This document shows, piece after piece, positions 1-64,000 of a stretch of 64,000 bases of DNA. Position 1 is the first letter of the stretch. Every line of letters begins with the position of its first letter. The notes beneath the pieces were generated by a model. The model worked only from the letters and a program-made list of their open reading frames with translations. It did not search any database and was not told where the DNA came from. This stretch comes from Bacillota bacterium (lineage in GTDB: Bacteria > Bacillota > UBA4882 > UBA8346). Location: NCBI GenBank assembly GCA_029974635.1, contig JARKQY010000051.1:1-64000 (forward strand). Reading direction: 5' to 3'. The translations under genes and the position numbers were made by a program.

Positions 1-3000
1 GATATCACAACCGCTGCGGCAAGTGAAAAACCACGTATTTTAAAAGAATTAATTCACGCCGACCGGGAAGCAAAGTTTGATTTGGAAAACGAACCCTTGT
101 TACGAATCAGGCTCGTAAAAATTGATAGTGTTACCTTTATATTGACCGTTAGTTTCCATCATATCATCATGGATGGCTGGTGTTTTGGTTTAATATTTGA
201 TGATTTTTTAAGCATCTATGCCAAACTAAGAACCGGCGGCCGGATCGAAACCAGTCCGGTAACCCCTTACTCCAAGTATATTAAATGGTTAAGCGGCTTT
301 AATAAACAAGCGGCGCGGCTTTACTGGGAAGATTACCTGTCGGGCTATAGCCTGCCTGTATATATTGGGACAGGTTCAAAATCAACCAATCCGAAGGGCG
401 ATATCAATGAAAAACTCATTGAAATAGACGGCCCTTTAGGAGCCGATATCATTAATTTCGCCAAAAACAATGAGACTACACTTAATACGGTTTTCCAATC
501 GGCCTGGGGATTGCTCCTGCAAAAATACCGGTTGCGGGATGACGTTGTCTTTGGATATGTCGTATCCGGACGTCCACCGGAGATAGAAGCGATGGAACAG
601 ATGACCGGTTTGTTTATTAATACGGTTCCGCTACGGATTAAAACGGACCGGAACAGCACCTTCATGGATGTATTGCACAAAGTAAAAGCGGACAATATCG
701 GCGCGAAGCCCCATGAAAACTTGTCACTGGCTGAAATTCAGTCATTATCCGCCGTTAAGCGGGGGGTATTCGACCATATTATAATTTATGAGAACTTTCC
801 CGCCGGAGAATATGTCCATGACCAAAAAACCAAAATGCGTACCGGTTTTGAAATCACCGGCATCGAAGTTTTTGAAAAGACCGAGTATGATTTTACAGTG
901 ACCATAACCCCTCAAGATCAATCTTTTACAATCCTTTTCCAATATACTGACGGTTTTAACCGGCAGTGGGTTGATATTATCGGGAATCACCTGGTAAATA
1001 TCATTCAATGCCTGATTACCCATTGTCATCAAAAAATTGGTGAACTAAGCTTTGCAAGTAACCGGGAAAAAGACCTTATATTAAAGATGCTTCACCATCC
1101 AGCCAAAGAGCACCGCCAAAAAACCAGCGTCAAGGAGCTGTTTGAACGTGCCGCCGCCAAGTATTCCCATAATACGGCGCTTAGACTCCGTGACAAATTC
1201 ATCACTTATCAAGAACTTAATCACCGGTCAAACCGCTTAGCGCAACGGTTAATCGCAACCGGAGCCCGCCGGGACGGAATAATCGGTTTGCTTTTTTATC
1301 CGTCCATTGAAATGATAGTCAGCATTTTGGCGGTGCTTAAATCCGGAGCGGCATATTTGCCCATTGAACCTAATCTGCCCGAAAGCAGAATCAATTATCT
1401 GCTTCGTGACAGCGGGGCCAATATTCTCATCCGCAGCGGTGAAAACGCGTTTAAATCTCCGGCATACCTTAAAGAAATACTTATTGACCGGGAGCCTCCG
1501 GCTAATTTTGGCGCTGAAAATCCGGATATCCAAATCGCTTCGGACTCATTGGCCTATGTAATCTATACTTCGGGCTCGACCGGCAACCCCAAGGGAGTTT
1601 TGGTCGAACACCGCAATCTATTGGCCTATATCAATGCGTTTAACGATTATTTTGCCGTAAATCACCGGGATATTTTTCTGCAGCAAGCGTCATACTCCTT
1701 TGACGCCTTTGTGGAGGAAATGTATCCGGTGCTTTTAAAAGGAGGGATCATCGTTATCGTGCCGCGCGGCCTGGCTAAAGACATGATCCGCTTACGGGAA
1801 TATGCCGAACAATGCCAAGTAACAATGATCAGCGCTTCCCCGCTCCTGTTAAATGAGCTGGATAAAATGAAAAACATTGCGAGTGTCCATACTTACATCA
1901 GCGGGGGCGATGTTTTAAAAAAGGAGTATATTCAAAACCTGCTCACCCGGGGAAAAGTGGTCAACACTTACGGCCCCACCGAGACTACCGTCTGTTGCAC
2001 TTATTATGAATGCCGCAAGGATGATGAGGTGATCCCCATCGGAAAACCCATTGCCGGCTATGAAATTTTGATCCTGGATGAAAATAAATCCCTGCAGCCC
2101 TTATTAATCCCCGGCGAAATCCATATCGGCGGAACCGGTGTAACCCGGGGATATTTAAACCGTGATGAGTTGACCCGGGCCAAATTTATCCCGCATCCAT
2201 ACAAACCCGGCGAAATCATTTACTGTTCCGGGGATTACGGCAGGGTCCATCCGGATGGATATCTTGAGTTTTTGGGAAGAATTGATAGCCAGGTTAAAAT
2301 TCGGGGTTATCGGATCGAGACTGCGGAAATTGAAAATAAACTGCTGGCGCACGATGACATCAGCGAAGCGGTGGTTGTGTCCCGGAAAGGCAAGAACAAT
2401 GAGGATGAATTGTGCGCTTATTTTACATCCGGCAAAGAGGTCTATGTGGACCAGTTACGGGATTATCTGGCCGCGATACTGCCTGAGTATATGATACCCG
2501 CCTATTTTATCAGGCTGGCGAAAATGCCGGTGACTGTATCCGGCAAAGTGAATCCGGCCGGACTTCCGGAACCATATCTGCTGATTAATACCGGCGCGGA
2601 ATATGTCGAACCATCCACCTCGGATGAAAAAATCTTGGTCAAAGTGATTCAAAACGTATTGAAGGTTGACCGGGTGAGTGCCGGCGATAAGTTTTTTAAT
2701 CTGGGCGGAGACTCGTTAAAGGCTGTACGGGTCGTTGGCAGCTTAAAAGAATATAATATCAACCTGGGATTGAACTTGCTGATGAGTAATATGACCTTCC
2801 GAGACTTGGCATCCCACTTTGAGCATCCGGAAGCCAGTCAAAAAAACAATTGTTTTCAAGGCGAAGTCAAGCTGCATCCATATCATATCGCCCTCTTTAG
2901 TAATACTTTCCCCGGCAATTTTACGGATGCGGTCCATTGGAATACTTCAGGCATGTTTCGCAGCGCGGACCGCCTGGATTTTAAGACCGTTAAAATGGTC

Positions 3001-4212
3001 GCCACCGAAATAGTGAGATATCATGATGCGCTCCGGACTGTCTTTTACCAAAAACAGGGTATCATCAAACAATTTGTGCCGATTGCCGCCGGATATGAAG
3101 CAGATGTTTTATATTTTGACTTCTCCGGGGTTAAGGACACGCTGAATGAGACCCTGCTGCAAACAATGACGGTCATTCAGAAAAGTTTCAAACCGGACCG
3201 GCTTTTTAAGGTGGTGTTATTCCGGACCACTGCCGGTGATTATCTCTATTTTACCGGAAATCATCTGATCACCGATGCTTATTCGGATAATATCATTTAT
3301 GAGGATTTCTTCCACGGATACAACCTGGCAATCCACCACCGGAAAATTACATTCTTCCCCAAGACGGCCTCTTACGCGCAATGGATTGAAAAGCTTTATG
3401 AATATTCCCAAAGCAGTCAATTAACGGCAGAGATCAGCTATTGGAAAAAGATTGTTACGCCCTCCGCGCCGGCGCTGAAAAAAGATTTTAGCCCCCCGCC
3501 GGAAGAAACTCTCGCAAACGTCGCCGACCTAGTTTCTGAACTGCTTAACGAAACAAATACCGGTTTACTGAAACAGTATTCATTTCAAAATAAGCGCCGT
3601 ATTTTTGATATTCTCCTTTGCGCTTGGAGCATTACGGTTTACCAACTGACCGGCCTTAAGCGGACGAGAATATTTTGCGTAAATAACGGACGGAATAGCT
3701 TTGACAATTCCATTGATGTATCAAGAACCGTAGGGGCGTTCATGATCACCTATCCGGTACTCATCGATTTGAAAGAAGCGCCGCGGTCGGAAACCCACTT
3801 GGAGTACATTACGAATTTAATCAACGATCTGCCCGGGCAGGGATTGGGATTTGAGATTTTAAAATATTTAACCGGGGCTGAACTAAAAAACGGCGCGCAA
3901 TTTTCCTTACCGGGCAATGAAAAGGAGACTGTTTTTAATTATGTGGGTGAATTTGCCGAAGATAGCGCCATATCCGGTTTCAATACCGGTCCAAAGATAC
4001 AACCGGTTTATTTAATCGGCGATATGAATCTAAACCGGAGTAAAAAAGCCCGGTGGACCAGTGATTTTAATATCTTTATCAGTATGATCCATAACAAACT
4101 GTCGGTTCGTTTTCAATATTCGATATCTGAATATAAAAAAGAAACCGTCCGAAAAGCAATTGCCGAATTCAGCAGGAATATTATCCGTTTGATCACAAGT
4201 GGAGGAATATAA
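1..4212 (+). CDS. Nonribosomal peptide synthetase, C-A-PCP-E module (5' truncated)
   Basis: The frame is open from base 1, so the gene starts left of the window. Counting residues from the TTG codon at base 82, domains run in this order. A condensation domain carries HHIIMDGW at about residue 26. An adenylation domain carries YTSGSTGNPKG near 495, a YGPTETT core, GDYGRVHPDGYLEFLGR, and SGKVN with the A10 Lys. A carrier domain has LGGDS with Ser near 878. A C-terminal epimerization-type domain has RTVGAF, GQGLGFEILKYL and FNYVGEF. By eye the specificity residues read D-A-E-S-I-G-T-V-C plus the A10 Lys, close to the lysine code I recall from bacitracin synthetase; this is inference. The E-domain His motif is degenerate (NHLITDAYSD in place of HHxxxDGxSW), but the second His is kept. 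The module would add and perhaps epimerize one residue. The next gene starts 2 bp after the stop, with its GGAGGA site inside this gene. Confidence 0.93.
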   Translation, partial: DITTAAASEKPRILKELIHADREAKFDLENEPLLRIRLVKIDSVTFILTVSFHHIIMDGWCFGLIFDDFLSIYAKLRTGGRIETSPVTPYSKYIKWLSGFNKQAARLYWEDYLSGYSLPVYIGTGSKSTNPKGDINEKLIEIDGPLGADIINFAKNNETTLNTVFQSAWGLLLQKYRLRDDVVFGYVVSGRPPEIEAMEQMTGLFINTVPLRIKTDRNSTFMDVLHKVKADNIGAKPHENLSLAEIQSLSAVKRGVFDHIIIYENFPAGEYVHDQKTKMRTGFEITGIEVFEKTEYDFTVTITPQDQSFTILFQYTDGFNRQWVDIIGNHLVNIIQCLITHCHQKIGELSFASNREKDLILKMLHHPAKEHRQKTSVKELFERAAAKYSHNTALRLRDKFITYQELNHRSNRLAQRLIATGARRDGIIGLLFYPSIEMIVSILAVLKSGAAYLPIEPNLPESRINYLLRDSGANILIRSGENAFKSPAYLKEILIDREPPANFGAENPDIQIASDSLAYVIYTSGSTGNPKGVLVEHRNLLAYINAFNDYFAVNHRDIFLQQASYSFDAFVEEMYPVLLKGGIIVIVPRGLAKDMIRLREYAEQCQVTMISASPLLLNELDKMKNIASVHTYISGGDVLKKEYIQNLLTRGKVVNTYGPTETTVCCTYYECRKDDEVIPIGKPIAGYEILILDENKSLQPLLIPGEIHIGGTGVTRGYLNRDELTRAKFIPHPYKPGEIIYCSGDYGRVHPDGYLEFLGRIDSQVKIRGYRIETAEIENKLLAHDDISEAVVVSRKGKNNEDELCAYFTSGKEVYVDQLRDYLAAILPEYMIPAYFIRLAKMPVTVSGKVNPAGLPEPYLLINTGAEYVEPSTSDEKILVKVIQNVLKVDRVSAGDKFFNLGGDSLKAVRVVGSLKEYNINLGLNLLMSNMTFRDLASHFEHPEASQKNNCFQGEVKLHPYHIALFSNTFPGNFTDAVHWNTSGMFRSADRLDFKTVKMVATEIVRYHDALRTVFYQKQGIIKQFVPIAAGYEADVLYFDFSGVKDTLNETLLQTMTVIQKSFKPDRLFKVVLFRTTAGDYLYFTGNHLITDAYSDNIIYEDFFHGYNLAIHHRKITFFPKTASYAQWIEKLYEYSQSSQLTAEISYWKKIVTPSAPALKKDFSPPPEETLANVADLVSELLNETNTGLLKQYSFQNKRRIFDILLCAWSITVYQLTGLKRTRIFCVNNGRNSFDNSIDVSRTVGAFMITYPVLIDLKEAPRSETHLEYITNLINDLPGQGLGFEILKYLTGAELKNGAQFSLPGNEKETVFNYVGEFAEDSAISGFNTGPKIQPVYLIGDMNLNRSKKARWTSDFNIFISMIHNKLSVRFQYSISEYKKETVRKAIAEFSRNIIRLITSGGI

Positions 4213-4214
4213 AC

Positions 4215-5507
4215 ATGATTGAATATAAAAACGCCTATTTTGTTCCAACCCACCGGATATTGGAAGATGAAAATCTGGCGGGTTTTTTCCAAGAGGCGGC
4301 CTTTGGGTCTCAAACCGCAAAGGCGCTGATCCCCTTTATCTTGCTTGACGATACGGATGAGCATCTCAACCGGGATAAAGTAGTTTCCTGGCGGAATGAA
4401 TTTGACGGTATTGAGTGTTATGTTATAAATAAAACCCATATCAAAGAAATTTATAACGAAATAGCGGCGATACTTACCGCCGGACATCGCGGAATATTCA
4501 AAGCGGTTTACCCGGATACCCTGGTGAACTATGGCAATACCTTAAATAAGATGTTTATTATTGGCGCGTTATTGGGATGCGAATCAATCCACCGGCGGGA
4601 TTCCGATATCCTCATCGATACGGTGCCGGAAACCGGTGCAAAAATTTACCCCATTGAAGTTGAACTGGACCGGCTCGGCAAAAAAATCCATGGCAAAACA
4701 GTATTTATCGTGGGAAGCGGTTATAAAGGAATGAAAAATATTGATTTTGAAGAATTGCTGGGTAATGATCCGGCTCTTTATAAGGAATATCTGAATTGCC
4801 TCGATATGCCCGAGGAATATCAAGCCGAAAAGCTCCGGGATTTTCTGAATCAAGAAGATCCGCCGTTTACCGACCAAATCATTTTAAACGGAAGCCCGGA
4901 GTGCGGAAATATCTCCTTTTACAAGGTTTTTGAATATTTGCCATGCTCCCCGGCGCCCTTTACCCTTGGTACGGACTATTTCCCCAAGGAGATTATCAAG
5001 CAAGCGGATTTGGCGTTGGTTTACCACCAGCGTAAGGTGATTCACCGGCATACCAAGTGCCGCTATGATAATAACCTTAAAATTTATAATTACGTAAAGG
5101 GGGTTACTTCCTTTGTGGATACAATGTCTTTTTACTCCGACTTTTTCCTGAATATGAAAGCAACCATCCTCACCAACCAATCTTTCGAGCATGACCTGGC
5201 GGAATTGAACCGGACGCTGGTTGATTATTACCGGGAAAAGATTTATCATATGCATAAGCATAATAGTACCCGAAAACAATCATTTACGCGGTTCATGGAG
5301 TTGTTGCAAAAAAGCGGTCATTCATCGGTTCGGGAAGCCGCTGCCAAGTTGCGGGAGCAGCAAGATGAGATTTTTCAGCATACCGCCGCTCTGCTTCGCA
5401 AGCATGTTGAATTGCTTGAAGCATGGCCGTTCATTATTCAAGCCGCAAAAATCGCCCGGAATACCCCGGCGCTCCAAGAAATATTACAAATGTCAAAGCT
5501 TTGCTGA
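4215..5507 (+). CDS. DUF6271-like protein in the NRPS operon
   Basis: A 430-residue protein that starts 2 bp after the NRPS stop; GGAGGA ends 8 bases before its ATG, so the two genes are almost certainly co-translated. It opens with FVPTHR and has GCESIHRRDSD near residue 121, which resembles the acidic DxD-type metal site of GT-A glycosyltransferases. Later it has GNISFYKVFE, LGTDYF and VYHQRKVIHRHTKCRYDN, then a helical C-terminus. This order matches what I recall of DUF6271 proteins found in actinobacterial and Bacillus peptide clusters; that assignment is from memory, not from a search. No signal peptide or membrane segment is seen. Its position suggests tailoring or regulation of the NRPS product, but the reaction is unknown. 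Confidence 0.55.
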   Translation: MIEYKNAYFVPTHRILEDENLAGFFQEAAFGSQTAKALIPFILLDDTDEHLNRDKVVSWRNEFDGIECYVINKTHIKEIYNEIAAILTAGHRGIFKAVYPDTLVNYGNTLNKMFIIGALLGCESIHRRDSDILIDTVPETGAKIYPIEVELDRLGKKIHGKTVFIVGSGYKGMKNIDFEELLGNDPALYKEYLNCLDMPEEYQAEKLRDFLNQEDPPFTDQIILNGSPECGNISFYKVFEYLPCSPAPFTLGTDYFPKEIIKQADLALVYHQRKVIHRHTKCRYDNNLKIYNYVKGVTSFVDTMSFYSDFFLNMKATILTNQSFEHDLAELNRTLVDYYREKIYHMHKHNSTRKQSFTRFMELLQKSGHSSVREAAAKLREQQDEIFQHTAALLRKHVELLEAWPFIIQAAKIARNTPALQEILQMSKLC

Positions 5508-5596
5508 AGAAAGGTTCATGCTGGTCAAAGACCATTTCTGGCAGCAGGATTCATAGATTTTTATTATTTCCGGCTCGTCCGGGTTAGGGGAAAAAG

Positions 5597-6970
5597 ATGC
5601 TGAAAAACTTTGAAAATCATTGGCATGGAAACCATGGTTATTTGAAAAAAGTATTGATGATTGCATTACCGATGATCATCCAAGGGTTGGTCATCCAGTT
5701 TCAGACGTTAATCAATCGCGCATTTTTGGGGAATTTGAAAGTAGAGTATCTCGCAGCGGTCGGTAATACTATTTTCCCGTTTTATGCCACCATAACGGTA
5801 GTGATTGCGGTTTCTACCGGGCTTACCATTTTAATTGCCCAAAACATCGGCGCTAAACAAGTGGCCGCGGCCAAAGAATATTTACATAATTCAATATTTT
5901 ACAGCTCAATTTTAGCGCTGATCTTATTTGTCCTGTGGTTCTTTTTTCCCGGGATCATCTTTGCGGTGATGGGTGTAGATAAAGTCCTAATGGGTTATTG
6001 TGTCGGCTATGTGCGGATCATTTCCTTTTTCTTGATCCTTTTGGGAATTGATATATCGATTCAGGCGGCGCTGCAGGGGGCTGGGATTACTAAACCCATC
6101 ATGTATTCGGGACTCGCCAGGATCCTCTGCAACGTTTTGTTGGACTGGATTTTCATTTTCGGGCATTTGGGCTTCCCAAAAATGGGGCTTTACGGAGCAG
6201 CGCTGGCAACGGCAATCTCCAATATTGCCGCTATTATGTTTCTTCTCTTCTATTCCCTAAAATCCAAGCGGCTGCCCTTCAAGATCAATCTCCGGGAAGT
6301 CTTCGGATCGAAAAATTTTGATAAATTCAAGGATGTCTTACGGGTCGGCCTGCCCACCGGATTTGAATCCCTGATCTGGTATATAGGCATTTTACTCTTT
6401 TTGAGGATACTTAATCATTTAGATGAATTGGCGGTAGGAATTTATACATTAATCTATGGAATCGATATTGCGGTTTACGGGATTTATAATGGGCTGGCAA
6501 GAGCTTCCCTTACGCTGGTGGGTAACAAAATCGGCGAGGAGAATGAAACGGAAGCCAAAAAAGTTCTTACTTCCTGTCTGAAATATAATTATGTAGTGGT
6601 TGGAGTAATATTCCTGGTGTTTTTACTATACTCCAAGCAGATTCTCGGTATTTTTACGAAAGATGTTACCCTCATCGATAAATCCGTGTTTTTCTTTATC
6701 ATCATGTCGTTTACGCTTTTCCCGCGGTCGTTGAATGTCATTGTGGGCAGCGGCATCCGGGGTTTCGGCGATACCAAGTGGATGCTTTATACACAAATTC
6801 TGGGAACCGTATTTGTCATTACCTTCGCAAACATGGCGGTATTTGTATTTCAGCTTGGAATTACCGGAATATATATTACGATATTCATGGATGAATTCTT
6901 CCGCTCGGTGCTAAACTCGTTACATTTTTATAAGCACCGGAAAGTATGCGCTTATATGATAAATTCGTGA
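5597..6970 (+). CDS. MATE-family multidrug/peptide efflux transporter
   Basis: A 457-residue integral membrane protein with about twelve hydrophobic segments. It shows the MATE pattern in both halves: an early ALPMIIQGLV helix, then GLTILIAQNIGAKQ in the first half and ARASLTLVGNKIGEEN in the second. The ATG follows an AGGGGA ribosome site. It lies 89 bp downstream of the DUF6271-like gene in the same direction, so it may export the NRPS product; it could equally be a general Na+/H+-coupled drug exporter. After its stop, 6998-7022 holds two CCATGG boxes that can pair (GCCATGG/CCATGGC), without a T run. Confidence 0.9.
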   Translation: MLKNFENHWHGNHGYLKKVLMIALPMIIQGLVIQFQTLINRAFLGNLKVEYLAAVGNTIFPFYATITVVIAVSTGLTILIAQNIGAKQVAAAKEYLHNSIFYSSILALILFVLWFFFPGIIFAVMGVDKVLMGYCVGYVRIISFFLILLGIDISIQAALQGAGITKPIMYSGLARILCNVLLDWIFIFGHLGFPKMGLYGAALATAISNIAAIMFLLFYSLKSKRLPFKINLREVFGSKNFDKFKDVLRVGLPTGFESLIWYIGILLFLRILNHLDELAVGIYTLIYGIDIAVYGIYNGLARASLTLVGNKIGEENETEAKKVLTSCLKYNYVVVGVIFLVFLLYSKQILGIFTKDVTLIDKSVFFFIIMSFTLFPRSLNVIVGSGIRGFGDTKWMLYTQILGTVFVITFANMAVFVFQLGITGIYITIFMDEFFRSVLNSLHFYKHRKVCAYMINS

Positions 6971-7069
6971 ATGCGCTATTTATATGAGAACGGGCCATGG
7001 GATACCCCTTCCATGGCGGTTATTAAAACCTTTGCCGCGCCGTCAAAAATATGAATGGAGATGATATTC

Positions 7070-7537
7070 TTGGCTATAAAAATTATTGAAACTACAGATA
7101 CGGAATTATTAGCAACACTAAATCATGACGTTCAAGAAATTCATGCCGAAATTGAACCTGCTATTTTTAAGAAATATTCAAAGGATGAAATGAAGAAATT
7201 ATTTAATGAGGCCTTGGCGGAAAATATTAAAAGTTATCTTGCCTATTGGGGAGATGAACCGGCGGGATATTTATTGATTTCGGTAATGAAATACCCTGAA
7301 ACCCCTTTTCGATATGAATATTCAGTTTTATTCATTGACCAAATTTGCGTTGCTAAAAAGTTTAAGGGCAAGAACATTGGGAAAGAATTGATAAACAAAG
7401 CTAAATCATTGGCAAATGAACAAGGATTTAAAAGAATTGAGCTTGATTTCTGGTGTAAGAATTCTAACGCCGGACAGTTTTTTAGAACCCAAGGTTTTAA
7501 TACCCATTGTGAAAGAATGCATTATGATGTGGAGTGA
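7070..7537 (+). CDS. GNAT-family N-acetyltransferase
   Basis: A small protein of about 155 residues with the GNAT fold signature. The core strand FIDQICVAKKFKGKNIGKELINKA carries the acetyl-CoA pyrophosphate loop, and NSNAGQFFRTQGF forms motif B. I chose the TTG at 7070 (MAIKIIETTD) because GGAG lies at 7057-7060, nine bases before it. An ATG at 7055 is also in frame but has no ribosome site upstream. The substrate cannot be told from sequence. Base composition is more AT-rich than in the NRPS block. It could modify the peptide or be unrelated to that cluster. Confidence 0.85.
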   Translation: MAIKIIETTDTELLATLNHDVQEIHAEIEPAIFKKYSKDEMKKLFNEALAENIKSYLAYWGDEPAGYLLISVMKYPETPFRYEYSVLFIDQICVAKKFKGKNIGKELINKAKSLANEQGFKRIELDFWCKNSNAGQFFRTQGFNTHCERMHYDVE

Positions 7538-7599
7538 TGCAGAATGCCTCTGATCTCAATCCGCGGGCTGAAGCGCACGGCTGCTTAAGATCTTATCGG

Positions 7600-8117
7600 T
7601 TAAAACCGATATAAAATCTTTCTGGATAATTTAGTCCATACCGGGCTATTCAGTCCCCATAATTTGATGTTGTGCTTTTTTATCTTTCCAAAACTTCCAC
7701 CAACATTTATTTCTTTCCAGAAGGCTTTTTCTTTGAATATCAGCGAATATCCTGTCATTAAATTCTTTCCATTGATTAAACCCTTTTCAGGATTGTTATT
7801 GTAATCAATAAAATCGCCCGTTGAAGTATCCAAAGCCCGCCATGAGGTTTTATCCCACAATTTTTAATAATTTTAATAGGTCCTTTACTCCCTCTGATAT
7901 GTAACATAATAGAATCACTGATTTCAGCATCGCCTAAATTAAATTCAATTGAGAAATCATCTTCATCAAGAACTACCCATGATGTATCCGAAAAATCGGC
8001 GGTTGAGAATAATGCTTCTAAAAAGATACTAATACTTGATAATGGAGAAGCATTTTATATTTATGAAATGAGCCTAAAGTCCGTTCCTTTTCCCCAACCT
8101 CCTGATAGAACAATAAT
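7600..8117 (-). pseudogene. Decayed gene of unknown function (nonsense codons and a frameshift)
   Basis: On the minus strand, immediately after the helicase stop, three stretches read like one conserved protein. First is IIIIVLSGGWGKGTDFRLIS, then after two in-frame TAA codons NASPLSSISIFLEALFSTAD through IMLHIRGSKGPIKIIKN, then after a one-base shift near 7860 WDKTSWRALDTSTGDFIDYN to the stop at 7600. No usable start codon remains at the 5' end. The pieces join into about 170 residues. The HIRG...ALDTSTGDFID layout recalls small immunity-like proteins, but I do not recognise the family. A normal downstream partner of the helicase that has been inactivated is the simplest reading. Confidence 0.7.
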
Positions 8118-8119
8118 GA

Positions 8120-9439
8120 TTATTGCTGACTACAATTAAAACGCTCTATATACCCAAGAAAAGCTTTGATGCCCTCATCGATCAACAGTTCCCGATTGGA
8201 AATAGGTTTTTTGAGGTAAAGGTTGTCTAGACTACGCACTCGGCTTAAGGCGACATAGATTTGGCCCGAGTCAAAAGCGCCATTACCGGTGTCCAAGTAG
8301 ATGTTTTTTAAGGTGAGGCCCTGACTCTTATGAATTGTTAGGGCCCAGCCAAGTTTCAAGGGAAACTGGCTAAACTTACCAACTACTTTTTTTTCAATCT
8401 TGCCGTTGTTAACTTGATATTGATTTTTTTCCCAGGTTTCCCGAGATACCGGATAATCAATCCCCTCAACCTCAATGATTAGTTCATCTTCAGAGAGTTC
8501 TTTAATTACCCCGGTAGTCCCGTTGACCCACGCTTTCCCCGGATCATTTTTGATAAAAATCACTTTGGCACCCACTTTTAAAGAGAGTATGGGTAGAGTG
8601 GGGAAATCCTCCCTGCTGAACTTGCCTTCAATAATTGCCTGATATTGGCGTTTTGGCGTTTGTAACGCTTCTAGTTTATCGGCATTATAACGCTGGGCCG
8701 CTTCATTCGTGCAGGTTAATACTGTGATATCATCAAGTTGATCGATAATGTTTGTAGCTGTGACCCGCCCATTTAAGGTGTGGATCAACTCCCGACTTAG
8801 GTTGCTCTGACGGACTTGTTCCAAGAGATTGATGAATTCCTGGTTGGCTTGGCGAAATATTACCTCAAATTTAATATATTTGAATAACTCATCGATGATG
8901 GCTGAGCGGATAACTTGAGAATTAAAAAAAAAGCGATTCCGGTAACGTCCACTGGGTCTAAATTCGAACTGCTCTTCACGGACCACGACCGGAGGCAATT
9001 GATATAGGTCCCCAATCAGGATTAGTTTTACACCACCAAAAGGTGCGGTCGATTTGCGGTTGATTTGGAACGAGTAATTGATGGCGTCCATTAAATCTGC
9101 CCGTACCATGGAGATCTCATCTATGACCAAATAGTCGACTTCTTTATAAATCTGTGGTTGCCGGCTTTCTCGGATCTGCTCTGGGTAGAGTAAACCGTGT
9201 TCTAAATAAAAAAAGGAATGGATCGTCTGCCCACCGATATTCAAAGCAGCAATGCCGGTGGGAGAGAGAAAGACCGTATTACCGGCCAATTTGGTTAGTT
9301 CTCGCTTGGTGAAGGTAGATTTCCCAGTGCCTGCTTTTCCGGAAATGAAAGTGATTGGAGTACCACTTGTGATACAGTCGAGTGCATCTTGGAAAGCTGG
9401 TAAAGTGATATAGGGCTGTTCGATGGTTGAATTTGGCAT
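8120..9439 (-). CDS. PIF1/RecD-like superfamily 1B DNA helicase
   Basis: A 439-residue ATPase. Walker A is GKAGTGKST (residues 34-42), Walker B is VDYLVIDEISMV, motif III is LIGDLYQLPP, motif V is WALTIHKSQGLTL, and YVALSRVRS is motif VI. This set is typical of the short PIF1-like helicases of bacteria that move 5' to 3' on single-stranded DNA and resolve structured DNA. The start follows AAGGA. It is a single-gene unit, with the decayed gene just downstream. Housekeeping repair and mobile-element origins are both possible. Confidence 0.9.
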   Translation of the reverse strand: MPNSTIEQPYITLPAFQDALDCITSGTPITFISGKAGTGKSTFTKRELTKLAGNTVFLSPTGIAALNIGGQTIHSFFYLEHGLLYPEQIRESRQPQIYKEVDYLVIDEISMVRADLMDAINYSFQINRKSTAPFGGVKLILIGDLYQLPPVVVREEQFEFRPSGRYRNRFFFNSQVIRSAIIDELFKYIKFEVIFRQANQEFINLLEQVRQSNLSRELIHTLNGRVTATNIIDQLDDITVLTCTNEAAQRYNADKLEALQTPKRQYQAIIEGKFSREDFPTLPILSLKVGAKVIFIKNDPGKAWVNGTTGVIKELSEDELIIEVEGIDYPVSRETWEKNQYQVNNGKIEKKVVGKFSQFPLKLGWALTIHKSQGLTLKNIYLDTGNGAFDSGQIYVALSRVRSLDNLYLKKPISNRELLIDEGIKAFLGYIERFNCSQQ

Positions 9440-9841
9440 TTCAATTCCTTGTATTATTTAAAAATTGAAACATAGCGAAAATGTTAATATTGAGTTGTTT
9501 TTATTATTTCATATTTTATGATGAGGGACAAGTTTGAAAGCGAACCGACTTTGTTCAACGAACTTATGTTTTATGAGCCAATCTTTTATTCTTTTCACTT
9601 TTTATATGTAGCTATGTTCTTTCATCATAAAAAAGCTCATGCTGGCAATTTGCATGGCGGCCCCGAGATGTCGTCTCCTAAGGGAGGCGAAACATCAGAT
9701 ATACGGTTTAGAAAACCGTTGAAGATTAACTTTGGTCATCGAGATTGAAAACCCAGTGCTAAATGAGTTTTACCGAACTTATGGTTATGGTCTCCGTATC
9801 GGGTCTAACGGCGAATTTTTCAACTAATTTGCGAAATGTTA
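9440..9841. other. Intergenic region with two hairpins
   Basis: No convincing gene. Bases 9667-9696 fold into a stem of 12 pairs (GATGT/ACATC plus CGTCTCC/GGAGGCG, loop TAAG). Bases 9704-9720 form ACGGTTT/AAACCGT around a three-base loop. Neither is followed by a T run on either strand, so they are not classical terminators. They lie 3' of the ACT-butyrate kinase gene, which is read on the minus strand. A small structured RNA or the end of a lost mobile element are both possible. Confidence 0.4.
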
Positions 9842-11236
9842 CTATTCGTATACCGAAACACTTCGTTCGCCCCGCAGCACTCCAAGCACGCCCTCCATCA
9901 TGGCAAACATTTCGTTTTCGCCCGGAATCACTTCAACAGGTGCAAATTTATCTACACGTTGTTTGATAACTCCGGTAAATCTGTTGGAATAGCCAAGTCC
10001 GCCAGTGAGGATGATTGTGTCTACATTGCCTTCCAGCACAGCGCACATTGCGCCGATTTCTTTTGAAACCTGATAGGCCATCGAATCCAGTACCAGCGCA
10101 GCAAATTCATCTCCACTATTGATCATTTTCTCGACCTGACGCACATCGTTTGTACCGAGATAAGCTTGAACACCGCCGTTTTTGATAACCTTATCAAGCA
10201 TTTCGTCCATTGTATACTCGCCGGAAAAACACATTTTAATCAGCGGTACAGCAGGTATTGAACCACTGCGTTCAGGTGTAAATGCACCCTCTCCTGAAAG
10301 CGCGTCATTTACATCGATAACTCTACCGTATCTGTGTGCACCAACAGTTATACCGCCTCCGAGATGTGCCACAACCAAGCGGCAATTTTCGTATGGTTTG
10401 CCGAGCTTTGCAGCAACTTTGCGCGCAATTGCTTTTTGGTTGAGTGCGTGGAAGATGCTGACACGTTCGATACCGGGTATGCCCGTGAGCTTTGCATTTC
10501 TGTCCATCTCATCGACAACAATAGGGTCGACAACGTAAGCGGGTATATTGTACGCTGTTCCAATTTCGTTGCCAATGATAGCCCCAAGCGCCGAAGCGTG
10601 TACTGCTGCTATATCGACTTTCAAATCCTCAAGCATGGTTGCATTGACAAGATATGTGCCACTCTCAATGGGTTTGAGCAGCCCCCCACGTCCTGCAATA
10701 GCGTCAAGTGTGCTTATTTCAAGTTGGATACTTGCCAAAGCCTGTACTATACAAATTTTACGGTAATCTTTTTGCTCTTCGATAGAAGAAAACTGTGACA
10801 GTATAGCTTTATCGTGCCGAATTGTCTGGGAAGATATCATTTGCTCGTTGTCGTAAACCGCATATTTTGTAGATGTTGAGCCCGGATTAATTGTTAGAAT
10901 ACGATAGCAATTTTCAGGCTTTTGCGGTGCTACTACCGTTTTTTCCATTTTCTTAACATCGAAATGCAGGAGTTTAGGTTTCTTGACGCGCTGGTTTCCG
11001 TCGACAGTAATACTGATTACGCAGTCAATGTTGAGCATTCGCTCTGTTACAAGCGCGAGTTTGGAGTTTATACCCTCGATATTGATTTCCATTTGCGATA
11101 TACCCGGGTCACTTGTTTCGTCAACGAATAAGCGTTTGATGTTCCAACCTTCGTTTCTTATCTGCCCAACAACTCTTCCGAGTACACCGGGGATATTTTT
11201 AACGGTGAGTTGCACACATTGAGTTTTAATTTCCAT
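9842..11236 (-). CDS. ACT domain-butyrate kinase fusion
   Basis: 464 residues. Residues 7-78 are an ACT domain of the IlvH/IlvN type: TVKNIPGVLGRVVGQIRNEGWNIKRL followed by ISQMEINIEG. From residue 111 the protein is a full-length butyrate kinase of the ASKHA fold: ILTINPGSTSTKYAV phosphate motif, AGRGGLLKPI, VVDPIVVDEM, SIFHALNQKA, VVAHLGGGITVGAH, FTPERSGSIP, GGVQAYLGTNDVR and ILTGGLGYS. Butyrate kinases make butyryl or branched-chain acyl phosphates to or from ATP and are normally about 355 residues without an ACT domain. The fusion suggests allosteric control by an amino acid, perhaps a branched-chain one; this is inference. No phosphotransbutyrylase gene is near. The start has only a weak ribosome site. 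Confidence 0.9.
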   Translation of the reverse strand: MEIKTQCVQLTVKNIPGVLGRVVGQIRNEGWNIKRLFVDETSDPGISQMEINIEGINSKLALVTERMLNIDCVISITVDGNQRVKKPKLLHFDVKKMEKTVVAPQKPENCYRILTINPGSTSTKYAVYDNEQMISSQTIRHDKAILSQFSSIEEQKDYRKICIVQALASIQLEISTLDAIAGRGGLLKPIESGTYLVNATMLEDLKVDIAAVHASALGAIIGNEIGTAYNIPAYVVDPIVVDEMDRNAKLTGIPGIERVSIFHALNQKAIARKVAAKLGKPYENCRLVVAHLGGGITVGAHRYGRVIDVNDALSGEGAFTPERSGSIPAVPLIKMCFSGEYTMDEMLDKVIKNGGVQAYLGTNDVRQVEKMINSGDEFAALVLDSMAYQVSKEIGAMCAVLEGNVDTIILTGGLGYSNRFTGVIKQRVDKFAPVEVIPGENEMFAMMEGVLGVLRGERSVSVYE

Positions 11237-11392
11237 TTAATTCTCCAATACTTTTAGTTATCATAACCCATACCGTCCATTCTTTTTAGGTTATATTTTT
11301 CGATTCGTGCGTCACTGGTTTTTAAGTGTTTATGAATACCCCTTTAGTTTATAACTTAACTACTTTATTATTTCTCTATAGTTAAACCCCGC

Positions 11393-13729
11393 TCAACACT
11401 CCGAATGCCCGCAAGCTACGCACTTGGCGCAGCCCTCGATATACCCGAAGGTATGCATCCCGCAGGCCGGGCACAAATTATAATGTACCTTTCCATTACC
11501 ATTGCCGTTTCCATTCGGCTTGATTTCCATTGCTGGATTGATCTCGGCGGGAGCGGCCTGGGCCAGGCCCAATTCCAACTGGGGCTGGATTTCGGCGGCT
11601 TCTTCCCGCTCGGCTTTCTTCCAGAGCTGTTCGGTAATGAACTGGCCGATGGCGTCGGGGACCGAGCGTACCCGGTTAAGGCCGAAGCCTACGGTGCGGC
11701 TACCGCCGATGCCTACCAGCTCATCGGCTACTGCCTCGGGATCGATACCGCAGCGGAAACCTAACGATATCAAACGGGCAATAGCCTCGGTGAAGGCTGA
11801 AATATCGCTGCCGGCCTTGCCGATCTGGGCGAACAACTCGAAGGGCTGGTCATTATGAAAATTGAGCGTCAGGTACAGGTTGCCCTCGGGAGTTTGCCGG
11901 GCATCAGTAATGCCGGTGAGGCTCCGGGGACGCTTGATGGGGAGTATCCGGCCCCATTCGCCGCTTAAAATCCGGCCGGGTTCCAGCCGGGCCGTCTTCG
12001 GTTCGGATTTTTGCTCCGCTTTTTGCATCGGCTGGTTTTCGATACTGCCGTCCCGGTAGACCGTAAGGCCTTTACAGCCCAGCTTATAAGCTAGGCGATA
12101 AGCCTCGGCCACCTGATCAGGACTGGCTTCCTTCGGGAAATTGATGGTTTTGGAGACAGCATTATCGGTATATTTTTGAAAGGCGGCCTGCATCCGGATG
12201 TGCCATTCCGGCTCGATTTCATGAGCAGTCACAAATATGGACCGCCATTTTTCGGGAATCAGCTCCACATCGTGAATATGGGATGCGGTAGCCACGGCAT
12301 CCAATAATTCCTTACTGTAAAAACCATTTTCCCTGGCAATCTGTTCAAAAGTACTATTAACCTCTATCAGGCGGTCCTTGTCCATGATCTCCCGAACGAA
12401 AGCCAGGCTGAAAAGGGGTTCGATACCGCCGCTGGTGTCGCAGATGATACTGATGGTGCCGGTGGGGGCGATGGTGGTGGTAGTGGCGTTCCGTAATTTC
12501 AGAGCCCCTCTTTTATCATAAACGCTGCCCTTAAAATTGGGAAAAGGACCGCGGGTTTTGGTGAGTTCAGCCGAGGCCTCTTTGGACTCCAGGTCGATGG
12601 CCCGCATCACCTCTTCGGCCAGCTTGATGGCAGCCTCGGAATTATAGGGGATCTCCATTCGAAACAACAAATCGGCCCAGCCCATGACTCCCAAACCGAT
12701 TTTCCGGTTTGACTTGGTAATCTCCTCGATCTTGGCGATGGGGTACCGGTTGACCTCAATGACGTTATCCAAAAAACGGACGGCCAAACGGACCACCCGT
12801 TTCAATTCATCCCAGTCCAGTTCATATTTACCGCTTTCAGCACGCTTTACCATCAACGCCAGGTTAAGGGAACCGAGATTGCAAGATTCAAAAGGCAACA
12901 ATGGCTGCTCACCACAGGGATTGGTGCTTTCAATATCCGCCACTTGCGGAGTAGGATTGGCTTCATTCATATGATCAATGAAAATGACCCCAGGTTCACC
13001 GCTTTGCCAGGCCGAGACTACAATTTGTTCAAAGACATCCCGGGCCGGCAGTTTGCCGGTGGGTTTCTTGGTATGCGGGTTGATTAGATAATAATCCTCC
13101 CCTTTTTCCAGGGCTTCCATAAAGGCATCGGTGACGGCAACCGACAGATTGAAGTTGGCCAACTCCCCCTTGGTCTTTTTGGCATTAATGAACTCCAGGA
13201 TATCCGGATGGTCGATACGCAGGATGCCCATGTTTGCTCCCCGCCGCGTGCCGCCTTGTTTCACCGCCTCGGTGCTGGCGTTATAGACCCGCAAGAAGGA
13301 AAGAGGACCGCTGGCCACGCCGCCGGTACTGCCCACCGCATCGTTTTTAGGCCGCAGCCGCGAGAAGCTAAAACCCGTGCCGCCGCCGCTTTTATGAATC
13401 AAAGCCGCCAGTTTCAGCGACTCGAAAATGCTTTCCATGGAATCGTCGATGGGAAGCACAAAACAAGCCGACAACTGACCCAGCTCGCGCCCGGCGTTCA
13501 TTAACGTTGGAGAGTTGGGCATGAACTTCTTTTCATCCATGATGCTGTAAAAGTCTTCCGCCAGCCCGGCGATTTCAGCTTCCGAGGCCCCAAAAGCCGT
13601 TTTCTCCACCACCGCCACATGCAAAGCAACACGGCGTATCATATCTTCCGGGGTTTCAACCAGCATCCCGTTTTCTTTGCCAAGATAACGCCGCTCCAAT
13701 ACCGCTCTAGCATTTGCCGACAATTCCAT
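11393..13729 (-). CDS. nrdJ: Class II (adenosylcobalamin-dependent) ribonucleotide reductase
   Basis: 778 residues from the ATG at 13729, chosen because AAGGAGG lies eight bases upstream; an in-frame start further 5' at 13813 lacks this. The enzyme makes deoxynucleotides with a B12-generated thiyl radical and needs no oxygen. Visible residues are N270-x-C272-x-E274 (NPCGEQ, radical Cys site), the redox pair C89 (LSACFVLP) and C283 (SCNLGSL), and TGTISIICDTSGGIEP. A TSCPD-type domain follows (ITDARQTPEGNLYLTL...AIARLISLGFRCGIDP), then a C-terminal zinc tail CPACGMHTFGYIEGC...CVACGHSEC. It is a single-gene unit. No cobalamin riboswitch was recognised upstream. Confidence 0.95.
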   Translation of the reverse strand: MELSANARAVLERRYLGKENGMLVETPEDMIRRVALHVAVVEKTAFGASEAEIAGLAEDFYSIMDEKKFMPNSPTLMNAGRELGQLSACFVLPIDDSMESIFESLKLAALIHKSGGGTGFSFSRLRPKNDAVGSTGGVASGPLSFLRVYNASTEAVKQGGTRRGANMGILRIDHPDILEFINAKKTKGELANFNLSVAVTDAFMEALEKGEDYYLINPHTKKPTGKLPARDVFEQIVVSAWQSGEPGVIFIDHMNEANPTPQVADIESTNPCGEQPLLPFESCNLGSLNLALMVKRAESGKYELDWDELKRVVRLAVRFLDNVIEVNRYPIAKIEEITKSNRKIGLGVMGWADLLFRMEIPYNSEAAIKLAEEVMRAIDLESKEASAELTKTRGPFPNFKGSVYDKRGALKLRNATTTTIAPTGTISIICDTSGGIEPLFSLAFVREIMDKDRLIEVNSTFEQIARENGFYSKELLDAVATASHIHDVELIPEKWRSIFVTAHEIEPEWHIRMQAAFQKYTDNAVSKTINFPKEASPDQVAEAYRLAYKLGCKGLTVYRDGSIENQPMQKAEQKSEPKTARLEPGRILSGEWGRILPIKRPRSLTGITDARQTPEGNLYLTLNFHNDQPFELFAQIGKAGSDISAFTEAIARLISLGFRCGIDPEAVADELVGIGGSRTVGFGLNRVRSVPDAIGQFITEQLWKKAEREEAAEIQPQLELGLAQAAPAEINPAMEIKPNGNGNGNGKVHYNLCPACGMHTFGYIEGCAKCVACGHSEC

Positions 13730-13963
13730 CCGTGCATCCTCCTTCATTATTTCCTGTTGTTTCGAAGGCGATCTACTACATATTGTTGCCAAATATATTT
13801 TAATATACAACATATTGTTTGTCCAATGAATTATGATTTTTTTCCGGTGATTTTAATTAAGAAGCGGCGAATATCGTAAAATTACGCTGGAATTCGTTGC
13901 GGTTTTCTGATTTTTGAATTTGGGGTCCATTGCAGTCCAAAATAATTTCGGCATTGCAACGAA

Positions 13964-14002
13964 GTAAAAAATACTACCCGGAAGTTAAAACTTTCCGGGT
14001 AG
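13964..14002 (-). terminator. Rho-independent terminator of the hom-hyp-CBS operon
   Basis: On the minus strand CTACCCGGAAA pairs with TTCCGGGTAG around a short loop and is followed by TATTTTTTAC. It lies 34 bp after the stop of the CBS protein gene and ends the operon that starts at the T-box. Confidence 0.85.
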
Positions 14003-14035
14003 CCATATTTTCTCCTGATCGACTGCACATCAATG

Positions 14036-14473
14036 TTAATTATTCCCGAACATAAACTCTTCCAAATAACGGTTTTTAACTTGAACTTGCTGGAGTTGAT
14101 ACTTTACAATATCCCCGATGGAGATAATTCCGGCAATTCCGTCCTTGGTTACGATAGGAAGATGGCGGATCCGGTTCTGGGTCATGATACCCATGATGTA
14201 GTCGATATCATCCTCGGGAATCGCCACGATTAAATTGGAGCTCATCAAATCAGTCACTTTTTTGGACCTCAAGGTATCGTAATTCCCATAGGCAGCCTTG
14301 ACAATGTCCCTCTCAGAGATAATCCCGACAGGTTTACCGCCTTCATTGCAAACGATCACCGCCCCGATAGAATTCTCGACGAGCTTTTGCATTGCTTGAA
14401 AAACCGGTTCGTCAGGGAGAATGGTAATCACTTGCTGGCCTTTACTTTTCAGCAAATCCGCAACTTTCATCAT
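14036..14473 (-). CDS. Tandem CBS-domain protein
   Basis: About 145 residues made of two CBS motifs: VITILPDEPVFQAMQKLVENSIGAVIV...GIISERDIV, then NLIVAIPEDDIDYIMGIMTQNRIRHLPIV...GIISIGDIV. Such stand-alone CBS pairs bind adenine nucleotides or SAM and act as energy or metabolite sensors. The start was set at 14473 because AGGAG precedes it by five bases; an ATG at 14470 fits equally well. It is the last gene of the T-box operon behind hom and a hypothetical gene, so a link with threonine/methionine metabolism is possible but unproven. Confidence 0.85.
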   Translation of the reverse strand: MMKVADLLKSKGQQVITILPDEPVFQAMQKLVENSIGAVIVCNEGGKPVGIISERDIVKAAYGNYDTLRSKKVTDLMSSNLIVAIPEDDIDYIMGIMTQNRIRHLPIVTKDGIAGIISIGDIVKYQLQQVQVKNRYLEEFMFGNN

Positions 14474-14600
14474 TGACTCTCCTTTTCCTTTGGATTCATA
14501 ACTACTTAATATATATTCAAACCCGGTCATCCAAATCATTCGGCTTGCGCCGTAATCCTTTACATAACTTCTAGCCATCTGTAAAAAATCCTCTTTCTTT

Positions 14601-15128
14601 TCAGGAAAGAGGGGAATGCAGGGATTCCTTGCGTACTATCTCGGTAGTCAGGTGCTGATGCAGATCAAATTCCAGATAATGATATATCCTGGAAACAATG
14701 AACTTGGGGAGCTTGGAGCGCATCATCAGATAATCGAGTAATTGCTTTTGATGCGCCAAATTAGGGTAAATGATGCCCGGAACCCCGGTTGCCAGACGCA
14801 GCCAGCTAAAGTTGGAATAATCGTCGACAGTCACCACTTTTTGATTGATGGTGTACCCAATAGCAAACAGTACCTCAATCTCCTCGGGCAAAATCCGGAT
14901 CTTGAGCTTGAACTTGCCGTAATAATCGCGATATGGCTTGATCGGGTTCATCCCGAAGCCCCGTTTCCGCTCCCCAGGTTCCTCTTTGGCGCGAATGAAG
15001 CCGGCATTACGCTGATCATCCTTGTTACCGATGAAACAAAATCCCGTTATCTGCAGATCGCGATATTGGTACCATCCTTTGGGCTTCAAAAACCGGTCCA
15101 ATATTTTTAAGACAGCCGCTTCCCCCAT
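14601..15128 (-). CDS. Conserved-looking hypothetical protein
   Basis: 175 residues from the ATG at 15128, which has GAGGTG four bases upstream; a GTG six bases earlier overlaps that site and is less likely. No signal peptide or membrane segment is seen. The middle is basic and aromatic (MNPIKPYRDYYGKFKLKIRILPEE), followed by VTVDDYSNFSWLRLATGVPGI. I do not recognise a family. It sits 20 bp downstream of hom and 127 bp upstream of the CBS gene, in the same T-box transcript. Confidence 0.7.
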   Translation of the reverse strand: MGEAAVLKILDRFLKPKGWYQYRDLQITGFCFIGNKDDQRNAGFIRAKEEPGERKRGFGMNPIKPYRDYYGKFKLKIRILPEEIEVLFAIGYTINQKVVTVDDYSNFSWLRLATGVPGIIYPNLAHQKQLLDYLMMRSKLPKFIVSRIYHYLEFDLHQHLTTEIVRKESLHSPLS

Positions 15129-15148
15129 ATTCACCTCGAAAAATTATT

Positions 15149-16450
15149 TTAAAACACCCTTAATCTCAAGAAATTTTCTTTGACGAAATCAAACTTCCGG
15201 ATCTCCTGCAATGCTTTTTCCATGGACGCTTCACTGGCTTCATGGGTAATCAGCACTATCGGGACGTAATTTTCCTTTTCATGAGCTTCCAACTGCACCA
15301 TCGATGATATGGAAATCCCGCAATCCCCGAGTATTCCGGAGATCTTCGATAAAATTCCCGGAGCGTCGAGGGTGAAAAATCGCAGGTAAAAACGGTTTTT
15401 CACCTGGCTGATGGGAATGGTTTTCACCTGCACGTCAGGATTGATAGTCCGTTTACTGGATTGTTCCCCTTCTTTTAAAAGCAGATCCTGCGAAAGATCA
15501 ACGATATCACCCACAATTGCGCTCCCGGTAGGTCTCTCTCCGGCTCCAGGTCCATAAAACATGGTATCCCCCACAAAATCGCCCTTCACAAATATGGCGT
15601 TCAGTTCCTGATTAACAGCGGCCAGCAAATGAGAGTTGGGAATCAAGGTAGGATGAACCCGTAAATCCAAGCCATCCTCCACCAACCGGTAGATGGCTAA
15701 AAGTTTGATGGTATATCCCAAACTCTTGGCAAAATTAATATCCAATTTGGTAATCGCGGTGATACCCTCGACGAATATGCTGCCAAAATCAACAAATCCG
15801 GAAGAAACGATGGAAGCCAGAATGGTCAATTTATGGGCGGCATCCCCGCCCCCCACGTCCAGAGTGGGATCAGCTTCAGCGAAGCCTTTAGCCTGAGCCT
15901 CCTGCAGCGCCTGTCCGAACTCCAGCTCATCCTGATGCATCCGGGTAAGAATATAATTGGAGGTGCCGTTCAAAATACCATAGATACTTTCAATGGTATT
16001 GGCCACTAACCCTTCGCGTAAACCCTTGATAATCGGGATTCCACCCCCCACGCTGGCCTCAAACATCAAGTCCACTCCGTTGGCCGCGGCGATTTTAAAC
16101 AGCTCACGCCCTTTGGTGGCAATTAAGGCTTTATTGGCAGTTACAACATGCTTGCGGTTTTGCAATGCCTTACAGATGAAACTGAAAGCCGGCTCATAAC
16201 CGCCGATAGTCTCCACTACGATATCAATCTCCGGATCCAGCAATATATCATCGGCATTGGTGGTGCATTTGACATGACTCAAGTCCAAATCCCGGTTCCG
16301 GCTCCAATCCAATTCCGAAATGGCCTTCAATTGAAAGGTTAATGCCGAACGGGTATGCAGCAACTCCTTTTGTTTAAGTAAAATCCGGGCCACACCGGTT
16401 CCCACGGTACCCAACCCAATAATCCCTATATTCACCAGATGATCCTTCAT
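15149..16450 (-). CDS. hom: Homoserine dehydrogenase with C-terminal ACT domain
   Basis: 433 residues. It reduces aspartate semialdehyde to homoserine, the branch point to threonine and methionine. Visible: the NAD(P) motif GIIGLGTVGTG at residues 9-19, VVETIGGYEPA, VVTANKALIA, FEASVGGGIPII, YGILNGTSNYIL, AQAKGFAEADPTLDVGG (substrate site) and a C-terminal ACT domain (FFTLDAPGILSKISGILGDCGISI), the usual threonine-sensing domain. The ATG follows AGGGAGG. It is the first gene behind a T-box leader, so it should be expressed when the cognate tRNA is uncharged. Confidence 0.97.
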   Translation of the reverse strand: MKDHLVNIGIIGLGTVGTGVARILLKQKELLHTRSALTFQLKAISELDWSRNRDLDLSHVKCTTNADDILLDPEIDIVVETIGGYEPAFSFICKALQNRKHVVTANKALIATKGRELFKIAAANGVDLMFEASVGGGIPIIKGLREGLVANTIESIYGILNGTSNYILTRMHQDELEFGQALQEAQAKGFAEADPTLDVGGGDAAHKLTILASIVSSGFVDFGSIFVEGITAITKLDINFAKSLGYTIKLLAIYRLVEDGLDLRVHPTLIPNSHLLAAVNQELNAIFVKGDFVGDTMFYGPGAGERPTGSAIVGDIVDLSQDLLLKEGEQSSKRTINPDVQVKTIPISQVKNRFYLRFFTLDAPGILSKISGILGDCGISISSMVQLEAHEKENYVPIVLITHEASEASMEKALQEIRKFDFVKENFLRLRVF

Positions 16451-16477
16451 AATAAACCTCCCTTTAAAAATAGATGA

Positions 16478-16762
16478 TCCGAATCAAAAAAGCCTTTCAT
16501 CCTGATAAAGGACGAAAGACTTTGGCTTCCGCGGTTCCACCTTTGTTGGCGCATGGCTCATAGCGCCCGACTTTCAAACGATAACGGCCGTTACCGGGAG
16601 GCCATACTCATTCGGCGCTAGTAAGCATAGCTTGCTACCGAATTTTCCGGCCGCCGCTCCAGGGTGGTATCATTAACCCGGCTTAAGGAAGATTCGCAGC
16701 ATTCATCCTCCCTCTCTCATAAACCGGAGTGTAATAACTTATCCCTGTCATCGCTTTAGATT
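16478..16762 (-). promoter_or_regulatory. T-box riboswitch leader of hom (probable Thr specifier)
   Basis: On the minus strand the leader carries the T-box antiterminator core AAAGGTGGAACCGCGG (16529-16544). A terminator stem follows (CTTTCGTCC/GGATGAAAG, then GGCTTTTTT, about 16485-16523). At the base of Stem I, CAGGG (16743-16747 region) pairs with CCCTG (16660-16664), and the internal loop on the 3' side reads GATACC-A next to that helix. The triplet ACC (16666-16668) followed by A is in specifier position and codes threonine. Uncharged tRNA-Thr would thus favour antitermination and hom expression. The T-box assignment is firm; the exact specifier is by-eye reading. Confidence 0.9.
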
Positions 16763-16765
16763 TTT

Positions 16766-16794
16766 AATATAACACCCTGCCCTGAAAAAGTCAA
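16766..16794 (-). promoter_or_regulatory. SigA-type promoter of the T-box/hom operon
   Basis: TTGACT-N17-TATATT on the minus strand, just upstream of the T-box Stem I and just downstream of the yjbQ stop. Confidence 0.85.
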
Positions 16795-16801
16795 CTGTCT
16801 A

Positions 16802-17224
16802 TCATGATTCACCGATAATTTTAATCAAAACCCGTTTGCGGCGCCGGCCGTCAAATTCGCCGTAAAAGATCTGCTCCCAGGGTCCAAAGTCCAATTGGCC
16901 GCCAGTGACCGCCACCGTAACTTCCCGGCCCATGATCTGCCGCTTTAGATGAGCATCCCCGTTATCTTCACCGGTCCGGTTATGCAGATATTGCGAAACC
17001 GGTTCATGGGGGGCCAGCTTTTCCAGCCAATTCTGGTAATCATTCCATAGCCCGCTTTCGTGATCATTGATAAAGACACTGGCCGTTATATGCATCGCGT
17101 TTACCAAACACAGCCCCTCTTTAATTCCACTTTCCGCAAGGGCTTCATTTACTTGCGAAGTAATATTGATAAATTCCACCCGATTTTTCGTAGTAAAGAC
17201 CAATTCTTTCCGAAATGATTTCAT
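16802..17224 (-). CDS. YjbQ/UPF0047 family protein
   Basis: About 140 residues from the ATG at 17224, preceded by GGGGTGG; a GTG nine bases earlier lies in that site. Family motifs are visible: [58 protein letters not shown] and a basic C-terminus [12 protein letters not shown]. YjbQ proteins are small trimers with weak thiamin-phosphate synthase activity when overexpressed; the physiological role is unsettled. It is the last gene of a three-gene run with two unknown proteins (gaps of 17 and 18 bp). Confidence 0.9.
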
Positions 17225-17241
17225 TTCAACCACCCCAGCTT

Positions 17242-17841
17242 TTATCTTATCAGCAACAGTGATTCAATATCTTTCAGCTCCATAACATCGGTAAATATTC
17301 CCATATGGCCTGAAATAACGGAATCAAAAATCAACAGCCTAAAAAACTTCCCCAGTTCAAAACGTTGAATCTTACCGTTAAACAGATCATCCAGCACTTC
17401 CAGCCCCTTGTCGCCTGAATGGCAGACATAATAAAATGTGCCGTATGTCATCCGGGAATGAAGACTCCCTTGCCAAGCCTGTCCCGGAACATAAACCATG
17501 GATTCCATGGTTTCGTTTCGATCCAGCCTCAATAATTGATACCAGAAACCCGACGAATTGTTTCCCGGAAACTGCCGGTAACGGAATTCCAGCCCCTGTG
17601 ATTTAAATTCCCCGATTAAATTGAGTACCGCATCACCCCGCTCATTGGGGGGCAAACTAAGCAACTGGCTGTCAATCCGGATTATCAAATCCGAATTCTG
17701 TTTTAATAACGATATAAGTTTGAAACTCAATTCCTTTTTGGCCTGCATGCCGGATAACCGGTCATATTCAATATGAAACCGGGGGCCTTCCCATCCGCCT
17801 CCGGATTTATTTTCGGTTAACCGCCACGCTGAATTTTTCAT
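17242..17841 (-). CDS. Hypothetical protein
   Basis: 199 residues without signal peptide or membrane segment. It contains [47 protein letters not shown] and a C-terminal half rich in aromatics ([24 protein letters not shown]). I do not recognise a family. GAGG lies 11 bases before the ATG. It is coupled to yjbQ (17 bp gap) and to the next unknown gene upstream (18 bp gap). Confidence 0.65.
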
Positions 17842-17859
17842 GCCATCACAATCCTCTTG

Positions 17860-18567
17860 CTAAACCGTATTTTTCAAAACACTCTCCAGTTTTTCCTCTA
17901 ATTTTCTGGTTGCCTGATTAATATGGGCCTTGATGGCCAGAACCAAGGTCGGGGAAAAAGCCTTCTTCAACTCATTGAGATCACCGGTTGATATATTTAC
18001 ATCAATAAATAAGTTGAGTTCAGAAATTAAACCCCGATCTTCCTTGGGAAATAAACGCGTTGCCTGCTCCTGCGATAGAAAACTGCACATAATACAAATG
18101 TTCAGCTTATCCTCTTTCAAAAAAACACTGACTCCTATATCGCTGATCCCGACTGAATCCGGGTCTTTGTCCGCGTAATTCTGGCTCCAGGAAGTAACCA
18201 CCTGGGAAAAATCTTCGATTGAATTGATGGAATAAAGATAATACCCTTGTACCCCAATGCCTAGCACCTCTTGGGGAGTTATCACTTTGGAGATTACATT
18301 CAAATTGGATTGCAACATTTCAACAAAATACTCATAGCTGGGACAAGAATCCATGGTGAAGGTGAGCCGGTTGGGTTTGATCCGGATCTCCCAGTCTTCC
18401 GCCATTTTGTCCTTCCGTTTTAAAAGGAACTCATCCGGATTGATAGCTTCTATATCATATAAATCCTTTGTAAGTTCTTTGAGTTCACCCATATAATCAA
18501 CGGAATTCTTATACGTATATCGAACTTCAGCATACATCCGCAACTTAAAAATTTTATCAGCCAGCAT
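17860..18567 (-). CDS. Hypothetical protein
   Basis: 235 residues and soluble in appearance. The text reads as an ordinary mixed alpha/beta protein (KPNRLTFTMDSCPSYEYFVEMLQSNL; GVSVFLKEDKLNICIMCSF), with a charged C-terminal helix (NQATRKLEEKLESVLKN). No motif was recognised. It is the first gene of the run ending with yjbQ. Upstream lies an inverted repeat at 18640-18673 that could serve this promoter. Confidence 0.65.
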   Translation of the reverse strand: MLADKIFKLRMYAEVRYTYKNSVDYMGELKELTKDLYDIEAINPDEFLLKRKDKMAEDWEIRIKPNRLTFTMDSCPSYEYFVEMLQSNLNVISKVITPQEVLGIGVQGYYLYSINSIEDFSQVVTSWSQNYADKDPDSVGISDIGVSVFLKEDKLNICIMCSFLSQEQATRLFPKEDRGLISELNLFIDVNISTGDLNELKKAFSPTLVLAIKAHINQATRKLEEKLESVLKNTV

Positions 18568-18639
18568 CTTGTAATATTCACTTCCCTCAATCCGGCAGTT
18601 GGGTTTTGCAAAAGTAACCCGCCATTGCGGATGTATATC

Positions 18640-18673
18640 TTTTTACCGCTATACTTATATTAATCGGTAAAAA
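18640..18673. repeat. 9-bp inverted repeat between guaA and the yjbQ run
   Basis: TTTTTACCG and CGGTAAAAA face each other across 16 bases. T runs precede rather than follow the stem on both strands, so it is not a standard terminator. It may be an operator for the gene starting at 18567. Confidence 0.4.
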
Positions 18674-18699
18674 TACGGGAAACTGAATATCAAAAGTTA

Positions 18700-20562
18700 T
18701 TATTGCCATTCCACCGTGGCCGGCGGTTTACTGGTTACATCGTAAAGTACCAGATCAATAGCGGAGAATTTGCTTTCAATATCCCGGCTCAACTCCGCAA
18801 TTAAGTCCATACTCACATCTTGTCCGATAAAGGCCGGTCTTCCGGTCATAAAATCATTGGTAACAATGGTCCGAATGGCCACTGAATATTTTTTGGTTAT
18901 TCCGACGGGCAATAATACCGCAAATACTTGGCTAACAGGTTTCCGGTTCAATTTTTTCACGACTAAATCATCGATTTCCCGTAATAACTCAACATTTTCC
19001 GGATTAAGATACATTGGATGGCAATTCAGGAGTCCATCCAGTTTTGATTTATTTAGGACATAGGCCACCCGGTTGATAAAGTCCGTCTGATTGGGAATAT
19101 CCTTACTGATATTGTAAACACGGTCCCATTCCATGGCCAAGCCTTTACCGGAAATGACTGATAAATAACGGTAACTGCGGCAGTCACCTTGAACGCCTAC
19201 GGAACGAATAGGAATTACCGAACCTTCATATCCGTATGGTTGCGCCACTTTACCAATAACTTCCTCGAACAGCCGGCTTTGGGCGTCGCTGATTTGATAC
19301 TGGCCGTCGTTGCAAATAACCCGGATTGCCAATCCCGGACCGGGAAACGGCTGCCGGGCGGCAATGCTTTCATCAATGCCGAGCGCCCGGGCTACCTGCC
19401 GGACTTCATCCTTATGCCAGTCCCAATTGGTCTCCACCACCAGTCCTTTTTCGCGGGCTTTGCGAACGATATCCACATCATTATGATGGGTTTTAATCCG
19501 GTGCGCAAAACTGGAAACATCGGGATTGCCGCTTTCAATCAAATCCGGCCGCAAAGTTCCCTGGGCCCAAAAAGTTTTATCAAAGTCCAGGTTAAGCCTG
19601 GCCGCTGTTTGCCGGACTACGTTAATAAATACTTCACCGATGAGGTTCCGCTTCTCTTCCGGATCCACCAGCTGGGTAAGAGGGCCAATCTTTTTACCGG
19701 ATGCCTCCACCACTGAGTCAAAGAACTGGCCAGCGGCATTCTCCCGCAACAAATGGACAATTCCAAGCCGGGCAAGGTTTTCACAAACAATATCGCTTTC
19801 GTTCTTTCGCATTAAACCATGATCGATATGAATGGCATATACATTTTCAGGTTGCAACGCCTTGAGCAATAACGCCGCGCTGACTGCGGAATCAACCCCG
19901 CCGCTTACCAGCACCAGTATCTTTTCATCCTTTACCTTCTCTTTAATTTTGGCGATTGCAGTCTGAATCCGGTCTTCCAGCAGATAATTACCGGACAAAC
20001 CGCAGATCCGCCATAGAAAATTGGTCAGTATCACTTTGCCGTTTTCGGTGAGATCTACCTCGGGATGAAATTGCACTCCGTAAACCTTCCTTTCCTCATG
20101 ATAAACGGCTGCCATCACATTTCCGGATCTGGCTCCCACCTTGAGATCCGGTGCTATTTGGGCTACCGAATCCCCGTGACTCATTAAAACCCGCTGCTTA
20201 CTATCTAGTCCATCAAATAACGGACAGGCCGGTTCAACCTCAATCTCGGTTTCCCCGTATTCGGTTTTGACTCCGGGCCGCACCACCCCGCCGAAATACT
20301 GGTTGATAAGCTGCATTCCGTAACAAATCCCTAATACGGGAATTCCCAATGAGAATAACTGCGGATCATAAGTTAACGGCTGATCCGTCCAAACGCTCCC
20401 CGGCCCGCCGGATAGAATAATGCCATGATACTCCCGCAGAATATCCACTGATACATTTAAAGGAAAGATCTCCGATTTGACTGCAAGCTCCCGGACTTTG
20501 CGGTCGATTACCTTGGTATACTGTCCGCCGCAATCGAGAATCGCAATTTTATCAATCACCAT
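18700..20562 (-). CDS. guaA: GMP synthase (glutamine-hydrolysing), long form
   Basis: 620 residues; it makes GMP from XMP, ATP and glutamine. The N-terminal class I glutaminase has GICYGMQ (Cys80) and VQFHPEVD. The ATP-pyrophosphatase domain has the PP-loop VLVSGGVDSAVSAALL and QPFPGPGLAIRVI, and the protein ends with VYDVTSKPPATVEWQ. Typical bacterial GuaA is about 510-520 residues. The extra 100 or so residues lie after the PGPGLAIRV motif (QISDAQSRLFEEVIGKVAQPYG through NPENVELLREIDDLVV), in the dimerization domain, as in the longer eukaryotic-type enzymes. The ATG follows GGGGTGG. It is a single-gene unit with its own promoter. Confidence 0.96.
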   Translation of the reverse strand: MVIDKIAILDCGGQYTKVIDRKVRELAVKSEIFPLNVSVDILREYHGIILSGGPGSVWTDQPLTYDPQLFSLGIPVLGICYGMQLINQYFGGVVRPGVKTEYGETEIEVEPACPLFDGLDSKQRVLMSHGDSVAQIAPDLKVGARSGNVMAAVYHEERKVYGVQFHPEVDLTENGKVILTNFLWRICGLSGNYLLEDRIQTAIAKIKEKVKDEKILVLVSGGVDSAVSAALLLKALQPENVYAIHIDHGLMRKNESDIVCENLARLGIVHLLRENAAGQFFDSVVEASGKKIGPLTQLVDPEEKRNLIGEVFINVVRQTAARLNLDFDKTFWAQGTLRPDLIESGNPDVSSFAHRIKTHHNDVDIVRKAREKGLVVETNWDWHKDEVRQVARALGIDESIAARQPFPGPGLAIRVICNDGQYQISDAQSRLFEEVIGKVAQPYGYEGSVIPIRSVGVQGDCRSYRYLSVISGKGLAMEWDRVYNISKDIPNQTDFINRVAYVLNKSKLDGLLNCHPMYLNPENVELLREIDDLVVKKLNRKPVSQVFAVLLPVGITKKYSVAIRTIVTNDFMTGRPAFIGQDVSMDLIAELSRDIESKFSAIDLVLYDVTSKPPATVEWQ

Positions 20563-20600
20563 AATACCACCCCGTAATCATTACCTATAAGATTTTCTTA

Positions 20601-20630
20601 ATTATAACAGATATAACTTTTAAAAAACAA
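20601..20630 (-). promoter_or_regulatory. SigA-type promoter of guaA
   Basis: TTGTTT-N18-TATAAT on the minus strand, about 40 bp before the guaA ATG. No purine riboswitch fold was recognised between promoter and start. Confidence 0.65.
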
Positions 20631-20685
20631 CCGTAACCCGGATAAAGTTCACCTAAATCATAAAAATCGGTCCCAAAATTAAAAA

Positions 20686-20799
20686 GGCTGTCTAAAAAGT
20701 ACTTTAAATCTAGAATGATATACAATATATAGTATCCATAGACAACTCCAAACCCATATATTGTATATCATCATCATTAAAATACCTTTTGGGACAGCC
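20686..20799. repeat. MITE-like palindromic element
   Basis: Two imperfect inverted arms of about 44 bp flank a 25 bp centre. The ends are GGCTGTCT...AAAAAGTA on the left and the complement of GGCTGTCCCAAAAGGTA on the right. The inner parts match perfectly (ATGATATACAATATAT). GGCTGTC-type ends are common on insertion sequences, so this may be a small non-autonomous element. It contains no reading frame. The rest of the 20563-20933 gap holds only the guaA promoter. Confidence 0.65.
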
Positions 20800-20933
20800 C
20801 CTGAATTTATTATTAAAACCATTTAACCTCGATTCGGCAAGCCTTGAATATAATTATTAAAGCTACTTGCCGAATCCAAGCAGAATGAACAATCTATCTG
20901 CTGGCCGATGTTAACGGCGTTTTTACGAAAAAC

Positions 20934-21377
20934 TCATTTCCCGAGCAACAGGGAGAGTTCCACCACATGTTCCTGCTCATCAATGATGACATGACGCAGT
21001 TCATGTTCGAGGGTTTCAAACTCATACGGCAGATCCTTTTTATGATCGATTATTTTTTGATAAATCTGCTTGTAAAAGTCAATAGCCTCTTTTTCACCCT
21101 TTAAGTTAATCTCCAAGATCTTGACGGTATCTTGGGCCCGGTAGGTTTCGGAAAGCCCCATGGAAGGTTCTCCGCCCAAATATCCTCCGATGAGGTTACG
21201 AAACACCTCTTCGTGCTTTTGCTCATCCGCGGCGAGCTCTTTCAATCTAGCGATGATCGCTTCAGCCCCAATGCCTGTGATGGCTTCTGCATGGGCCAAA
21301 TATTGGATTCTTGCTGCATGTTCCGATTCCAGCGCCCGGTTAATCAGTACTGCCAATTCTTTTTTAATTTCACTCAT
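20934..21377 (-). CDS. Ferritin-like diiron protein (bacterioferritin type)
   Basis: 147 residues forming a four-helix bundle. Candidate iron ligands are visible in the helices: ESEHAARIQYLAH, DEQKHEEVF, GEKEAIDFYKQIY and DEQEHVVELSLLL. Such proteins oxidise and store Fe(II) and limit Fenton chemistry. The ATG follows GGAGG. It lies directly downstream of perR on the same strand, with a perfect 31-bp palindrome between the two, so it is probably a PerR-controlled peroxide-stress gene. Confidence 0.88.
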   Translation of the reverse strand: MSEIKKELAVLINRALESEHAARIQYLAHAEAITGIGAEAIIARLKELAADEQKHEEVFRNLIGGYLGGEPSMGLSETYRAQDTVKILEINLKGEKEAIDFYKQIYQKIIDHKKDLPYEFETLEHELRHVIIDEQEHVVELSLLLGK

Positions 21378-21487
21378 TTGAAAACCTCCACTTTTAATTA
21401 ATTTATTATTTCACCGAAATTAAATTTCACCAACCGCACATTCATGCAGAGTGAGTATCCATCATCCCCTTTCTTTAAATAAACTAA

Positions 21488-21518
21488 TTATTAAATAGTA
21501 ATAATTACTATTTAATAA
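21488..21518. promoter_or_regulatory. Perfect 31-bp palindrome, probable PerR operator of the ferritin gene
   Basis: TTATTAAATAGTAAT, a central A at 21503, then its exact complement. The core TAGTAATAATTACTA (21496-21510) has the 7-1-7 layout of Fur/PerR boxes and matches the sequence inside the perR promoter at 14 of 15 positions. Confidence 0.75.
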
Positions 21519-21529
21519 CCAAAAAAATA

Positions 21530-21973
21530 TTACTCTATTTGGCTGCATTCTTCACAAAAACCTTCTAACATGATTTTTTTAGCGACTATATTAAATTTTC
21601 GCTGCAATTCCTCCGGGATGATTACCTTGTCATAGTAGTCGCTGTCAAAATCAATGATTTTATGGCATTTCAAACATCTAAAATGATGATGCGGGCCGGT
21701 ATTGGCGTCGAACCGCCTTGAACCGCTATGGCCTTCCACAATATCAACCAGTTTCATTTCAGTTAAGGAAAAAGCCGTGCGGTAAACTGTATCAAAGGAT
21801 ATATTGGGCAAACTATCCTTTACCCGTTGATAAATCTCGTCAATGGAGGGATGGTCCGTGGCCTGCAACAGTTCTTGATAGATGAAGACACGCTGCGGCG
21901 TTATTTTCAACCCGCGTTCCTCACACTTCTGGTAAAATATTTTCATTGCTTCTTCAACATTTAACTTTTTCAT
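21530..21973 (-). CDS. perR: PerR-type peroxide regulator (Fur family)
   Basis: 147 residues: an N-terminal winged helix (GLKITPQRVFIYQELLQATDHPSIDEIYQRV) and a C-terminal dimerization domain. Metal ligands align with Bacillus PerR: H41, D89, H95, H97 and D108 for the regulatory Fe/Mn site, C100/C103 and C140/C143 for structural zinc. An Asp rather than Glu at position 89 is the mark of peroxide-sensing PerR over Fur. The upstream promoter carries a PerR-like box between -35 and -10, so autoregulation is likely. The -10 lies only six bases before the ATG, so the mRNA may be leaderless; the alternative start is the in-frame ATG at residue 10. Confidence 0.92.
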   Translation of the reverse strand: MKKLNVEEAMKIFYQKCEERGLKITPQRVFIYQELLQATDHPSIDEIYQRVKDSLPNISFDTVYRTAFSLTEMKLVDIVEGHSGSRRFDANTGPHHHFRCLKCHKIIDFDSDYYDKVIIPEELQRKFNIVAKKIMLEGFCEECSQIE

Positions 21974-21979
21974 GTAATT

Positions 21980-22008
21980 ACTATATAATAATTATTACTA
22001 TTTGTCAA
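21980..22008 (-). promoter_or_regulatory. perR promoter with PerR box in the spacer
   Basis: TTGACA-N17-TATAGT on the minus strand. The spacer contains TAGTAATAATTATTA (21986-22000), one base from the perfect core found before the ferritin gene. The six bases AATTAC separate the -10 from the start codon. Confidence 0.85.
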
Positions 22009-22124
22009 GAATGTTTTTATCTTTCCGGAAGGGGATTTAAGATTTTCCCAGAATTGATTAACACCAAAGCGGTGAAAAAGCCGGTAACGCCGCCCGAATC
22101 AATGACAATACGGAGGTGCGAAAA

Positions 22125-22643
22125 ATGCAACATATTGAAATTCCCTTTGACCAATTGAATCTCAATGTTTTTCAGTTCTGGAAAGACTCCTTATTGCTTA
22201 CCGCCGGGGAGAATCAACCCGGAAAGTTTAACACCATGACCATCGGTTGGGGCTCTCTCGGAGTGATCTGGGGCTTCCCCATGGCTTTGGTGATGGTCCG
22301 TCCCAGCCGGTATACATATGAGTTCATGGAAAAGAGCACCTCATTTACCATTACCGCCTTCGAACCGCGGTATCAAGAGGTTTTGAGCCTAATGGGCACC
22401 AGATCCGGACGGGATCTGGACAAAGTGGCCGCCTCCGGATTAACCCCGGTTCCTTCGACAAAGATACCCGCCCCCGGCTTTGCCGAAGCCCGGTTGATCC
22501 TGGAATGCGAAAAAATTTACAATGATGATCTGGTGGTGACGGCGCTGGAGGAGTCCGCGCTGAAGCACTACCGGGACGGAGATTTTCACCGGATCTACCT
22601 GGGCCGGGTGGTGGCGGTACTGAAGGCAGCCGGGCAAGCGTAA
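22125..22643 (+). CDS. Flavin reductase-like FMN-binding protein
   Basis: 172 residues from the ATG at 22125; GGAGGTG lies six bases upstream, and an in-frame GTG inside that site was rejected. It has the split-barrel flavin reductase pattern: NTMTIGWGSLGVIWGFPMALVMVRPSRYT, where the phosphate-contacting segment follows the WG turn, and SFTITAF. It probably binds FMN and reduces it or passes electrons; the partner is unknown. It is divergent from perR across 151 bp. The base composition is higher in GC than in perR. Confidence 0.85.
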   Translation: MQHIEIPFDQLNLNVFQFWKDSLLLTAGENQPGKFNTMTIGWGSLGVIWGFPMALVMVRPSRYTYEFMEKSTSFTITAFEPRYQEVLSLMGTRSGRDLDKVAASGLTPVPSTKIPAPGFAEARLILECEKIYNDDLVVTALEESALKHYRDGDFHRIYLGRVVAVLKAAGQA

Positions 22644-22772
22644 GCGTCACGACCTGACACCATCCAAAACGTACTTAAAGGAGATCAAAACTGCCGAATC
22701 CGGGAAACCCCTGGCAACGTTGGCTGAAATCCATACAGGAACCCGGATCGGACCGTTGGCAATCAATGGTGC

Positions 22773-22938
22773 CATTCAATCCACACTCCCGTGCAGGGAG
22801 TGACTGGGACAATGCAGATGATGATCTTGCAAAATTCGTTGTTTCAATCCACACTCCCGTGCAGGGAGTGACGAACACATTAGAATATTTATCAAGTTCT
22901 TTTGAGGTTTCAATCCACACTCCCGTGCAGGGAGTGAC
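22773..22938 (-). CRISPR. CRISPR array part A: three repeats, type I-C-like
   Basis: Three 32-bp repeats at 22773-22804, 22841-22872 and 22907-22938, with spacers of 36 and 34 bp. On the minus strand each repeat reads GTCACTCCCTGCACGGGAG followed by TGTGGATTGAAAC; the CACTCCC/GGGAGTG stem and ATTGAAAC end are typical of type I-C. The leftmost repeat is altered at its trailer end, as expected away from the leader. A third spacer (22939 on) is cut by the IS3-family element, so this part and 24224-24915 were one array. Confidence 0.95.
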
Positions 22939-23024
22939 AGCGCCGGGGAAAGAGTCAATGATCTTCCCCCGATTTGCCAGACACTCAGTTAAAAGGTAAA
23001 ATAAAAACCAAGGAGCTGAGTGAA

Positions 23025-23330
23025 ATGACAGAAGAACGTAGGGTATTTACCAAGGAATTTAAGGAACAGGCTGTAATGCTTATCGAAAGCAGCGGTAAAA
23101 GTGTTGCCGCAATCGCTAAAGATTTAGGAATCCGAGAAAACAACCTCTGGCGCTGAAGAAAAGAACTTCGTGAAGCGGGCGAACGCAGCTTTCCAGGCCA
23201 AGGTAACCGTCAACCAAGTTCAGATCTGGAAGAAGAAGTACGCCGCTTAAAAGAAGAATTGCTTCTCGCCCAAATGGAGCGTGACATCCTAAAAAAAGCG
23301 GTGGCCATCTTCTCAAAACCCCAGAAATGA
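23025..23330 (+). pseudogene. IS3-family orfA with an in-frame stop
   Basis: It starts at ATG 23025 after AAGGAG and encodes an HTH transposase subunit (FTKEFKEQAVMLIESSGKSVAAIAKDLGIRENNLWR). At 23154 a TGA replaces the expected Trp codon. Beyond it the same frame continues with RKELREAGERSFPG and a leucine-zipper-like segment (LEEEVRRLKEELLLAQ) to TGA 23328. Without read-through the OrfAB transposase cannot be made, so this copy is probably immobile by itself. Confidence 0.85.
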
Positions 23331-24199
23331 AGTACCGGGTGATCCACGAGACTGCTAAAGAAAACCAAAACTATAGCATTCTGAAGATGTGCCGCATCCT
23401 TAATGTCTCGCGGAGCGGCTATTATCAATGGTGTAAACGTGGCGAAAGCCATCGTAGGAAGAAAGACCATGAGCTGAAAGAAAAAATCTTACATGTCTTC
23501 ACCAAATACAAACAACGATATGGCAGCCCCCGGATTCACAATGAGTTGCGCGACATGGGCGTCCGGTGCAGCAAGAAACGAGTTGAACGGCTCATGCGTG
23601 AACTAGGAATACGGGCAAGACATAAACGGCAATTTAAAGTAACGACCAATTCCAAACATGATTATCCGGTTTTTCCGAACCTGTTGAACCGTAAGTTTAA
23701 AGTCAATGCACCAAATAAGGTTTGGGTTGCCGATATTACTTACATTCGTACTTTTGAGGGTTGGTTATATTTAGCCGCCGTAATGGACCTCTATTCCCGG
23801 AAAATCGTTGGCTGGTCCATGTCGGAGACAATTAACACCGAATTGGCTCTATCAGCCCTAAAAATGGCGATTCATCGTCGCAAACCAGCTAAAGGATTGA
23901 TGCATCATTCCGACCGAGGTGTTCAATATGCAAGCCACCCTTATCAGAAGCTTTTAAAAGCCCATCAGATGATCTGCTCCATGAGTCGTAAGGGCAACTG
24001 CTGGGATAATGCTGTAATAGAAAGTTTTTTTAGTACCTTAAAAACCGAATGCGTTGAAGGCAAGATATATCTTTCAAGAGCACAAGCTAAACGTAAAATC
24101 TTTGAATTTATTGAGATTGACTATAATCGCAAGCGTCGTCATTCTACCATTGGAGCTATGTCCCCGGAAAACTTCGAAAATCGAAGGAAAATTGCTTAA
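23327..24199 (+). CDS. IS3-family transposase OrfB (DDE integrase domain)
   Basis: 290 residues. HTH_21-type region [26 protein letters not shown], then the rve core with D in [10 protein letters not shown] in [12 protein letters not shown] and E in [14 protein letters not shown]. It ends with [15 protein letters not shown], as IS3/IS150-group elements do. Its ATG overlaps the orfA stop as ATGA in the -1 frame. The frame itself is intact, although orfA is broken. Confidence 0.93.
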
Positions 24200-24223
24200 C
24201 TTGATGTCTGATTAACCGGGGGA

Positions 24224-24915
24224 AACCCAATCCACACTCCCGTGCAGGGAGTGACTGTAAATCCAAAAGGCATTCCTTATCAACTCCGGTTTCAATCCAC
24301 ACTCCCGTGCAGGGAGTGACCAGCCGTTTTTCATACGTTTTTTGGGATTCGCTTTGTTTCAATCCACACTCCCGTGCCGGGAGTGACGGTTCTTCGCCCA
24401 TCTCGGAAATATCAAATACCAGTTTCAATCCACACTCCCGTGCAGGGAGTGACAGACTTTGGCTGAAAAGTTCAGGGGTGTAACCGAGTGTCAATCCACA
24501 CTCCCGTGCAGGGAGTGACCGGGGTTAAAAAAACATCATATATACTTGGCACGTTTCAATCCACACTCCCGTGCAGGGAGTGACCCCAGCAAACAGTATC
24601 AGCATATAATGACGTTTCCGGTTTCAATCCACACTCCCGTGCAGGGAGTGACGAAGCAGTAAAACTGGTGGACTTCTTCACTATTGTTTCAATCCACACT
24701 CCCGTGCAGGGAGTGACGGTCGAAAAAGCTATTAGCCGCGTAGCCAAGTCGGTTTCAATCCACACTCCCGTGCAGGGAGTGACCCATTGACGGGCCGCTC
24801 CTGCGCTAAATAGTCTAGTTTCAATCCACACTCCCGTGCAGGGAGTGACGCGGTAAAACAATTTCTTTGCAGCGTGATTCAATGTTTCAATCCACACTCC
24901 CGTGCAGGGAGTGAC
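24224..24915 (-). CRISPR. CRISPR array part B: eleven repeats, type I-C-like
   Basis: Repeats begin at 24224 (damaged by the IS), 24289, 24356, 24422, 24488, 24553, 24621, 24686, 24752, 24818 and 24884, each 32 bp; the ten spacers are 33-36 bp. Variants occur at 24356 (GTGCCGGG) and 24488 (GTGTCAATCC). The repeats nearest 24915 are identical, and the leader lies to the right, so transcription runs on the minus strand and new spacers enter at 24915. Spacer origins could not be determined here. Confidence 0.97.
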
Positions 24916-25083
24916 AGTACCTACCTAAAATCCTTGATTCTCAAGATCTTCACAGTCCGTTTCCGCGAACCACCTTTTTTGAGAAGGTTTAAACATGACA
25001 TTTTTGTCATGTTTAAACCCAAACTCCTTATTCCACCTGCATCGCGAATCCCCCGGGAAAATCATGTTCGCTTGGGGTTCGCG
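24916..25083 (-). promoter_or_regulatory. CRISPR leader of array A/B
   Basis: 168 bp between the cas2 remnant stop and the first repeat. Next to the repeat it reads AGTACC, then AAAATCCTTGATTCTCAAG. Further out lie a perfect 15-bp stem (24986-25000 with 25005-25019, T4 loop) and an outer pair CGCGAACC (24964-24971)/GGTTCGCG (25076-25083). The same layout is present before array C. It should hold the array promoter and the sites used in spacer integration. Confidence 0.85.
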
Positions 25084-25263
25084 CTAGATCATCATCGTGC
25101 CCTCGGGATCATCGGTGGCTTTGACACCCATGTGTTCGACCTGGTTTTTCCAGTTGGCGCCAGGAAATAATAGCACAATCTATCCTTGATATAGCTGCGG
25201 AGCCGGGCGAACTGTACCGGGTCCACCAGGTGCTTCAAAGATGGATTTTCGCGCCCGCTGTCT
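25084..25263 (-). pseudogene. cas2: 3' fragment of cas2 (type I-C), two frameshifts
   Basis: On the minus strand three frames join into a Cas2 C-terminus: RQRARKSIFE, then LVDPVQFARLRSYIKDRLCYYFL, then GANWKNQVEHMGVKATDDPEG to the TAG at 25084. This matches the conserved (G)QRVQNSxFECLVD...YYLGxNWxxxVEHxG pattern of type I-C Cas2. One base is gained near 25230 and one lost near 25155. The N-terminal half is missing: the sequence 5' of RQR is AT-rich and unrelated. It sits exactly where cas2 stands in intact I-C loci, directly before the leader, which shows that the locus has been degraded. The rest of the gap to 25491 is AT-rich with no gene seen. Confidence 0.82.
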
Positions 25264-25491
25264 AGTGTAAGTTATTTTAATTATACCAAAAAAATAAATT
25301 TTTACTAAGTAAATTTATTGCAACTACTTAATCATGGTAAACAAACTGAATACGACTTGTGGCAGTTTTAGTAAAAGACTTTTCATGACGCTATTCCAAA
25401 AATAACCACCGTTTTTCTAAAACCAAATTTCGTTTTTCGACCAACCTTCAATAGCTCCCTTCACTTTTTGCCCATATCCCCAAAAACCCCG

Positions 25492-25677
25492 TCATCTCCT
25501 GAAAAAACCCGTCATCCGTTGATATACATTCATCAAACAATCCAATTCGATGCTGGTGTTTAAAATTTCAGCATCGGTACAACCTTTTTCATTCCATAAT
25601 TGTTGCATCCGGTTACGGGTCGTCCTGATTTGTTCCCGGAGTATCTCCAGGGAAACTAAATTTTTACTGGCTGACAT
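25492..25677 (-). CDS. Spo0E-like small protein (copy 1)
   Basis: 61 residues. It has the two-helix Spo0E layout: LEILREQIRTTRNRMQQLWNEKG, TDAEILNTSIELDCLMNVYQ. The segment SIELDCLMNVYQ corresponds to the SxELDxLIxxY signature of aspartyl-phosphate phosphatases that reverse Spo0A phosphorylation and delay sporulation. A near-identical copy lies at 28548-28733 (56 of 61 residues). The ribosome site is weak (AGGTATTGG, then TCAGG). Its neighbours are the CRISPR leader/cas2 remnant and an HTH gene. Confidence 0.82.
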   Translation of the reverse strand: MSASKNLVSLEILREQIRTTRNRMQQLWNEKGCTDAEILNTSIELDCLMNVYQRMTGFFRR

Positions 25678-25845
25678 CCTGATTCCAATACCTCAATTCA
25701 TTGATTCACTGCAATAACCCATTTCCCCGGGTTTTTGCTTTATATAATCTGCCGGTTTATGGTTTTAACCGCCATATGATATAATAGTTACTGAAAAAGT
25801 TCAGCCACAAATTAACAAACTATGGCATCTAGCTTGCCGTTTAGA

Positions 25846-26070
25846 CTATTTCGGCCATATTTCCTTGACAGGTTGTCCAATAATTTTCGCGATAGCTTTT
25901 CTCACTTTGGCGTTCTTTTCCGTTCCATGAATCACCATAGAAACCAAAGACTTGCCAACCCCTAGTTCCTTGGCAATTGATGTTTGGGAAACGCCTTTCA
26001 GGATTAGCGCCGCTTTTATTTCCAGTGGTGTAACGGTTTCTCCCTCCCCACAATTGAAACAGTTAAGCAT
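25846..26070 (-). CDS. Small HTH regulator
   Basis: 74 residues from the ATG at 26070. It has a helix-turn-helix VSQTSIAKELGVGKSLVSMVIHG inside TPLEIKAALILKG...KVRKAIAKIIGQP, as in Ner/Nlp- or phage-repressor-like proteins. The start is uncertain: the promoter -10 lies ten bases upstream, so the mRNA would be almost leaderless, while a strong GGGGAGGGAG sits inside the frame with no good start codon after it. It is divergent from an XRE gene at 26127. A decayed copy of this region follows the second Spo0E-like gene. Confidence 0.7.
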   Translation of the reverse strand: MLNCFNCGEGETVTPLEIKAALILKGVSQTSIAKELGVGKSLVSMVIHGTEKNAKVRKAIAKIIGQPVKEIWPK

Positions 26071-26080
26071 GCATAAATAT

Positions 26081-26109
26081 ATTATATCTAATAAAAGAGC
26101 AAAAATCAA
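26081..26109 (-). promoter_or_regulatory. SigA-type promoter of the small HTH gene
   Basis: TTGATT-N17-TATAAT on the minus strand. The sequence AAAAGAGCAAAAATCAAGG around it is kept exactly in the duplicate at about 28896-28933. Confidence 0.75.
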
Positions 26110-26126
26110 GGAGGCTTGATTTAAAT

Positions 26127-26546
26127 TTGGATAAATATGAAACAATTGGGGCAAGATTAAGGCAGGCCAGAACGATTAAAGGTTTGTCCATACCCGATGT
26201 TTTTGAAAAAACATCTATTTCCAGGGGCAATCTAAGTACGCTGGAAACCGACAAGAGCAAACCTTCATCTGACGCTTTAATCGTATTATCGGATTTATAC
26301 GGTGTAACCACTGACTGGATTTTAAAAGGGGAGGGTGTCGGACCTCAATTTTCCATCAAAGAACCGGCCGAAGCACTCTATGATGCCGGCGGCTTTCCCG
26401 GGGTTCCAAATAAAAAACTGCTGAGTTTCTTTGAAGCAATTGCGCAAGAATGGGAAAAAGGAGACGAGGAAACCAGGGGATGGATCATCGTGCAATTACG
26501 AAAGGCGTTTCCCGATATTGCCGAAAAACTCAAGAAAATAAGATGA
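26127..26546 (+). CDS. XRE-family transcriptional regulator
   Basis: 139 residues from the TTG at 26127, twelve bases after AAGGAGG (26108-26114). N-terminal Cro/CI HTH: IGARLRQARTIKGLSIPDVFEKTSISRGNLSTLETDKSKPSSDALIVLSDLYGVTTDWIL. The C-terminal tail (FFEAIAQEWEKGDEETRGWIIVQLRKAFPDI) may serve in oligomerization. It is divergent from the small HTH gene, as in a phage- or plasmid-type switch. Target unknown; autoregulation of the shared 56-bp gap is plausible. Confidence 0.85.
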   Translation: MDKYETIGARLRQARTIKGLSIPDVFEKTSISRGNLSTLETDKSKPSSDALIVLSDLYGVTTDWILKGEGVGPQFSIKEPAEALYDAGGFPGVPNKKLLSFFEAIAQEWEKGDEETRGWIIVQLRKAFPDIAEKLKKIR

Positions 26547-26598
26547 ATCATTGCCGCTATACAACTACAACAATCGCTAAATTATATTTAATACTCGC

Positions 26599-26641
26599 TT
26601 GGAATCGATTTACTTCAAGCACATTTTTTGCTCTTTGCAAC
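26599..26641. repeat. Dispersed 40-bp repeat, copy 1
   Basis: TTGGAATCGATTTACTTCAA, then GCACATTTTTTGCTCTTTGCAAC. It closely matches 35207-35246. On the minus strand both could encode KxxEVNRFQ, but neither lies in a convincing gene. The rest of the 26547-26779 gap shows nothing recognisable. Confidence 0.6.
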
Positions 26642-26779
26642 CTGACCGCTTTGCCGTTTTCCATCCATTGCGTTGCAAAAAGAGGGCGGGTTCCTTGATG
26701 TTCCGTTTTGAAACCTAGTTTTACAACTACCGATAAATAATATGAAAACCAAAATCCACCCATCAGCGTGCCGGTATGC

Positions 26780-27205
26780 TCAAACAATGAAACTTTCCGA
26801 TTTCAGATCACAGTAATATCGCCCCTCCTGCGCGACAAACTTCAAAACGCAATAATCGGGGTCAGTGACGCCCTTCGGATAAAAAAGATTATCGCCGGTC
26901 TTCCACAAGGCCTTTTTTATCCGGTCATCCTCAAGGATTTCCATCCGTCCCTTGAGCAGTAAGCCCTCGTACCGGATAAGCCCCTTGCGGTAAAAATAAA
27001 TGCACGCATTGGGATTGGCGCGATATTGGCCTACGTGGACGGAGGATGTGTTCGTAGAGAAATAAAAGGTTTTAATGCCCTCGCTTTTTCTTGGAGCCAG
27101 CATAGCCTTTGTATTCGGAAAGCCATCGCCGTCTATGGAGCCAATCAAAGCCACCTTCTGCCTGCCAATGAATTTTTCTATCTTCCGCTCAAACCTGCCA
27201 TCCAT
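26780..27205 (-). CDS. Pyridoxamine 5'-phosphate oxidase-like FMN-binding protein
   Basis: 141 residues. Split-barrel pattern of the general-stress-26/PNPOx-like group: ALIGSIDGDGFPNTKAMLAPRKSEGIKTFYFSTNTSSVHVGQYRANPNACIYFY, then YEGLLLKGRMEIL and LKFVAQEGRYYCDL. It probably binds FMN or F420-like flavins in a homodimer; substrate unknown. The start follows GAGGGGG. It lies just 5' of a CRISPR array trailer, in the accessory region. Confidence 0.85.
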   Translation of the reverse strand: MDGRFERKIEKFIGRQKVALIGSIDGDGFPNTKAMLAPRKSEGIKTFYFSTNTSSVHVGQYRANPNACIYFYRKGLIRYEGLLLKGRMEILEDDRIKKALWKTGDNLFYPKGVTDPDYCVLKFVAQEGRYYCDLKSESFIV

Positions 27206-27248
27206 TGTTGTTCCCCCTCATTTTTCCTATGGCGCTCCTAAACGCATA

Positions 27249-27317
27249 TTACTTCAATCCGGTTTTACTGTAAGCCCGTCCAAACTCCTTCATCAGCCAG
27301 GTCTTGCCAATCCGCCT
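27249..27317 (-). pseudogene. Fragment of an AAA-type ATPase gene (Walker A only)
   Basis: The minus strand reads RRIGKTWLMKEFGRAYSKTG before a stop. G-K-T-W-L with KEFG is the P-loop context of the DUF4143-associated AAA ATPases. No start and no further domain exist: the 5' side is replaced by the degenerate first repeat of the CRISPR array. Confidence 0.45.
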
Positions 27318-27878
27318 CACGCACGGACAATTCCGTGCAGGGAGTGACTTGTGGAATCTATGTCCTTGACCAGATTACATTTGTTTCAATCCACACTCCC
27401 GTGCAGGGAGTGACAGGACTCATTGACGACAGCCTCCGAATACTCCTTGTTTCAATCCACACTCCCGTGCAGGGAGTGACACCTTTTATAATTAATTGCA
27501 GGGCGGTATCATATGTTTCAATCCAAACTCCCGTGCAGGGAGTTACCACGACGGGTCTTTTATCCGTCATGTTCCTTGTGAGTTTCAATCCACACTCCCG
27601 TGCAGGGAGTGACAAAAGTCCAGTTAAACGTATGTTTGATTAGGAGCTGTTTCAATCCACACTCCCGTGCAGGGAGTGACCAAATAAGTTGATTATCGCA
27701 ACCAAGACAGGCGGTTTCAATCCACACTCCCGTGCAGGGAGTGACGCGGGGCACACTGGAGATTGTACATGGTACTTTTGTTTCAATCCACACTCCCGTG
27801 CAGGGAGTGACATAAAGTTTTTATCTTTCGGTTGATAAGGTAATAGGTTTCAATCCACACTCCCGTGCAGGGAGTGAC
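27317..27878 (-). CRISPR. CRISPR array C: nine repeats, type I-C-like
   Basis: Repeats begin at about 27317 (only the right half matches), 27383, 27449, 27515, 27582, 27649, 27714, 27780 and 27847, each 32 bp; the eight spacers are 33-35 bp. The repeat at 27515 carries two changes (CCAAACTCCC and GGGAGTTAC). The repeat sequence is the same as in array A/B. Decay at the left end and the leader at the right end fix the direction as minus strand. Confidence 0.97.
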
Positions 27879-28047
27879 AGTACCACTTAAAATCCTTGAT
27901 TCTCAAGGCCTCCGCAGTTAGTTTCCGCGAACCGCCTTTTTGGGGAAGTCTTAATCATGACATTTTCGGTCATGATTCATCCCAAATCCTTCTCCCGCCT
28001 GTAGCGCGAACCTCCCGGGAAAATCATGTTCGCTTGGGGTTCGCGGA
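27879..28047 (-). promoter_or_regulatory. CRISPR leader of array C
   Basis: 169 bp homologous to the leader of array A/B along its whole length; similarity stops where the cas2 remnant begins in the other copy. It keeps AAAATCCTTGATTCTCAAG near the array, an inner hairpin AATCATGAC/GTCATGATT (27953-27961/27969-27977) that differs from the other copy by a paired change, and an outer pair TCCGCGAACC/GGTTCGCGGA. Confidence 0.85.
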
Positions 28048-28083
28048 AATTACCGGGCAAATCCTTTATGTAATAAATCCATC

Positions 28084-28446
28084 CTATTTCTGGCCCTTTA
28101 ATTTCTCCCACTGCTCTACCTGAAACCCGACGAAAACCAGATCGTCTCCGACGAGCAACGGACGTTTAACCAACATGCCGTTGGTTGCGAGCAACTGAAT
28201 CTGTTCCTCCCCGGACATGGCCGGCAATTTCTCCTTCAGATTCATTTCTTGATATAAAAGGCCGCTGGTATTGAAAAATCGTTTCAGGGGCAAGCCGCTA
28301 CGGGCCACCCATTCCCTCAATTCGTCCGCCGTCGGGTTATCAGTGGCGATATTCCGCTCCTTATACCCGATCCCTTGTTCGTCCAGCCAACGTTTGGCCT
28401 TTTGGGAGGTGCTGCACCGGGGATATCCCAGCAACAAATATTGCAT
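28084..28446 (-). CDS. ArsC/Spx-family thioredoxin-fold protein
   Basis: 120 residues: LLLGYPRCSTSQKAKRWLDEQGIGYKERNI with the N-terminal Cys11 (CxxS type), LPLKRFFNTSGLLYQEMNLKEKL, LLATNGMLVKRPLLVGDDLVFVGF. This is the arsenate-reductase-like group (YusI/Spx-related) that uses one N-terminal Cys. True arsenate reductase activity is not certain, and no ars genes are near. GGTGAGGAG lies ten bases before the ATG. Confidence 0.88.
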   Translation of the reverse strand: MQYLLLGYPRCSTSQKAKRWLDEQGIGYKERNIATDNPTADELREWVARSGLPLKRFFNTSGLLYQEMNLKEKLPAMSGEEQIQLLATNGMLVKRPLLVGDDLVFVGFQVEQWEKLKGQK

Positions 28447-28547
28447 AAGCCACGCTCCTCACCTTGATGAATTCATGCTTTTATTATATCTCCCTCCAGT
28501 AGAAAAATCAAAATGGGCGATCATAAACTCCTTGTCCCGCTTAACCA

Positions 28548-28733
28548 TTATCTCCTGACAAAGCCGGCCATCTGTTGATAGACATTCATCAAACAATCCA
28601 ATTCGATGCTAGCGTTTAAGATTTCAGCGTCGGTACAACCTTTTTCGTTCCATAATTGCTGCATCCGATTACGGGTCGTCCTGATTTGTTCCCGGAGTAT
28701 CTCTAGGGAAACTAAATTTTTACTGACTGACAT
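28548..28733 (-). CDS. Spo0E-like small protein (copy 2)
   Basis: 61 residues and 56 identical to copy 1 (changes at positions 3, 41, 54, 56 and 59), with the same SIELDCLMNVYQ signature. Presence of both copies next to CRISPR leaders shows duplication of the whole block. The frame is intact, so selection has kept it, or the duplication is recent. Confidence 0.82.
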   Translation of the reverse strand: MSVSKNLVSLEILREQIRTTRNRMQQLWNEKGCTDAEILNASIELDCLMNVYQQMAGFVRR

Positions 28734-29011
28734 TCTGATTTCAATACCTCAATTCAATGATTCCCTGCAATAATTGATTTTCACAATTGCTTTTTCTGAT
28801 TTTGGCGTTGCCTTTTTAGGATTAGCGCCACTTTAATTTTCGGCGATGTAAGCGCTTTCTTGCTCCCCGCAATTGAAATAATAAAGGAATGCATGAAGTA
28901 TATTATATCTAATAAAAGAGCAAAAATCAAGGCGGGTTAATCCTAATTTGATAAGTGTAAAACAATTGGGATTCATACGATTCCGGCGCCGAAAAATTCA
29001 CCGAAAAACAG
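28734..29011. other. Decayed duplicate of the divergent HTH region
   Basis: Bases 28740-28970 align with 25685-26160. Recognisable pieces are CCTCAATTCA, AGGATTAGCGCC (from the HTH coding part), CTCCCC.CAATTGAAA, the promoter block with TATTATATCTAATAAAAGAG, and TTGATAAGTGTAAAACAATT in place of the XRE start. Internal deletions and lost frames mean that no regulator is encoded here. Beyond 28975 nothing is recognised before the porin promoter. Confidence 0.65.
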
Positions 29012-29041
29012 TTGACAAAGTCTTCTATAAAATGGTATGAT
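29012..29041 (+). promoter_or_regulatory. SigA-type promoter of the porin gene
   Basis: TTGACA-N18-TATGAT on the plus strand, about 235 bp before the porin ATG, leaving a long 5' leader. Confidence 0.75.
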
Positions 29042-29131
29042 GCTCATATCATAGTAAATCAATCAAAATACTTAGTATTAAACGGTGAGCTAAATTCCGA
29101 AAAAATTCTTTGGTTGACCAGATATTCTGGA

Positions 29132-29162
29132 GGCTAAGCCCTATAAACGCTTGGCCTTTTTT
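29132..29162 (+). terminator. Terminator-like hairpin inside the porin leader
   Basis: GGCTAAGC pairs with GCTTGGCC (one T-G pair) and is followed by TTTTTT at 29157-29162. Upstream a small hairpin CCAGA/TCTGG occurs at 29118-29130. It lies between promoter and gene, as in an attenuator or riboswitch; no known riboswitch class was recognised. Confidence 0.7.
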
Positions 29163-29276
29163 GTTTCGGATCAAAATGCAATCCGTTATGAAGAATTCTG
29201 TAAGGAGGTGTTATTCGAAAAAATTATTAACGTTGATCCAAATTGCGGTAAACCAAAATATTCGGAGGTATACAAA

Positions 29277-30257
29277 ATGAAAAAAATACTTGCACTTCTT
29301 TGCGCTTTAACTCTCATATTTTCAATCGCGTCGGCTTCATATGCCGCAGTTACATTTGGCGGATACGCCCGCGTATGGTATCAATCGGCTTCGGATGGAA
29401 CAAACAGTAACAACACGTTCCGTTTCGACCATTTGGCGCTGAATTTCAATGCTGACCACGCTCCTGGCAGCGGCGTTTTTGGTAATTTCCAATATTATCA
29501 GGTGGATAAAAACTCGCAGGCTAGCGCCGACATCCGGCTGGAAGCCCTTTACTATTATCACAAAAATATTTTTAGCGAGGGTGATGAACTCGATGCGGGA
29601 TTTATCAGACTTCCTTTTTACAACAGTGCTTTCAAAGGCATTTACATCGGCACTCTTGCTTATTACTCCCGTCCTAAAAACTCTGTCGGTATTAGCTATT
29701 CCGGAAAAGCCGAGAGCTTTACATATGCGCTGGCAATAAGTAACGCGACCAATTCAAAAAATATCAATTCCAATTCCGAAGGTATCGATACCACCATTCG
29801 TCTTTCGTATGCCGTCCTTGAACGGCTAAAAATTGGTTTGGGTTATAGCGATGATGTAATCAACGACAGCAGCAAAAACTCCAGATTAGCTTTTGATGTC
29901 ACTTATGGAATTGGTCCGGTGGATATTTTGGCCGAGTATGTGTCGGTAACTCCCCAAGGGGCGGATGCCTTAACCGGCATTTATTTTGAGGGTTCCTATC
30001 AAATTACCGATTCACTTGCCGCTTATGTGGGCAAAACATCAAGCGTTGCTAACGGCAGCGGGAAAAAACTGCCTGAGCAGGTCGGCGTAGTTCTCCCCGC
30101 TGGTCCGGGAGGTGGCAATATTGCGATAAATGATGACTGGACAGTATTTGGTGTCAAATATCAAGTATCTCCGAAATTTGTCCTCCAGGGCGAATTCTTG
30201 AAAGAGGACTCCACCTCGAACCAGAGCTTCGGATTACGCGGGAACTTCAGTTTATAA
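29277..30257 (+). CDS. Outer-membrane beta-barrel porin-like protein
   Basis: 326 residues from the ATG at 29277, preceded by GGAGG; frame sequence before it belongs to the leader. A signal peptide is visible (MKKILALLCALTLIFSIASA, cleavage near SYA-A). The mature part is a run of alternating amphipathic strands with aromatic girdles (FGGYARVWYQ, ADIRLEALYYYHKN, FTYALAISNA, IGLGYSDDVI, AYVGKTS, FVLQGEFLKE) and ends SFGLRGNFSL. This fits a Gram-negative-type porin of about 14-16 strands and would require an outer membrane. The substrate is unknown. Confidence 0.78.
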   Translation: MKKILALLCALTLIFSIASASYAAVTFGGYARVWYQSASDGTNSNNTFRFDHLALNFNADHAPGSGVFGNFQYYQVDKNSQASADIRLEALYYYHKNIFSEGDELDAGFIRLPFYNSAFKGIYIGTLAYYSRPKNSVGISYSGKAESFTYALAISNATNSKNINSNSEGIDTTIRLSYAVLERLKIGLGYSDDVINDSSKNSRLAFDVTYGIGPVDILAEYVSVTPQGADALTGIYFEGSYQITDSLAAYVGKTSSVANGSGKKLPEQVGVVLPAGPGGGNIAINDDWTVFGVKYQVSPKFVLQGEFLKEDSTSNQSFGLRGNFSL

Positions 30258-30297
30258 TTCTCAACCCCGGCAAGTCTAGTTTTGATGTAGGTTAAAT

Positions 30298-30345
30298 TCA
30301 AGGGTTGTTCCGATTGGTTCGGAACAACCCTTGATTCATTTTCTA
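30298..30345 (+). terminator. Strong hairpin terminator after the porin gene
   Basis: TCAAGGGTTGTTCCGA and its exact complement TCGGAACAACCCTTGA form a 16-bp stem with a short loop, followed by TTCATTTTC. It may also serve the converging gene on the minus strand. Confidence 0.85.
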
Positions 30346-30409
30346 AAGATAGTTTTACTAAATGCAATGTAGTAGGTTTAAATTATCATACAAAAAAACT
30401 ACTGGTTTG

Positions 30410-31081
30410 TCAGCTATTGATTTTTAAATATTCAATTAAAATATAACGCCGCTCCTCTCCGGTCCCGATCTCCTGCACCACCGCTTTGATCTTCCTGGCC
30501 AGGGCGGGGACGGCCCCTAATCGATTCCAGTCGGCTGCCGTGCCGTTAGGGTCGCCCGCAAAACAACTGGAGCCGTCACAACTATAGACATTCAACTCCG
30601 CGGTATAATAGCCTCCCCCATTATCAATCAGCTTTACCAGTTGGGTGAATTCAAACAGCGAATCCCGGTTAACGACCAAATAATAATACCCGTCCCGGTA
30701 AGTAACCGCCTCGGAGGTCGAATGATGGTCCGTTATCGTCTGGCCAAAATACCGTTCACCGGTGGCCGCCACTATTGCAGCCGGGATCCGGTAATGAAGA
30801 CCGCTTTGATCCAGCGCTTCGAAGGCCTTACGGTTATACCAGTAGTTATGATGAACCCCGAAGTTGATGACGGTCTCGGGGTTGAGCCTACCTTTTGCAA
30901 AAGGCGGCAGCAACACCTCGGAAAAAGTAGTAAAAAACTTGTTCCAACTCCGCCAGGCATCCTGGTCCAACTTAACTTCCCGCTCCTCCGGATTGGCGGC
31001 GAACCCGGCCGGACTCAACGCCAGCAAAAATAATAACGCTAACACCAACCACCGTTTGCTTCCACCAAGCCCATATCCCAT
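30410..31081 (-). CDS. Secreted hypothetical protein
   Basis: 223 residues from the ATG at 31081, after GGGTGG; a GTG twelve bases upstream lies in that site. A hydrophobic signal peptide (RWLVLALLFLLALSPAGFA) precedes a mature domain. That domain contains HYRIPAAIVAATGERYFGQTITDHHSTSEAVTYRDGYYYLVVN, KLIDNGGGYYTAELNVYSCDGSSCFAGDPNG and a final VVQEIGTGEERRYILIEY. I do not recognise the family; it looks like a small envelope protein with one disulfide-capable pair (CDGSSC). Confidence 0.72.
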   Translation of the reverse strand: MGYGLGGSKRWLVLALLFLLALSPAGFAANPEEREVKLDQDAWRSWNKFFTTFSEVLLPPFAKGRLNPETVINFGVHHNYWYNRKAFEALDQSGLHYRIPAAIVAATGERYFGQTITDHHSTSEAVTYRDGYYYLVVNRDSLFEFTQLVKLIDNGGGYYTAELNVYSCDGSSCFAGDPNGTAADWNRLGAVPALARKIKAVVQEIGTGEERRYILIEYLKINS

Positions 31082-31115
31082 GATGCCACCCACTTTCTAT
31101 GGAATCCCCACTCCT

Positions 31116-31213
31116 GTAAAACGTTCTCGAAATAGCGTTACAATCAAAATGACGTTTTACCAAAGTATAGCGCTTTATTATTTGGCATACTATTTTGGAA
31201 GCGCTATACTAGC
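31116..31213 (-). repeat. Two-hairpin dispersed repeat (R1), copy in inverted orientation
   Basis: Plus strand: GTAAAACGTT...AACGTTTTAC-like arm (31116-31160), then AGTATAGCGCTT (31164-31175) facing AAGCGCTATACT (31199-31210). Its complement aligns with the copies at 51506-51611, 52765-52869 and 60237-60335. It sits 3' of cysK, or 5' of the secreted hypothetical gene. Confidence 0.7.
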
Positions 31214-31289
31214 TATGCCGAGCTAATCAAAAGTAAATTAATAAAATGCTTCATACATAAACAATCGTAAATTCATTTTCAAAATAAAT

Positions 31290-32246
31290 CTAAAACCCCG
31301 CTTCCTCTTCCTCACCCACATTATTAAAAAGCCAGGTCGACAGGTACCGTTCACCGGAGTCCGGCAGCAACGCCACAATCACCTTGTTCCGGTTCTCCGG
31401 CCTGGCGGCTACATGTAAGGCAGCGAAGGCCGCTGCTCCCGAAGAGATTCCTACCAAAATTCCTTCTTCCTTAGCCAGACGGCGGGCAATATTTCCGGCA
31501 TCCCGGTCACTGACAGGAATAATCTCATCGATGAATTCCCGGCGGTAAATTTCCGGCACAAAACCGGCTCCAATTCCCTGAATCCGGTGAGGCCCGGCTT
31601 TCCCACCCGACAATACCGGGGAATCGAAAGGTTCCACCGCAATCGCCTGAAAATCAGGTTTCCGTTGTTTAAGGGCCCGGGCGACTCCGGTGATGGTTCC
31701 TCCCGTTCCGACACCGGCTACAAACATATCGATCCGGCCTTCCGTATCCTCCCAAAGCTCTTCAGCGGTAGTTCGGAAATGCATCTCAGGATTGGCCGGA
31801 TTTTTAAACTGCTGAGGAATAAAGGAGTTCGGAATCTTTTTGGACAACTCCTCGGCTTTCTCCACCGCGCCCGCCATCCCCTTGCTGCCTACAGTGAGCA
31901 CAATTTGTGCGCCCAGCCCTTTGATCAAGCGCCGGCGTTCCAAACTCATGGTCTCCGGCATTGTTAGAATCAACCGGTAGCCTTTAGCCGCGCAGACAAA
32001 GGCCAGGGCGATACCGGTATTTCCGGAAGTCGGTTCGATTAACGTAGTCTCGGAATTAATTTGGCCCGCCCGTTCCGCCGCTTCAACCATCGCTACGCCG
32101 ATACGGTCCTTTACACTGGAGAGCGGGTTGAAAAACTCCACTTTGGCCAGAACCGTAACCTCCAGATTCCCAGTAACCCGGCGCAACCGGATCAGGGGAG
32201 TCCGGCCGACGGTCTTGGTAATATCGTCATAAACGCCTTTCATCAT
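31290..32246 (-). CDS. cysK: Cysteine synthase (O-acetylserine sulfhydrylase)
   Basis: About 318 residues from the ATG at 32246, five bases after GGAGG; the next codon is also ATG. It is a PLP enzyme that makes cysteine from O-acetylserine and sulfide. Motifs: [22 protein letters not shown] with the PLP lysine, [28 protein letters not shown] phosphate site, and [13 protein letters not shown]. It is the last gene behind a sulfonate/nitrate-type ABC transporter on the same strand (70 bp gap), which suggests sulfur supply as the purpose of the operon. Confidence 0.94.
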
Positions 32247-32316
32247 TGATACCTCCATGATGTTGCTGTGATTATCTCAACTACGGGCTTTCAGCGGTTG
32301 TAATTGAGTTTTAGTT

Positions 32317-33198
32317 TTAGATCATGTAATCATCAAATTCGCCTGTAACGTCCATCCGGAAGATCCGTTGAATATTATCGCGCATCTCACTGATCTCCCG
32401 GCCGCCGCGGTGCCTTGGCCGTTCCAACTCTACCGGGATAATATTGCGGACCGCCCCCGGACCGGGAGTAAGGATTAAAATGCGGTCCGAAAGATAGACC
32501 GCTTCTTCAATGTCATGAGTGACATAGATGATGGTCAACCCGATCCGTTTCCAAATGGCCAACAAATCGTCCTGCAGCCGTTCCCGGTTAAAGGCATCCA
32601 GCAGTCCGAAAGGTTCATCCATCAGCAGGATCTTCGGCTCCACCGCCAGCGCGCGGGCTAAGGCGACCCGTTGCCGCATTCCCCCGGAGAGTTGATAGGG
32701 GTATTTATTTTCAAATCCGGAAAGGCCGACCAAGGCCAAGGCTTTTTGCACCTTCCCCCAGCGCTCCCGCCTGGGAATGCCCCGCAGCTTCAAGGCAAAC
32801 CAAATATTTTCCGCCGCTGTTTTCCAAGGGAACACTGAATGATCCTGGAAAACCATGCTGACGTCGAAACGCCGCCCGTCTTTAAAAAGGCTGTTAAAGA
32901 TCGGAGAACGGAACCGGTATTTCCTTTGATATTCCCGCAATTCATCCCGGTTGGTCGGCGGCGGCTCCAGGACCACCTCCCCGTCGATGCGTACCAACCC
33001 GTCCGTAGGCAGCTGCAGTCCGGCAATCAATTCCAGGATGGTGCTTTTCCCGCAACCGCTAGGGCCGATGATACTGATGAACTCCCCCGGACGGACCGCC
33101 AGAGAAATATCCAGAACCGCCGTTAACCCTTCGGCTGCTCCATCCGCCGTAGTGATTGAAAAAAATTTGGTCAAATTTTGTAACTCAATAACTGCCAT
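32317..33198 (-). CDS. ABC transporter ATP-binding protein (nitrate/sulfonate/taurine type)
   Basis: 293 residues. Walker A GPSGCGKST, Q-loop in VFQDHSVFPWKT, signature LSGGMRQRVALARAL, Walker B ILLMDEPFGLLD and H-loop IYVTHDIEEAV. Between Walker A and the Q-loop there is an insertion (YQRKYRFRSPIFNSLFKDGRRFD) longer than in typical SsuB/TauB. It energises the permease encoded immediately upstream (15 bp gap). Confidence 0.93.
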   Translation of the reverse strand: MAVIELQNLTKFFSITTADGAAEGLTAVLDISLAVRPGEFISIIGPSGCGKSTILELIAGLQLPTDGLVRIDGEVVLEPPPTNRDELREYQRKYRFRSPIFNSLFKDGRRFDVSMVFQDHSVFPWKTAAENIWFALKLRGIPRRERWGKVQKALALVGLSGFENKYPYQLSGGMRQRVALARALAVEPKILLMDEPFGLLDAFNRERLQDDLLAIWKRIGLTIIYVTHDIEEAVYLSDRILILTPGPGAVRNIIPVELERPRHRGGREISEMRDNIQRIFRMDVTGEFDDYMI

Positions 33199-33213
33199 GC
33201 CTATTTTCTCCCT

Positions 33214-34038
33214 TCACCCCGACACCTCGCCGATTTTCCATAGTGAAAGCTTCAACTCAATATATTTCATAATTTCAATCAAAAACCAGCCGAAGGATCC
33301 CAAAATCACCATGGCCACGATCATCCGGTCGATGCGGTAATAATCCTTGGACTCAATCAATAACCAGCCCAAGCCCCCGCTGGCGCCGAACATCTCTGAG
33401 AGCACCAGGCAGACCAGGCCCATGGCAATCCCGATCTTCATTCCCATGACTATCGAAGAAAGCGCCGAGGGTATGACGACCTCCCGCAAAATAGTAAACT
33501 CACTGGCCCCAAAAAGCCGCGCTGTATTAATAAAACGGCGGTTGGTATCTTTGGTCCCCATATAGGTATCAAACAGTACCGGATAAAAGACGCCTAAAAA
33601 AACCAAAAAACCTTGCATCCGCAAACCGATGCCAAGGAAGATAATGGTCAATGGAACCCATGCCGGTGGCGGAATCGGAGCCAACAACTGAAAATACGGC
33701 AATAGATGTTTACGGACATAAGGACTCCACCCCATCAGGAGCCCGATAGGCACCGCCAACAACACTGCCACGCTAAATCCGGTAAAGAAACGCAATAGAC
33801 TTATCGCAAAATGATGCCCCAGATTGCGGTGGATCAAGAGATCGATAAAACAAACCCAAACAGCGGACGGCGGAGGAAGCAGGCTTTTCGGGATCAGATT
33901 CAGCCGGGGCGCCGCTTCCCATAAAATAAGAAGCGGCACCGCTATTTTAAGAAATTCCCAGGTAAATATGCTGCCGAAAGAATTCTTGAGAAAGAGGGCC
34001 ATCTCCTGTCGAAACTCAATCAAAGTAATTTTTCTCAT
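33214..34038 (-). CDS. ABC transporter permease (SsuC/TauC type)
   Basis: 274 residues with six or so membrane helices and the BPD-type loop EVVIPSALSSIVMGMKIGIAMGLVCLVLSEMF (EAA motif region). The protein is preceded by a binding-protein gene and followed by the ATPase gene, the normal order for importers of sulfonates, nitrate or pyrimidine precursors. The gap to the binding protein is 149 bp and contains ATCTCAACT/AGTTGAGAT inverted repeats. Confidence 0.92.
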   Translation of the reverse strand: MRKITLIEFRQEMALFLKNSFGSIFTWEFLKIAVPLLILWEAAPRLNLIPKSLLPPPSAVWVCFIDLLIHRNLGHHFAISLLRFFTGFSVAVLLAVPIGLLMGWSPYVRKHLLPYFQLLAPIPPPAWVPLTIIFLGIGLRMQGFLVFLGVFYPVLFDTYMGTKDTNRRFINTARLFGASEFTILREVVIPSALSSIVMGMKIGIAMGLVCLVLSEMFGASGGLGWLLIESKDYYRIDRMIVAMVILGSFGWFLIEIMKYIELKLSLWKIGEVSG

Positions 34039-34187
34039 ATTTCCTCCCCTTCAACCTGATAAACAGGGGTGCGGCAGCCAGATCTCAACTGCCACCGGGA
34101 GACAAATCCGCAGGTATGTATCCTGTAGTTGAGATAATATGGAAGCCGCGCTGTCCCCATTCATCATGCAATGGCCATCAAGCCATT

Positions 34188-35126
34188 TTACCAGGTTATC
34201 CCTTTAAATTCCTTGGCAAATACATCCGGAACCGGATTCTTGGTGATAACTCCTTGAGATACTAGAGCCTCGCCCAATGAAGCATGAATATCCGTGGTAA
34301 GCTTGATGGTAAAACCAAGCCGGTGGTTGCCGTTACGTATAGCATCCTCAGGAGCACCGGAATATTTCACCGCGATAGCTACCAGGTCATCGGCCACCGG
34401 GTTTTTCAAAATCAGTTTATTGGCCGCATCCACCGCTTTAATCAAATTTTTTAACGCCTTGGTATTCTTCGCCAGAAAATCGCTATTGGCGTTGATCGTC
34501 CGGCAAGTGGTGTTTTTCAGTTCTTCCCGGAAGAGAAGTTTATAACCCTTTAGTTCGGCGATACTGGCATGAGGCTCTTCCAGAATCGCTCCATCAACCT
34601 GACCGGCATCCAGAGCCGCCAGCGCCGGTCCTGCGGCAAAATTAACCAGCTTAAATGCGGCTCCCACCTCTTTAACTTTCTGGTTGAAATAAATTACCGC
34701 GCAGCAAGTAGGCGAAAGCCCGGCAATGGTTTTTCCGTCTAAATCTTTAAACTCCTTGATGGGCGAATTTGTTCGTACCGCTAATATCGAGGTACATGGT
34801 TTCTTTACTTGGGCAATGATTTTTAAAGGAGCCCCGCTTGCTGCGGCCGCCAGGACTACCGTCGGACATGCCCAGAAAACATCGGCCTCCTTGGAAATCA
34901 CCGCATCACGCGCCGCCGCCGGACTGCGGGACTCCTTGATCTCTACATCAAGTCCGTATTTGGCAAAAATGCCTTTTTCTTTCGCCACATACAGATTCAA
35001 ATGATGAGTGGTGGGAGTGTCAACCACCACGATCTTGGTTAACTTCTTTGCCATAAAGGCATTACTTGAAAAAATCAAACTTACCGCCAAAACAAACACT
35101 AACAATAGGCCTATTTTCTTTGTCAT
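34188..35126 (-). CDS. ABC transporter substrate-binding protein (SsuA/NMT1-like)
   Basis: 312 residues from the ATG at 35126 after AAAGGAG; the upstream ATG at 35147 lies inside the ribosome-site region. Signal peptide MTKKIGLLLVFVLAVSLIFS. Mature domain: TPTTHHLNLYVAKEKGIFAKYGLDVEIKE, ADVFWACPTVVLAAAASGAPLKIIAQV, KDLDGKTIAGLSPTCCAV, ALDAGQVDGAILEEPHAS. This is the periplasmic-binding-protein type II fold of sulfonate, nitrate and thiamin-precursor importers. The ligand cannot be told; cysK downstream favours a sulfur compound. Confidence 0.9.
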   Translation of the reverse strand: MTKKIGLLLVFVLAVSLIFSSNAFMAKKLTKIVVVDTPTTHHLNLYVAKEKGIFAKYGLDVEIKESRSPAAARDAVISKEADVFWACPTVVLAAAASGAPLKIIAQVKKPCTSILAVRTNSPIKEFKDLDGKTIAGLSPTCCAVIYFNQKVKEVGAAFKLVNFAAGPALAALDAGQVDGAILEEPHASIAELKGYKLLFREELKNTTCRTINANSDFLAKNTKALKNLIKAVDAANKLILKNPVADDLVAIAVKYSGAPEDAIRNGNHRLGFTIKLTTDIHASLGEALVSQGVITKNPVPDVFAKEFKGITW

Positions 35127-36007
35127 CGTTTCTGATTCTCCTTTCATTTATGGAAATACACCAGTAAAGGCTAATCCACACCACCTCCGATATCGAATTG
35201 ACTTATTTGGAATCGATTCACTTCAAACACTTTTGCTTTTCGCAACATGAATCGTTTTGACATTTTGAATATGTAAACCGCGATCCGGGCAGTATGATGC
35301 AATTTTCGGCTATAGTGCGGGAAATATAGTTGGATTGGGTTTATAATAGAATCCGACAAATTCATCACAAGTCATTTTAAAAATTGTGCGCCGGATTCGT
35401 GTTAAGGTTATCAACTAGAAGTATCTTATCTACTAGCTGTAAAATATATCTATTTCAAATTAATCATATGTATTCCGATTAATTTGCTCAGATATCCACG
35501 TAACTTAGTTCATTGCATTGCCTTATATTACTTTTTATAAAATATAAGTATTCCTATCAACTTAATATAATTAACTTTTATGATATGCCATCTCGAATTT
35601 TTTGTCAATACTTTCTAGGATTCTGTGCGAATAAGATTTTTATAGCCCAAAACCACAATATTCTGTATTAGATAATGTTACTATATACTAAATATGCTTC
35701 AAAAGCCTATTACCCGTACAGACTCCTAGATATCTTTCCCGATCCATTGACACCCATAAATATTGGCCGCTATATGCGCCAAAAAAGTCTTTTCGATTCG
35801 GGAAAATGAATATTTTTCAAACGATTTTCATTCTAGTTTTTTCTCCATTGGTGACTTCATAATATGTTGGGATAATTATGGGACAGCCGGATCGGAAATA
35901 ACCCATTTTTAAAACGCAATTTAGTATCCGTTGCCTTAAATCAGTCTTTATAATATATTATATATATTGGGTTTTCGGACGGCGACTTAATCAAAGGAGT
36001 GGTCAAC
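35127..36007. other. Long AT-rich intergenic region with two dispersed repeats
   Basis: No gene was seen in about 880 bp. It contains the second copy of the 40-bp repeat at 35207-35246 and one copy of the R2 repeat at 35618-35729, which begins GATTCTGTGCGAATA and ends CCCGTACAGACTCC. The region 35400-35620 is very AT-rich. AAAGGAG at 35993-35999 serves the EamA gene. The promoter of the ABC operon should lie before 35126 but is not clear. Confidence 0.6.
35618..35729. repeat. R2 dispersed repeat, copy 1
   Basis: A 112-bp block whose ends TCTGTGCG and CGTACAGA are nearly complementary. The middle holds ACCACAATATT.TGTATTA and CTATATACTAAA.ATGCTTC. It matches 51394-51505 along its whole length. 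Confidence 0.7.
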
Positions 36008-36433
36008 ATGATTCCAACTTGGATCTATTATGCCTTGGGGTCGGCTTTTTTCGCGGGACTCACCGCGCTTTTCGGCAAGATTGGGGTCACGGGCGTCAAT
36101 TCCAACTTGGCGACTTTTCTGCGTACCATTGTGGTTCTGATATTCTCGGGGGGAATCGTCTTTGCCGCCGGAGAATGGCAAAATCCGGCCAGACTGCCGG
36201 GTAAGACATTAACGTTTCTGCTTCTGTCGGCCCTGGCCACCGGGGCCTCCTGGCTCTGTTATTATCGCGCCTTGCAACTGGGTCCGGCTTCCAAAGTAGC
36301 CCCGGTTGATAAATTAGGCGTTGTCTTTGCAATGCTGCTCGCTTTTATATTCCTGGGCGAAAAAGCAGACCTCAAGACTCTTTCCGGCGGGGCTCTCATT
36401 GTAGCTGGAGCATTGGTGATTGCTATAAGATAG
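36008..36433 (+). CDS. Half-size EamA/DMT-family transporter
   Basis: 141 residues from the ATG at 36008, eight bases after AAAGGAG. Four to five hydrophobic helices: IYYALGSAFFAGLTALFGKIGV, FLRTIVVLIFSGGIVFA, TLTFLLLSALATGASWLCYYRALQLGPASKVAPVDKL and VVFAMLLAFIFLGE...GGALIVAGALVIAI. It is one EamA domain, so it probably works as a homodimer like small multidrug-resistance proteins. Substrate unknown. It stands alone before an R3 repeat. Confidence 0.88.
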   Translation: MIPTWIYYALGSAFFAGLTALFGKIGVTGVNSNLATFLRTIVVLIFSGGIVFAAGEWQNPARLPGKTLTFLLLSALATGASWLCYYRALQLGPASKVAPVDKLGVVFAMLLAFIFLGEKADLKTLSGGALIVAGALVIAIR

Positions 36434-36439
36434 AGTTGA

Positions 36440-36610
36440 AGGCAACTTTTCGGGTCCATCGTTCCGAGTTCAAGGTTTTGGATTGGGGTTTGGGCTCCGG
36501 GTCTATCGTTCAGCGTTCCGAGTTTCGAGTTCAAGGTTACGGGTGACGTAATGCATAATCATTGAACGATGAACACGGAACACGGAACGAACTTCTTCGA
36601 AACTACAGGA
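36440..36610 (+). repeat. R3 dispersed repeat, copy 1
   Basis: Rich in TTCCGAGTT/GAACACGGAAC words. It holds GGGTCTATCGTTC, then TGAACGATGAACACGGAACA and CGGAACGAACTTCTTCGAAAC. The complements of 47262-47400 and 63880-64000 align with it. No gene is seen in 36434-36715. Confidence 0.7.
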
Positions 36611-36715
36611 AATATCGAACACGGAGCAAAACGTCTTTGAATTAACAGGAAAACATAATATTGGAAGCCGGATCATCATATATTTATGTCGTAAACCAGA
36701 CTGGGGAGGCGCAAT

Positions 36716-38089
36716 TTGAAAGTCCTTATTATCAAGCGCAGGTTCTTTTTGTTTATCCTGGCCGGAATAATGATTGGTCTCGGATTTTGGTTTATTCGGG
36801 CTGCAGATCTCCAAACCGACTCGGCGCCATCCCCCAAAAAAGTAGCAATCGTAATCGATGATTTTGGAGGACGGGCGGAAGGAGTCCAGGAGATGATGGC
36901 CCTTCCTTACCCATTAACCTTTGCGGTATTGCCTTTTGAAGAGTTTTCAAACAGGCAGGCGGAGCAAGCAATGAAAAAGGGCTTTGAAATTATTGTGCAT
37001 ATGCCTTTTGAAGCGTTCGGCGCCGATCCTCGCTGGTACGGCAAGAATTATATCTCCACTAATTCTTCGCCGGCTGAGATTCGGGAGTTGATTAATGAAT
37101 CTTTTCAAATAATGCCAATGGCGGTTGGTTTGAGTAACCATATGGGCTCCAAAGCGACTTCCGATCCTAAAGTAATGACTGAGGTATTGAAAGAATTGAA
37201 ACGCATCAAACGTTTTTATTTGGATAGCAAGACAACTTTCCCTGCTTCAACGGCTCCAAAGATCGCAACCGAATTAAACCTGCCTTTTATTCAACGCGAT
37301 ATATTTTTGGATAATACAAATTCCGCAAATGCGATGCGCCGTCAATTGAAAGAATTGATGGAACAGGCCAGAAGCAAGGGCATGGCGGTCGGAATCGGCC
37401 ATGTCGGACAAACGGGACCCGCTTTAGCCGCGGTGCTTCGCGAGGAGCTTCCTAAATATGAAAAGGAAGGGTTTCATTTTGTACCACTGACGGAACTCAT
37501 TGATAAGCATAATCAAAACATTGTTATTGGCATCGATCCGGGGCACGGCGGTATAGATTCCGGAACCAAATGGAGAAACTTGCTGGAGAAAGATCTGAAT
37601 TTAAAATTCAGTCAAAAACTTGCGCAAAGGCTAAAAAAAAGAGGCTATAAAGTTGTCTTAACCAGAGAAACCGATGAGCTTTTAACTCCTTTAGCCCATT
37701 ACTCCAATACAGAGCGCCCCTATAAGCGGGATGATCTTCAACGACGAGTTCTAAAAATGAAAGCGGCGAAGGCCTCGGCCATCATCTCTATTCACGCCAA
37801 CTGGAGTAAATCGGCATATCATCGCGGCCCTATCGCCTATTATTCCGCTCTTTCCCCCACAGGCCAAAAAATGGCTCAGCAAGTGCAGGAACATCTAAAC
37901 CGGGTACAGCCATTCCGTAAATTGCCGAAACCCTGTAATTGTTATATTTTAATGCAGTCAGAAATTCCAGGCATTGTGGTGGAATTAGGTTTCCTCTCAA
38001 ACCCTGATGATCGGAAGTTGCTACAGGATGATAAATATTTGGCGCAGCTAGAATCTGCTATTATAAGTGGTTTGGAAGAGATTATCTGA
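36716..38089 (+). CDS. Fusion of divergent polysaccharide deacetylase and N-acetylmuramoyl-L-alanine amidase
   Basis: 457 residues starting at a TTG (36716) six bases after GGAGG. An N-terminal anchor helix (FFLFILAGIMIGLGFWFI) precedes two domains. Residues about 40-265 match the divergent deacetylase group (YibQ/DUF610): VAIVIDDFGG, ALPYPLTFAVLPF, IIVHMPFEAFG, VGLSNHMGSKAT, FYLDSKTT and IGHVGQTGP. Residues about 270-457 are an Amidase_3 zinc amidase: IGIDPGHGGIDSG with the Zn His, E in EKDLNLKFS, IISIHANWS and GIVVELGFLSNPDD with the catalytic Glu. The two are usually separate proteins. It would act on peptidoglycan outside the membrane, possibly in the spore cortex. Confidence 0.9.
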   Translation: MKVLIIKRRFFLFILAGIMIGLGFWFIRAADLQTDSAPSPKKVAIVIDDFGGRAEGVQEMMALPYPLTFAVLPFEEFSNRQAEQAMKKGFEIIVHMPFEAFGADPRWYGKNYISTNSSPAEIRELINESFQIMPMAVGLSNHMGSKATSDPKVMTEVLKELKRIKRFYLDSKTTFPASTAPKIATELNLPFIQRDIFLDNTNSANAMRRQLKELMEQARSKGMAVGIGHVGQTGPALAAVLREELPKYEKEGFHFVPLTELIDKHNQNIVIGIDPGHGGIDSGTKWRNLLEKDLNLKFSQKLAQRLKKRGYKVVLTRETDELLTPLAHYSNTERPYKRDDLQRRVLKMKAAKASAIISIHANWSKSAYHRGPIAYYSALSPTGQKMAQQVQEHLNRVQPFRKLPKPCNCYILMQSEIPGIVVELGFLSNPDDRKLLQDDKYLAQLESAIISGLEEII

Positions 38090-38124
38090 CTATATCCCAG
38101 GCCATTTACCACTTCCGGAGCGAC

Positions 38125-39150
38125 TTATTTCAAATAATACTGGAATCCCGGTTCTTGATCTATTTTATATTTAAAACAAATTCTAGCGACAGGTTTTTCC
38201 GCCTGATTGATAGTCACGATTCGTTGAGGCATGGTCAGTGAGCATTGCCAGGGTAATAGTTGTTCCGTGCTGAAAACCCGGATACCGGTGAATAAGCATA
38301 ATTGTGAATACCCCGGATCAATCCCGGTGGGAATTTCCAGTTCCACCTCCGGGAAAAAGTATGGTTCGCTGATGAAGCCGGGGGAATATGCATGATCTCG
38401 CGGCGTATCTTTATTTAACTCAAATATCTTCCCTAATGAAAAATAATATTTTTCGACAAATCCATGTAACATCCGCCGGTTATTCTTTTGGGGATGCAGT
38501 AATATCGCCTCCACTTCAATATTCTCCGGGATGAGGATACCTCCACCAGTGATCTGGGGCGCCAGATTCAGGGTGATTGCCACCTGTGGTTCTTTTTGCA
38601 AGGCATTTTGCATGGTCTCGGTGACAATCATCTGGAACGGTTTCTCTTTATCGGCTTGATACTTGGTGGCGTCACCGCGAACGATTTCCGTTACAAATTT
38701 TTCCGCGTGAAAAGCGGTGATTGCTCTTTCCAGGCATTTGATACTCTCCGGATGGATTTCGAGCATGGTAAAACTGATTTCAGCACTGGAAAATACGGTG
38801 GTCAAAGGCAGGGCCAGCGTGGCAAAAGGGCCGGTCCCGGCATATAGTACCCGGATCGGTCTGGCGGCAAACTTCTGCAATGCCCATTGAACGCCCCGGT
38901 ATACTCCGCGGAGAAACCTTTTGGTGCGCATAATTTCGCGAACGCACATCCCGGCCCAGACCGGGCCGATGGCTTTACCCCAGGGAAGATAGAGCGGTTC
39001 CCGGTTCGTTCCCAGATCCTCCCGCAACCCGGAAACTTCTAGGAGCAACCGGTTAAGACCATCGATGGTCCGGGTCAATTCGGCGTAATCATCCGCAGGT
39101 TGTAACAAGACTTGGGTCAGATCGTGTAATTCACTTTGATAATTCGTCAT
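38125..39150 (-). CDS. SAM-dependent methyltransferase-like protein
   Basis: 341 residues. A class I methyltransferase core lies in the middle: motif I VLYAGTGPFATLALPL, acidic post-I SFTMLEIHPESIKCLE, then VRGDATKYQADKEKPFQMIVTETMQNAL. The flanking parts are beta-rich (LEIPTGIDPGYSQLCLFTGIRVF; SLTMPQRIVTI) and recall protein-arginine-methyltransferase barrels. The substrate is unknown. It may be translated with the downstream lipoprotein gene (24 bp gap). Confidence 0.72.
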   Translation of the reverse strand: MTNYQSELHDLTQVLLQPADDYAELTRTIDGLNRLLLEVSGLREDLGTNREPLYLPWGKAIGPVWAGMCVREIMRTKRFLRGVYRGVQWALQKFAARPIRVLYAGTGPFATLALPLTTVFSSAEISFTMLEIHPESIKCLERAITAFHAEKFVTEIVRGDATKYQADKEKPFQMIVTETMQNALQKEPQVAITLNLAPQITGGGILIPENIEVEAILLHPQKNNRRMLHGFVEKYYFSLGKIFELNKDTPRDHAYSPGFISEPYFFPEVELEIPTGIDPGYSQLCLFTGIRVFSTEQLLPWQCSLTMPQRIVTINQAEKPVARICFKYKIDQEPGFQYYLK

Positions 39151-39174
39151 TTCGTCAATCCGTCAGTAGCAATT

Positions 39175-40077
39175 TTATTCAATAGTAAACGCCGATATCG
39201 CATAAGTAATCTCCGTAATTCGGCCATTTGGATTAGTGTAGTAAGCATAGACCACCCAACTATAACTGCCTGATCCCAAATTAAAATTTACCGGAACCGG
39301 TGGTGGCGCCGGTAAACTTGTGGTACCGGTGTCCCAAGCCCAGACTGTAAAGTTCGGATCGCTACAAATCACCGCCTTGTAACTGGTGGCTTCAGTAACC
39401 CCCGTCCATGATAAGCTTTTTGAAACCGTATTTGCAGTCAGATTGGTAGGAATATTACTCAACTCTTTTCCGATGGAGACTGTGATCACCGGATATTCTT
39501 TAGAATCGTCGCCAGAATAAGCAATTACCTTAAATTGATACTCGCTTCCCCGGGTGATCCCGCATCCACTCAACTCATCGGTTACATCCAAAAAGGCCTT
39601 GGTGGTGTATGACGGATCGCCGGGATGATCTTGCCGTGAATCCCAGACTTGGACATTCTGGCTGCCGTCGCTCCCCAGGAAGTAAACCTGGTAATAAGTC
39701 GCTCCGTTCAAGGCGTTCCAATCCAAAAAGATAAACTTGATACTACCGTTCCAAACATCTTCATTGATGATAGCCAGTCCTTTACAACCGGCATCCTTAT
39801 ACACCGGTTCAACCGGTGCAACTGTACTGGATCGGGACTGGGATACCAGCAATTCCTTTAGGCCGATCTCCTGTAATGAAGATTTGCAAGCGCTTGATGA
39901 TGCGGCGCCTATTTTGGTGATGCTTCCGGCAACGAATCCGATCCCGGCATTCCAAACCGGATCACCGGTAATGCCAGAATCATCACCACCGCCTCCGCCG
40001 TTGTTGCCGCCTCCTCCACCGCAGCCGATTACACTTGAAACAATTATTATCATCAATAATAATTTTGCTATCTTCAT
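39175..40077 (-). CDS. Lipoprotein with fibronectin type III-like domain
   Basis: 300 residues. Lipoprotein signal with lipobox VIGC (residues about 16-19), then a Gly-rich linker (GGGGGNNGGGGGDD). Beta-sandwich segments of Fn3 type follow: FIFLDWNALNGATYYQVYFLG and LSWTGVTEATSYKAVICSDPNF...SYSWVVYAYY. The ATG follows AGGAGG. Probably exposed on the cell surface. It precedes the methyltransferase-like gene and follows the giant surface protein gene in reading order. Confidence 0.85.
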   Translation of the reverse strand: MKIAKLLLMIIIVSSVIGCGGGGGNNGGGGGDDSGITGDPVWNAGIGFVAGSITKIGAASSSACKSSLQEIGLKELLVSQSRSSTVAPVEPVYKDAGCKGLAIINEDVWNGSIKFIFLDWNALNGATYYQVYFLGSDGSQNVQVWDSRQDHPGDPSYTTKAFLDVTDELSGCGITRGSEYQFKVIAYSGDDSKEYPVITVSIGKELSNIPTNLTANTVSKSLSWTGVTEATSYKAVICSDPNFTVWAWDTGTTSLPAPPPVPVNFNLGSGSYSWVVYAYYTNPNGRITEITYAISAFTIE

Positions 40078-40254
40078 AGTCCTACCTCCTTATTATGAAA
40101 TACTATCGGCACTTGCTGAACCACGTCAGTTTTTTCATTGATTGCCCCGCTAAATAAAAATCAACCTGGGGATTAGTTAGAAAATATTCTAAGTAAAACA
40201 ACCACCCGTATTTTCTTCTTTGTTGGCCCTTTATTAAAGCAAAGCTTTAATTTG

Positions 40255-40277
40255 AAAATTATCTATGATAATTTTTT
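40255..40277. terminator. AT-rich hairpin with T run
   Basis: AAAATTATC-TAT-GATAATTTT followed by TT and more T; the flanks carry two direct copies of CAAAGCTTTAATTT (40240 and 40284). It lies 3' of the giant surface protein gene and could end it. Confidence 0.5.
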
Positions 40278-40335
40278 ATTAACGCAAAGCTTTAATTTTA
40301 AATCATCTATTGATATTTCAGGGTGGATGAACTAT

Positions 40336-43300
40336 TTAGAAAAAAATTGGCTTGGGATCAACCGCGGTCTTAACAACCTCGGTCTCCGCAATATTTTCCC
40401 CGGTTCCGTTAATGGCCACTACCCGGAAGCGGTAGCCAGCATTGGCGATTAAGCGCATCACCGGGTAATGGAACTCGTTGGCGGCACTATTGAGGTCAAC
40501 CGTAGCCGGTTCCGACCGGAGCAAGGCGCCGGTTTCACTGAATATCTCAACCCGGTAAGTTTCACCCGCCACTTGGGTCCAGTATAGTTGGACTTCGCTG
40601 GAGGAGATGATGCTCCATCTCAAGTTCGCCGGGGGAGCCGGGAGACTGGGCACATTCACCGGGCCTGACGTGGTGGAACTGGAACCGGTTGTATTCTGGG
40701 CGCGCACTTCATAATGATGCGAACCGGGAGGTACATTCCAGTCATAATATGTAGTCTGATTGGCGCTTAAAGCCGCAATCTGCGCACCGTCACGGAGAAC
40801 CAGGTATTCAGCTTCATTGACGGCATTATCCGTCCAGCGCAGGCTGATATTCCTGGCCACAAGGGTATAAGTTAAACCGGTGGGAGCCGCCGGAACGGTT
40901 CCGTAATTACCGGGAATCGCCCTTTGATAAGCTTTGGACCCATAATTCCGGTCGGTGTTATAAGCGTAAACCGCATAGTAATAAATCTTGCCATTCTCCA
41001 GTCCATTATGATCATCATAGGAAGTTGCGGTCCCGTCGTAAAGCAAGATCCCGTCGCCGGGATTGGCTGGTGTAACCCCTTCCTTGCGGACCACTCTGTA
41101 ACCGACGACGGCTCCTAAATTATTCCATCCCAAAATGACTCGCCGATCCCCTAAAGTAGTAACATTCAATGTTACCGCCACCGGGGCCGAACCGTCTCCG
41201 GTCGTCAGATAGCTGACCTGAAGCTGCGGACGGTTGGATTCGTTTGTCGCAGCAGGACCATACATTTCCACCTGCTCGCCATTATTCCAGTCACCCGAAA
41301 TCGTCAGATACAATCCTTGATTTAAACTCTGATCTCCTACCCAAGCCTTTACAGCAGCGCTGATATCCAGGCGGACGCTGTTATATTTACCGTCAACATA
41401 AGCTTGGGGAATAAACTCAAAGGTATCCAAGATATCGCTTATACTGGTAGTAATATTTCCGTTAACTCCGCTCCAGGGAATATTTCGTCCCAGACGGTGA
41501 TCCCGGTATGAAAAATTCAGTCCGGTCCGGAGTCCATCCTGGGACCCAAAATAAGGCTGGCCTTTGCTATCAGGATCAATAATCCGGTAAATCTTGATCT
41601 GACGAGGCTTGGTCAGATCACCGCTGATGTTTTTGATTCTTAAAACAAGCTCCGCCCGGTCAACCTTGGCGCCGGTTGGAATCTGTGCTCCGGTTTGATT
41701 CCCGATCAAGCCCGGGTTATACAGCCACAAGTCGGCGTTCCGGCCGCTAGTCCCCTTGCCTAAATGTAAAGTAGCGGCGTTCCAAACCGTCCGGTAATCA
41801 TTTTGATAATTCTCCGCCGTATACCAGCGATTATTGCCGGTACCGACGGTCACTGTCACTTTTCCATCAGGCAGATCGTCAGTAATCGGCAGGGTATTTC
41901 CCGAGGTTAAGGGGTTGTTATTGGATATTTCCGCTCCGGCGATGGTCAGCCCCAAATTCAGATTCCCGCTGAAATTACCAGACACCCGCAAGGCGCAATG
42001 AACGCTATCAACATACGTTACACTTTGAATTGTTAAACCCGGTGCGCCAATTAGCTGAAAGTTTCCAATGCTTAATTGGTTATCCTTCAAAGTGACTCCC
42101 CCTAAATCCACTTTAATATCGGTATTCGCCAGATTCGTTTCGGTTAGAAATTGATCGGCCCACAAAGTTAAGGTAACCGGATTTAGCTGCTTGGCTCCCG
42201 TGGTTTGTGATGCCGCCATTGCATTCCCGGCCCGGTCATAAAGGGAGGCTCCGTCTGCCGGTGTAATGGCCACTGTTTCCACTCCGCTCGGATTTCCGGT
42301 AATCGAAAGAAATACGCGGATTGTGGTTTCTCCACCAATCAAAGCCGCCGCCGCTGCCTCGGTTTCGTTATCCGGCTTCTTGGCGCAACTAATGGCGGCC
42401 CCGGTGGCGATCCCGCCGTTCCGGATAAATGTTATACCCAGTTGAGTTCCGGTTATCGCTCCGCTGCCGGTGCTGGTTCCATATATACCCTCGCTTAAAA
42501 CAACATCGATATAATTGTTACTCGCAGCCAAGGCCCCGGAGGTAATGGTGGGGACGGTGGTATCCCAGGCAGTTACTGCTATCCCTACCCCATTTGTAGC
42601 CATCGCATTCCCGGCCATGTCCTGGACCGTACCGTTGCCACCCGCCGTATACTTGACGGTGACTCCCTCTTTGGCTGAAACTGCCAGATCAATTACTGTT
42701 AATACCACATGGCTGGCATCCACTCCTTGAGCAATCGAGGATACCGCATAAGTTATCCCGGGAGCACCGGTTTCGCAAACCGTAAATCCACCGTTATTTG
42801 ACTTATTTATATTAATACAGTTCTCACTCAATGTAACCGTGAGCGTTGTATTGTTCATTCTAACCGCACTGACTAATGTGGGCGCCGTCATATCGACGCT
42901 AGTAAAGTTCCAAACAGTTTTATCACTGATCCCGGCATAGCTGTTTCCCGCCGTATCGTTAAAGGCAGTGCCGTCAATGAATATGTAATATCCTGTCTCC
43001 CCGGCTAAGGTTGTGGCGGGATCGATGGTTATCGTATTCGAACCCCAACCGGTCACTTTCCCGCTAGTGACATCGATGATTTCCACTACGCTGTCATTCG
43101 ACGTTCTCCTAATGGTAATGTTCCCGGTTCCTACTACTACTTTCTCACTGAAGGTAATCACCAGGTTATCGTTTACTCCCACATTTACTGCATTATCCAA
43201 CGGACTTAAAGCGCTTACCGTCGGCGCTATCCCATCCACTTTAACTCCCGAGATATCCGCCACATTGTTCAAGTTGAGATCGGCGTTGAGACTGGCAGCT

Positions 43301-44844
43301 TGATCTATAATTGTACCGCTGCTACCTAGTATAATACTGGGATTACTTCCGAGACTAATCCCGTCAGTATCCAGATGGCCGCTGGCTATCGTATAACGGA
43401 ATACCAAGGCGGTTGATCCCGTGCCGCTTACATAAATAGCATTTACTGTTCCACCAGTATCCAGCGTAATTGGAATATAAGGAATTCCGGTAACTGATAC
43501 TGATTTGTTAAAGTTAACGGTTATATCTAAGGAATTGGCTGGACTATAAGTGCCGGCGGGTATGGTTACCGAGGTAGTGACAGCCGGTAAAGGATATTGC
43601 TTCACCCGAATCTGGTTAATTCCTGCGTGTGGCTCTTGCCAAGTGATATATAAATTACCATTAAAAATTACCGGAAAAGGAGTTTTTGCGCCCTTCGTAT
43701 TATCATAATTTAAATGACTTTCCTCTTCACCGCCATCAATGAACGAAAAAGCAGTACCGTCATACTTCTTCACCCTTATTTGTGGGATATAATTAGTCAA
43801 ATTATCTTCCTCATCCCAGGTAATATAGGCTTTGTTGTTCCAAACGGCAATTTTAGGCTTGTAACCCCAAAGGCCCGGCTGCCGATTTAAATACCCTCCA
43901 TCCACGAACGCCCAGTTAGTCCCATTATAGCGTTTTAAATGAACATGAACTTGCGGTTCCCCGTCGGTTTTAGTCTCGTCCCAGGCGGCGTATAACGTAT
44001 TATTTAATGCTATCAAATATGGCTCACCAGCATTATGAAGGCTGGATAGATTAAGGCCATTACCGCCATCGACAGTGTTCCAGGTGTTGCCACTTTCATA
44101 TTGACGGACGCGTACTTGCCGGACGCCGCTAATATTTTCTTCGCTCCAGCTTATATAAAGTTGATTATTCCATACTGCCAAGCAGGGTGAAAAGGCTGAA
44201 TAACTGGCGCAATTCAGACCAGTTTCGGTATTGCCGTCAACAAAATTCCAAGTAGTACCGTCAACAGACTTTTTTACATGAACATAGTTTTTCGAACTGA
44301 TGGTTTCCATCCAAGCTATATATAATTCATTATTGAAGACCGTCATACAGGGTTGCTCCGCCGGAGTCAAATCCCGGTTCAAGCCCTGGGGGCCATCGCC
44401 ATCCACCTGGGTCCAACTGGATCCGTTATACCGATGTACCCGAATCACATGCCGGGAACCGTTGTATTCATCCCAGGCGGCATAAAGATAACCATTGAAA
44501 GCAGTTAGCGCCGGATTCATGGCGGATTTCGTCGGATCTTTATTGATACTATTGGTATCTCCCGCGGAGATCCACGATGTGCCGCCATTATACTTCTTAA
44601 CCCGGATCTGGGATATCCCGCCGCTAACTTCTTCCCAGGCGGCGTATAACTCATTATTATAAACAGTCATAACCGGATCGATTGCGTTATTGGACGTAAC
44701 ATAATTAATACCTGTCGCAATACCCGGTTCGGCGAAAGTCCAGGTGGCGGCGGCTTGAACCGAAAACTGATTATTCCAGAGCAATCCGTAACCGAGTAAT
44801 AAACCAATAATGATTATGAGTGAATATTTCAACCATTTGTTCAT
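40336..44844 (-). CDS. Giant secreted surface protein: propeller repeats, Ig-like, DNRLRE and Fn3 domains
   Basis: 1502 residues. Signal peptide (KYSLIIIIGLLLGYGLLW...VQA). Residues about 35-420 contain some seven repeats of the type NNxLYxAWxExxxxxxQIRVKKYNGxxWxxVDG, as in a sialidase-like beta-propeller. Next come beta-sandwich domains. One is DITVNFNKSVSVTGIPYIPI...; one is a SbsA-type Ig-like domain (PTVSALSPLDNAVNVGVNDNLVITFSEKV). Two further Ig-like repeats follow (APTLVSAVRMNNTTLTVTLSENC). A DNRLRE-like domain (TGAKVDRAELVLRIKNIS...RQIKIYRI) comes before three Fn3 domains to the end. Likely a carbohydrate-binding or adhesive exoprotein; no catalytic motif was seen. GC-skewed codon use matches its neighbours. 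Confidence 0.88.
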   Translation of the reverse strand: MNKWLKYSLIIIIGLLLGYGLLWNNQFSVQAAATWTFAEPGIATGINYVTSNNAIDPVMTVYNNELYAAWEEVSGGISQIRVKKYNGGTSWISAGDTNSINKDPTKSAMNPALTAFNGYLYAAWDEYNGSRHVIRVHRYNGSSWTQVDGDGPQGLNRDLTPAEQPCMTVFNNELYIAWMETISSKNYVHVKKSVDGTTWNFVDGNTETGLNCASYSAFSPCLAVWNNQLYISWSEENISGVRQVRVRQYESGNTWNTVDGGNGLNLSSLHNAGEPYLIALNNTLYAAWDETKTDGEPQVHVHLKRYNGTNWAFVDGGYLNRQPGLWGYKPKIAVWNNKAYITWDEEDNLTNYIPQIRVKKYDGTAFSFIDGGEEESHLNYDNTKGAKTPFPVIFNGNLYITWQEPHAGINQIRVKQYPLPAVTTSVTIPAGTYSPANSLDITVNFNKSVSVTGIPYIPITLDTGGTVNAIYVSGTGSTALVFRYTIASGHLDTDGISLGSNPSIILGSSGTIIDQAASLNADLNLNNVADISGVKVDGIAPTVSALSPLDNAVNVGVNDNLVITFSEKVVVGTGNITIRRTSNDSVVEIIDVTSGKVTGWGSNTITIDPATTLAGETGYYIFIDGTAFNDTAGNSYAGISDKTVWNFTSVDMTAPTLVSAVRMNNTTLTVTLSENCININKSNNGGFTVCETGAPGITYAVSSIAQGVDASHVVLTVIDLAVSAKEGVTVKYTAGGNGTVQDMAGNAMATNGVGIAVTAWDTTVPTITSGALAASNNYIDVVLSEGIYGTSTGSGAITGTQLGITFIRNGGIATGAAISCAKKPDNETEAAAAALIGGETTIRVFLSITGNPSGVETVAITPADGASLYDRAGNAMAASQTTGAKQLNPVTLTLWADQFLTETNLANTDIKVDLGGVTLKDNQLSIGNFQLIGAPGLTIQSVTYVDSVHCALRVSGNFSGNLNLGLTIAGAEISNNNPLTSGNTLPITDDLPDGKVTVTVGTGNNRWYTAENYQNDYRTVWNAATLHLGKGTSGRNADLWLYNPGLIGNQTGAQIPTGAKVDRAELVLRIKNISGDLTKPRQIKIYRIIDPDSKGQPYFGSQDGLRTGLNFSYRDHRLGRNIPWSGVNGNITTSISDILDTFEFIPQAYVDGKYNSVRLDISAAVKAWVGDQSLNQGLYLTISGDWNNGEQVEMYGPAATNESNRPQLQVSYLTTGDGSAPVAVTLNVTTLGDRRVILGWNNLGAVVGYRVVRKEGVTPANPGDGILLYDGTATSYDDHNGLENGKIYYYAVYAYNTDRNYGSKAYQRAIPGNYGTVPAAPTGLTYTLVARNISLRWTDNAVNEAEYLVLRDGAQIAALSANQTTYYDWNVPPGSHHYEVRAQNTTGSSSTTSGPVNVPSLPAPPANLRWSIISSSEVQLYWTQVAGETYRVEIFSETGALLRSEPATVDLNSAANEFHYPVMRLIANAGYRFRVVAINGTGENIAETEVVKTAVDPKPIFF

Positions 44845-45078
44845 AAAACACTGCCTCCTCCATGGTATTCCTTGAAAACTTATATAATTTATATAAATTG
44901 AACATTAATGTTACAGTCAGCACACCATAATTGTAATTATTGCAAGATACTAAATAAGTAATGCCTGGGAGAAAGCCCTTCTTTCTCCCAGGTGTTTAGA
45001 TCATTAGATCATATGATTGGTTATAACATTATCTGAAATTCAAGACTTGAAAGTGTCAATCCAAAAAAGATCCAACTA

Positions 45079-46119
45079 TTAACTAGGCCTTGATACGATC
45101 ACGGTATAGGTTTGAGAACTGCTACCATTGGTGACCTTGATGGTGATCTCATTCGAACCCACAACCAAGCTAAGCGCCGGCGAGGTGCCGCCATTAGGCA
45201 CCGTATACGTATCATTGACCAAGATCGTCGCTCCGGCTTCCTCCGCGGTTGGAGTGACCGTCACGCTACTAACTCCTCCCGCGACACTCGCAGTGTAAGC
45301 CATCGTGGTTTTGTTAAAAGCCGGGTTCATCGAACCCCGGATCCCATTAACAACTAATGCGGACAAATAGGCGGAGCCTGCAGATTTGTTAACAACAACG
45401 GTATAAGTCTCGGTCATTAAACCATCTGCGGACGTTACCGTAACCGTGATCGTATTTGTTCCATCATGGAGAGGAACATTTACCGGCGTGCCACTGGGCG
45501 TGGTAGTTGTGTTGACCCTTATGGTTCCGGCGGCCGCTGTTGGTGTCACATTCACCGAAGGTACAGAATTATCCACACCAGTGGTATAAGAATAAGTATA
45601 GCTCGAAAATACCGGAGTCAATGGTATGCTAGTCTCGCTGGTGGTTGAAAGATTCAAGCCTGTCAACGACGGCGCATTCGCCGCCTCATACACTTCCAAA
45701 TCCACAATTGAGGCAAAATTGGTATTACACCGCAAGCCCTTGGTCACGTAAATTCTGGCCCACCTTACCTTCTGGGGAGTAACCGCCCGGTCGGTTGAAT
45801 TCGCCGAATTGTTGGTTACCGTATCGATATCGAACCAATTCGCATTATCCAGGCTACCCTGCAACTTGTAATCCTGTAAGTTATAATTGGACGACCAGCC
45901 CACCGCGCCCATCTGTTTGACAACCCAGCGGTTGATCCAGTAAACAGCGCCCAGATCCACCCGCAGCCAGGTTGGGGCCGGTGTACCCGAGGGCGGCAGC
46001 GGCGAGGAACCCACCCACCGGTTCAGCGGCGTCAGAACCCCGTCAACCGCTTTACCCGGTTGATAGGGAAACATGGAATTGCTGGCAGCGGCATTTTTAT
46101 TTAAAGCAACATTGGCCAT
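45079..46119 (-). CDS. Discoidin (F5/8 type C) domain protein with two cadherin-like sandwiches
   Basis: 346 residues. N-terminal F5/8C domain: NVALNKNAAASNSMFPYQPGKAVDG, WLRVDLGAVYWINRWVVKQ, WFDIDTVTNNSANSTDRAVTPQKVRWARIYVTKG, IVDLEVYE. Then two cadherin-like beta-sandwich (PF12733-type) repeats: LTGLNLSTTSETSIPLTPVFSSYTYSYTTGV...TYTVVVNK and LSALVVNGIRGSMNPAFNKTTMAYTASV...TYTVIVSR. There is no signal peptide despite an extracellular domain set, so export may use another route or a phage-like particle. AAAGGATGG precedes the ATG. Confidence 0.88.
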   Translation of the reverse strand: MANVALNKNAAASNSMFPYQPGKAVDGVLTPLNRWVGSSPLPPSGTPAPTWLRVDLGAVYWINRWVVKQMGAVGWSSNYNLQDYKLQGSLDNANWFDIDTVTNNSANSTDRAVTPQKVRWARIYVTKGLRCNTNFASIVDLEVYEAANAPSLTGLNLSTTSETSIPLTPVFSSYTYSYTTGVDNSVPSVNVTPTAAAGTIRVNTTTTPSGTPVNVPLHDGTNTITVTVTSADGLMTETYTVVVNKSAGSAYLSALVVNGIRGSMNPAFNKTTMAYTASVAGGVSSVTVTPTAEEAGATILVNDTYTVPNGGTSPALSLVVGSNEITIKVTNGSSSQTYTVIVSRPS

Positions 46120-46289
46120 TTGCTTTCCATCCTTTCGAATTCGTTTTCGCGATAATTCATTCTTAAGTCTCTAATAGCAACATCATACTATTTTGATTTG
46201 TTCTTCACTCTGCGTCCTTGTCCCCAGGGTGACGACGCCTCTGCGCGAGTAATGTTTTATAATAAATTGGATGTTGTCCTGTCTAACCA

Positions 46290-46532
46290 CTAGTCCCTGG
46301 TCGGATAGATACCGGAGATGCAAATGTAATACCCGGTGCCCGGTTGCGGTTCGGCTCCCTGCAAATTGGGTAAAGCAAAAGTGGTCGTGCCGTTGCCGCC
46401 GAATTTACTGCCGATTAACGAAAACAAAGCAGTATTCTGCTGAATCTGCAGAATCTGGCCGTTGCAAAGCATCCAGCCCATGGGGACGAAACTATATGGA
46501 AAACAAACGATTTGTCCTAAGAAATAATCCAT
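46290..46532 (-). CDS. Minimal tail-collar (microcystin-dependent-protein-like) protein
   Basis: 80 residues that are nothing but one Tail Collar domain: LGQIVCFPYSFVPMGWMLCNGQILQIQQNTALFSLIGSKFGGNGTTTFALPNLQG. Normal phage collar proteins carry this domain plus a fibre; here it stands alone. The ATG follows a GAGGAGG-like site. It is a paralogue of the gene at 46672-46920, and both lie next to the discoidin protein gene. Confidence 0.85.
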   Translation of the reverse strand: MDYFLGQIVCFPYSFVPMGWMLCNGQILQIQQNTALFSLIGSKFGGNGTTTFALPNLQGAEPQPGTGYYICISGIYPTRD

Positions 46533-46671
46533 TTTATAAGCCTCCTCTATTATAATAAGTACTACCTTAAGTTATAACGCCGACTGAAATAAACATTTGG
46601 GAATGAATTTTCCGGGCACAACCGGAGCCTTCCGAATTCCGGCTCCCGGATTCTTTCTTCCGAATTTTAAA

Positions 46672-46920
46672 TCAGCTCCGGCTGGGATAAATGCCTTGAA
46701 TTGCGATGCAATAATGCATACCCATCTCCTGCATCGGCAACGCGTTTCGTAAATCCGGCAGGCAGAAAGTGGTGGTGCCGTTCCCGCCGAACTTGGTGCC
46801 TAAAAGCGTGTATAAAGCTTGATTCGTGGCGATGTTCAGTGTTTGTCCCTCGCAAGGCATCCAGTAGGACGGGGCAAAATCAAATGCAAAGAGTTCGATG
46901 TCGCCTAATAATGGATCCAT
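46672..46920 (-). CDS. Minimal tail-collar protein, paralogue
   Basis: 82 residues: LGDIELFAFDFAPSYWMPCEGQTLNIATNQALYTLLGTKFGGNGTTTFCLPDLRN. The GTKFGGNGTTTFxLPDL block is the collar signature. AGGAGG precedes the ATG. It lies first in a three-gene run with the second collar gene and the discoidin gene, all on the minus strand; together they may form a small contractile- or fibre-like surface structure, which is speculation. Confidence 0.85.
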   Translation of the reverse strand: MDPLLGDIELFAFDFAPSYWMPCEGQTLNIATNQALYTLLGTKFGGNGTTTFCLPDLRNALPMQEMGMHYCIAIQGIYPSRS

Positions 46921-47177
46921 AAGTTAACCTCCTTAGATTTATTTATAATTCAGTAAGTAATTACCAAAAAGTTATGAATATAATTGACGCTACAGTATTA
47001 ACCCGTAAACTTTGTTTTTTAGATGTAACGGGAGATAATTAAAATTTATAATAGGATTATTTTTCTGTCAGCCGATTGGCGGCGAAATGTATCAAATGGG
47101 ACTTGAAATGTACTTTTAAAGAGCTAAAATGCATTTCTTTGCTTACGATCTTGGGCATGAGAAGGCGCCTCCGGCAA

Positions 47178-47216
47178 AATAAAAATCCCGCCAGGAGATG
47201 ATCATAGCAGGATTTT
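47178..47216 (-). terminator. Bidirectional hairpin terminator downstream of fabG
   Basis: On the minus strand AAATCCTGC pairs with GCGGGATTT, followed by TTTATTTT; on the plus strand the stem is followed by AAAGTTTTT. Confidence 0.75.
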
Positions 47217-47261
47217 AAAGTTTTTATATTATCGCATGCGATACTTTTTTATGTGAAGTGA

Positions 47262-47400
47262 TTCGAAGCTGTCTGTTCCGTGTCCGCGTTCATCGTTCAA
47301 CGGTTAATCATTGCGGCTCGAAAATCTTGAACCCGAAACCTGGAACGCGGAATGATTGACCCCAAACCCCTGGCCGCCACCACTACCGTCAGCGGATAAT
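47262..47400 (-). repeat. R3 dispersed repeat, copy 2
   Basis: On the minus strand it reads GGGGTCAATCATTCCGCGTT, later GTTGAACGATGAACGCGGAC and ACGGAACAGACAGCTTCGAATC, in the same order as the copy at 36440-36610. Confidence 0.7.
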
Positions 47401-47515
47401 CAAATATATTATGAAGTTGAGTATCGATTTGCCTGCGTTTTAAAATAGGTTGTCTCATCCGGTAATTACAACTCTCCGGTTCATCGCTGTTCCAAATCTT
47501 CGTTTCGATTATAGC

Positions 47516-48247
47516 TCAAGCCAGTAATCCCCCATCAACCGTATAAACCTGGCCTGTACAGTAACTCGCCTCATCGCTGGCCAGATAAGCCACCAAGCCG
47601 GCCACCTCTTCCGGATTTCCGAACCGCTGCAACGGTATGGTCGCGGTAAACCCTTTTTCAAACTCCGCAGCCATCTCCGTTTTGATAAATCCGGGCGCTA
47701 CCGCGTTGACGGTGATCCCGAACTGGGCATATTCCTTGGCGATGACCTGGGTAAAAGCATTGATGCCCGCTTTGGAAGCAGCGTAATAAGATTGCCCCGG
47801 ATTGCCCCGGAAAGCCGCCGCCGAACTGATATTGATGATCCGCCCGTATTTGCCCGCCACCATCTTCGGTAACACGCCCCGGCAACAGTTAATGGTCCCG
47901 ATTAAATTCGTCTCGATAACCTGGCGGTAATCGCCGGTCTCCGACAACATCAGCAATTTGGAAACTGCAATTCCGGCGCTGTTGATCAGAATGTCGATTT
48001 TGCCAAATCGGGAAACCACCGACTTGACCATTTGTTTTACCTGATCAAAATCGGTAACGTCGCCTTTAACTAAAATCACGCTTTCACTGATGATTTTCAG
48101 TTCCTGTAGCGTCTTCGCGGCGGCTTCCTCGTTGCTGCGATAATTGACCGCCAGATTAGCGCCTTCCCTTAAGAACGTCCCGGCCAGCTCCTTGCCGATG
48201 CCCCGGCTGCCTCCGGTAATCAGCACCGTTTTATCCTTGAACCTCAT
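47516..48247 (-). CDS. fabG: Short-chain dehydrogenase, 3-oxoacyl-ACP reductase type
   Basis: 243 residues from the ATG at 48247, after AGGAGG; the longer frame to 48301 has no ribosome site. Rossmann motif TGGSRGIGKEL, NSAG, catalytic Ser in NISSAAAFRG, Tyr-x-x-x-Lys in SYYAASKAG, and a C-terminal YCTGQVYTVDGG. FabG reduces 3-oxoacyl-ACP with NADPH in fatty-acid synthesis. Without other fab genes nearby, a different SDR substrate is possible. It lies after two murA genes on the same strand. Confidence 0.85.
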   Translation of the reverse strand: MRFKDKTVLITGGSRGIGKELAGTFLREGANLAVNYRSNEEAAAKTLQELKIISESVILVKGDVTDFDQVKQMVKSVVSRFGKIDILINSAGIAVSKLLMLSETGDYRQVIETNLIGTINCCRGVLPKMVAGKYGRIINISSAAAFRGNPGQSYYAASKAGINAFTQVIAKEYAQFGITVNAVAPGFIKTEMAAEFEKGFTATIPLQRFGNPEEVAGLVAYLASDEASYCTGQVYTVDGGLLA

Positions 48248-48340
48248 TCGATAACCTCCTGTATGTAGATAGTGAGTCGAAAGTTTAAAGTCGAACGTCA
48301 AAAAATTCAGCGGCTTTTATTTTTGTAATGAAAAATATTT

Positions 48341-48419
48341 CAACCACGAAATATACGAAAAGCACGAAAATAGATTGCTGATAAGGTTTACTTTCGTGTA
48401 TTTCGTGACTCCGTGGTGG
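48341..48419. repeat. Inverted-repeat element (CACGAAATACACGAAA type)
   Basis: CAACCACGAAATATACGAAA with AGCACGAAA on the left faces TTTCGTGTATTTCGTG, then ACTCCGTGGTGG on the right, about 30 bp arms around a 25 bp centre. It fills most of the gap between murA copy 1 and fabG and has no reading frame. Confidence 0.65.
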
Positions 48420-48463
48420 ATATTATCTTTAAATAACTGAATTACTAATAACTGTTTTTCATA

Positions 48464-49816
48464 CTAAATTCTATCCCGGACGATATCCGCGCCAAGTCCG
48501 GCTAATTTTTGCTCAAATCTTTCATAGCCGCGATCAAGATATTGAAGGCCTTCGATTACCGTGATTCCCTCGGCCCGTAAACCCACAATAACTAGCGCCG
48601 CCCCGGCCCGTAAATCCGGAGCAAATACCATGGCGCCGCTTAAATTCTCCACCCCCTTAACAATGGCGCTGCGGCTTTCTACCCTAATCATGGCGCCCAT
48701 CCGGACCAGTTCATCCACATACCGGAAACGGCTTCCAAAAACATTTTCCGTAATTACACTGGTGCCCTGGGCAATAGTTAAAAGCGCGGTAATCTGCGGC
48801 TGTAAATCAGTGGGAAACCCTGGATGCGTTAAAACAGTGACGTCAGCTGCTTTCACTCTGTTTGGAGCTACGATCCGAAGCCAGTCTTCGCCAATTTCAA
48901 TATAATTACCGACCTCCCGCAGCTTGGAAATTAAGGCCTCGACATGCTCGGGAATGATATCCGCAACGGTCACATCCCCGCCGGTAATGGCGGTGGCAAT
49001 CATAAAAGTGCCGGTTTCAATCCGGTCTGGAATCACTGTATAATCAATTTCCCGGTCATAGAGCCGGGGTACTCCTTCAATCCGGATGGTATCGGTTCCT
49101 GCGCCACGGATACGGGCGCCCAGACGGTTGTAAAAATTTTGTTCTTCAATGATCTCCGGTTCTTTGGCGGCATTTCGAATTACCGTGGTTCCTTCAGCTA
49201 CAATTGCTGCAGCCATAATGTTCTCGGTAGCTCCCACACTGGGAAAGTCAAGATGAATCTCCGCCCCCCGTAACTTCTTGGCCTGAACATAAACATAACC
49301 ATGATCCTCAACCACTTCAGCGCCTAATGCCTGAAACCCTTTTAAATGCAGGTCGATAGGCCGTTGTCCGATGACGCAACCTCCGGGTTGAAATAGTTTA
49401 ACCCGGCCGTTCCGGCTTAGCAACGGACCCATTACTTGAACGGAAGCCCTCATTTCACGGACCAACTCATCCGGTGCGCAGAATCCCAAATCATTCGGAG
49501 CTTTAATGGCTAAAACGGTCTCGTCTTCCCAGTTCACTTCGGCTCCAAGTCCCCGAAGCACCCCAATCATCGTTTCCACATCCCGGATACGCGGGACATT
49601 TCGAATGATACAAAGATTATGGGCTGACAGCGAAGCTGTCATTAATTTTAAAACAGCGTTTTTGGCTCCGCTGGGGCTTACAGATCCCCGTAAACGATTC
49701 CCTCCCACAATTTTTAATCGTTCGACAGCTTTTTGGATACCCGCTTCGGTAACCCCAAGATCAACCATCGGTTTGCCTCCCAATAATTCAACCGCTCTGC
49801 GATTATAATCCGTCAT
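48464..49816 (-). CDS. murA: UDP-N-acetylglucosamine 1-carboxyvinyltransferase, Cys form
   Basis: 450 residues; the first committed step of peptidoglycan synthesis (enolpyruvyl transfer from PEP). Motifs: SGAKNAVLKL, NVPRIRDVETMI, LVREMRAS, active-site loop LFQPGGCVIGQRP with Cys147 (equivalent to E. coli Cys115, the fosfomycin target), EGTTVIRNAAKEPE and PTDLQPQ. An N-terminal extension of about 34 residues (MTDYNRRAVELLGGKPMVDLG...) precedes the usual start region. It is a paralogue of the gene at 50092-51378, with 275 bp between them. AAGGA precedes the ATG. Confidence 0.95.
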   Translation of the reverse strand: MTDYNRRAVELLGGKPMVDLGVTEAGIQKAVERLKIVGGNRLRGSVSPSGAKNAVLKLMTASLSAHNLCIIRNVPRIRDVETMIGVLRGLGAEVNWEDETVLAIKAPNDLGFCAPDELVREMRASVQVMGPLLSRNGRVKLFQPGGCVIGQRPIDLHLKGFQALGAEVVEDHGYVYVQAKKLRGAEIHLDFPSVGATENIMAAAIVAEGTTVIRNAAKEPEIIEEQNFYNRLGARIRGAGTDTIRIEGVPRLYDREIDYTVIPDRIETGTFMIATAITGGDVTVADIIPEHVEALISKLREVGNYIEIGEDWLRIVAPNRVKAADVTVLTHPGFPTDLQPQITALLTIAQGTSVITENVFGSRFRYVDELVRMGAMIRVESRSAIVKGVENLSGAMVFAPDLRAGAALVIVGLRAEGITVIEGLQYLDRGYERFEQKLAGLGADIVRDRI

Positions 49817-50091
49817 ATACTTATCCTTAAAAAGCTTGTATAAAAGACAAACTTTGGGGATATTTTTGAATTGTAGCTGCGCTACAATATGTTATTCAGC
49901 CTAAAAAGTAAGATTTATTCTTCTTTTCGGGAACGATTTTAACGATGAAGTCAGATTATATCTAAAGTATTTATCGAACATCGATATCATATTCGTTTGG
50001 ACGCAGGACGGTGACAATAACTAAAAAAGCTCCATGGGAGATTGATGACGTGGGGCTATCCGAAAAGGTACTCCATTTACACGGAAAATAT

Positions 50092-51378
50092 TTAAAAACG
50101 CCGTAAATCAGCCCCCAACATGGTCAGTTTCTGCTCAATCTTTTCATAGCCGCGATCCAGATGAAAAAGTCCCTCAACGGTGGTACGCCCTTGTGCGGCC
50201 AATCCTGCAATGACTAAAGAGGCCGCTGCCCGGATATCGGAGGCTAATACTGTTGCCCCGCTCAAACTGGAAATTCCCCGGACAATAGCGCTTCTGCTTT
50301 CCACCATAATACTGGCCCCCATCCGGATCAGCTCGTCCACATAACGGAAACGGCTGCTATAAATATTTTCGACAATGATGCTTGTCCCGTTGGCGATTGT
50401 CAAAAGGGCGGTAATTTGCGGCTGAAGATCGGTCGGAAATCCCGGATAAGGAAGAACTGTAACATCTACCGCATTGAGCTTTCCAGGGGCCACTACCCGG
50501 ACCTTATCTTCTTCCACCTGAACCTCCGCACCGGTCTCACGGAGCTTGGCGATTAAAGCGTCAAGATGTTCGGGAATTACCTCCCCTACAGTTACATCAC
50601 CGCCGCTAATTGCCGCGGCAATCATGAAAGTACCCGCTTCAATCCGATCCGGGATCACCGTATAATCGATCTCCCGGTCATTGAGCACGGTTACCCCTTC
50701 AATTCGGATGGTATCCGTACCGGCGCCGCGGATTTTAGCTCCCAGACGGTTATAAAAATTTTGTTCTTCGATGATCTCCGGTTCTTTGGCGGCATTTCGA
50801 ATAATGGTCGTACCTTCAGCCAGGATTGCCGCCGCCATAATATTCTCGGTCGCACCCACACTGGGGAAATCCAGGTGAATCTCTGCCCCTCTGAGTTTAT
50901 TGGCGGTTAAATAGACATATCCGTGTTCCTCAACCAACTCAGCGCCCAGGGCCTGAAACCCTTTTAAATGCAGATTGATAGGACGCTGCCCAATAACATC
51001 CCCTCCGGGCTGAAAAAGCTTTACCCGTCCGATTTTGGTAAGCAACGGTCCCATCACTTGGGCTGAAGCCCGCATCTCCCTCACCAATTCATCGGGAGCG
51101 GAGAATCCTAAATCACCGGTATTTTTAATGATAAGTGTAGATTCATCCCCCCAACTGACTTCCGCACCAAGGCCTTGAATCACGCCAATCATTATCTCAA
51201 CGTCCCGGATACGGGGAACATTACGGATAATAGAACGGTTATTTGCCAATAAAGCCGCCGTCATAAGCTTCAATACCGCGTTTTTAGCGCCGCTGACAGT
51301 AACAGAACCTTTAAGTGGCTTGCCGCCAATAATCTCTAAACGCTCATTGCCCCCCGGAATATTACTATGCTTATTCAT
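50092..51378 (-). CDS. murA: UDP-N-acetylglucosamine 1-carboxyvinyltransferase, Asp form
   Basis: 428 residues from the ATG at 51378; the frame further 5' to 51525 is dispersed repeat, not coding. Nearly the same as the neighbouring MurA, but the catalytic loop reads LFQPGGDVIGQRP: Asp127 replaces the usual Cys. Asp at this place keeps activity and blocks fosfomycin alkylation in Mycobacterium and Chlamydia MurA (established knowledge). This is the last gene of the dcw cluster, 3' of murG. GGGAG lies ten bases before the start. Confidence 0.95.
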   Translation of the reverse strand: MNKHSNIPGGNERLEIIGGKPLKGSVTVSGAKNAVLKLMTAALLANNRSIIRNVPRIRDVEIMIGVIQGLGAEVSWGDESTLIIKNTGDLGFSAPDELVREMRASAQVMGPLLTKIGRVKLFQPGGDVIGQRPINLHLKGFQALGAELVEEHGYVYLTANKLRGAEIHLDFPSVGATENIMAAAILAEGTTIIRNAAKEPEIIEEQNFYNRLGAKIRGAGTDTIRIEGVTVLNDREIDYTVIPDRIEAGTFMIAAAISGGDVTVGEVIPEHLDALIAKLRETGAEVQVEEDKVRVVAPGKLNAVDVTVLPYPGFPTDLQPQITALLTIANGTSIIVENIYSSRFRYVDELIRMGASIMVESRSAIVRGISSLSGATVLASDIRAAASLVIAGLAAQGRTTVEGLFHLDRGYEKIEQKLTMLGADLRRF

Positions 51379-51393
51379 ACCCTCAGTTCTCCC

Positions 51394-51505
51394 AGATTCT
51401 GTGCGAATACCAATTGTTTGTCGCATAGAACCACAATATTTTGTATTAATCATATTGCTATATACTAAACATGCTTCGAAATCCCATTGCCCGCACAGAC
51501 TCCCA
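51394..51505. repeat. R2 dispersed repeat, copy 2
   Basis: Ends TCTGTGCG and CGCACAGA are exactly complementary; the body matches 35618-35729 (ACCACAATATTTTGTATTA, TATACTAAACATGCTTC). It sits between murG and murA and directly abuts an R1 repeat at 51506. Confidence 0.75.
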
Positions 51506-51611
51506 GTAGAGCGTATCGTAAACAAGCGGCATTTAGAACTGGCGGAAACGCTCTACTTTAATAAAACGTTCTGAAAATATATTACTACGTTATTTAGAGA
51601 ACGTTTTACTA
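51506..51611. repeat. R1 two-hairpin repeat in the murG-murA gap
   Basis: GTAGAGCG (51506-51513) pairs with CGCTCTAC (51549-51556); AAAACGTTCT (51563-51572) pairs with AGAACGTTTT (51598-51607). The right arm overlaps the murG 3' end and encodes its last residues SSKTFSK. Confidence 0.75.
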
Positions 51612-52732
51612 GATCTTTTATTTGCTATAAGCTTCAGTAGTTCGGACACAATATCGCCGGTTGCATTTGGATGACTCAATGACTTGCTGGCGGCAGCCAT
51701 AACATTTCGCTTCTGCGAATCTTTCAACATGCCGGTTAGGCTTTCCCATAGTGATTCCGGGGTCAATTCCTTTTCCAGGATAACTTGAGCGGCGTTGGCT
51801 TTCTCCAGAACTCTGGCGTTAAACTCTTGATGGTTATTGGTTGCATGGGGATACGGCACCAAAATGGCTGGAATTCCGAAATAGGTTATCTCCGCCAGGG
51901 ATATGGCGCCGGCTCTTGCCAGAACAATATCAGCCACACTATATGCATCGGCAATTTTGTAAAAATACGGAGTCAAAAATAACCGGGATTGAAATTTTTT
52001 TTGAAGCTGCAGCCCTTGAACCGCTTCCTGAATTAATTCATAGTCCTTTAATCCGGTCATCATGATAATTTGCAGGTTGCTAAATTCCTGAAAAAGTCTG
52101 ACGAGGATGCTTAATAAATTATGGTTAATACGGCGGGCGCTTTGACTGCCTCCAAAAACCAGCAAATTCAGATGATTCGGTTTCAAACCTAAATTTTGCT
52201 CCGCCCTGGCCCGGTCCACTCCAACAAATTCAGCAGTCCGGATTGGATTGCCGGTTACCCGGACCGTCTTGTTTTTGAAGTATTTGGCGGCCTCCGGATA
52301 AGCCAGAAAAACCCGGGTTACGAACTTACCGAGAGTCCGGTTGGTCAATCCGGGAAAGGCATTTTGCTCCTGGATCGCGGTTGGAATGCCCATGAGATAA
52401 GCGGTCATTACTGCCGGTCCGCAAACATAACCTCCCGTACCGATGACCAGGTCCGGCTTAAACTCCCGGATAATTTTATATGTCTCCCAAAGTCCCTTGG
52501 CGGCCAGGCTCAGGGACCTAAATACCTTAAGGCTCAGCTTTCTTGGTATCCCTTCGAGTTGCAGGGTGACCAACTTAAAACCTTCCTTAGGAATCAATTC
52601 GGCTTCCAACCCTCGTTTACCCCCGATAAACAATAAGGCTGTTTCCGGATCACGCCGGATAAACTCTCTGGCTATGGTAATTGCCGGGTAAATATGACCA
52701 CCGGTTCCTCCTCCGGCCAATATTACACGCAT
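51590..52732 (-). CDS. murG: UDP-GlcNAc transferase forming lipid II
   Basis: 380 residues. It transfers GlcNAc to undecaprenyl-PP-MurNAc-pentapeptide on the inner membrane face. Motifs: ILAGGGTGGHIYPAI, VIGTGGYVCGPAV, IPTAIQEQNAFPGLTNR, LVFGGSQSARRIN, DIVLARAGAISLAEI and VPYPHATNNHQEFNA. The C-terminus (KRSSKTFSK) is encoded by an inserted R1 repeat and is not family sequence. The ATG follows AGGGAGG. Confidence 0.97.
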   Translation of the reverse strand: MRVILAGGGTGGHIYPAITIAREFIRRDPETALLFIGGKRGLEAELIPKEGFKLVTLQLEGIPRKLSLKVFRSLSLAAKGLWETYKIIREFKPDLVIGTGGYVCGPAVMTAYLMGIPTAIQEQNAFPGLTNRTLGKFVTRVFLAYPEAAKYFKNKTVRVTGNPIRTAEFVGVDRARAEQNLGLKPNHLNLLVFGGSQSARRINHNLLSILVRLFQEFSNLQIIMMTGLKDYELIQEAVQGLQLQKKFQSRLFLTPYFYKIADAYSVADIVLARAGAISLAEITYFGIPAILVPYPHATNNHQEFNARVLEKANAAQVILEKELTPESLWESLTGMLKDSQKRNVMAAASKSLSHPNATGDIVSELLKLIANKRSSKTFSK

Positions 52733-52764
52733 CAGCTTTATATCCTCCCTGAATGAGTATCCTG

Positions 52765-52869
52765 GTAGAGCGTATCTTAAATAAACGGCATTCAGAAATG
52801 ACGAAACGCTCTACTTTCGTAAAACGTTCTGAAAATATATTACTACGTTATTAGAAAACGTTTTACTAG
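52765..52869. repeat. R1 two-hairpin repeat in the ftsW-murG gap
   Basis: GTAGAGCG (52765-52772)/CGCTCTAC (52807-52814), then AAAACGTTCT (52821-52830) with an AGAAAACGTTTT arm ending at ACTAG. Its last bases supply the TAG stop codon of ftsW. It is the closest relative of the copy at 51506-51611. Confidence 0.75.
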
Positions 52870-53969
52870 TTTACTTCAGTGTTTTTGGAAATATTAAGTA
52901 AAATACCAATGGACATTAAACATACTATTAATGAAGACCCTCCGTAACTTAAAAAAGGCAGGGTAATTCCGGTTACCGGTATGGATGATGTGACCACCCC
53001 GATATTTAATAGCGCTTGAAATACCAGGCACGAAGTAATACCCACCGCTAATAGTCTGCCGTATGTGTCCGTGGTGGTTATAGCGGCCTTATAACCCCGC
53101 CAAGCCAGGAAAAAGAAGAAGATAAGCACTGTAATTGTGCCCAATAATCCCAACTCTTCCCCTAAAATGGAATAAATATAATCGGTATGGGCTTCCGGTA
53201 AATAATTAAACTTCTGGCGGCTCATTCCCAGGCCTAATCCCAAGGGACCTCCCGAACCCAATGCATATAACGACTGTATAATCTGCCAACCATCACCTTT
53301 AGGGTCTTTCCACGGATCCACGAAAGCAATTAACCGCTGAAAACGGTAGGGTTCGGTAATCACCAGGACAGTTCCCGCACCCAGTCCGACCAACCCGGGT
53401 ATGCTCAGATGAAAGAATTTGGCCCCGGCTGCAAATAACATAATCATGGCCGTTGCAAAGATTACAATCGTTGTCCCAAGATCCGGTTCGATCATAATCA
53501 AGGCACAGCTTATTGCCACATAGAAAAGAGGGATTACCACTCCTACCCAAAAATTTTTAACCCCGTTCTTAATTTCGGAACAATAATGAGCAATCATCAT
53601 AATTACGGATAATTTGGCCAATTCCGAAGGTTGCAGTTGAAAAAAACCCAGATTAATCCAACGCATCGCGCCTTTGACTTCTTTGGAGACAAATAAGACT
53701 ATAATTAGCAGTACAATGGAAGTCAATGCAAAAGGCAAGGTGAATTTCTTTAAACCTTGATAGGGAAACTTCATCAATATCAGTAATAGCACCAAACCTA
53801 CCAGGGCAAAAGTAAGCTGTTTTATGCCATAATGAAACACACTCTTTCCGTTGGTCATGTTCAGTGATTCCGGCGCGCTGGCGCTGGAAATAATGATTAA
53901 TCCCAGCACCAAAAGGAAAATGGTAATTAAAAACAAAAATAGATCCGGAGGATTTCGCTTCACTATCAT
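52866..53969 (-). CDS. ftsW: SEDS peptidoglycan glycosyltransferase FtsW/SpoVE type
   Basis: 367 residues with about ten membrane helices. SEDS motifs: KGAMRWINLGFFQLQPSELAKL, IEPDLGTTIVI, GDGWQIIQSLYALGSGGPLGLGLGMSRQKFNYLPEAHTDYIYSILGEELG and LPFLSYGGSSLI. It polymerises lipid II with the PBP encoded upstream. It follows mraY directly (24 bp), where murD is usually found. Confidence 0.95.
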   Translation of the reverse strand: MIVKRNPPDLFLFLITIFLLVLGLIIISSASAPESLNMTNGKSVFHYGIKQLTFALVGLVLLLILMKFPYQGLKKFTLPFALTSIVLLIIVLFVSKEVKGAMRWINLGFFQLQPSELAKLSVIMMIAHYCSEIKNGVKNFWVGVVIPLFYVAISCALIMIEPDLGTTIVIFATAMIMLFAAGAKFFHLSIPGLVGLGAGTVLVITEPYRFQRLIAFVDPWKDPKGDGWQIIQSLYALGSGGPLGLGLGMSRQKFNYLPEAHTDYIYSILGEELGLLGTITVLIFFFFLAWRGYKAAITTTDTYGRLLAVGITSCLVFQALLNIGVVTSSIPVTGITLPFLSYGGSSLIVCLMSIGILLNISKNTEVN

Positions 53970-53993
53970 TCAGCCTCCATAATCATATTCATC

Positions 53994-54980
53994 TTAACGG
54001 AGCATATATCCGATAATCGCCAGGACTCCCAATACGGCTCCCACAATCCAGAACCGGACCATAATTTGGGGTTCCTGCATTCCTTCCAACTCAAAATGGT
54101 GATGGATGGGGCTCATCTTGAATACCCTCTTCCCGTAAGTCTTAAAAGAAGCAACCTGAATGATTACGGAAAGCAATTCGGCAATAAAAATACCGCCCAC
54201 AATCAATAGGAACAAAGATAGCCGGCTAAACAAACCGATTCCGGCAAAAGCCGCCCCCAGGGCCAGGGCGCCCGTATCCCCCATGAATATCTTGGCCGGC
54301 GGACCGTTGAACCAAACAAACCCAATACATGCAGCTGCCAAAACAAAAGCGAACAATGTCAGATCATATTGTTGCTGCATATATGTCAGGGCCCCCATAA
54401 TAAGCAGCGCAATGGCGGTTGTGCCGCCCGCCAATCCATCCAGGCCATCGGCAAAATTGATTCCGTTGGAAAACCCCACAATACAAATGAGACCGTAAAT
54501 AACAAACAATACGTTGCCAAGCAGCGACGTTTGAAATGACAGGTTAAGATTGGTGAATGGAACCAGTTGTGAAGTTGAAAAATTGTTTTGAATCATTAGA
54601 AAAATCACGAGTCCGGCGCAGATGAACTGGGCGAAAAGTTTTTGGCGGGCTTTTAAACCCAGTGACTTTTTCCGGACAATAATCAACAGATCATCGATGA
54701 ATCCAATCAACCCGAAACTTATTGTCAGAAATAGCAGCCAAATGATCTCGCGGCTTAATTCCCCGCCCGCCACCACACCGGCAACCAAACCGCCAACCAT
54801 GGAAATTAAAATGATAATTCCGCCCATCGTGGGAGTTCCCGCTTTTTTTAAATGAGTTTGCGGTCCTTCAGTCCGGACACTTTGTCCAAATTTTAATTGG
54901 TGGAGAATTTTGATAGCGAATGGACCAATGATCAGGCAAATGACAAAAGCCGCCAACGCCCCCAATAAAATGATTGGCAT
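53994..54980 (-). CDS. mraY: Phospho-N-acetylmuramoyl-pentapeptide transferase
   Basis: About 328 residues. It links phospho-MurNAc-pentapeptide to undecaprenyl phosphate (lipid I). Membrane helices and motifs: GTPTMGGIIIL, GFIDDLLII, NGINFADGLDGLAGG with the catalytic Asp pair, FMGDTGALALGA and PIHHHFELEGM. The ATG at 54980 overlaps the murF stop as TGATG, so the two are translationally coupled. Confidence 0.97.
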   Translation of the reverse strand: MPIILLGALAAFVICLIIGPFAIKILHQLKFGQSVRTEGPQTHLKKAGTPTMGGIIILISMVGGLVAGVVAGGELSREIIWLLFLTISFGLIGFIDDLLIIVRKKSLGLKARQKLFAQFICAGLVIFLMIQNNFSTSQLVPFTNLNLSFQTSLLGNVLFVIYGLICIVGFSNGINFADGLDGLAGGTTAIALLIMGALTYMQQQYDLTLFAFVLAAACIGFVWFNGPPAKIFMGDTGALALGAAFAGIGLFSRLSLFLLIVGGIFIAELLSVIIQVASFKTYGKRVFKMSPIHHHFELEGMQEPQIMVRFWIVGAVLGVLAIIGYMLR

Positions 54981-56371
54981 CAATCTTCATTCCTTTCTTC
55001 CGCAATAGCAGTGACGATTTCTTCCATCTTCATACCCCGGGAGCCCTTGACCAAAATGGCATCGCCCGGGGCAATGTATTCTTTGAGCACCGCGACTAAA
55101 TCTTGTTTCGACGCGAAATGGGTTCCTTTGCCCTCCGTTACCCCATTAACCCCTTTAATATATTCCTGGGCATGTTCCCCGTAAGCAAATAAATGATCGA
55201 TTCCAATCTTTCCCGCGTATTCTCCAATCTCATAATGAATTTTCTCGGAGGCGCCGCCTAATTCCAACATATCGGCAAGGACTGCAATCTTACGTTTCGA
55301 GTAACGGTCTGATTTTAGGACATCCAGTGCGGCTTTTACAGATGCAGGACTGGCATTATAAGTATCATCAATAATGGAATAACCGTTTCGTTTGAAAACA
55401 TTGAGCCGTTTTTCGGTAATCTCCGGCCTTAATAAAGCTTTACGGATCTGTTCCCCGGTAATGCCCAGCTCTCTTGCGACTGCAATGGCAGCCAGTGAAT
55501 TCAACACATTATGCCGCCCGGGAATTGTAATCCGAATTTCAAAATCACCTTTACTATCCTTTTTCGAAGTCAATTTAAATAAGGAACCATTCTCAATGAG
55601 TTTGATGGCTCCCGCCCGGTAATCCAGTTTGGGTCCGTCAATACCATAATAAATGGTTCTGGCGCGAGTCAGAGAGCCCATATTGCGGACCAAGGACTCA
55701 TCGCCGTTTAAAACCGCAATTCCATCCTCCGGCAACGACTCAACCAACTCGGCTTTAGCTTTGGCGATGTTTTCCTGAGTTCCGAGTAATTCCAGATGGG
55801 TTAAGCCGACATTGGTCACAATACCCATGGTGGGTCGGGCTATCTCCGTCAACTGCCTGATTTGACCCAATCCTCTCATTCCCATTTCTACCACGGCCAT
55901 GCCGGTATCCTTGGTTATGTTTAGCAGGGTGAGCGGTAAACCGATTTCATTATTAAAGTTGGCTTCGGTTTTAATGACCGGAAACCCTTCGGAAAGAATC
56001 GCCGCTAGTAAATCCTTGGTGGTTGTTTTCCCGTTACTGCCGGTAATGCCGATTACTGGGATGGCGAATCTATCCCGGTGCAACCTGGCTATAGCTCCCA
56101 GAGCGCTAACCGTATCAGCGACTTTAATGACTGGAATCGGTACCGCGGATGCCGGCTCTTCCATAACTATAACGGCCGCAGCTCCCGAACTTGCGGCTTC
56201 CGCGACAAAACTGTGGCCGTCGAAGCGTTCGCCTTTGATGGCCAAGAATAAGTCACCGGATTTCAGTTTCCGGGAATCGATGGTGATTCCGGATACCGTC
56301 CGCTCAAGATCCCCGTCTAACAAAACACCATTGGCGGCTCTGATTATCTCTTCAAGCTTGAAGTTGGCCAC
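54980..56371 (-). CDS. murF: UDP-MurNAc-tripeptide D-Ala-D-Ala ligase
   Basis: 463 residues from the GTG at 56371 (MANFKLEEIIRAANG), chosen because GGAGGAGAGG precedes it and because the protein aligns from there. It overlaps murE by 20 bp. ATP-dependent addition of D-Ala-D-Ala. Motifs: P-loop GITGSNGKTTTKDLLAAIL, EANFNNEIGLPLTLL, ILNGDESLV-type, DDTYNASPASVKAAL and ILVKGSRGMKMEEIV. Confidence 0.95.
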   Translation of the reverse strand: MANFKLEEIIRAANGVLLDGDLERTVSGITIDSRKLKSGDLFLAIKGERFDGHSFVAEAASSGAAAVIVMEEPASAVPIPVIKVADTVSALGAIARLHRDRFAIPVIGITGSNGKTTTKDLLAAILSEGFPVIKTEANFNNEIGLPLTLLNITKDTGMAVVEMGMRGLGQIRQLTEIARPTMGIVTNVGLTHLELLGTQENIAKAKAELVESLPEDGIAVLNGDESLVRNMGSLTRARTIYYGIDGPKLDYRAGAIKLIENGSLFKLTSKKDSKGDFEIRITIPGRHNVLNSLAAIAVARELGITGEQIRKALLRPEITEKRLNVFKRNGYSIIDDTYNASPASVKAALDVLKSDRYSKRKIAVLADMLELGGASEKIHYEIGEYAGKIGIDHLFAYGEHAQEYIKGVNGVTEGKGTHFASKQDLVAVLKEYIAPGDAILVKGSRGMKMEEIVTAIAEERNED

Positions 56372-57833
56372 TAAACCTCTCCTCCAATGCCTCCCTGGCA
56401 ACTTCCCGGTCATCAAAATGAATAGTTTGATCAGCTAATATTTGGTAATCTTCATGTCCCTTACCGACAATCCAGATATGGTCACCCGGCTCCGCTATGG
56501 ATATCCCCCGTTTGATAGCCGTGGCTCGGTCGACTTCAAGAATATATTTCGCCGCCGGATTTGCCCGGATAAATCCTTGTTCAATTTCTTTGACAATCTG
56601 GAGGGGATCTTCGGAACGGGGATTGTCGGAGGTAATAATGGCTAAATCCGCTAATCTGGCCGCAATTGCGCCCATTATCGGCCGTTTGGTTCGATCCCTG
56701 TCGCCGCCGCAGCCAAAAACCACAATGAGCCGCCCGGAAACCAGTTTACGCCCGGTTTGCAAAACATTCTCCAGACCGTCGGGAGTATGGGCGTAATCGA
56801 TAAAAACGCTAAAATCTCTGGCTTCGGGAACCGGCTGAAACCGTCCCGGAATACCCGCAACCGTTTCCAAACCACGTTTGATTACGGCCATATCGATTCC
56901 CAATGCCATTCCGGCTGCCAAGGCTCCCAAACTATTATAAACATTACATAAGCTAGTAATCTTTAAGGAAATTGGAACCGATCCGGTAGCAGTCGCAGCC
57001 GTATATTTGGCTCCTTGAACGGTAATATCAATGTTTTGGGCTTGCACATCACAAGGATGCTCAACTCCGTATGTAATTACTTTGGCAGCGGTCTTATCAA
57101 TTATTGTTTCAGCGTGATTATCATCATTATTGATAATGGCCAGGGAGGCTTGGGGTAAATCCGCAAAGAAACTGCTTTTAACCCGCAAATATTCCGCAAA
57201 GGTCCCATGATAATCCAGATGATCCTGGGTGATGTTGGTGAAAATCCCCAAACGGAAACTAAGCCCGGCAATCCGCCCCTGGGCAATGGAATGGGAAGAA
57301 ACCTCCATAACGGCATATTCCATTCCGGCCGCCGCCATCTTCCCGAATATTTGCTGCAATTCCAGGATGCCAGGGGTAGTATTATGAGATTCCAGGTTCT
57401 GCTCCCCGATGAAGTGAGCAATAGTGCCAATAAGCCCCACCTTATAACCGGCAGCTTCCAAAATGCTTTTCACCAGATACGTGGTGGTGGTTTTGCCATT
57501 TGTCCCAACCACCCCAATCAATTGTAGTTTCCGATCCGGATAACCGTAAAAAGCCCCGGCCACCTCCTTGATGACCTGCAAGACATCCGGGACTTGAATT
57601 ATGGTCAGATTGAAATTATCGGGTGGCGGATCTTGAACAATAGCCGCAACAGCGCCTTTCTCAGCCGCCTGCCCCAAAAATAGATGGCCGTCAATCTTAG
57701 AACCCTTGATACAGAAAAAAAGATCTCCCGTAGCGATCCGGCGTGAATCCTGCGAAAGTCCCTTAATCTCAATATCCGTTGCCCCTATTATATTTTGGAT
57801 TGGAACTTGCCGGACCAATTCACTAAGTTTCAT
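56352..57833 (-). CDS. murE: UDP-MurNAc-L-Ala-D-Glu:meso-DAP ligase
   Basis: 493 residues. It adds the third residue of the stem peptide. P-loop GVVGTNGKTTTTYLVKSIL, NTTPGILELQ, EVSSHSIAQGR, FTNITQDHLDYHG, and SDNPRSEDP: the DNPR motif points to meso-diaminopimelate rather than lysine. The ATG follows GGAGGGTGG. It is coupled to murF by overlap. Confidence 0.96.
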   Translation of the reverse strand: MKLSELVRQVPIQNIIGATDIEIKGLSQDSRRIATGDLFFCIKGSKIDGHLFLGQAAEKGAVAAIVQDPPPDNFNLTIIQVPDVLQVIKEVAGAFYGYPDRKLQLIGVVGTNGKTTTTYLVKSILEAAGYKVGLIGTIAHFIGEQNLESHNTTPGILELQQIFGKMAAAGMEYAVMEVSSHSIAQGRIAGLSFRLGIFTNITQDHLDYHGTFAEYLRVKSSFFADLPQASLAIINNDDNHAETIIDKTAAKVITYGVEHPCDVQAQNIDITVQGAKYTAATATGSVPISLKITSLCNVYNSLGALAAGMALGIDMAVIKRGLETVAGIPGRFQPVPEARDFSVFIDYAHTPDGLENVLQTGRKLVSGRLIVVFGCGGDRDRTKRPIMGAIAARLADLAIITSDNPRSEDPLQIVKEIEQGFIRANPAAKYILEVDRATAIKRGISIAEPGDHIWIVGKGHEDYQILADQTIHFDDREVAREALEERFSGQLQA

Positions 57834-58019
57834 TTTCCACCCTCCATTACTTTACGCCCTTCTGTATTCCCGCTAAATTATGACTCATTCATAAAAACCT
57901 CTAGGATATTCGGTAGATAATTCAACAATCCTGCCGGCGTCACTAGAAAAACAGTTAAACTTTAAATATCAGGTATTATAGTATATAACATCTTTACAGA
58001 ATCTATCCTGAATTTGGCA

Positions 58020-60206
58020 TCATTGTACGCCATTTTCACTGGAAGCAAAAATAATCTGAATCGTTCTCCCTGGTCCTACAATGGAACCCGGCGGAGGATT
58101 TTGAGAAACCGCCATTCCGGCGCCTTTGGCCTCCAGTTTTAAGCCCATTTCGCTAACGATTTCAGCAGCTTTCCGTAGGGAACAGCCTTGAAAATTTGGC
58201 AGGACCATCTTATTACTGGCTTCGAAATCATAATGCTCCTCAGGGTCAAAATATATCAAGATTTTGGTATTCCGGTTGATTCTGGCCCCTGGTTTGGGTA
58301 TCTGGTCAAATACGTAACTCCCCTGGCCGATAAAACGGTACTGAATTTCTTTCTTCTTGAGGAGCTGGGTTGCTTCCCCGATGGGCATATTTAAAATGTT
58401 GGGAACTATAATCTCCTCGCTGGTTATCTTCTCAAGAACCGCCGGCTCATATTTGGGACGGACATTTAAATAACGGAGCCCGTCACGGAATATATTCCCG
58501 ACAACTGGAGCGGCGATAACTCCTCCATAAGTTATGGCGCATCCGGGTTCATCCAAAATGACCAACGCCACCATACGCGTGTTTTCCGCCGGAGCAAACC
58601 CGATAAAGGAAGCGATGATATTGCTGTAACCACGGCTTCCTTTGGTTACTTTTTGGGCGGTTCCGGTCTTTCCGGCAACCTGATAACCCTCAAGATATGC
58701 CCGGTTCCCCGAACCGTTGGTTACCACCGACTCCAGCAGTTTAGCCGTCAATGCGGCGGTTCTTGATGATATTACCTGGGCAACCACTTCCCGGTCGAAC
58801 CGCTTTTTTACTTTGCCATCCGGAGAAACAATCTGTTTTACCAGGTGCGGCCGGAGCAGATAACCCCCGTTTGCAATGGCCGAGGCTCCCATAGCCAGTT
58901 GAATCGGGGTTACCGTAATTCCCTGGCCATAACCAATGGTAGCCAACTCAACGTTTTTAACGTTGGCCAATGATTGGAGCCTTCCGGGAGATTCGCCGGG
59001 GAAATCAATCCCGGTAGGTTGGCCGAATCCGAAGGCTTTAATATGACGATAAAAGGTTTCCTTGCTCAACCGTAATGCCAGAGTCGCAAAAACAGGATTG
59101 CAAGAGTTCTCCAGCGCCTCAATAAAGGTTTGGCTGCCATGCCCTCCGGCCTTCCAACACTTCAGACGCCGGTCGTCCACTATCAAAAAACCCGGATCAA
59201 AAAAAGTGGACTCCAGAGAAACCTTTCCTTCTTCCAATGCAGCGATGGTAGTAAACATTTTAAAGGTGGAGCCCGGTTCGTACATATCCGTAAAAACCGG
59301 GCAGCGCCGGTTTTCGGCTGGATAATCGTTGAAATTGTTGGGGTCATACTTTGGCAAGCTAGCCACCGCCAGAATATCCCCATTTTGGGGATTAACAACT
59401 ACAGCCATTCCCCGTTTGGAATTGGTATCGATAACCGCTTTTTCTAATTCCCGCTCTACTATATATTGAATGTTTTCATCAATGGTTAAAAACAGGGAAT
59501 CTCCGTTTACCGGCTCCAGGTAGCGGCGTTCCCCCTGGGGAATATGCCGTCCGGTGGTGTCAAATTCGGCCTGGTCGCTGCCGGGGATGCCCCTCAAGTA
59601 GACATCATACTGTTTTTCAATCCCTTCAAGGCCCTGGTTGTCAATTCCGGCAATCCCTAATATTTGAGCCGCCAGGTGAGACTGTGGATAAAAACGGCGG
59701 GCCTTTTGGCTAAACTCAATACCGCTGATCTTACGGGTGGATATAATTTTACGGAGTTTATCAATTTCAGCGAAGGAGGCCTTACGTTTGATCCAAACAA
59801 AAGAGGCCCGTTTAGAAATGAGCCCTAGAACGTTCTGGTGATCCATCCCCAAAGTATTTGCCAAAATTTGGGCCACTGCGCTCTTTTCCGCGTGCAGCCT
59901 TTCTGTGGAGGAGGTTCTTTTGCCTTGAAAGGAGCCATCTCCGATACCGATTTCGGCAGGTATTGCATAAATTGAATCACCGTCAATACTGATCGCCAAC
60001 TCTTTACCGCGGCAATCATAAATCGTGCCGCGGCGCGGCAGAACCGGGATCGCTCTAAACCGTTGACTTTCCGCCGATTTTTTCAGCCATCCCGTTAAAA
60101 AAAACTGAATATAAATCACACGGCCTATTAATGCTATGGTTATCAACAGGATCGCCAGCAACAGCATAACGATTCTTTTTTTGGATACGGTTTCAATCTG
60201 ACTCAC
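58020..60206 (-). CDS. Class B penicillin-binding protein with two PASTA domains (PBP2/SpoVD type)
   Basis: 728 residues from a GTG six bases after AGAGGGA. One N-terminal membrane anchor (VMLLLAILLITIALIGRVIYIQFF), a PBP dimerization domain (RRGTIYDCRGKELAIS), then a transpeptidase domain with S313-TFK, SCN (ENSCNPVF) and K513-TG. Two PASTA domains follow at the C-terminus (IVPNILNMPIGEATQLLKKKEI; VLPNFQGCSLRKAAEIVSEMGL). It crosslinks septal or cortex peptidoglycan. PASTA repeats favour SpoVD or FtsI-like division function; only one such gene is in the cluster, so it may do both jobs. Confidence 0.94.
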   Translation of the reverse strand: MSQIETVSKKRIVMLLLAILLITIALIGRVIYIQFFLTGWLKKSAESQRFRAIPVLPRRGTIYDCRGKELAISIDGDSIYAIPAEIGIGDGSFQGKRTSSTERLHAEKSAVAQILANTLGMDHQNVLGLISKRASFVWIKRKASFAEIDKLRKIISTRKISGIEFSQKARRFYPQSHLAAQILGIAGIDNQGLEGIEKQYDVYLRGIPGSDQAEFDTTGRHIPQGERRYLEPVNGDSLFLTIDENIQYIVERELEKAVIDTNSKRGMAVVVNPQNGDILAVASLPKYDPNNFNDYPAENRRCPVFTDMYEPGSTFKMFTTIAALEEGKVSLESTFFDPGFLIVDDRRLKCWKAGGHGSQTFIEALENSCNPVFATLALRLSKETFYRHIKAFGFGQPTGIDFPGESPGRLQSLANVKNVELATIGYGQGITVTPIQLAMGASAIANGGYLLRPHLVKQIVSPDGKVKKRFDREVVAQVISSRTAALTAKLLESVVTNGSGNRAYLEGYQVAGKTGTAQKVTKGSRGYSNIIASFIGFAPAENTRMVALVILDEPGCAITYGGVIAAPVVGNIFRDGLRYLNVRPKYEPAVLEKITSEEIIVPNILNMPIGEATQLLKKKEIQYRFIGQGSYVFDQIPKPGARINRNTKILIYFDPEEHYDFEASNKMVLPNFQGCSLRKAAEIVSEMGLKLEAKGAGMAVSQNPPPGSIVGPGRTIQIIFASSENGVQ

Positions 60207-60236
60207 ATTTATCCCTCTTAAACGGAAATTTACACG

Positions 60237-60335
60237 GCTAGTGTGGCGTTCTCTAAAGAAAAAATTAACAAAGATGAGCCATACTTTGGTGGAACGTTCA
60301 TTCTGATTGCAACGTTATTGGGAGAACGTTCTGCT
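60237..60335. repeat. R1 two-hairpin repeat in the ftsL-PBP gap
   Basis: AGTGTGGC/GCCATACT replaces the first stem of other copies, with T-G pairs kept. CATACTTTGGTGGAACGTTC then GAGAACGTTCTGC aligns with the complement of 31116-31213. Confidence 0.65.
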
Positions 60336-60389
60336 ATTCGACATAACATATTCAAGGGCGCGAGCCGAGGGTTTTCCTGAGCGTGCCAA

Positions 60390-60914
60390 TCAAGGAGTTT
60401 GGGCCATTGTTTGCCCGATTCCTTCCAGCCAATCGGCGAGTTTCGTCCATAGGTTGCCTTGCGGAACCGATTTCGAAGTATATGTTTCGTAGGTTTGCTG
60501 CTGCCCCTCCCGCTTTTCCGGTGCTGCGGCAATACATAAGTAATCGTCCGGTCCGGCCAATTTCATTCCTAAATCCCTTTGAGCAGCCGTTTGAATGCGT
60601 TCAAAAGATCCCAAGTCCGCCATTTCAATCCGGAGCTTAATGGCTCGGCGTTCCAATTTAGCCAGCCTGGTTTGCCAGACTTTAACCTCTTGGTTTCGTT
60701 GGATAAGCAGAGCCTGAAAAATGATATTGGCGACTACCAAGCTTAAAACCCCGCCAACAATCATCGCCAGCAAGTTGCGAAGACCCTTCCGCTTGGCAAG
60801 TTGACGTTTTTTGTTGGCCTGATTATTAAAGGCTTTTTCCACCGGTTCCTGACCGAAAAAACCTTGCTCTTCTTTAAATTGTTCCCGAATGGAATATTGA
60901 TCTGCCAATATCAT
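60390..60914 (-). CDS. ftsL: FtsL/DivIC-type cell-division protein
   Basis: 174 residues from the ATG at 60914 after AAAGGA; the open frame upstream to 61070 overlaps rsmH and is not used. Bitopic layout: cytoplasmic basic segment (KKRQLAKRKG), one membrane helix (LLAMIVGGVLSLVVANIIFQALL), then a coiled coil (EVKVWQTRLAKLERRAIKLRIEMADL) and the ERIQTAAQRDLGMKLA motif of FtsL-like proteins. The C-terminal tail is longer than usual. Position between rsmH and the PBP gene supports FtsL. Confidence 0.85.
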   Translation of the reverse strand: MILADQYSIREQFKEEQGFFGQEPVEKAFNNQANKKRQLAKRKGLRNLLAMIVGGVLSLVVANIIFQALLIQRNQEVKVWQTRLAKLERRAIKLRIEMADLGSFERIQTAAQRDLGMKLAGPDDYLCIAAAPEKREGQQQTYETYTSKSVPQGNLWTKLADWLEGIGQTMAQTP

Positions 60915-61005
60915 GTTTATGCATCCTTTCCTGACCCTAGTACCATAAAGCCTAACTCTTACATCCTTGTAAATTTCATATTTATGCACAACGTGCATAA
61001 CAGGA

Positions 61006-61944
61006 TCATATTTTTTCGGCAGCCCGGAGCTTGGCACTCCTGGACCGCGGATTGCCGGCGATTTCCTCAATACCCGGGACTACCGGCTTACTTGTAATAA
61101 TCCGCAATTGCGGTTTCCGGTTGCAAATACAAACTGGAATTGTCCGGGGACATTGACATCCCTTAGCCCATTCGCTCATGGTTGTCTTTACCATCCGGTC
61201 TTCCAATGAATGATATGCGATTACCACCGCTCGCCCTCCTGGTTTAAGCAGGGATATTGCCTGATCCAGCGCATTCCCCAAGCATTCCAGTTCATGATTC
61301 ACGGCAATCCTTATCGCCTGAAAGCTACGCCGGGCCGGATGCGGTCCCGTCCTGCGGCTGGCCGCTGGAATCGCCCGTTTAATAATCTCAGCCAGTTCTC
61401 CGGTGGTTTTAATCTCTTTATCCCGGCGGTATTTCTCGATAAAGCCGGCGATTCTGGCGTGATAACGTTCTTCGCCGTATTCCCTCAAGATTCGGGCCAG
61501 TTCCTCCACCGGAGCCGAATTAACCAAATGTGCCGCTGAAAACGGCTGCGTTTGGTCCATTCGCATATCAAGCGGTGCATCCTGTTTATAACTAAAGCCA
61601 CGTTCTTCAAAATCCAATTGCGGCGAAGAGACCCCCAGATCAAACAGGACACCGTCGATGTACAACCCGGTTAAATCAGAAATTATTTCTTTGATATTCG
61701 CAAAATTACGGCGGATTAATTCCACGCGGGGCTTTACATTGCGGAGTTTTTCCCGGGCTGCATCGATGGCCGCTTGATCTTGATCAATACCGATTATCAA
61801 ACCGCTCTCATCTAGAGATGCAGCAATTTGCAGGGCGTGCCCGGCTCCTCCCAGTGTCGCATCAACGTAAATACCGGAAGGTTTTATATTCAAATATGCT
61901 AAACTTTCCCTGAGCAGTACGGGTTGGTGTAGAAATACCGACAT
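61006..61944 (-). CDS. rsmH: 16S rRNA m4C1402 methyltransferase
   Basis: 312 residues. SAM site YVDATLGGAGHALQI, GIDQDQAAIDAA, DGVLFDLGVSSPQLD, RGFSYKQDAPLDMRMD, FQAIRIAVNHELE and VIAYHSLEDRMVK. It methylates N4 of C1402 in 16S rRNA. Second gene of the dcw cluster, 18 bp after mraZ. Confidence 0.97.
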   Translation of the reverse strand: MSVFLHQPVLLRESLAYLNIKPSGIYVDATLGGAGHALQIAASLDESGLIIGIDQDQAAIDAAREKLRNVKPRVELIRRNFANIKEIISDLTGLYIDGVLFDLGVSSPQLDFEERGFSYKQDAPLDMRMDQTQPFSAAHLVNSAPVEELARILREYGEERYHARIAGFIEKYRRDKEIKTTGELAEIIKRAIPAASRRTGPHPARRSFQAIRIAVNHELECLGNALDQAISLLKPGGRAVVIAYHSLEDRMVKTTMSEWAKGCQCPRTIPVCICNRKPQLRIITSKPVVPGIEEIAGNPRSRSAKLRAAEKI

Positions 61945-61962
61945 TTTTATCCACCCCGCTGG

Positions 61963-62394
61963 CTAAATTCCTAGATTTACGATGTTTTGCGCAAATCCTT
62001 CATAGGATTGCTTTGTTTCCATTGAGTATTTTTCCCAATTCTCTTTGGACCAGACCTCTACTTTGGTGGAAACTCCGATGACGTAGACATCTTTTTCAAG
62101 GGCGGCATGTTCCCGTAAATGCTGCGGGATGACAATCCGGCCCTGTTTATCAAGTTCCGCTTCCACCGCTCCTGAAAAAAACAGCCGGACAAATGCCCGG
62201 GTTTTGGGGTCCGCGGTTGGCAGTTCCTTGATCTTTTCCTCCAAAACCTTCCACTGGGAGCGCGGGTAAATATACAAGCAATTATCCAAACCCTGATTGA
62301 GAATAAAGTTATCTCCAAGGCTGTCACGGAATTTTGCCGGTATGATTAATCGTCCTTTCTCATCCAGGGAGTGCTGATACGCTCCCATAAACAT
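61963..62394 (-). CDS. mraZ: Transcriptional regulator of the dcw cluster
   Basis: 143 residues made of two AbrB-like halves: GAYQHSLDEKGRLIIPAKFRDSLGDNF and AVEAELDKQGRIVIPQHLREHAALEKDVYVIGV. MraZ binds direct repeats in its own promoter. The ATG follows GAGGTG. It heads the cluster. Confidence 0.96.
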   Translation of the reverse strand: MFMGAYQHSLDEKGRLIIPAKFRDSLGDNFILNQGLDNCLYIYPRSQWKVLEEKIKELPTADPKTRAFVRLFFSGAVEAELDKQGRIVIPQHLREHAALEKDVYVIGVSTKVEVWSKENWEKYSMETKQSYEGFAQNIVNLGI

Positions 62395-62418
62395 GATAGA
62401 ACACCTCGATCATTTTCT

Positions 62419-62490
62419 ACCACTTTGCTCCACTTAATAACTACTTCCCACCACTTTTCTCTCTGTATTCTCCATTATCGACCATTTTCC
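62419..62490 (-). promoter_or_regulatory. Probable MraZ operator: helically phased direct repeats
   Basis: On the minus strand AATGG or AGTGG words recur at roughly 10-bp steps before mraZ: AAAATGGTCG, ATAATGGAGA, AAAGTGGTGG, TTAAGTGGAGC and AAAGTGGTAG. Ten-base spacing of TGG-containing boxes is how MraZ sites are built. A SigA promoter is not clear. Between here and 62704 no gene is seen. Confidence 0.65.
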
Positions 62491-62704
62491 TTTTTTTAAT
62501 AAGTGTTTTCCGGATTTTTTTTCAGTATCAAAGCGGTTTCATAAGGCTTTTCAGGTTTTAGAAACACAAGATATTGTGGTTTGAATAAAAATCTCTACTG
62601 GAAATAACTAGATATGGGATGATTTTTTTTATGGCTTATCGCTCGTAGTTTCTAAAAACGGGAGGTAGTCTTAAGGGCCAAGCAACGAAAGACGAGATAC
62701 GAAC

Positions 62705-62735
62705 GGCGAAAAGAGCCGCCCTTGAGGGACAGCTC
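62705..62735 (-). terminator. Rho-independent terminator of the esterase gene
   Basis: Minus strand: GAGCTGTCC pairs with GGGCGGCTC (two T-G pairs) around CTCAA, followed by TTTTCGCC, 40 bp after the esterase stop. Confidence 0.7.
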
Positions 62736-62774
62736 CAGTAATAAACGCTTTATCAGTATCGTTCTTTTTTATTT

Positions 62775-63773
62775 TTATTGGGTCGCTAAATTTTTTGAGA
62801 AAAATGGGAACATGTCATTGATCAGCAAATCCACGGTCCATTCATGGCCCGCCTCAAGCTCTACCAGTTCGTGAGGAATCTTGGCATGAGCCAATTGTTT
62901 CCCAAAATAAATACAGCCCTCCGGGATCCATTGATAGTAGTCATTAACTCCATATTCAATGCGAATTGCTTTTAGACGATTGGATTTTGTAAGGTAATCG
63001 GCAATCTTCCCCTTTATATTGCCAAAACCGTTTTCCCATTTTATTCGCAATTCGTTATCTTCCCAAGCGCCGATTAAGTCAAAAATATCCGCATACGGCG
63101 CGGGTTTGTCCAAGTTTGGCGAAAAAGCGGCGCCATATGCCGTTAAGAAAGTCAAATCCCAAGTTCCCCAAGCATTGTCAAGCCCGTTTTCATCAAACAA
63201 TCCCGGACACAAAGCAAAAACGGCGGAATATATGTCAGGGTGGCGCATTCCCAGGTTGATTGCGGCGAACCCGCCCATTGAAAATCCAACAATTCCACGA
63301 GCTGCCGGATCGCTTACCGTGCGATAATTCTGATCAATGTAATTCACAACGTCCTTTGTAGCGTAATCTTCCCAGTTACCGGTAACCGCAGAATTGACCA
63401 AAAAGCTCCCGCCCAGTTTGTTAATACCGTTTACACTGACCAGGATAAACTCTTGAAGTTCCCCTTTTTTCATGAGGTTATCCAGAGGTTCCTTCACAAA
63501 ACCGATTATATCAGGAGTGTCTCCGAAGCCGTTAAAAAAATAGACCGCGGGATACCGTTTTTCAGAAGTGTAATATGTAGGCGGCAGATAAATAAAGACT
63601 GGTTGCGAAGCCGCCTCATCCAAACGGTTGTTTTGTAGTGAAGGCGCCGGAATAACCAATTTAAAGGAGTGTTCCTTTGTGGAACTCTCCTTTTTCGCAC
63701 TATACCCTGAAGGGATGGTCACGATCATTAAAAAAAGAACTACCAAAATAGTTTTGATGATTTTCGGACTCAT
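62775..63773 (-). CDS. Secreted esterase D/antigen 85-like alpha/beta hydrolase
   Basis: 332 residues. Signal peptide (IIKTILVVLFLMIVTIPSGYSA). Esterase core: VFIYLPPTYYTSEKRYPAVYFFNGFGD, nucleophile GFSMGG in GIVGFSMGGFAAINLGMRHPDIYSAVFALCPG, acid in YGVNDYYQW region, His in AGHEWTVD. Resembles S-formylglutathione hydrolase/feruloyl-esterase-like proteins, which cut acyl esters of sugars or small thiols. The start follows AGGAGG. It is upstream of, and in the same direction as, mraZ but separated by a terminator. Confidence 0.88.
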   Translation of the reverse strand: MSPKIIKTILVVLFLMIVTIPSGYSAKKESSTKEHSFKLVIPAPSLQNNRLDEAASQPVFIYLPPTYYTSEKRYPAVYFFNGFGDTPDIIGFVKEPLDNLMKKGELQEFILVSVNGINKLGGSFLVNSAVTGNWEDYATKDVVNYIDQNYRTVSDPAARGIVGFSMGGFAAINLGMRHPDIYSAVFALCPGLFDENGLDNAWGTWDLTFLTAYGAAFSPNLDKPAPYADIFDLIGAWEDNELRIKWENGFGNIKGKIADYLTKSNRLKAIRIEYGVNDYYQWIPEGCIYFGKQLAHAKIPHELVELEAGHEWTVDLLINDMFPFFSKNLATQ

Positions 63774-63815
63774 CCGCTACCTCCTCATGTCTCGTCCTGG
63801 AAATTACCCGTCTTA

Positions 63816-63844
63816 ACTATATCATCCCGCATCGAGTTTGTCCA
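63816..63844 (-). promoter_or_regulatory. SigA-type promoter of the esterase gene
   Basis: TGGACA-N17-TATAGT on the minus strand, about 43 bp before the start codon. Confidence 0.65.
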
Positions 63845-63879
63845 TGAGTATAGCGGTTAATGTTTTGAGTGATTCGAGG

Positions 63880-64000
63880 ATGTTCGTTTCGTGTTCCGCG
63901 TTTCGTGTTCATCGTTCATAGATTAACCATGGAATTGAGATTTGAACCGGAACAATGAACTCGGAACGATTGACCCGAACCCAAAAACCAAAACTTTGAA
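63880..64000 (-). repeat. R3 dispersed repeat, copy 3 (runs to the window edge)
   Basis: On the minus strand: GGGTCAATCGTTCCGAGTTC, then CTATGAACGATGAACACGAA and GCGGAACACGAAACGAACATC, in the same order as the copies at 36440 and 47262. Confidence 0.7.

Follow-up and report, generated by a model that had tools for sequence, protein, structure and literature searches.

An ACT domain fused to butyrate kinase in Bacillota and spirochaetes: a possible feedback-regulated kinase for the salvage of branched-chain acids

The gene for butyrate kinase (Buk) usually occurs together with one for a phosphotransbutyrylase (Ptb), although the family does not strictly require it. Many anaerobic bacteria of the gut use branched-chain volatile acids as growth factors, and Harwood and Canale-Parola (1982) reportedly described a spirochete kinase for branched-chain fatty acids. 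We know of no acetokinase-family member with an ACT domain, and of no enzyme that controls branched-acid activation in response to amino acids. In Listeria, the genes for Buk and Ptb are found together next to the Bkd operon, and the two enzymes activate extracellular 2-methylbutyrate (PMC10026030). In rumen bacteria, isobutyrate, 2-methylbutyrate and isovalerate serve as precursors of valine, isoleucine and leucine (PMC7356843). A Treponema phagedenis-like isolate requires added volatile acids, supplied as a mixture of isovaleric, isobutyric, n-valeric and 2-methylbutyric acids (PMC3879011).

Here, we analysed a gene that joins an ACT domain to a butyrate kinase, located in a stretch of 64,000 nucleotides of a Bacillota genome (hereafter the window). 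We assessed its distribution, its phylogeny and the gene content of its carriers. The explanation we prefer, albeit tentatively and at somewhat less than even odds, is that of a feedback-regulated salvage kinase leading from branched-chain volatile acids to branched-chain amino acids, and perhaps to lipids.

Architecture and conservation of the fused protein

The gene occupies positions 9842..11236 of the window on the minus strand, as a single open frame of 464 aa plus stop with an ATG start and no internal stop. A ribosome-binding motif, GGAG (11243..11246, minus strand), was read from the sequence six bases 5' of the ATG. Three parts were delimited, all on the minus strand: (i) an ACT domain (residues 1-78; 11003..11236), based on PF22629, alignment to solved structures, invariant columns, dN/dS and model topology; (ii) a flexible linker (residues 79-110; 10907..11002), based on identity, dN/dS and model confidence; and (iii) a butyrate kinase domain (residues 111-464; 9845..10906), based on TIGR02707, identity to Thermotoga Buk2 and residue counts. 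Pfam assigned residues 9-74 to PF22629 (ACT_AHAS_ss, 38 bits for a cut-off of 27) and detected PF00871 (Acetate_kinase, 84 bits for a cut-off of 22), while NCBIfam placed residues 112-459 in TIGR02707 (butyrate kinase, 489 bits for a cut-off of 289) over model positions 1-348 of 351. The IlvH-like ACT domain and complete butyrate kinase proposed in the initial annotation were thus both recovered above the family cut-offs and in one frame, and the fusion is a novel domain architecture built from two known families. Our literature search found no paper combining 'butyrate kinase' with 'ACT domain'. No T-box or other RNA control element reached the gathering threshold, either in the window or in five loci from Bacillota. 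Elsewhere, the window carries a large nonribosomal-peptide-synthetase-like gene at its start (82-4212), probably extending past the window edge, and two successive MurA-like (UDP-GlcNAc 1-carboxyvinyltransferase) genes in a cell-wall gene cluster (48464-49816 and 50092-51525).

Among solved structures, the ACT domains closest in sequence belong to acetolactate synthase small subunits, including 2f1f. The score against the small-subunit model TIGR00119 stayed below its cut-off (35 bits for 56.9, positions 3-72 of 158) because the fusion has the ACT part only, and Pfam gave no ALS_ss_C match in the fusion protein. The valine contacts of E. coli IlvH, i.e. L9, N11, L16, N29 and V35 (as cited in PMC11893703), correspond to V12, N14, L19, N32 and V38 of the fusion; these are kept in kind with respect to the E. 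coli protein and invariant in the 22 aligned fusions, as is the EGWNIKRL motif of the ACT domain in the aligned fusions. In codon comparisons among fusions, the median dN/dS was 0.12 in the ACT domain, 0.086 in the kinase domain and 0.45 in the linker, whose mean pairwise identity is 31 %. The ACT domain is under purifying selection; ACT domain and kinase are both working parts, and selection has kept them together. Control by branched-chain amino acids, as suggested at the outset, is indirectly backed by the acetolactate-synthase type of the ACT domain, its five valine-contact positions and the purifying selection.

The nearest solved kinase by sequence is Thermotoga maritima Buk2 (1saz/1x9j), with about 49 % identity. 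Residues were counted over 26 fused and 19 unfused kinases. The positions that we take to be catalytic, by equivalence with acetate kinase numbering, are N117, S122, R183, H213, D237, H263, R323 and E440, present in 26/26 fused kinases, and S120, present in 25/26. More than 20 conserved residues are specific to the fused clade. They include positions 246, 249, 284, 286, 311, 320 and 385, unlike most unfused Buk: T320, N284 and R286 are rare or absent in unfused Buk, K249 is missing from most of them, and position 385 is S in fused kinases whereas it is A in 19/19 unfused ones. Because such residues are invariant and clade-specific, the substrate range may depart from that of ordinary Buk, and they possibly reflect an altered substrate pocket. 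The AlphaFold model of the fusion is of moderate confidence (mean pLDDT 68, pTM 0.50). It shows the expected beta-alpha-beta-beta-alpha-beta ACT fold, falls below 50 in confidence at residues 86-100 of the linker and retrieves Buk from the PDB; its geometry of ACT-kinase contacts is not reliable.

These residues bear on a different explanation, with a ligand of the ACT domain other than a branched-chain amino acid, or a mainly oligomerising function for this domain, and with ordinary butyrate, propionate or another acid as substrate of the kinase. The ligands of ACT domains are diverse, and S385, T320, N284, R286 and K249 could mean a changed substrate. With acetolactate synthase small subunits as closest ACT relatives and all valine-site residues retained, we nevertheless consider this explanation somewhat unlikely.

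Distribution, phylogeny and gene neighbourhood

Searching genome contigs with the complete protein sequence retrieved 23 full-length fusions at 62-68 % identity, from Treponema/Spirochaetaceae, Oscillospiraceae, Christensenellaceae and Peptococcaceae assemblies. In 200 genomes from the family of one Treponema carrier (hereafter the termite-Treponema family), 21 carriers were found, three of them new. The set of 26 fused kinases comprises that of the window, the 23 scan matches and two new full-length Treponema-family sequences, so that the fusion is present in at least 26 bacteria from two phyla. Many of these bacteria appear to come from termite guts; the sample codes Emb289 and Co191 designate the higher termites Embiratermes and Cornitermes (PMC7024585).

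The fusion is rare in broad samples: 60 relatives yielded no other case, a 399-genome sample of the window's phylum had it in the window alone, and among 393 genomes of the spirochaete phylum the centre genome was its sole carrier. An oddity confined to the window's own group was ruled out, as the collection scan found the fusion elsewhere. Similarly, the 25 further same-frame fusions in other genomes exclude chance and mis-assembly, including the possibility, raised with the initial annotation, that a sequencing error had joined two separate proteins.

A phylogenetic tree of kinase domains was inferred from 26 fused and 19 unfused sequences, the latter taken as outgroup. All fused kinase domains form one clade (support 100/100) of single origin. 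Bacillota sequences branch first in this clade, those of the window and Peptococcaceae grouping together, and the spirochaete fusions are nested inside the Bacillota ones (support 97/91), a topology that suggests transfer from Bacillota to spirochaetes.

No conserved operon was found, the neighbouring genes varying among the fusion loci examined; a few related Treponema share an isoamylase-type gene and a 5'-nucleotidase-like gene upstream. At one locus (L056, 6746-11074), the fusion is flanked by purA and guaA, from which it is separated by 16 and 14 bases, whereas in another carrier (L082, 13415-16267) these two genes are neighbours, some 30 bases apart, with no fusion between them. This arrangement is an apparent single-gene insertion and, together with the unconserved neighbourhoods, indicates that the fusion appears to move as a single gene. 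In three related Treponema (L133, L134 and L135), the strand opposite to that of the fusion carries a vor operon, located some 2-9 kb downstream of the fusion gene.

Lipid genes did not recur near the fusion at the loci examined. This argues against a role in lipid synthesis, in which the kinase would supply branched-chain acyl-CoA or acyl-ACP primers and the amino-acid signal would balance priming against amino-acid supply. Such a role finds some support in Listeria, where Buk/Ptb activates 2-methylbutyrate and acyl-CoAs of this kind start branched fatty acid synthesis (PMC10026030). We regard it as highly improbable; it is compatible with salvage, and the two can coexist.

Gene content of the carriers and direction of the reaction

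Among the 24 carriers searched, AckA is present in 22 and an unfused Buk in five, the fusion being the sole butyrate kinase in 19/24. A Ptb-like gene was identified in 5/24 carriers and no Ptb-like match in 19/24, the split between Ptb and Pta being judged from scores and neighbouring buk genes; five of the 24 have no PTA_PTB match whatever. The ptb-buk pairs (L079 in the window genome; L080, L081 and L083) exclude the fusion, and no ptb was seen beside any fusion. The window genome possesses a second, unfused Buk beside ptb on another contig; this ptb is the only PTA_PTB-family gene found there, which agrees with the absence of a nearby phosphotransbutyrylase noted initially. No AckA-like gene was found in the window genome.

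A VorB-class alpha subunit (2-ketoisovalerate:ferredoxin oxidoreductase) was detected in 21/24 carriers, and the eight representatives scanned against NCBIfam exceeded its cut-off. In the 200 termite-Treponema-family genomes, VorB is not significantly enriched in carriers (16/21 vs 120/179, p=0.47). KARI is missing in 17/24 carriers. Within the same family, it is present in 4/21 carriers vs 94/179 non-carriers (Fisher p=0.005) and, considering VorB-positive genomes, in 3/16 carriers vs 63/120 non-carriers (p=0.015), associations that are suggestive only, since these are draft genomes with relatives counted separately and no correction for kinship or completeness. The window genome has a KARI gene (L087, 9860-10960 of contig C41) that stands alone, scores more weakly than the KARI of other carriers and has no ilvB or ilvH beside it; a PduL-like gene is close by (8572-9195). 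An ACT query found no separate IlvH in the window genome.

These data bear on the direction of the reaction. The initial annotation linked the kinase to amino-acid breakdown with ATP formation. In such a catabolic role, the final step of valine, leucine and isoleucine fermentation would yield ATP from branched-chain acyl phosphates, and the ACT domain would activate the enzyme when these amino acids are plentiful. The frequency of vorB in carriers is in line with this, as 2-ketoisovalerate oxidoreductase and kinase operate catabolically in amino-acid fermenters. Conversely, most carriers lack a recognisable Ptb, the fusion stands outside the ptb-buk pairs even where these are present, a catabolic role does not predict the enrichment for KARI absence and the known cases of feedback by acetolactate-synthase-type ACT domains are, to our knowledge, inhibitory. 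Breakdown is thus probably the wrong direction and we judge a catabolic role unlikely: with no Ptb-like gene found in 19/24 carriers and KARI tending to be absent, synthesis of branched-chain amino acids from salvaged acids fits better. The kinase is reversible, and gene content alone leaves its direction unsettled.

Proposed salvage of branched-chain acids and comparison with known systems

In the feedback-regulated salvage that we prefer, we infer the ligand, the inhibition, the substrate and the direction of the kinase as follows. ACT domains would pair and, as happens in acetolactate synthase, accommodate valine, isoleucine or leucine at the interface between them; the bound amino acid would inhibit the kinase. 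The kinase would spend ATP mainly on isobutyrate, 2-methylbutyrate and isovalerate from the gut, branched-chain acyl substrates being plausible since butyrate kinases accept such groups. The acyl phosphate would then be converted to acyl-CoA by Pta or PduL, or by Ptb in the carriers that have it; in the others, this step would depend on Pta or PduL. The acyl-CoA would be reductively carboxylated by 2-ketoisovalerate:ferredoxin oxidoreductase, and the resulting 2-oxoacid transaminated to valine, isoleucine or leucine, part of the acyl-CoA possibly priming branched lipids. The fusion would thereby stand at the first committed step of salvage and be braked in the way that acetolactate synthase is on the de novo route.

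Four observations weaken this salvage scheme: a Ptb for the step from acyl phosphate to acyl-CoA is missing from most carriers, five of which gave no PTA_PTB match; no conserved neighbour ties the fusion to valine metabolism; the window genome and 4/21 Treponema carriers retain KARI; and loss of KARI equally fits plain amino-acid uptake. A broader proposal, that branched-chain amino acids exert feedback on an acetokinase-family enzyme, that salvage replaces acetolactate synthase and KARI, and that a one-gene cassette has crossed phyla in insect guts, is possible and a little more doubtful still. A kinase that itself senses amino acids would directly explain how branched-acid activation is controlled, and the fusion suggests that regulation can pass between phyla as one self-contained gene.

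Compared with described systems, the fusion resembles Buk (TIGR02707; Thermotoga maritima Buk2) in its full-length kinase domain and conserved catalytic positions, and differs from it by an N-terminal ACT domain, a clade of its own and the lack of a ptb partner. It shares with IlvH/IlvN (PF22629; 2f1f, 2fgc, 2pc6) the same type of ACT domain, alignable over 60-75 residues, but is devoid of the C-terminal ALS_ss_C domain; moreover, IlvH/IlvN pairs with its synthase, whereas the ACT domain of the fusion is covalently joined to the kinase. The two-step activation of external branched short acids by the Ptb-Buk of Listeria and Bacillus is also what we propose here, although the fusion gene is solitary, carries an ACT domain and usually occurs where no Ptb-like gene was found. 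Finally, the activity proposed for the fusion is that of the spirochete branched-chain fatty acid kinase.
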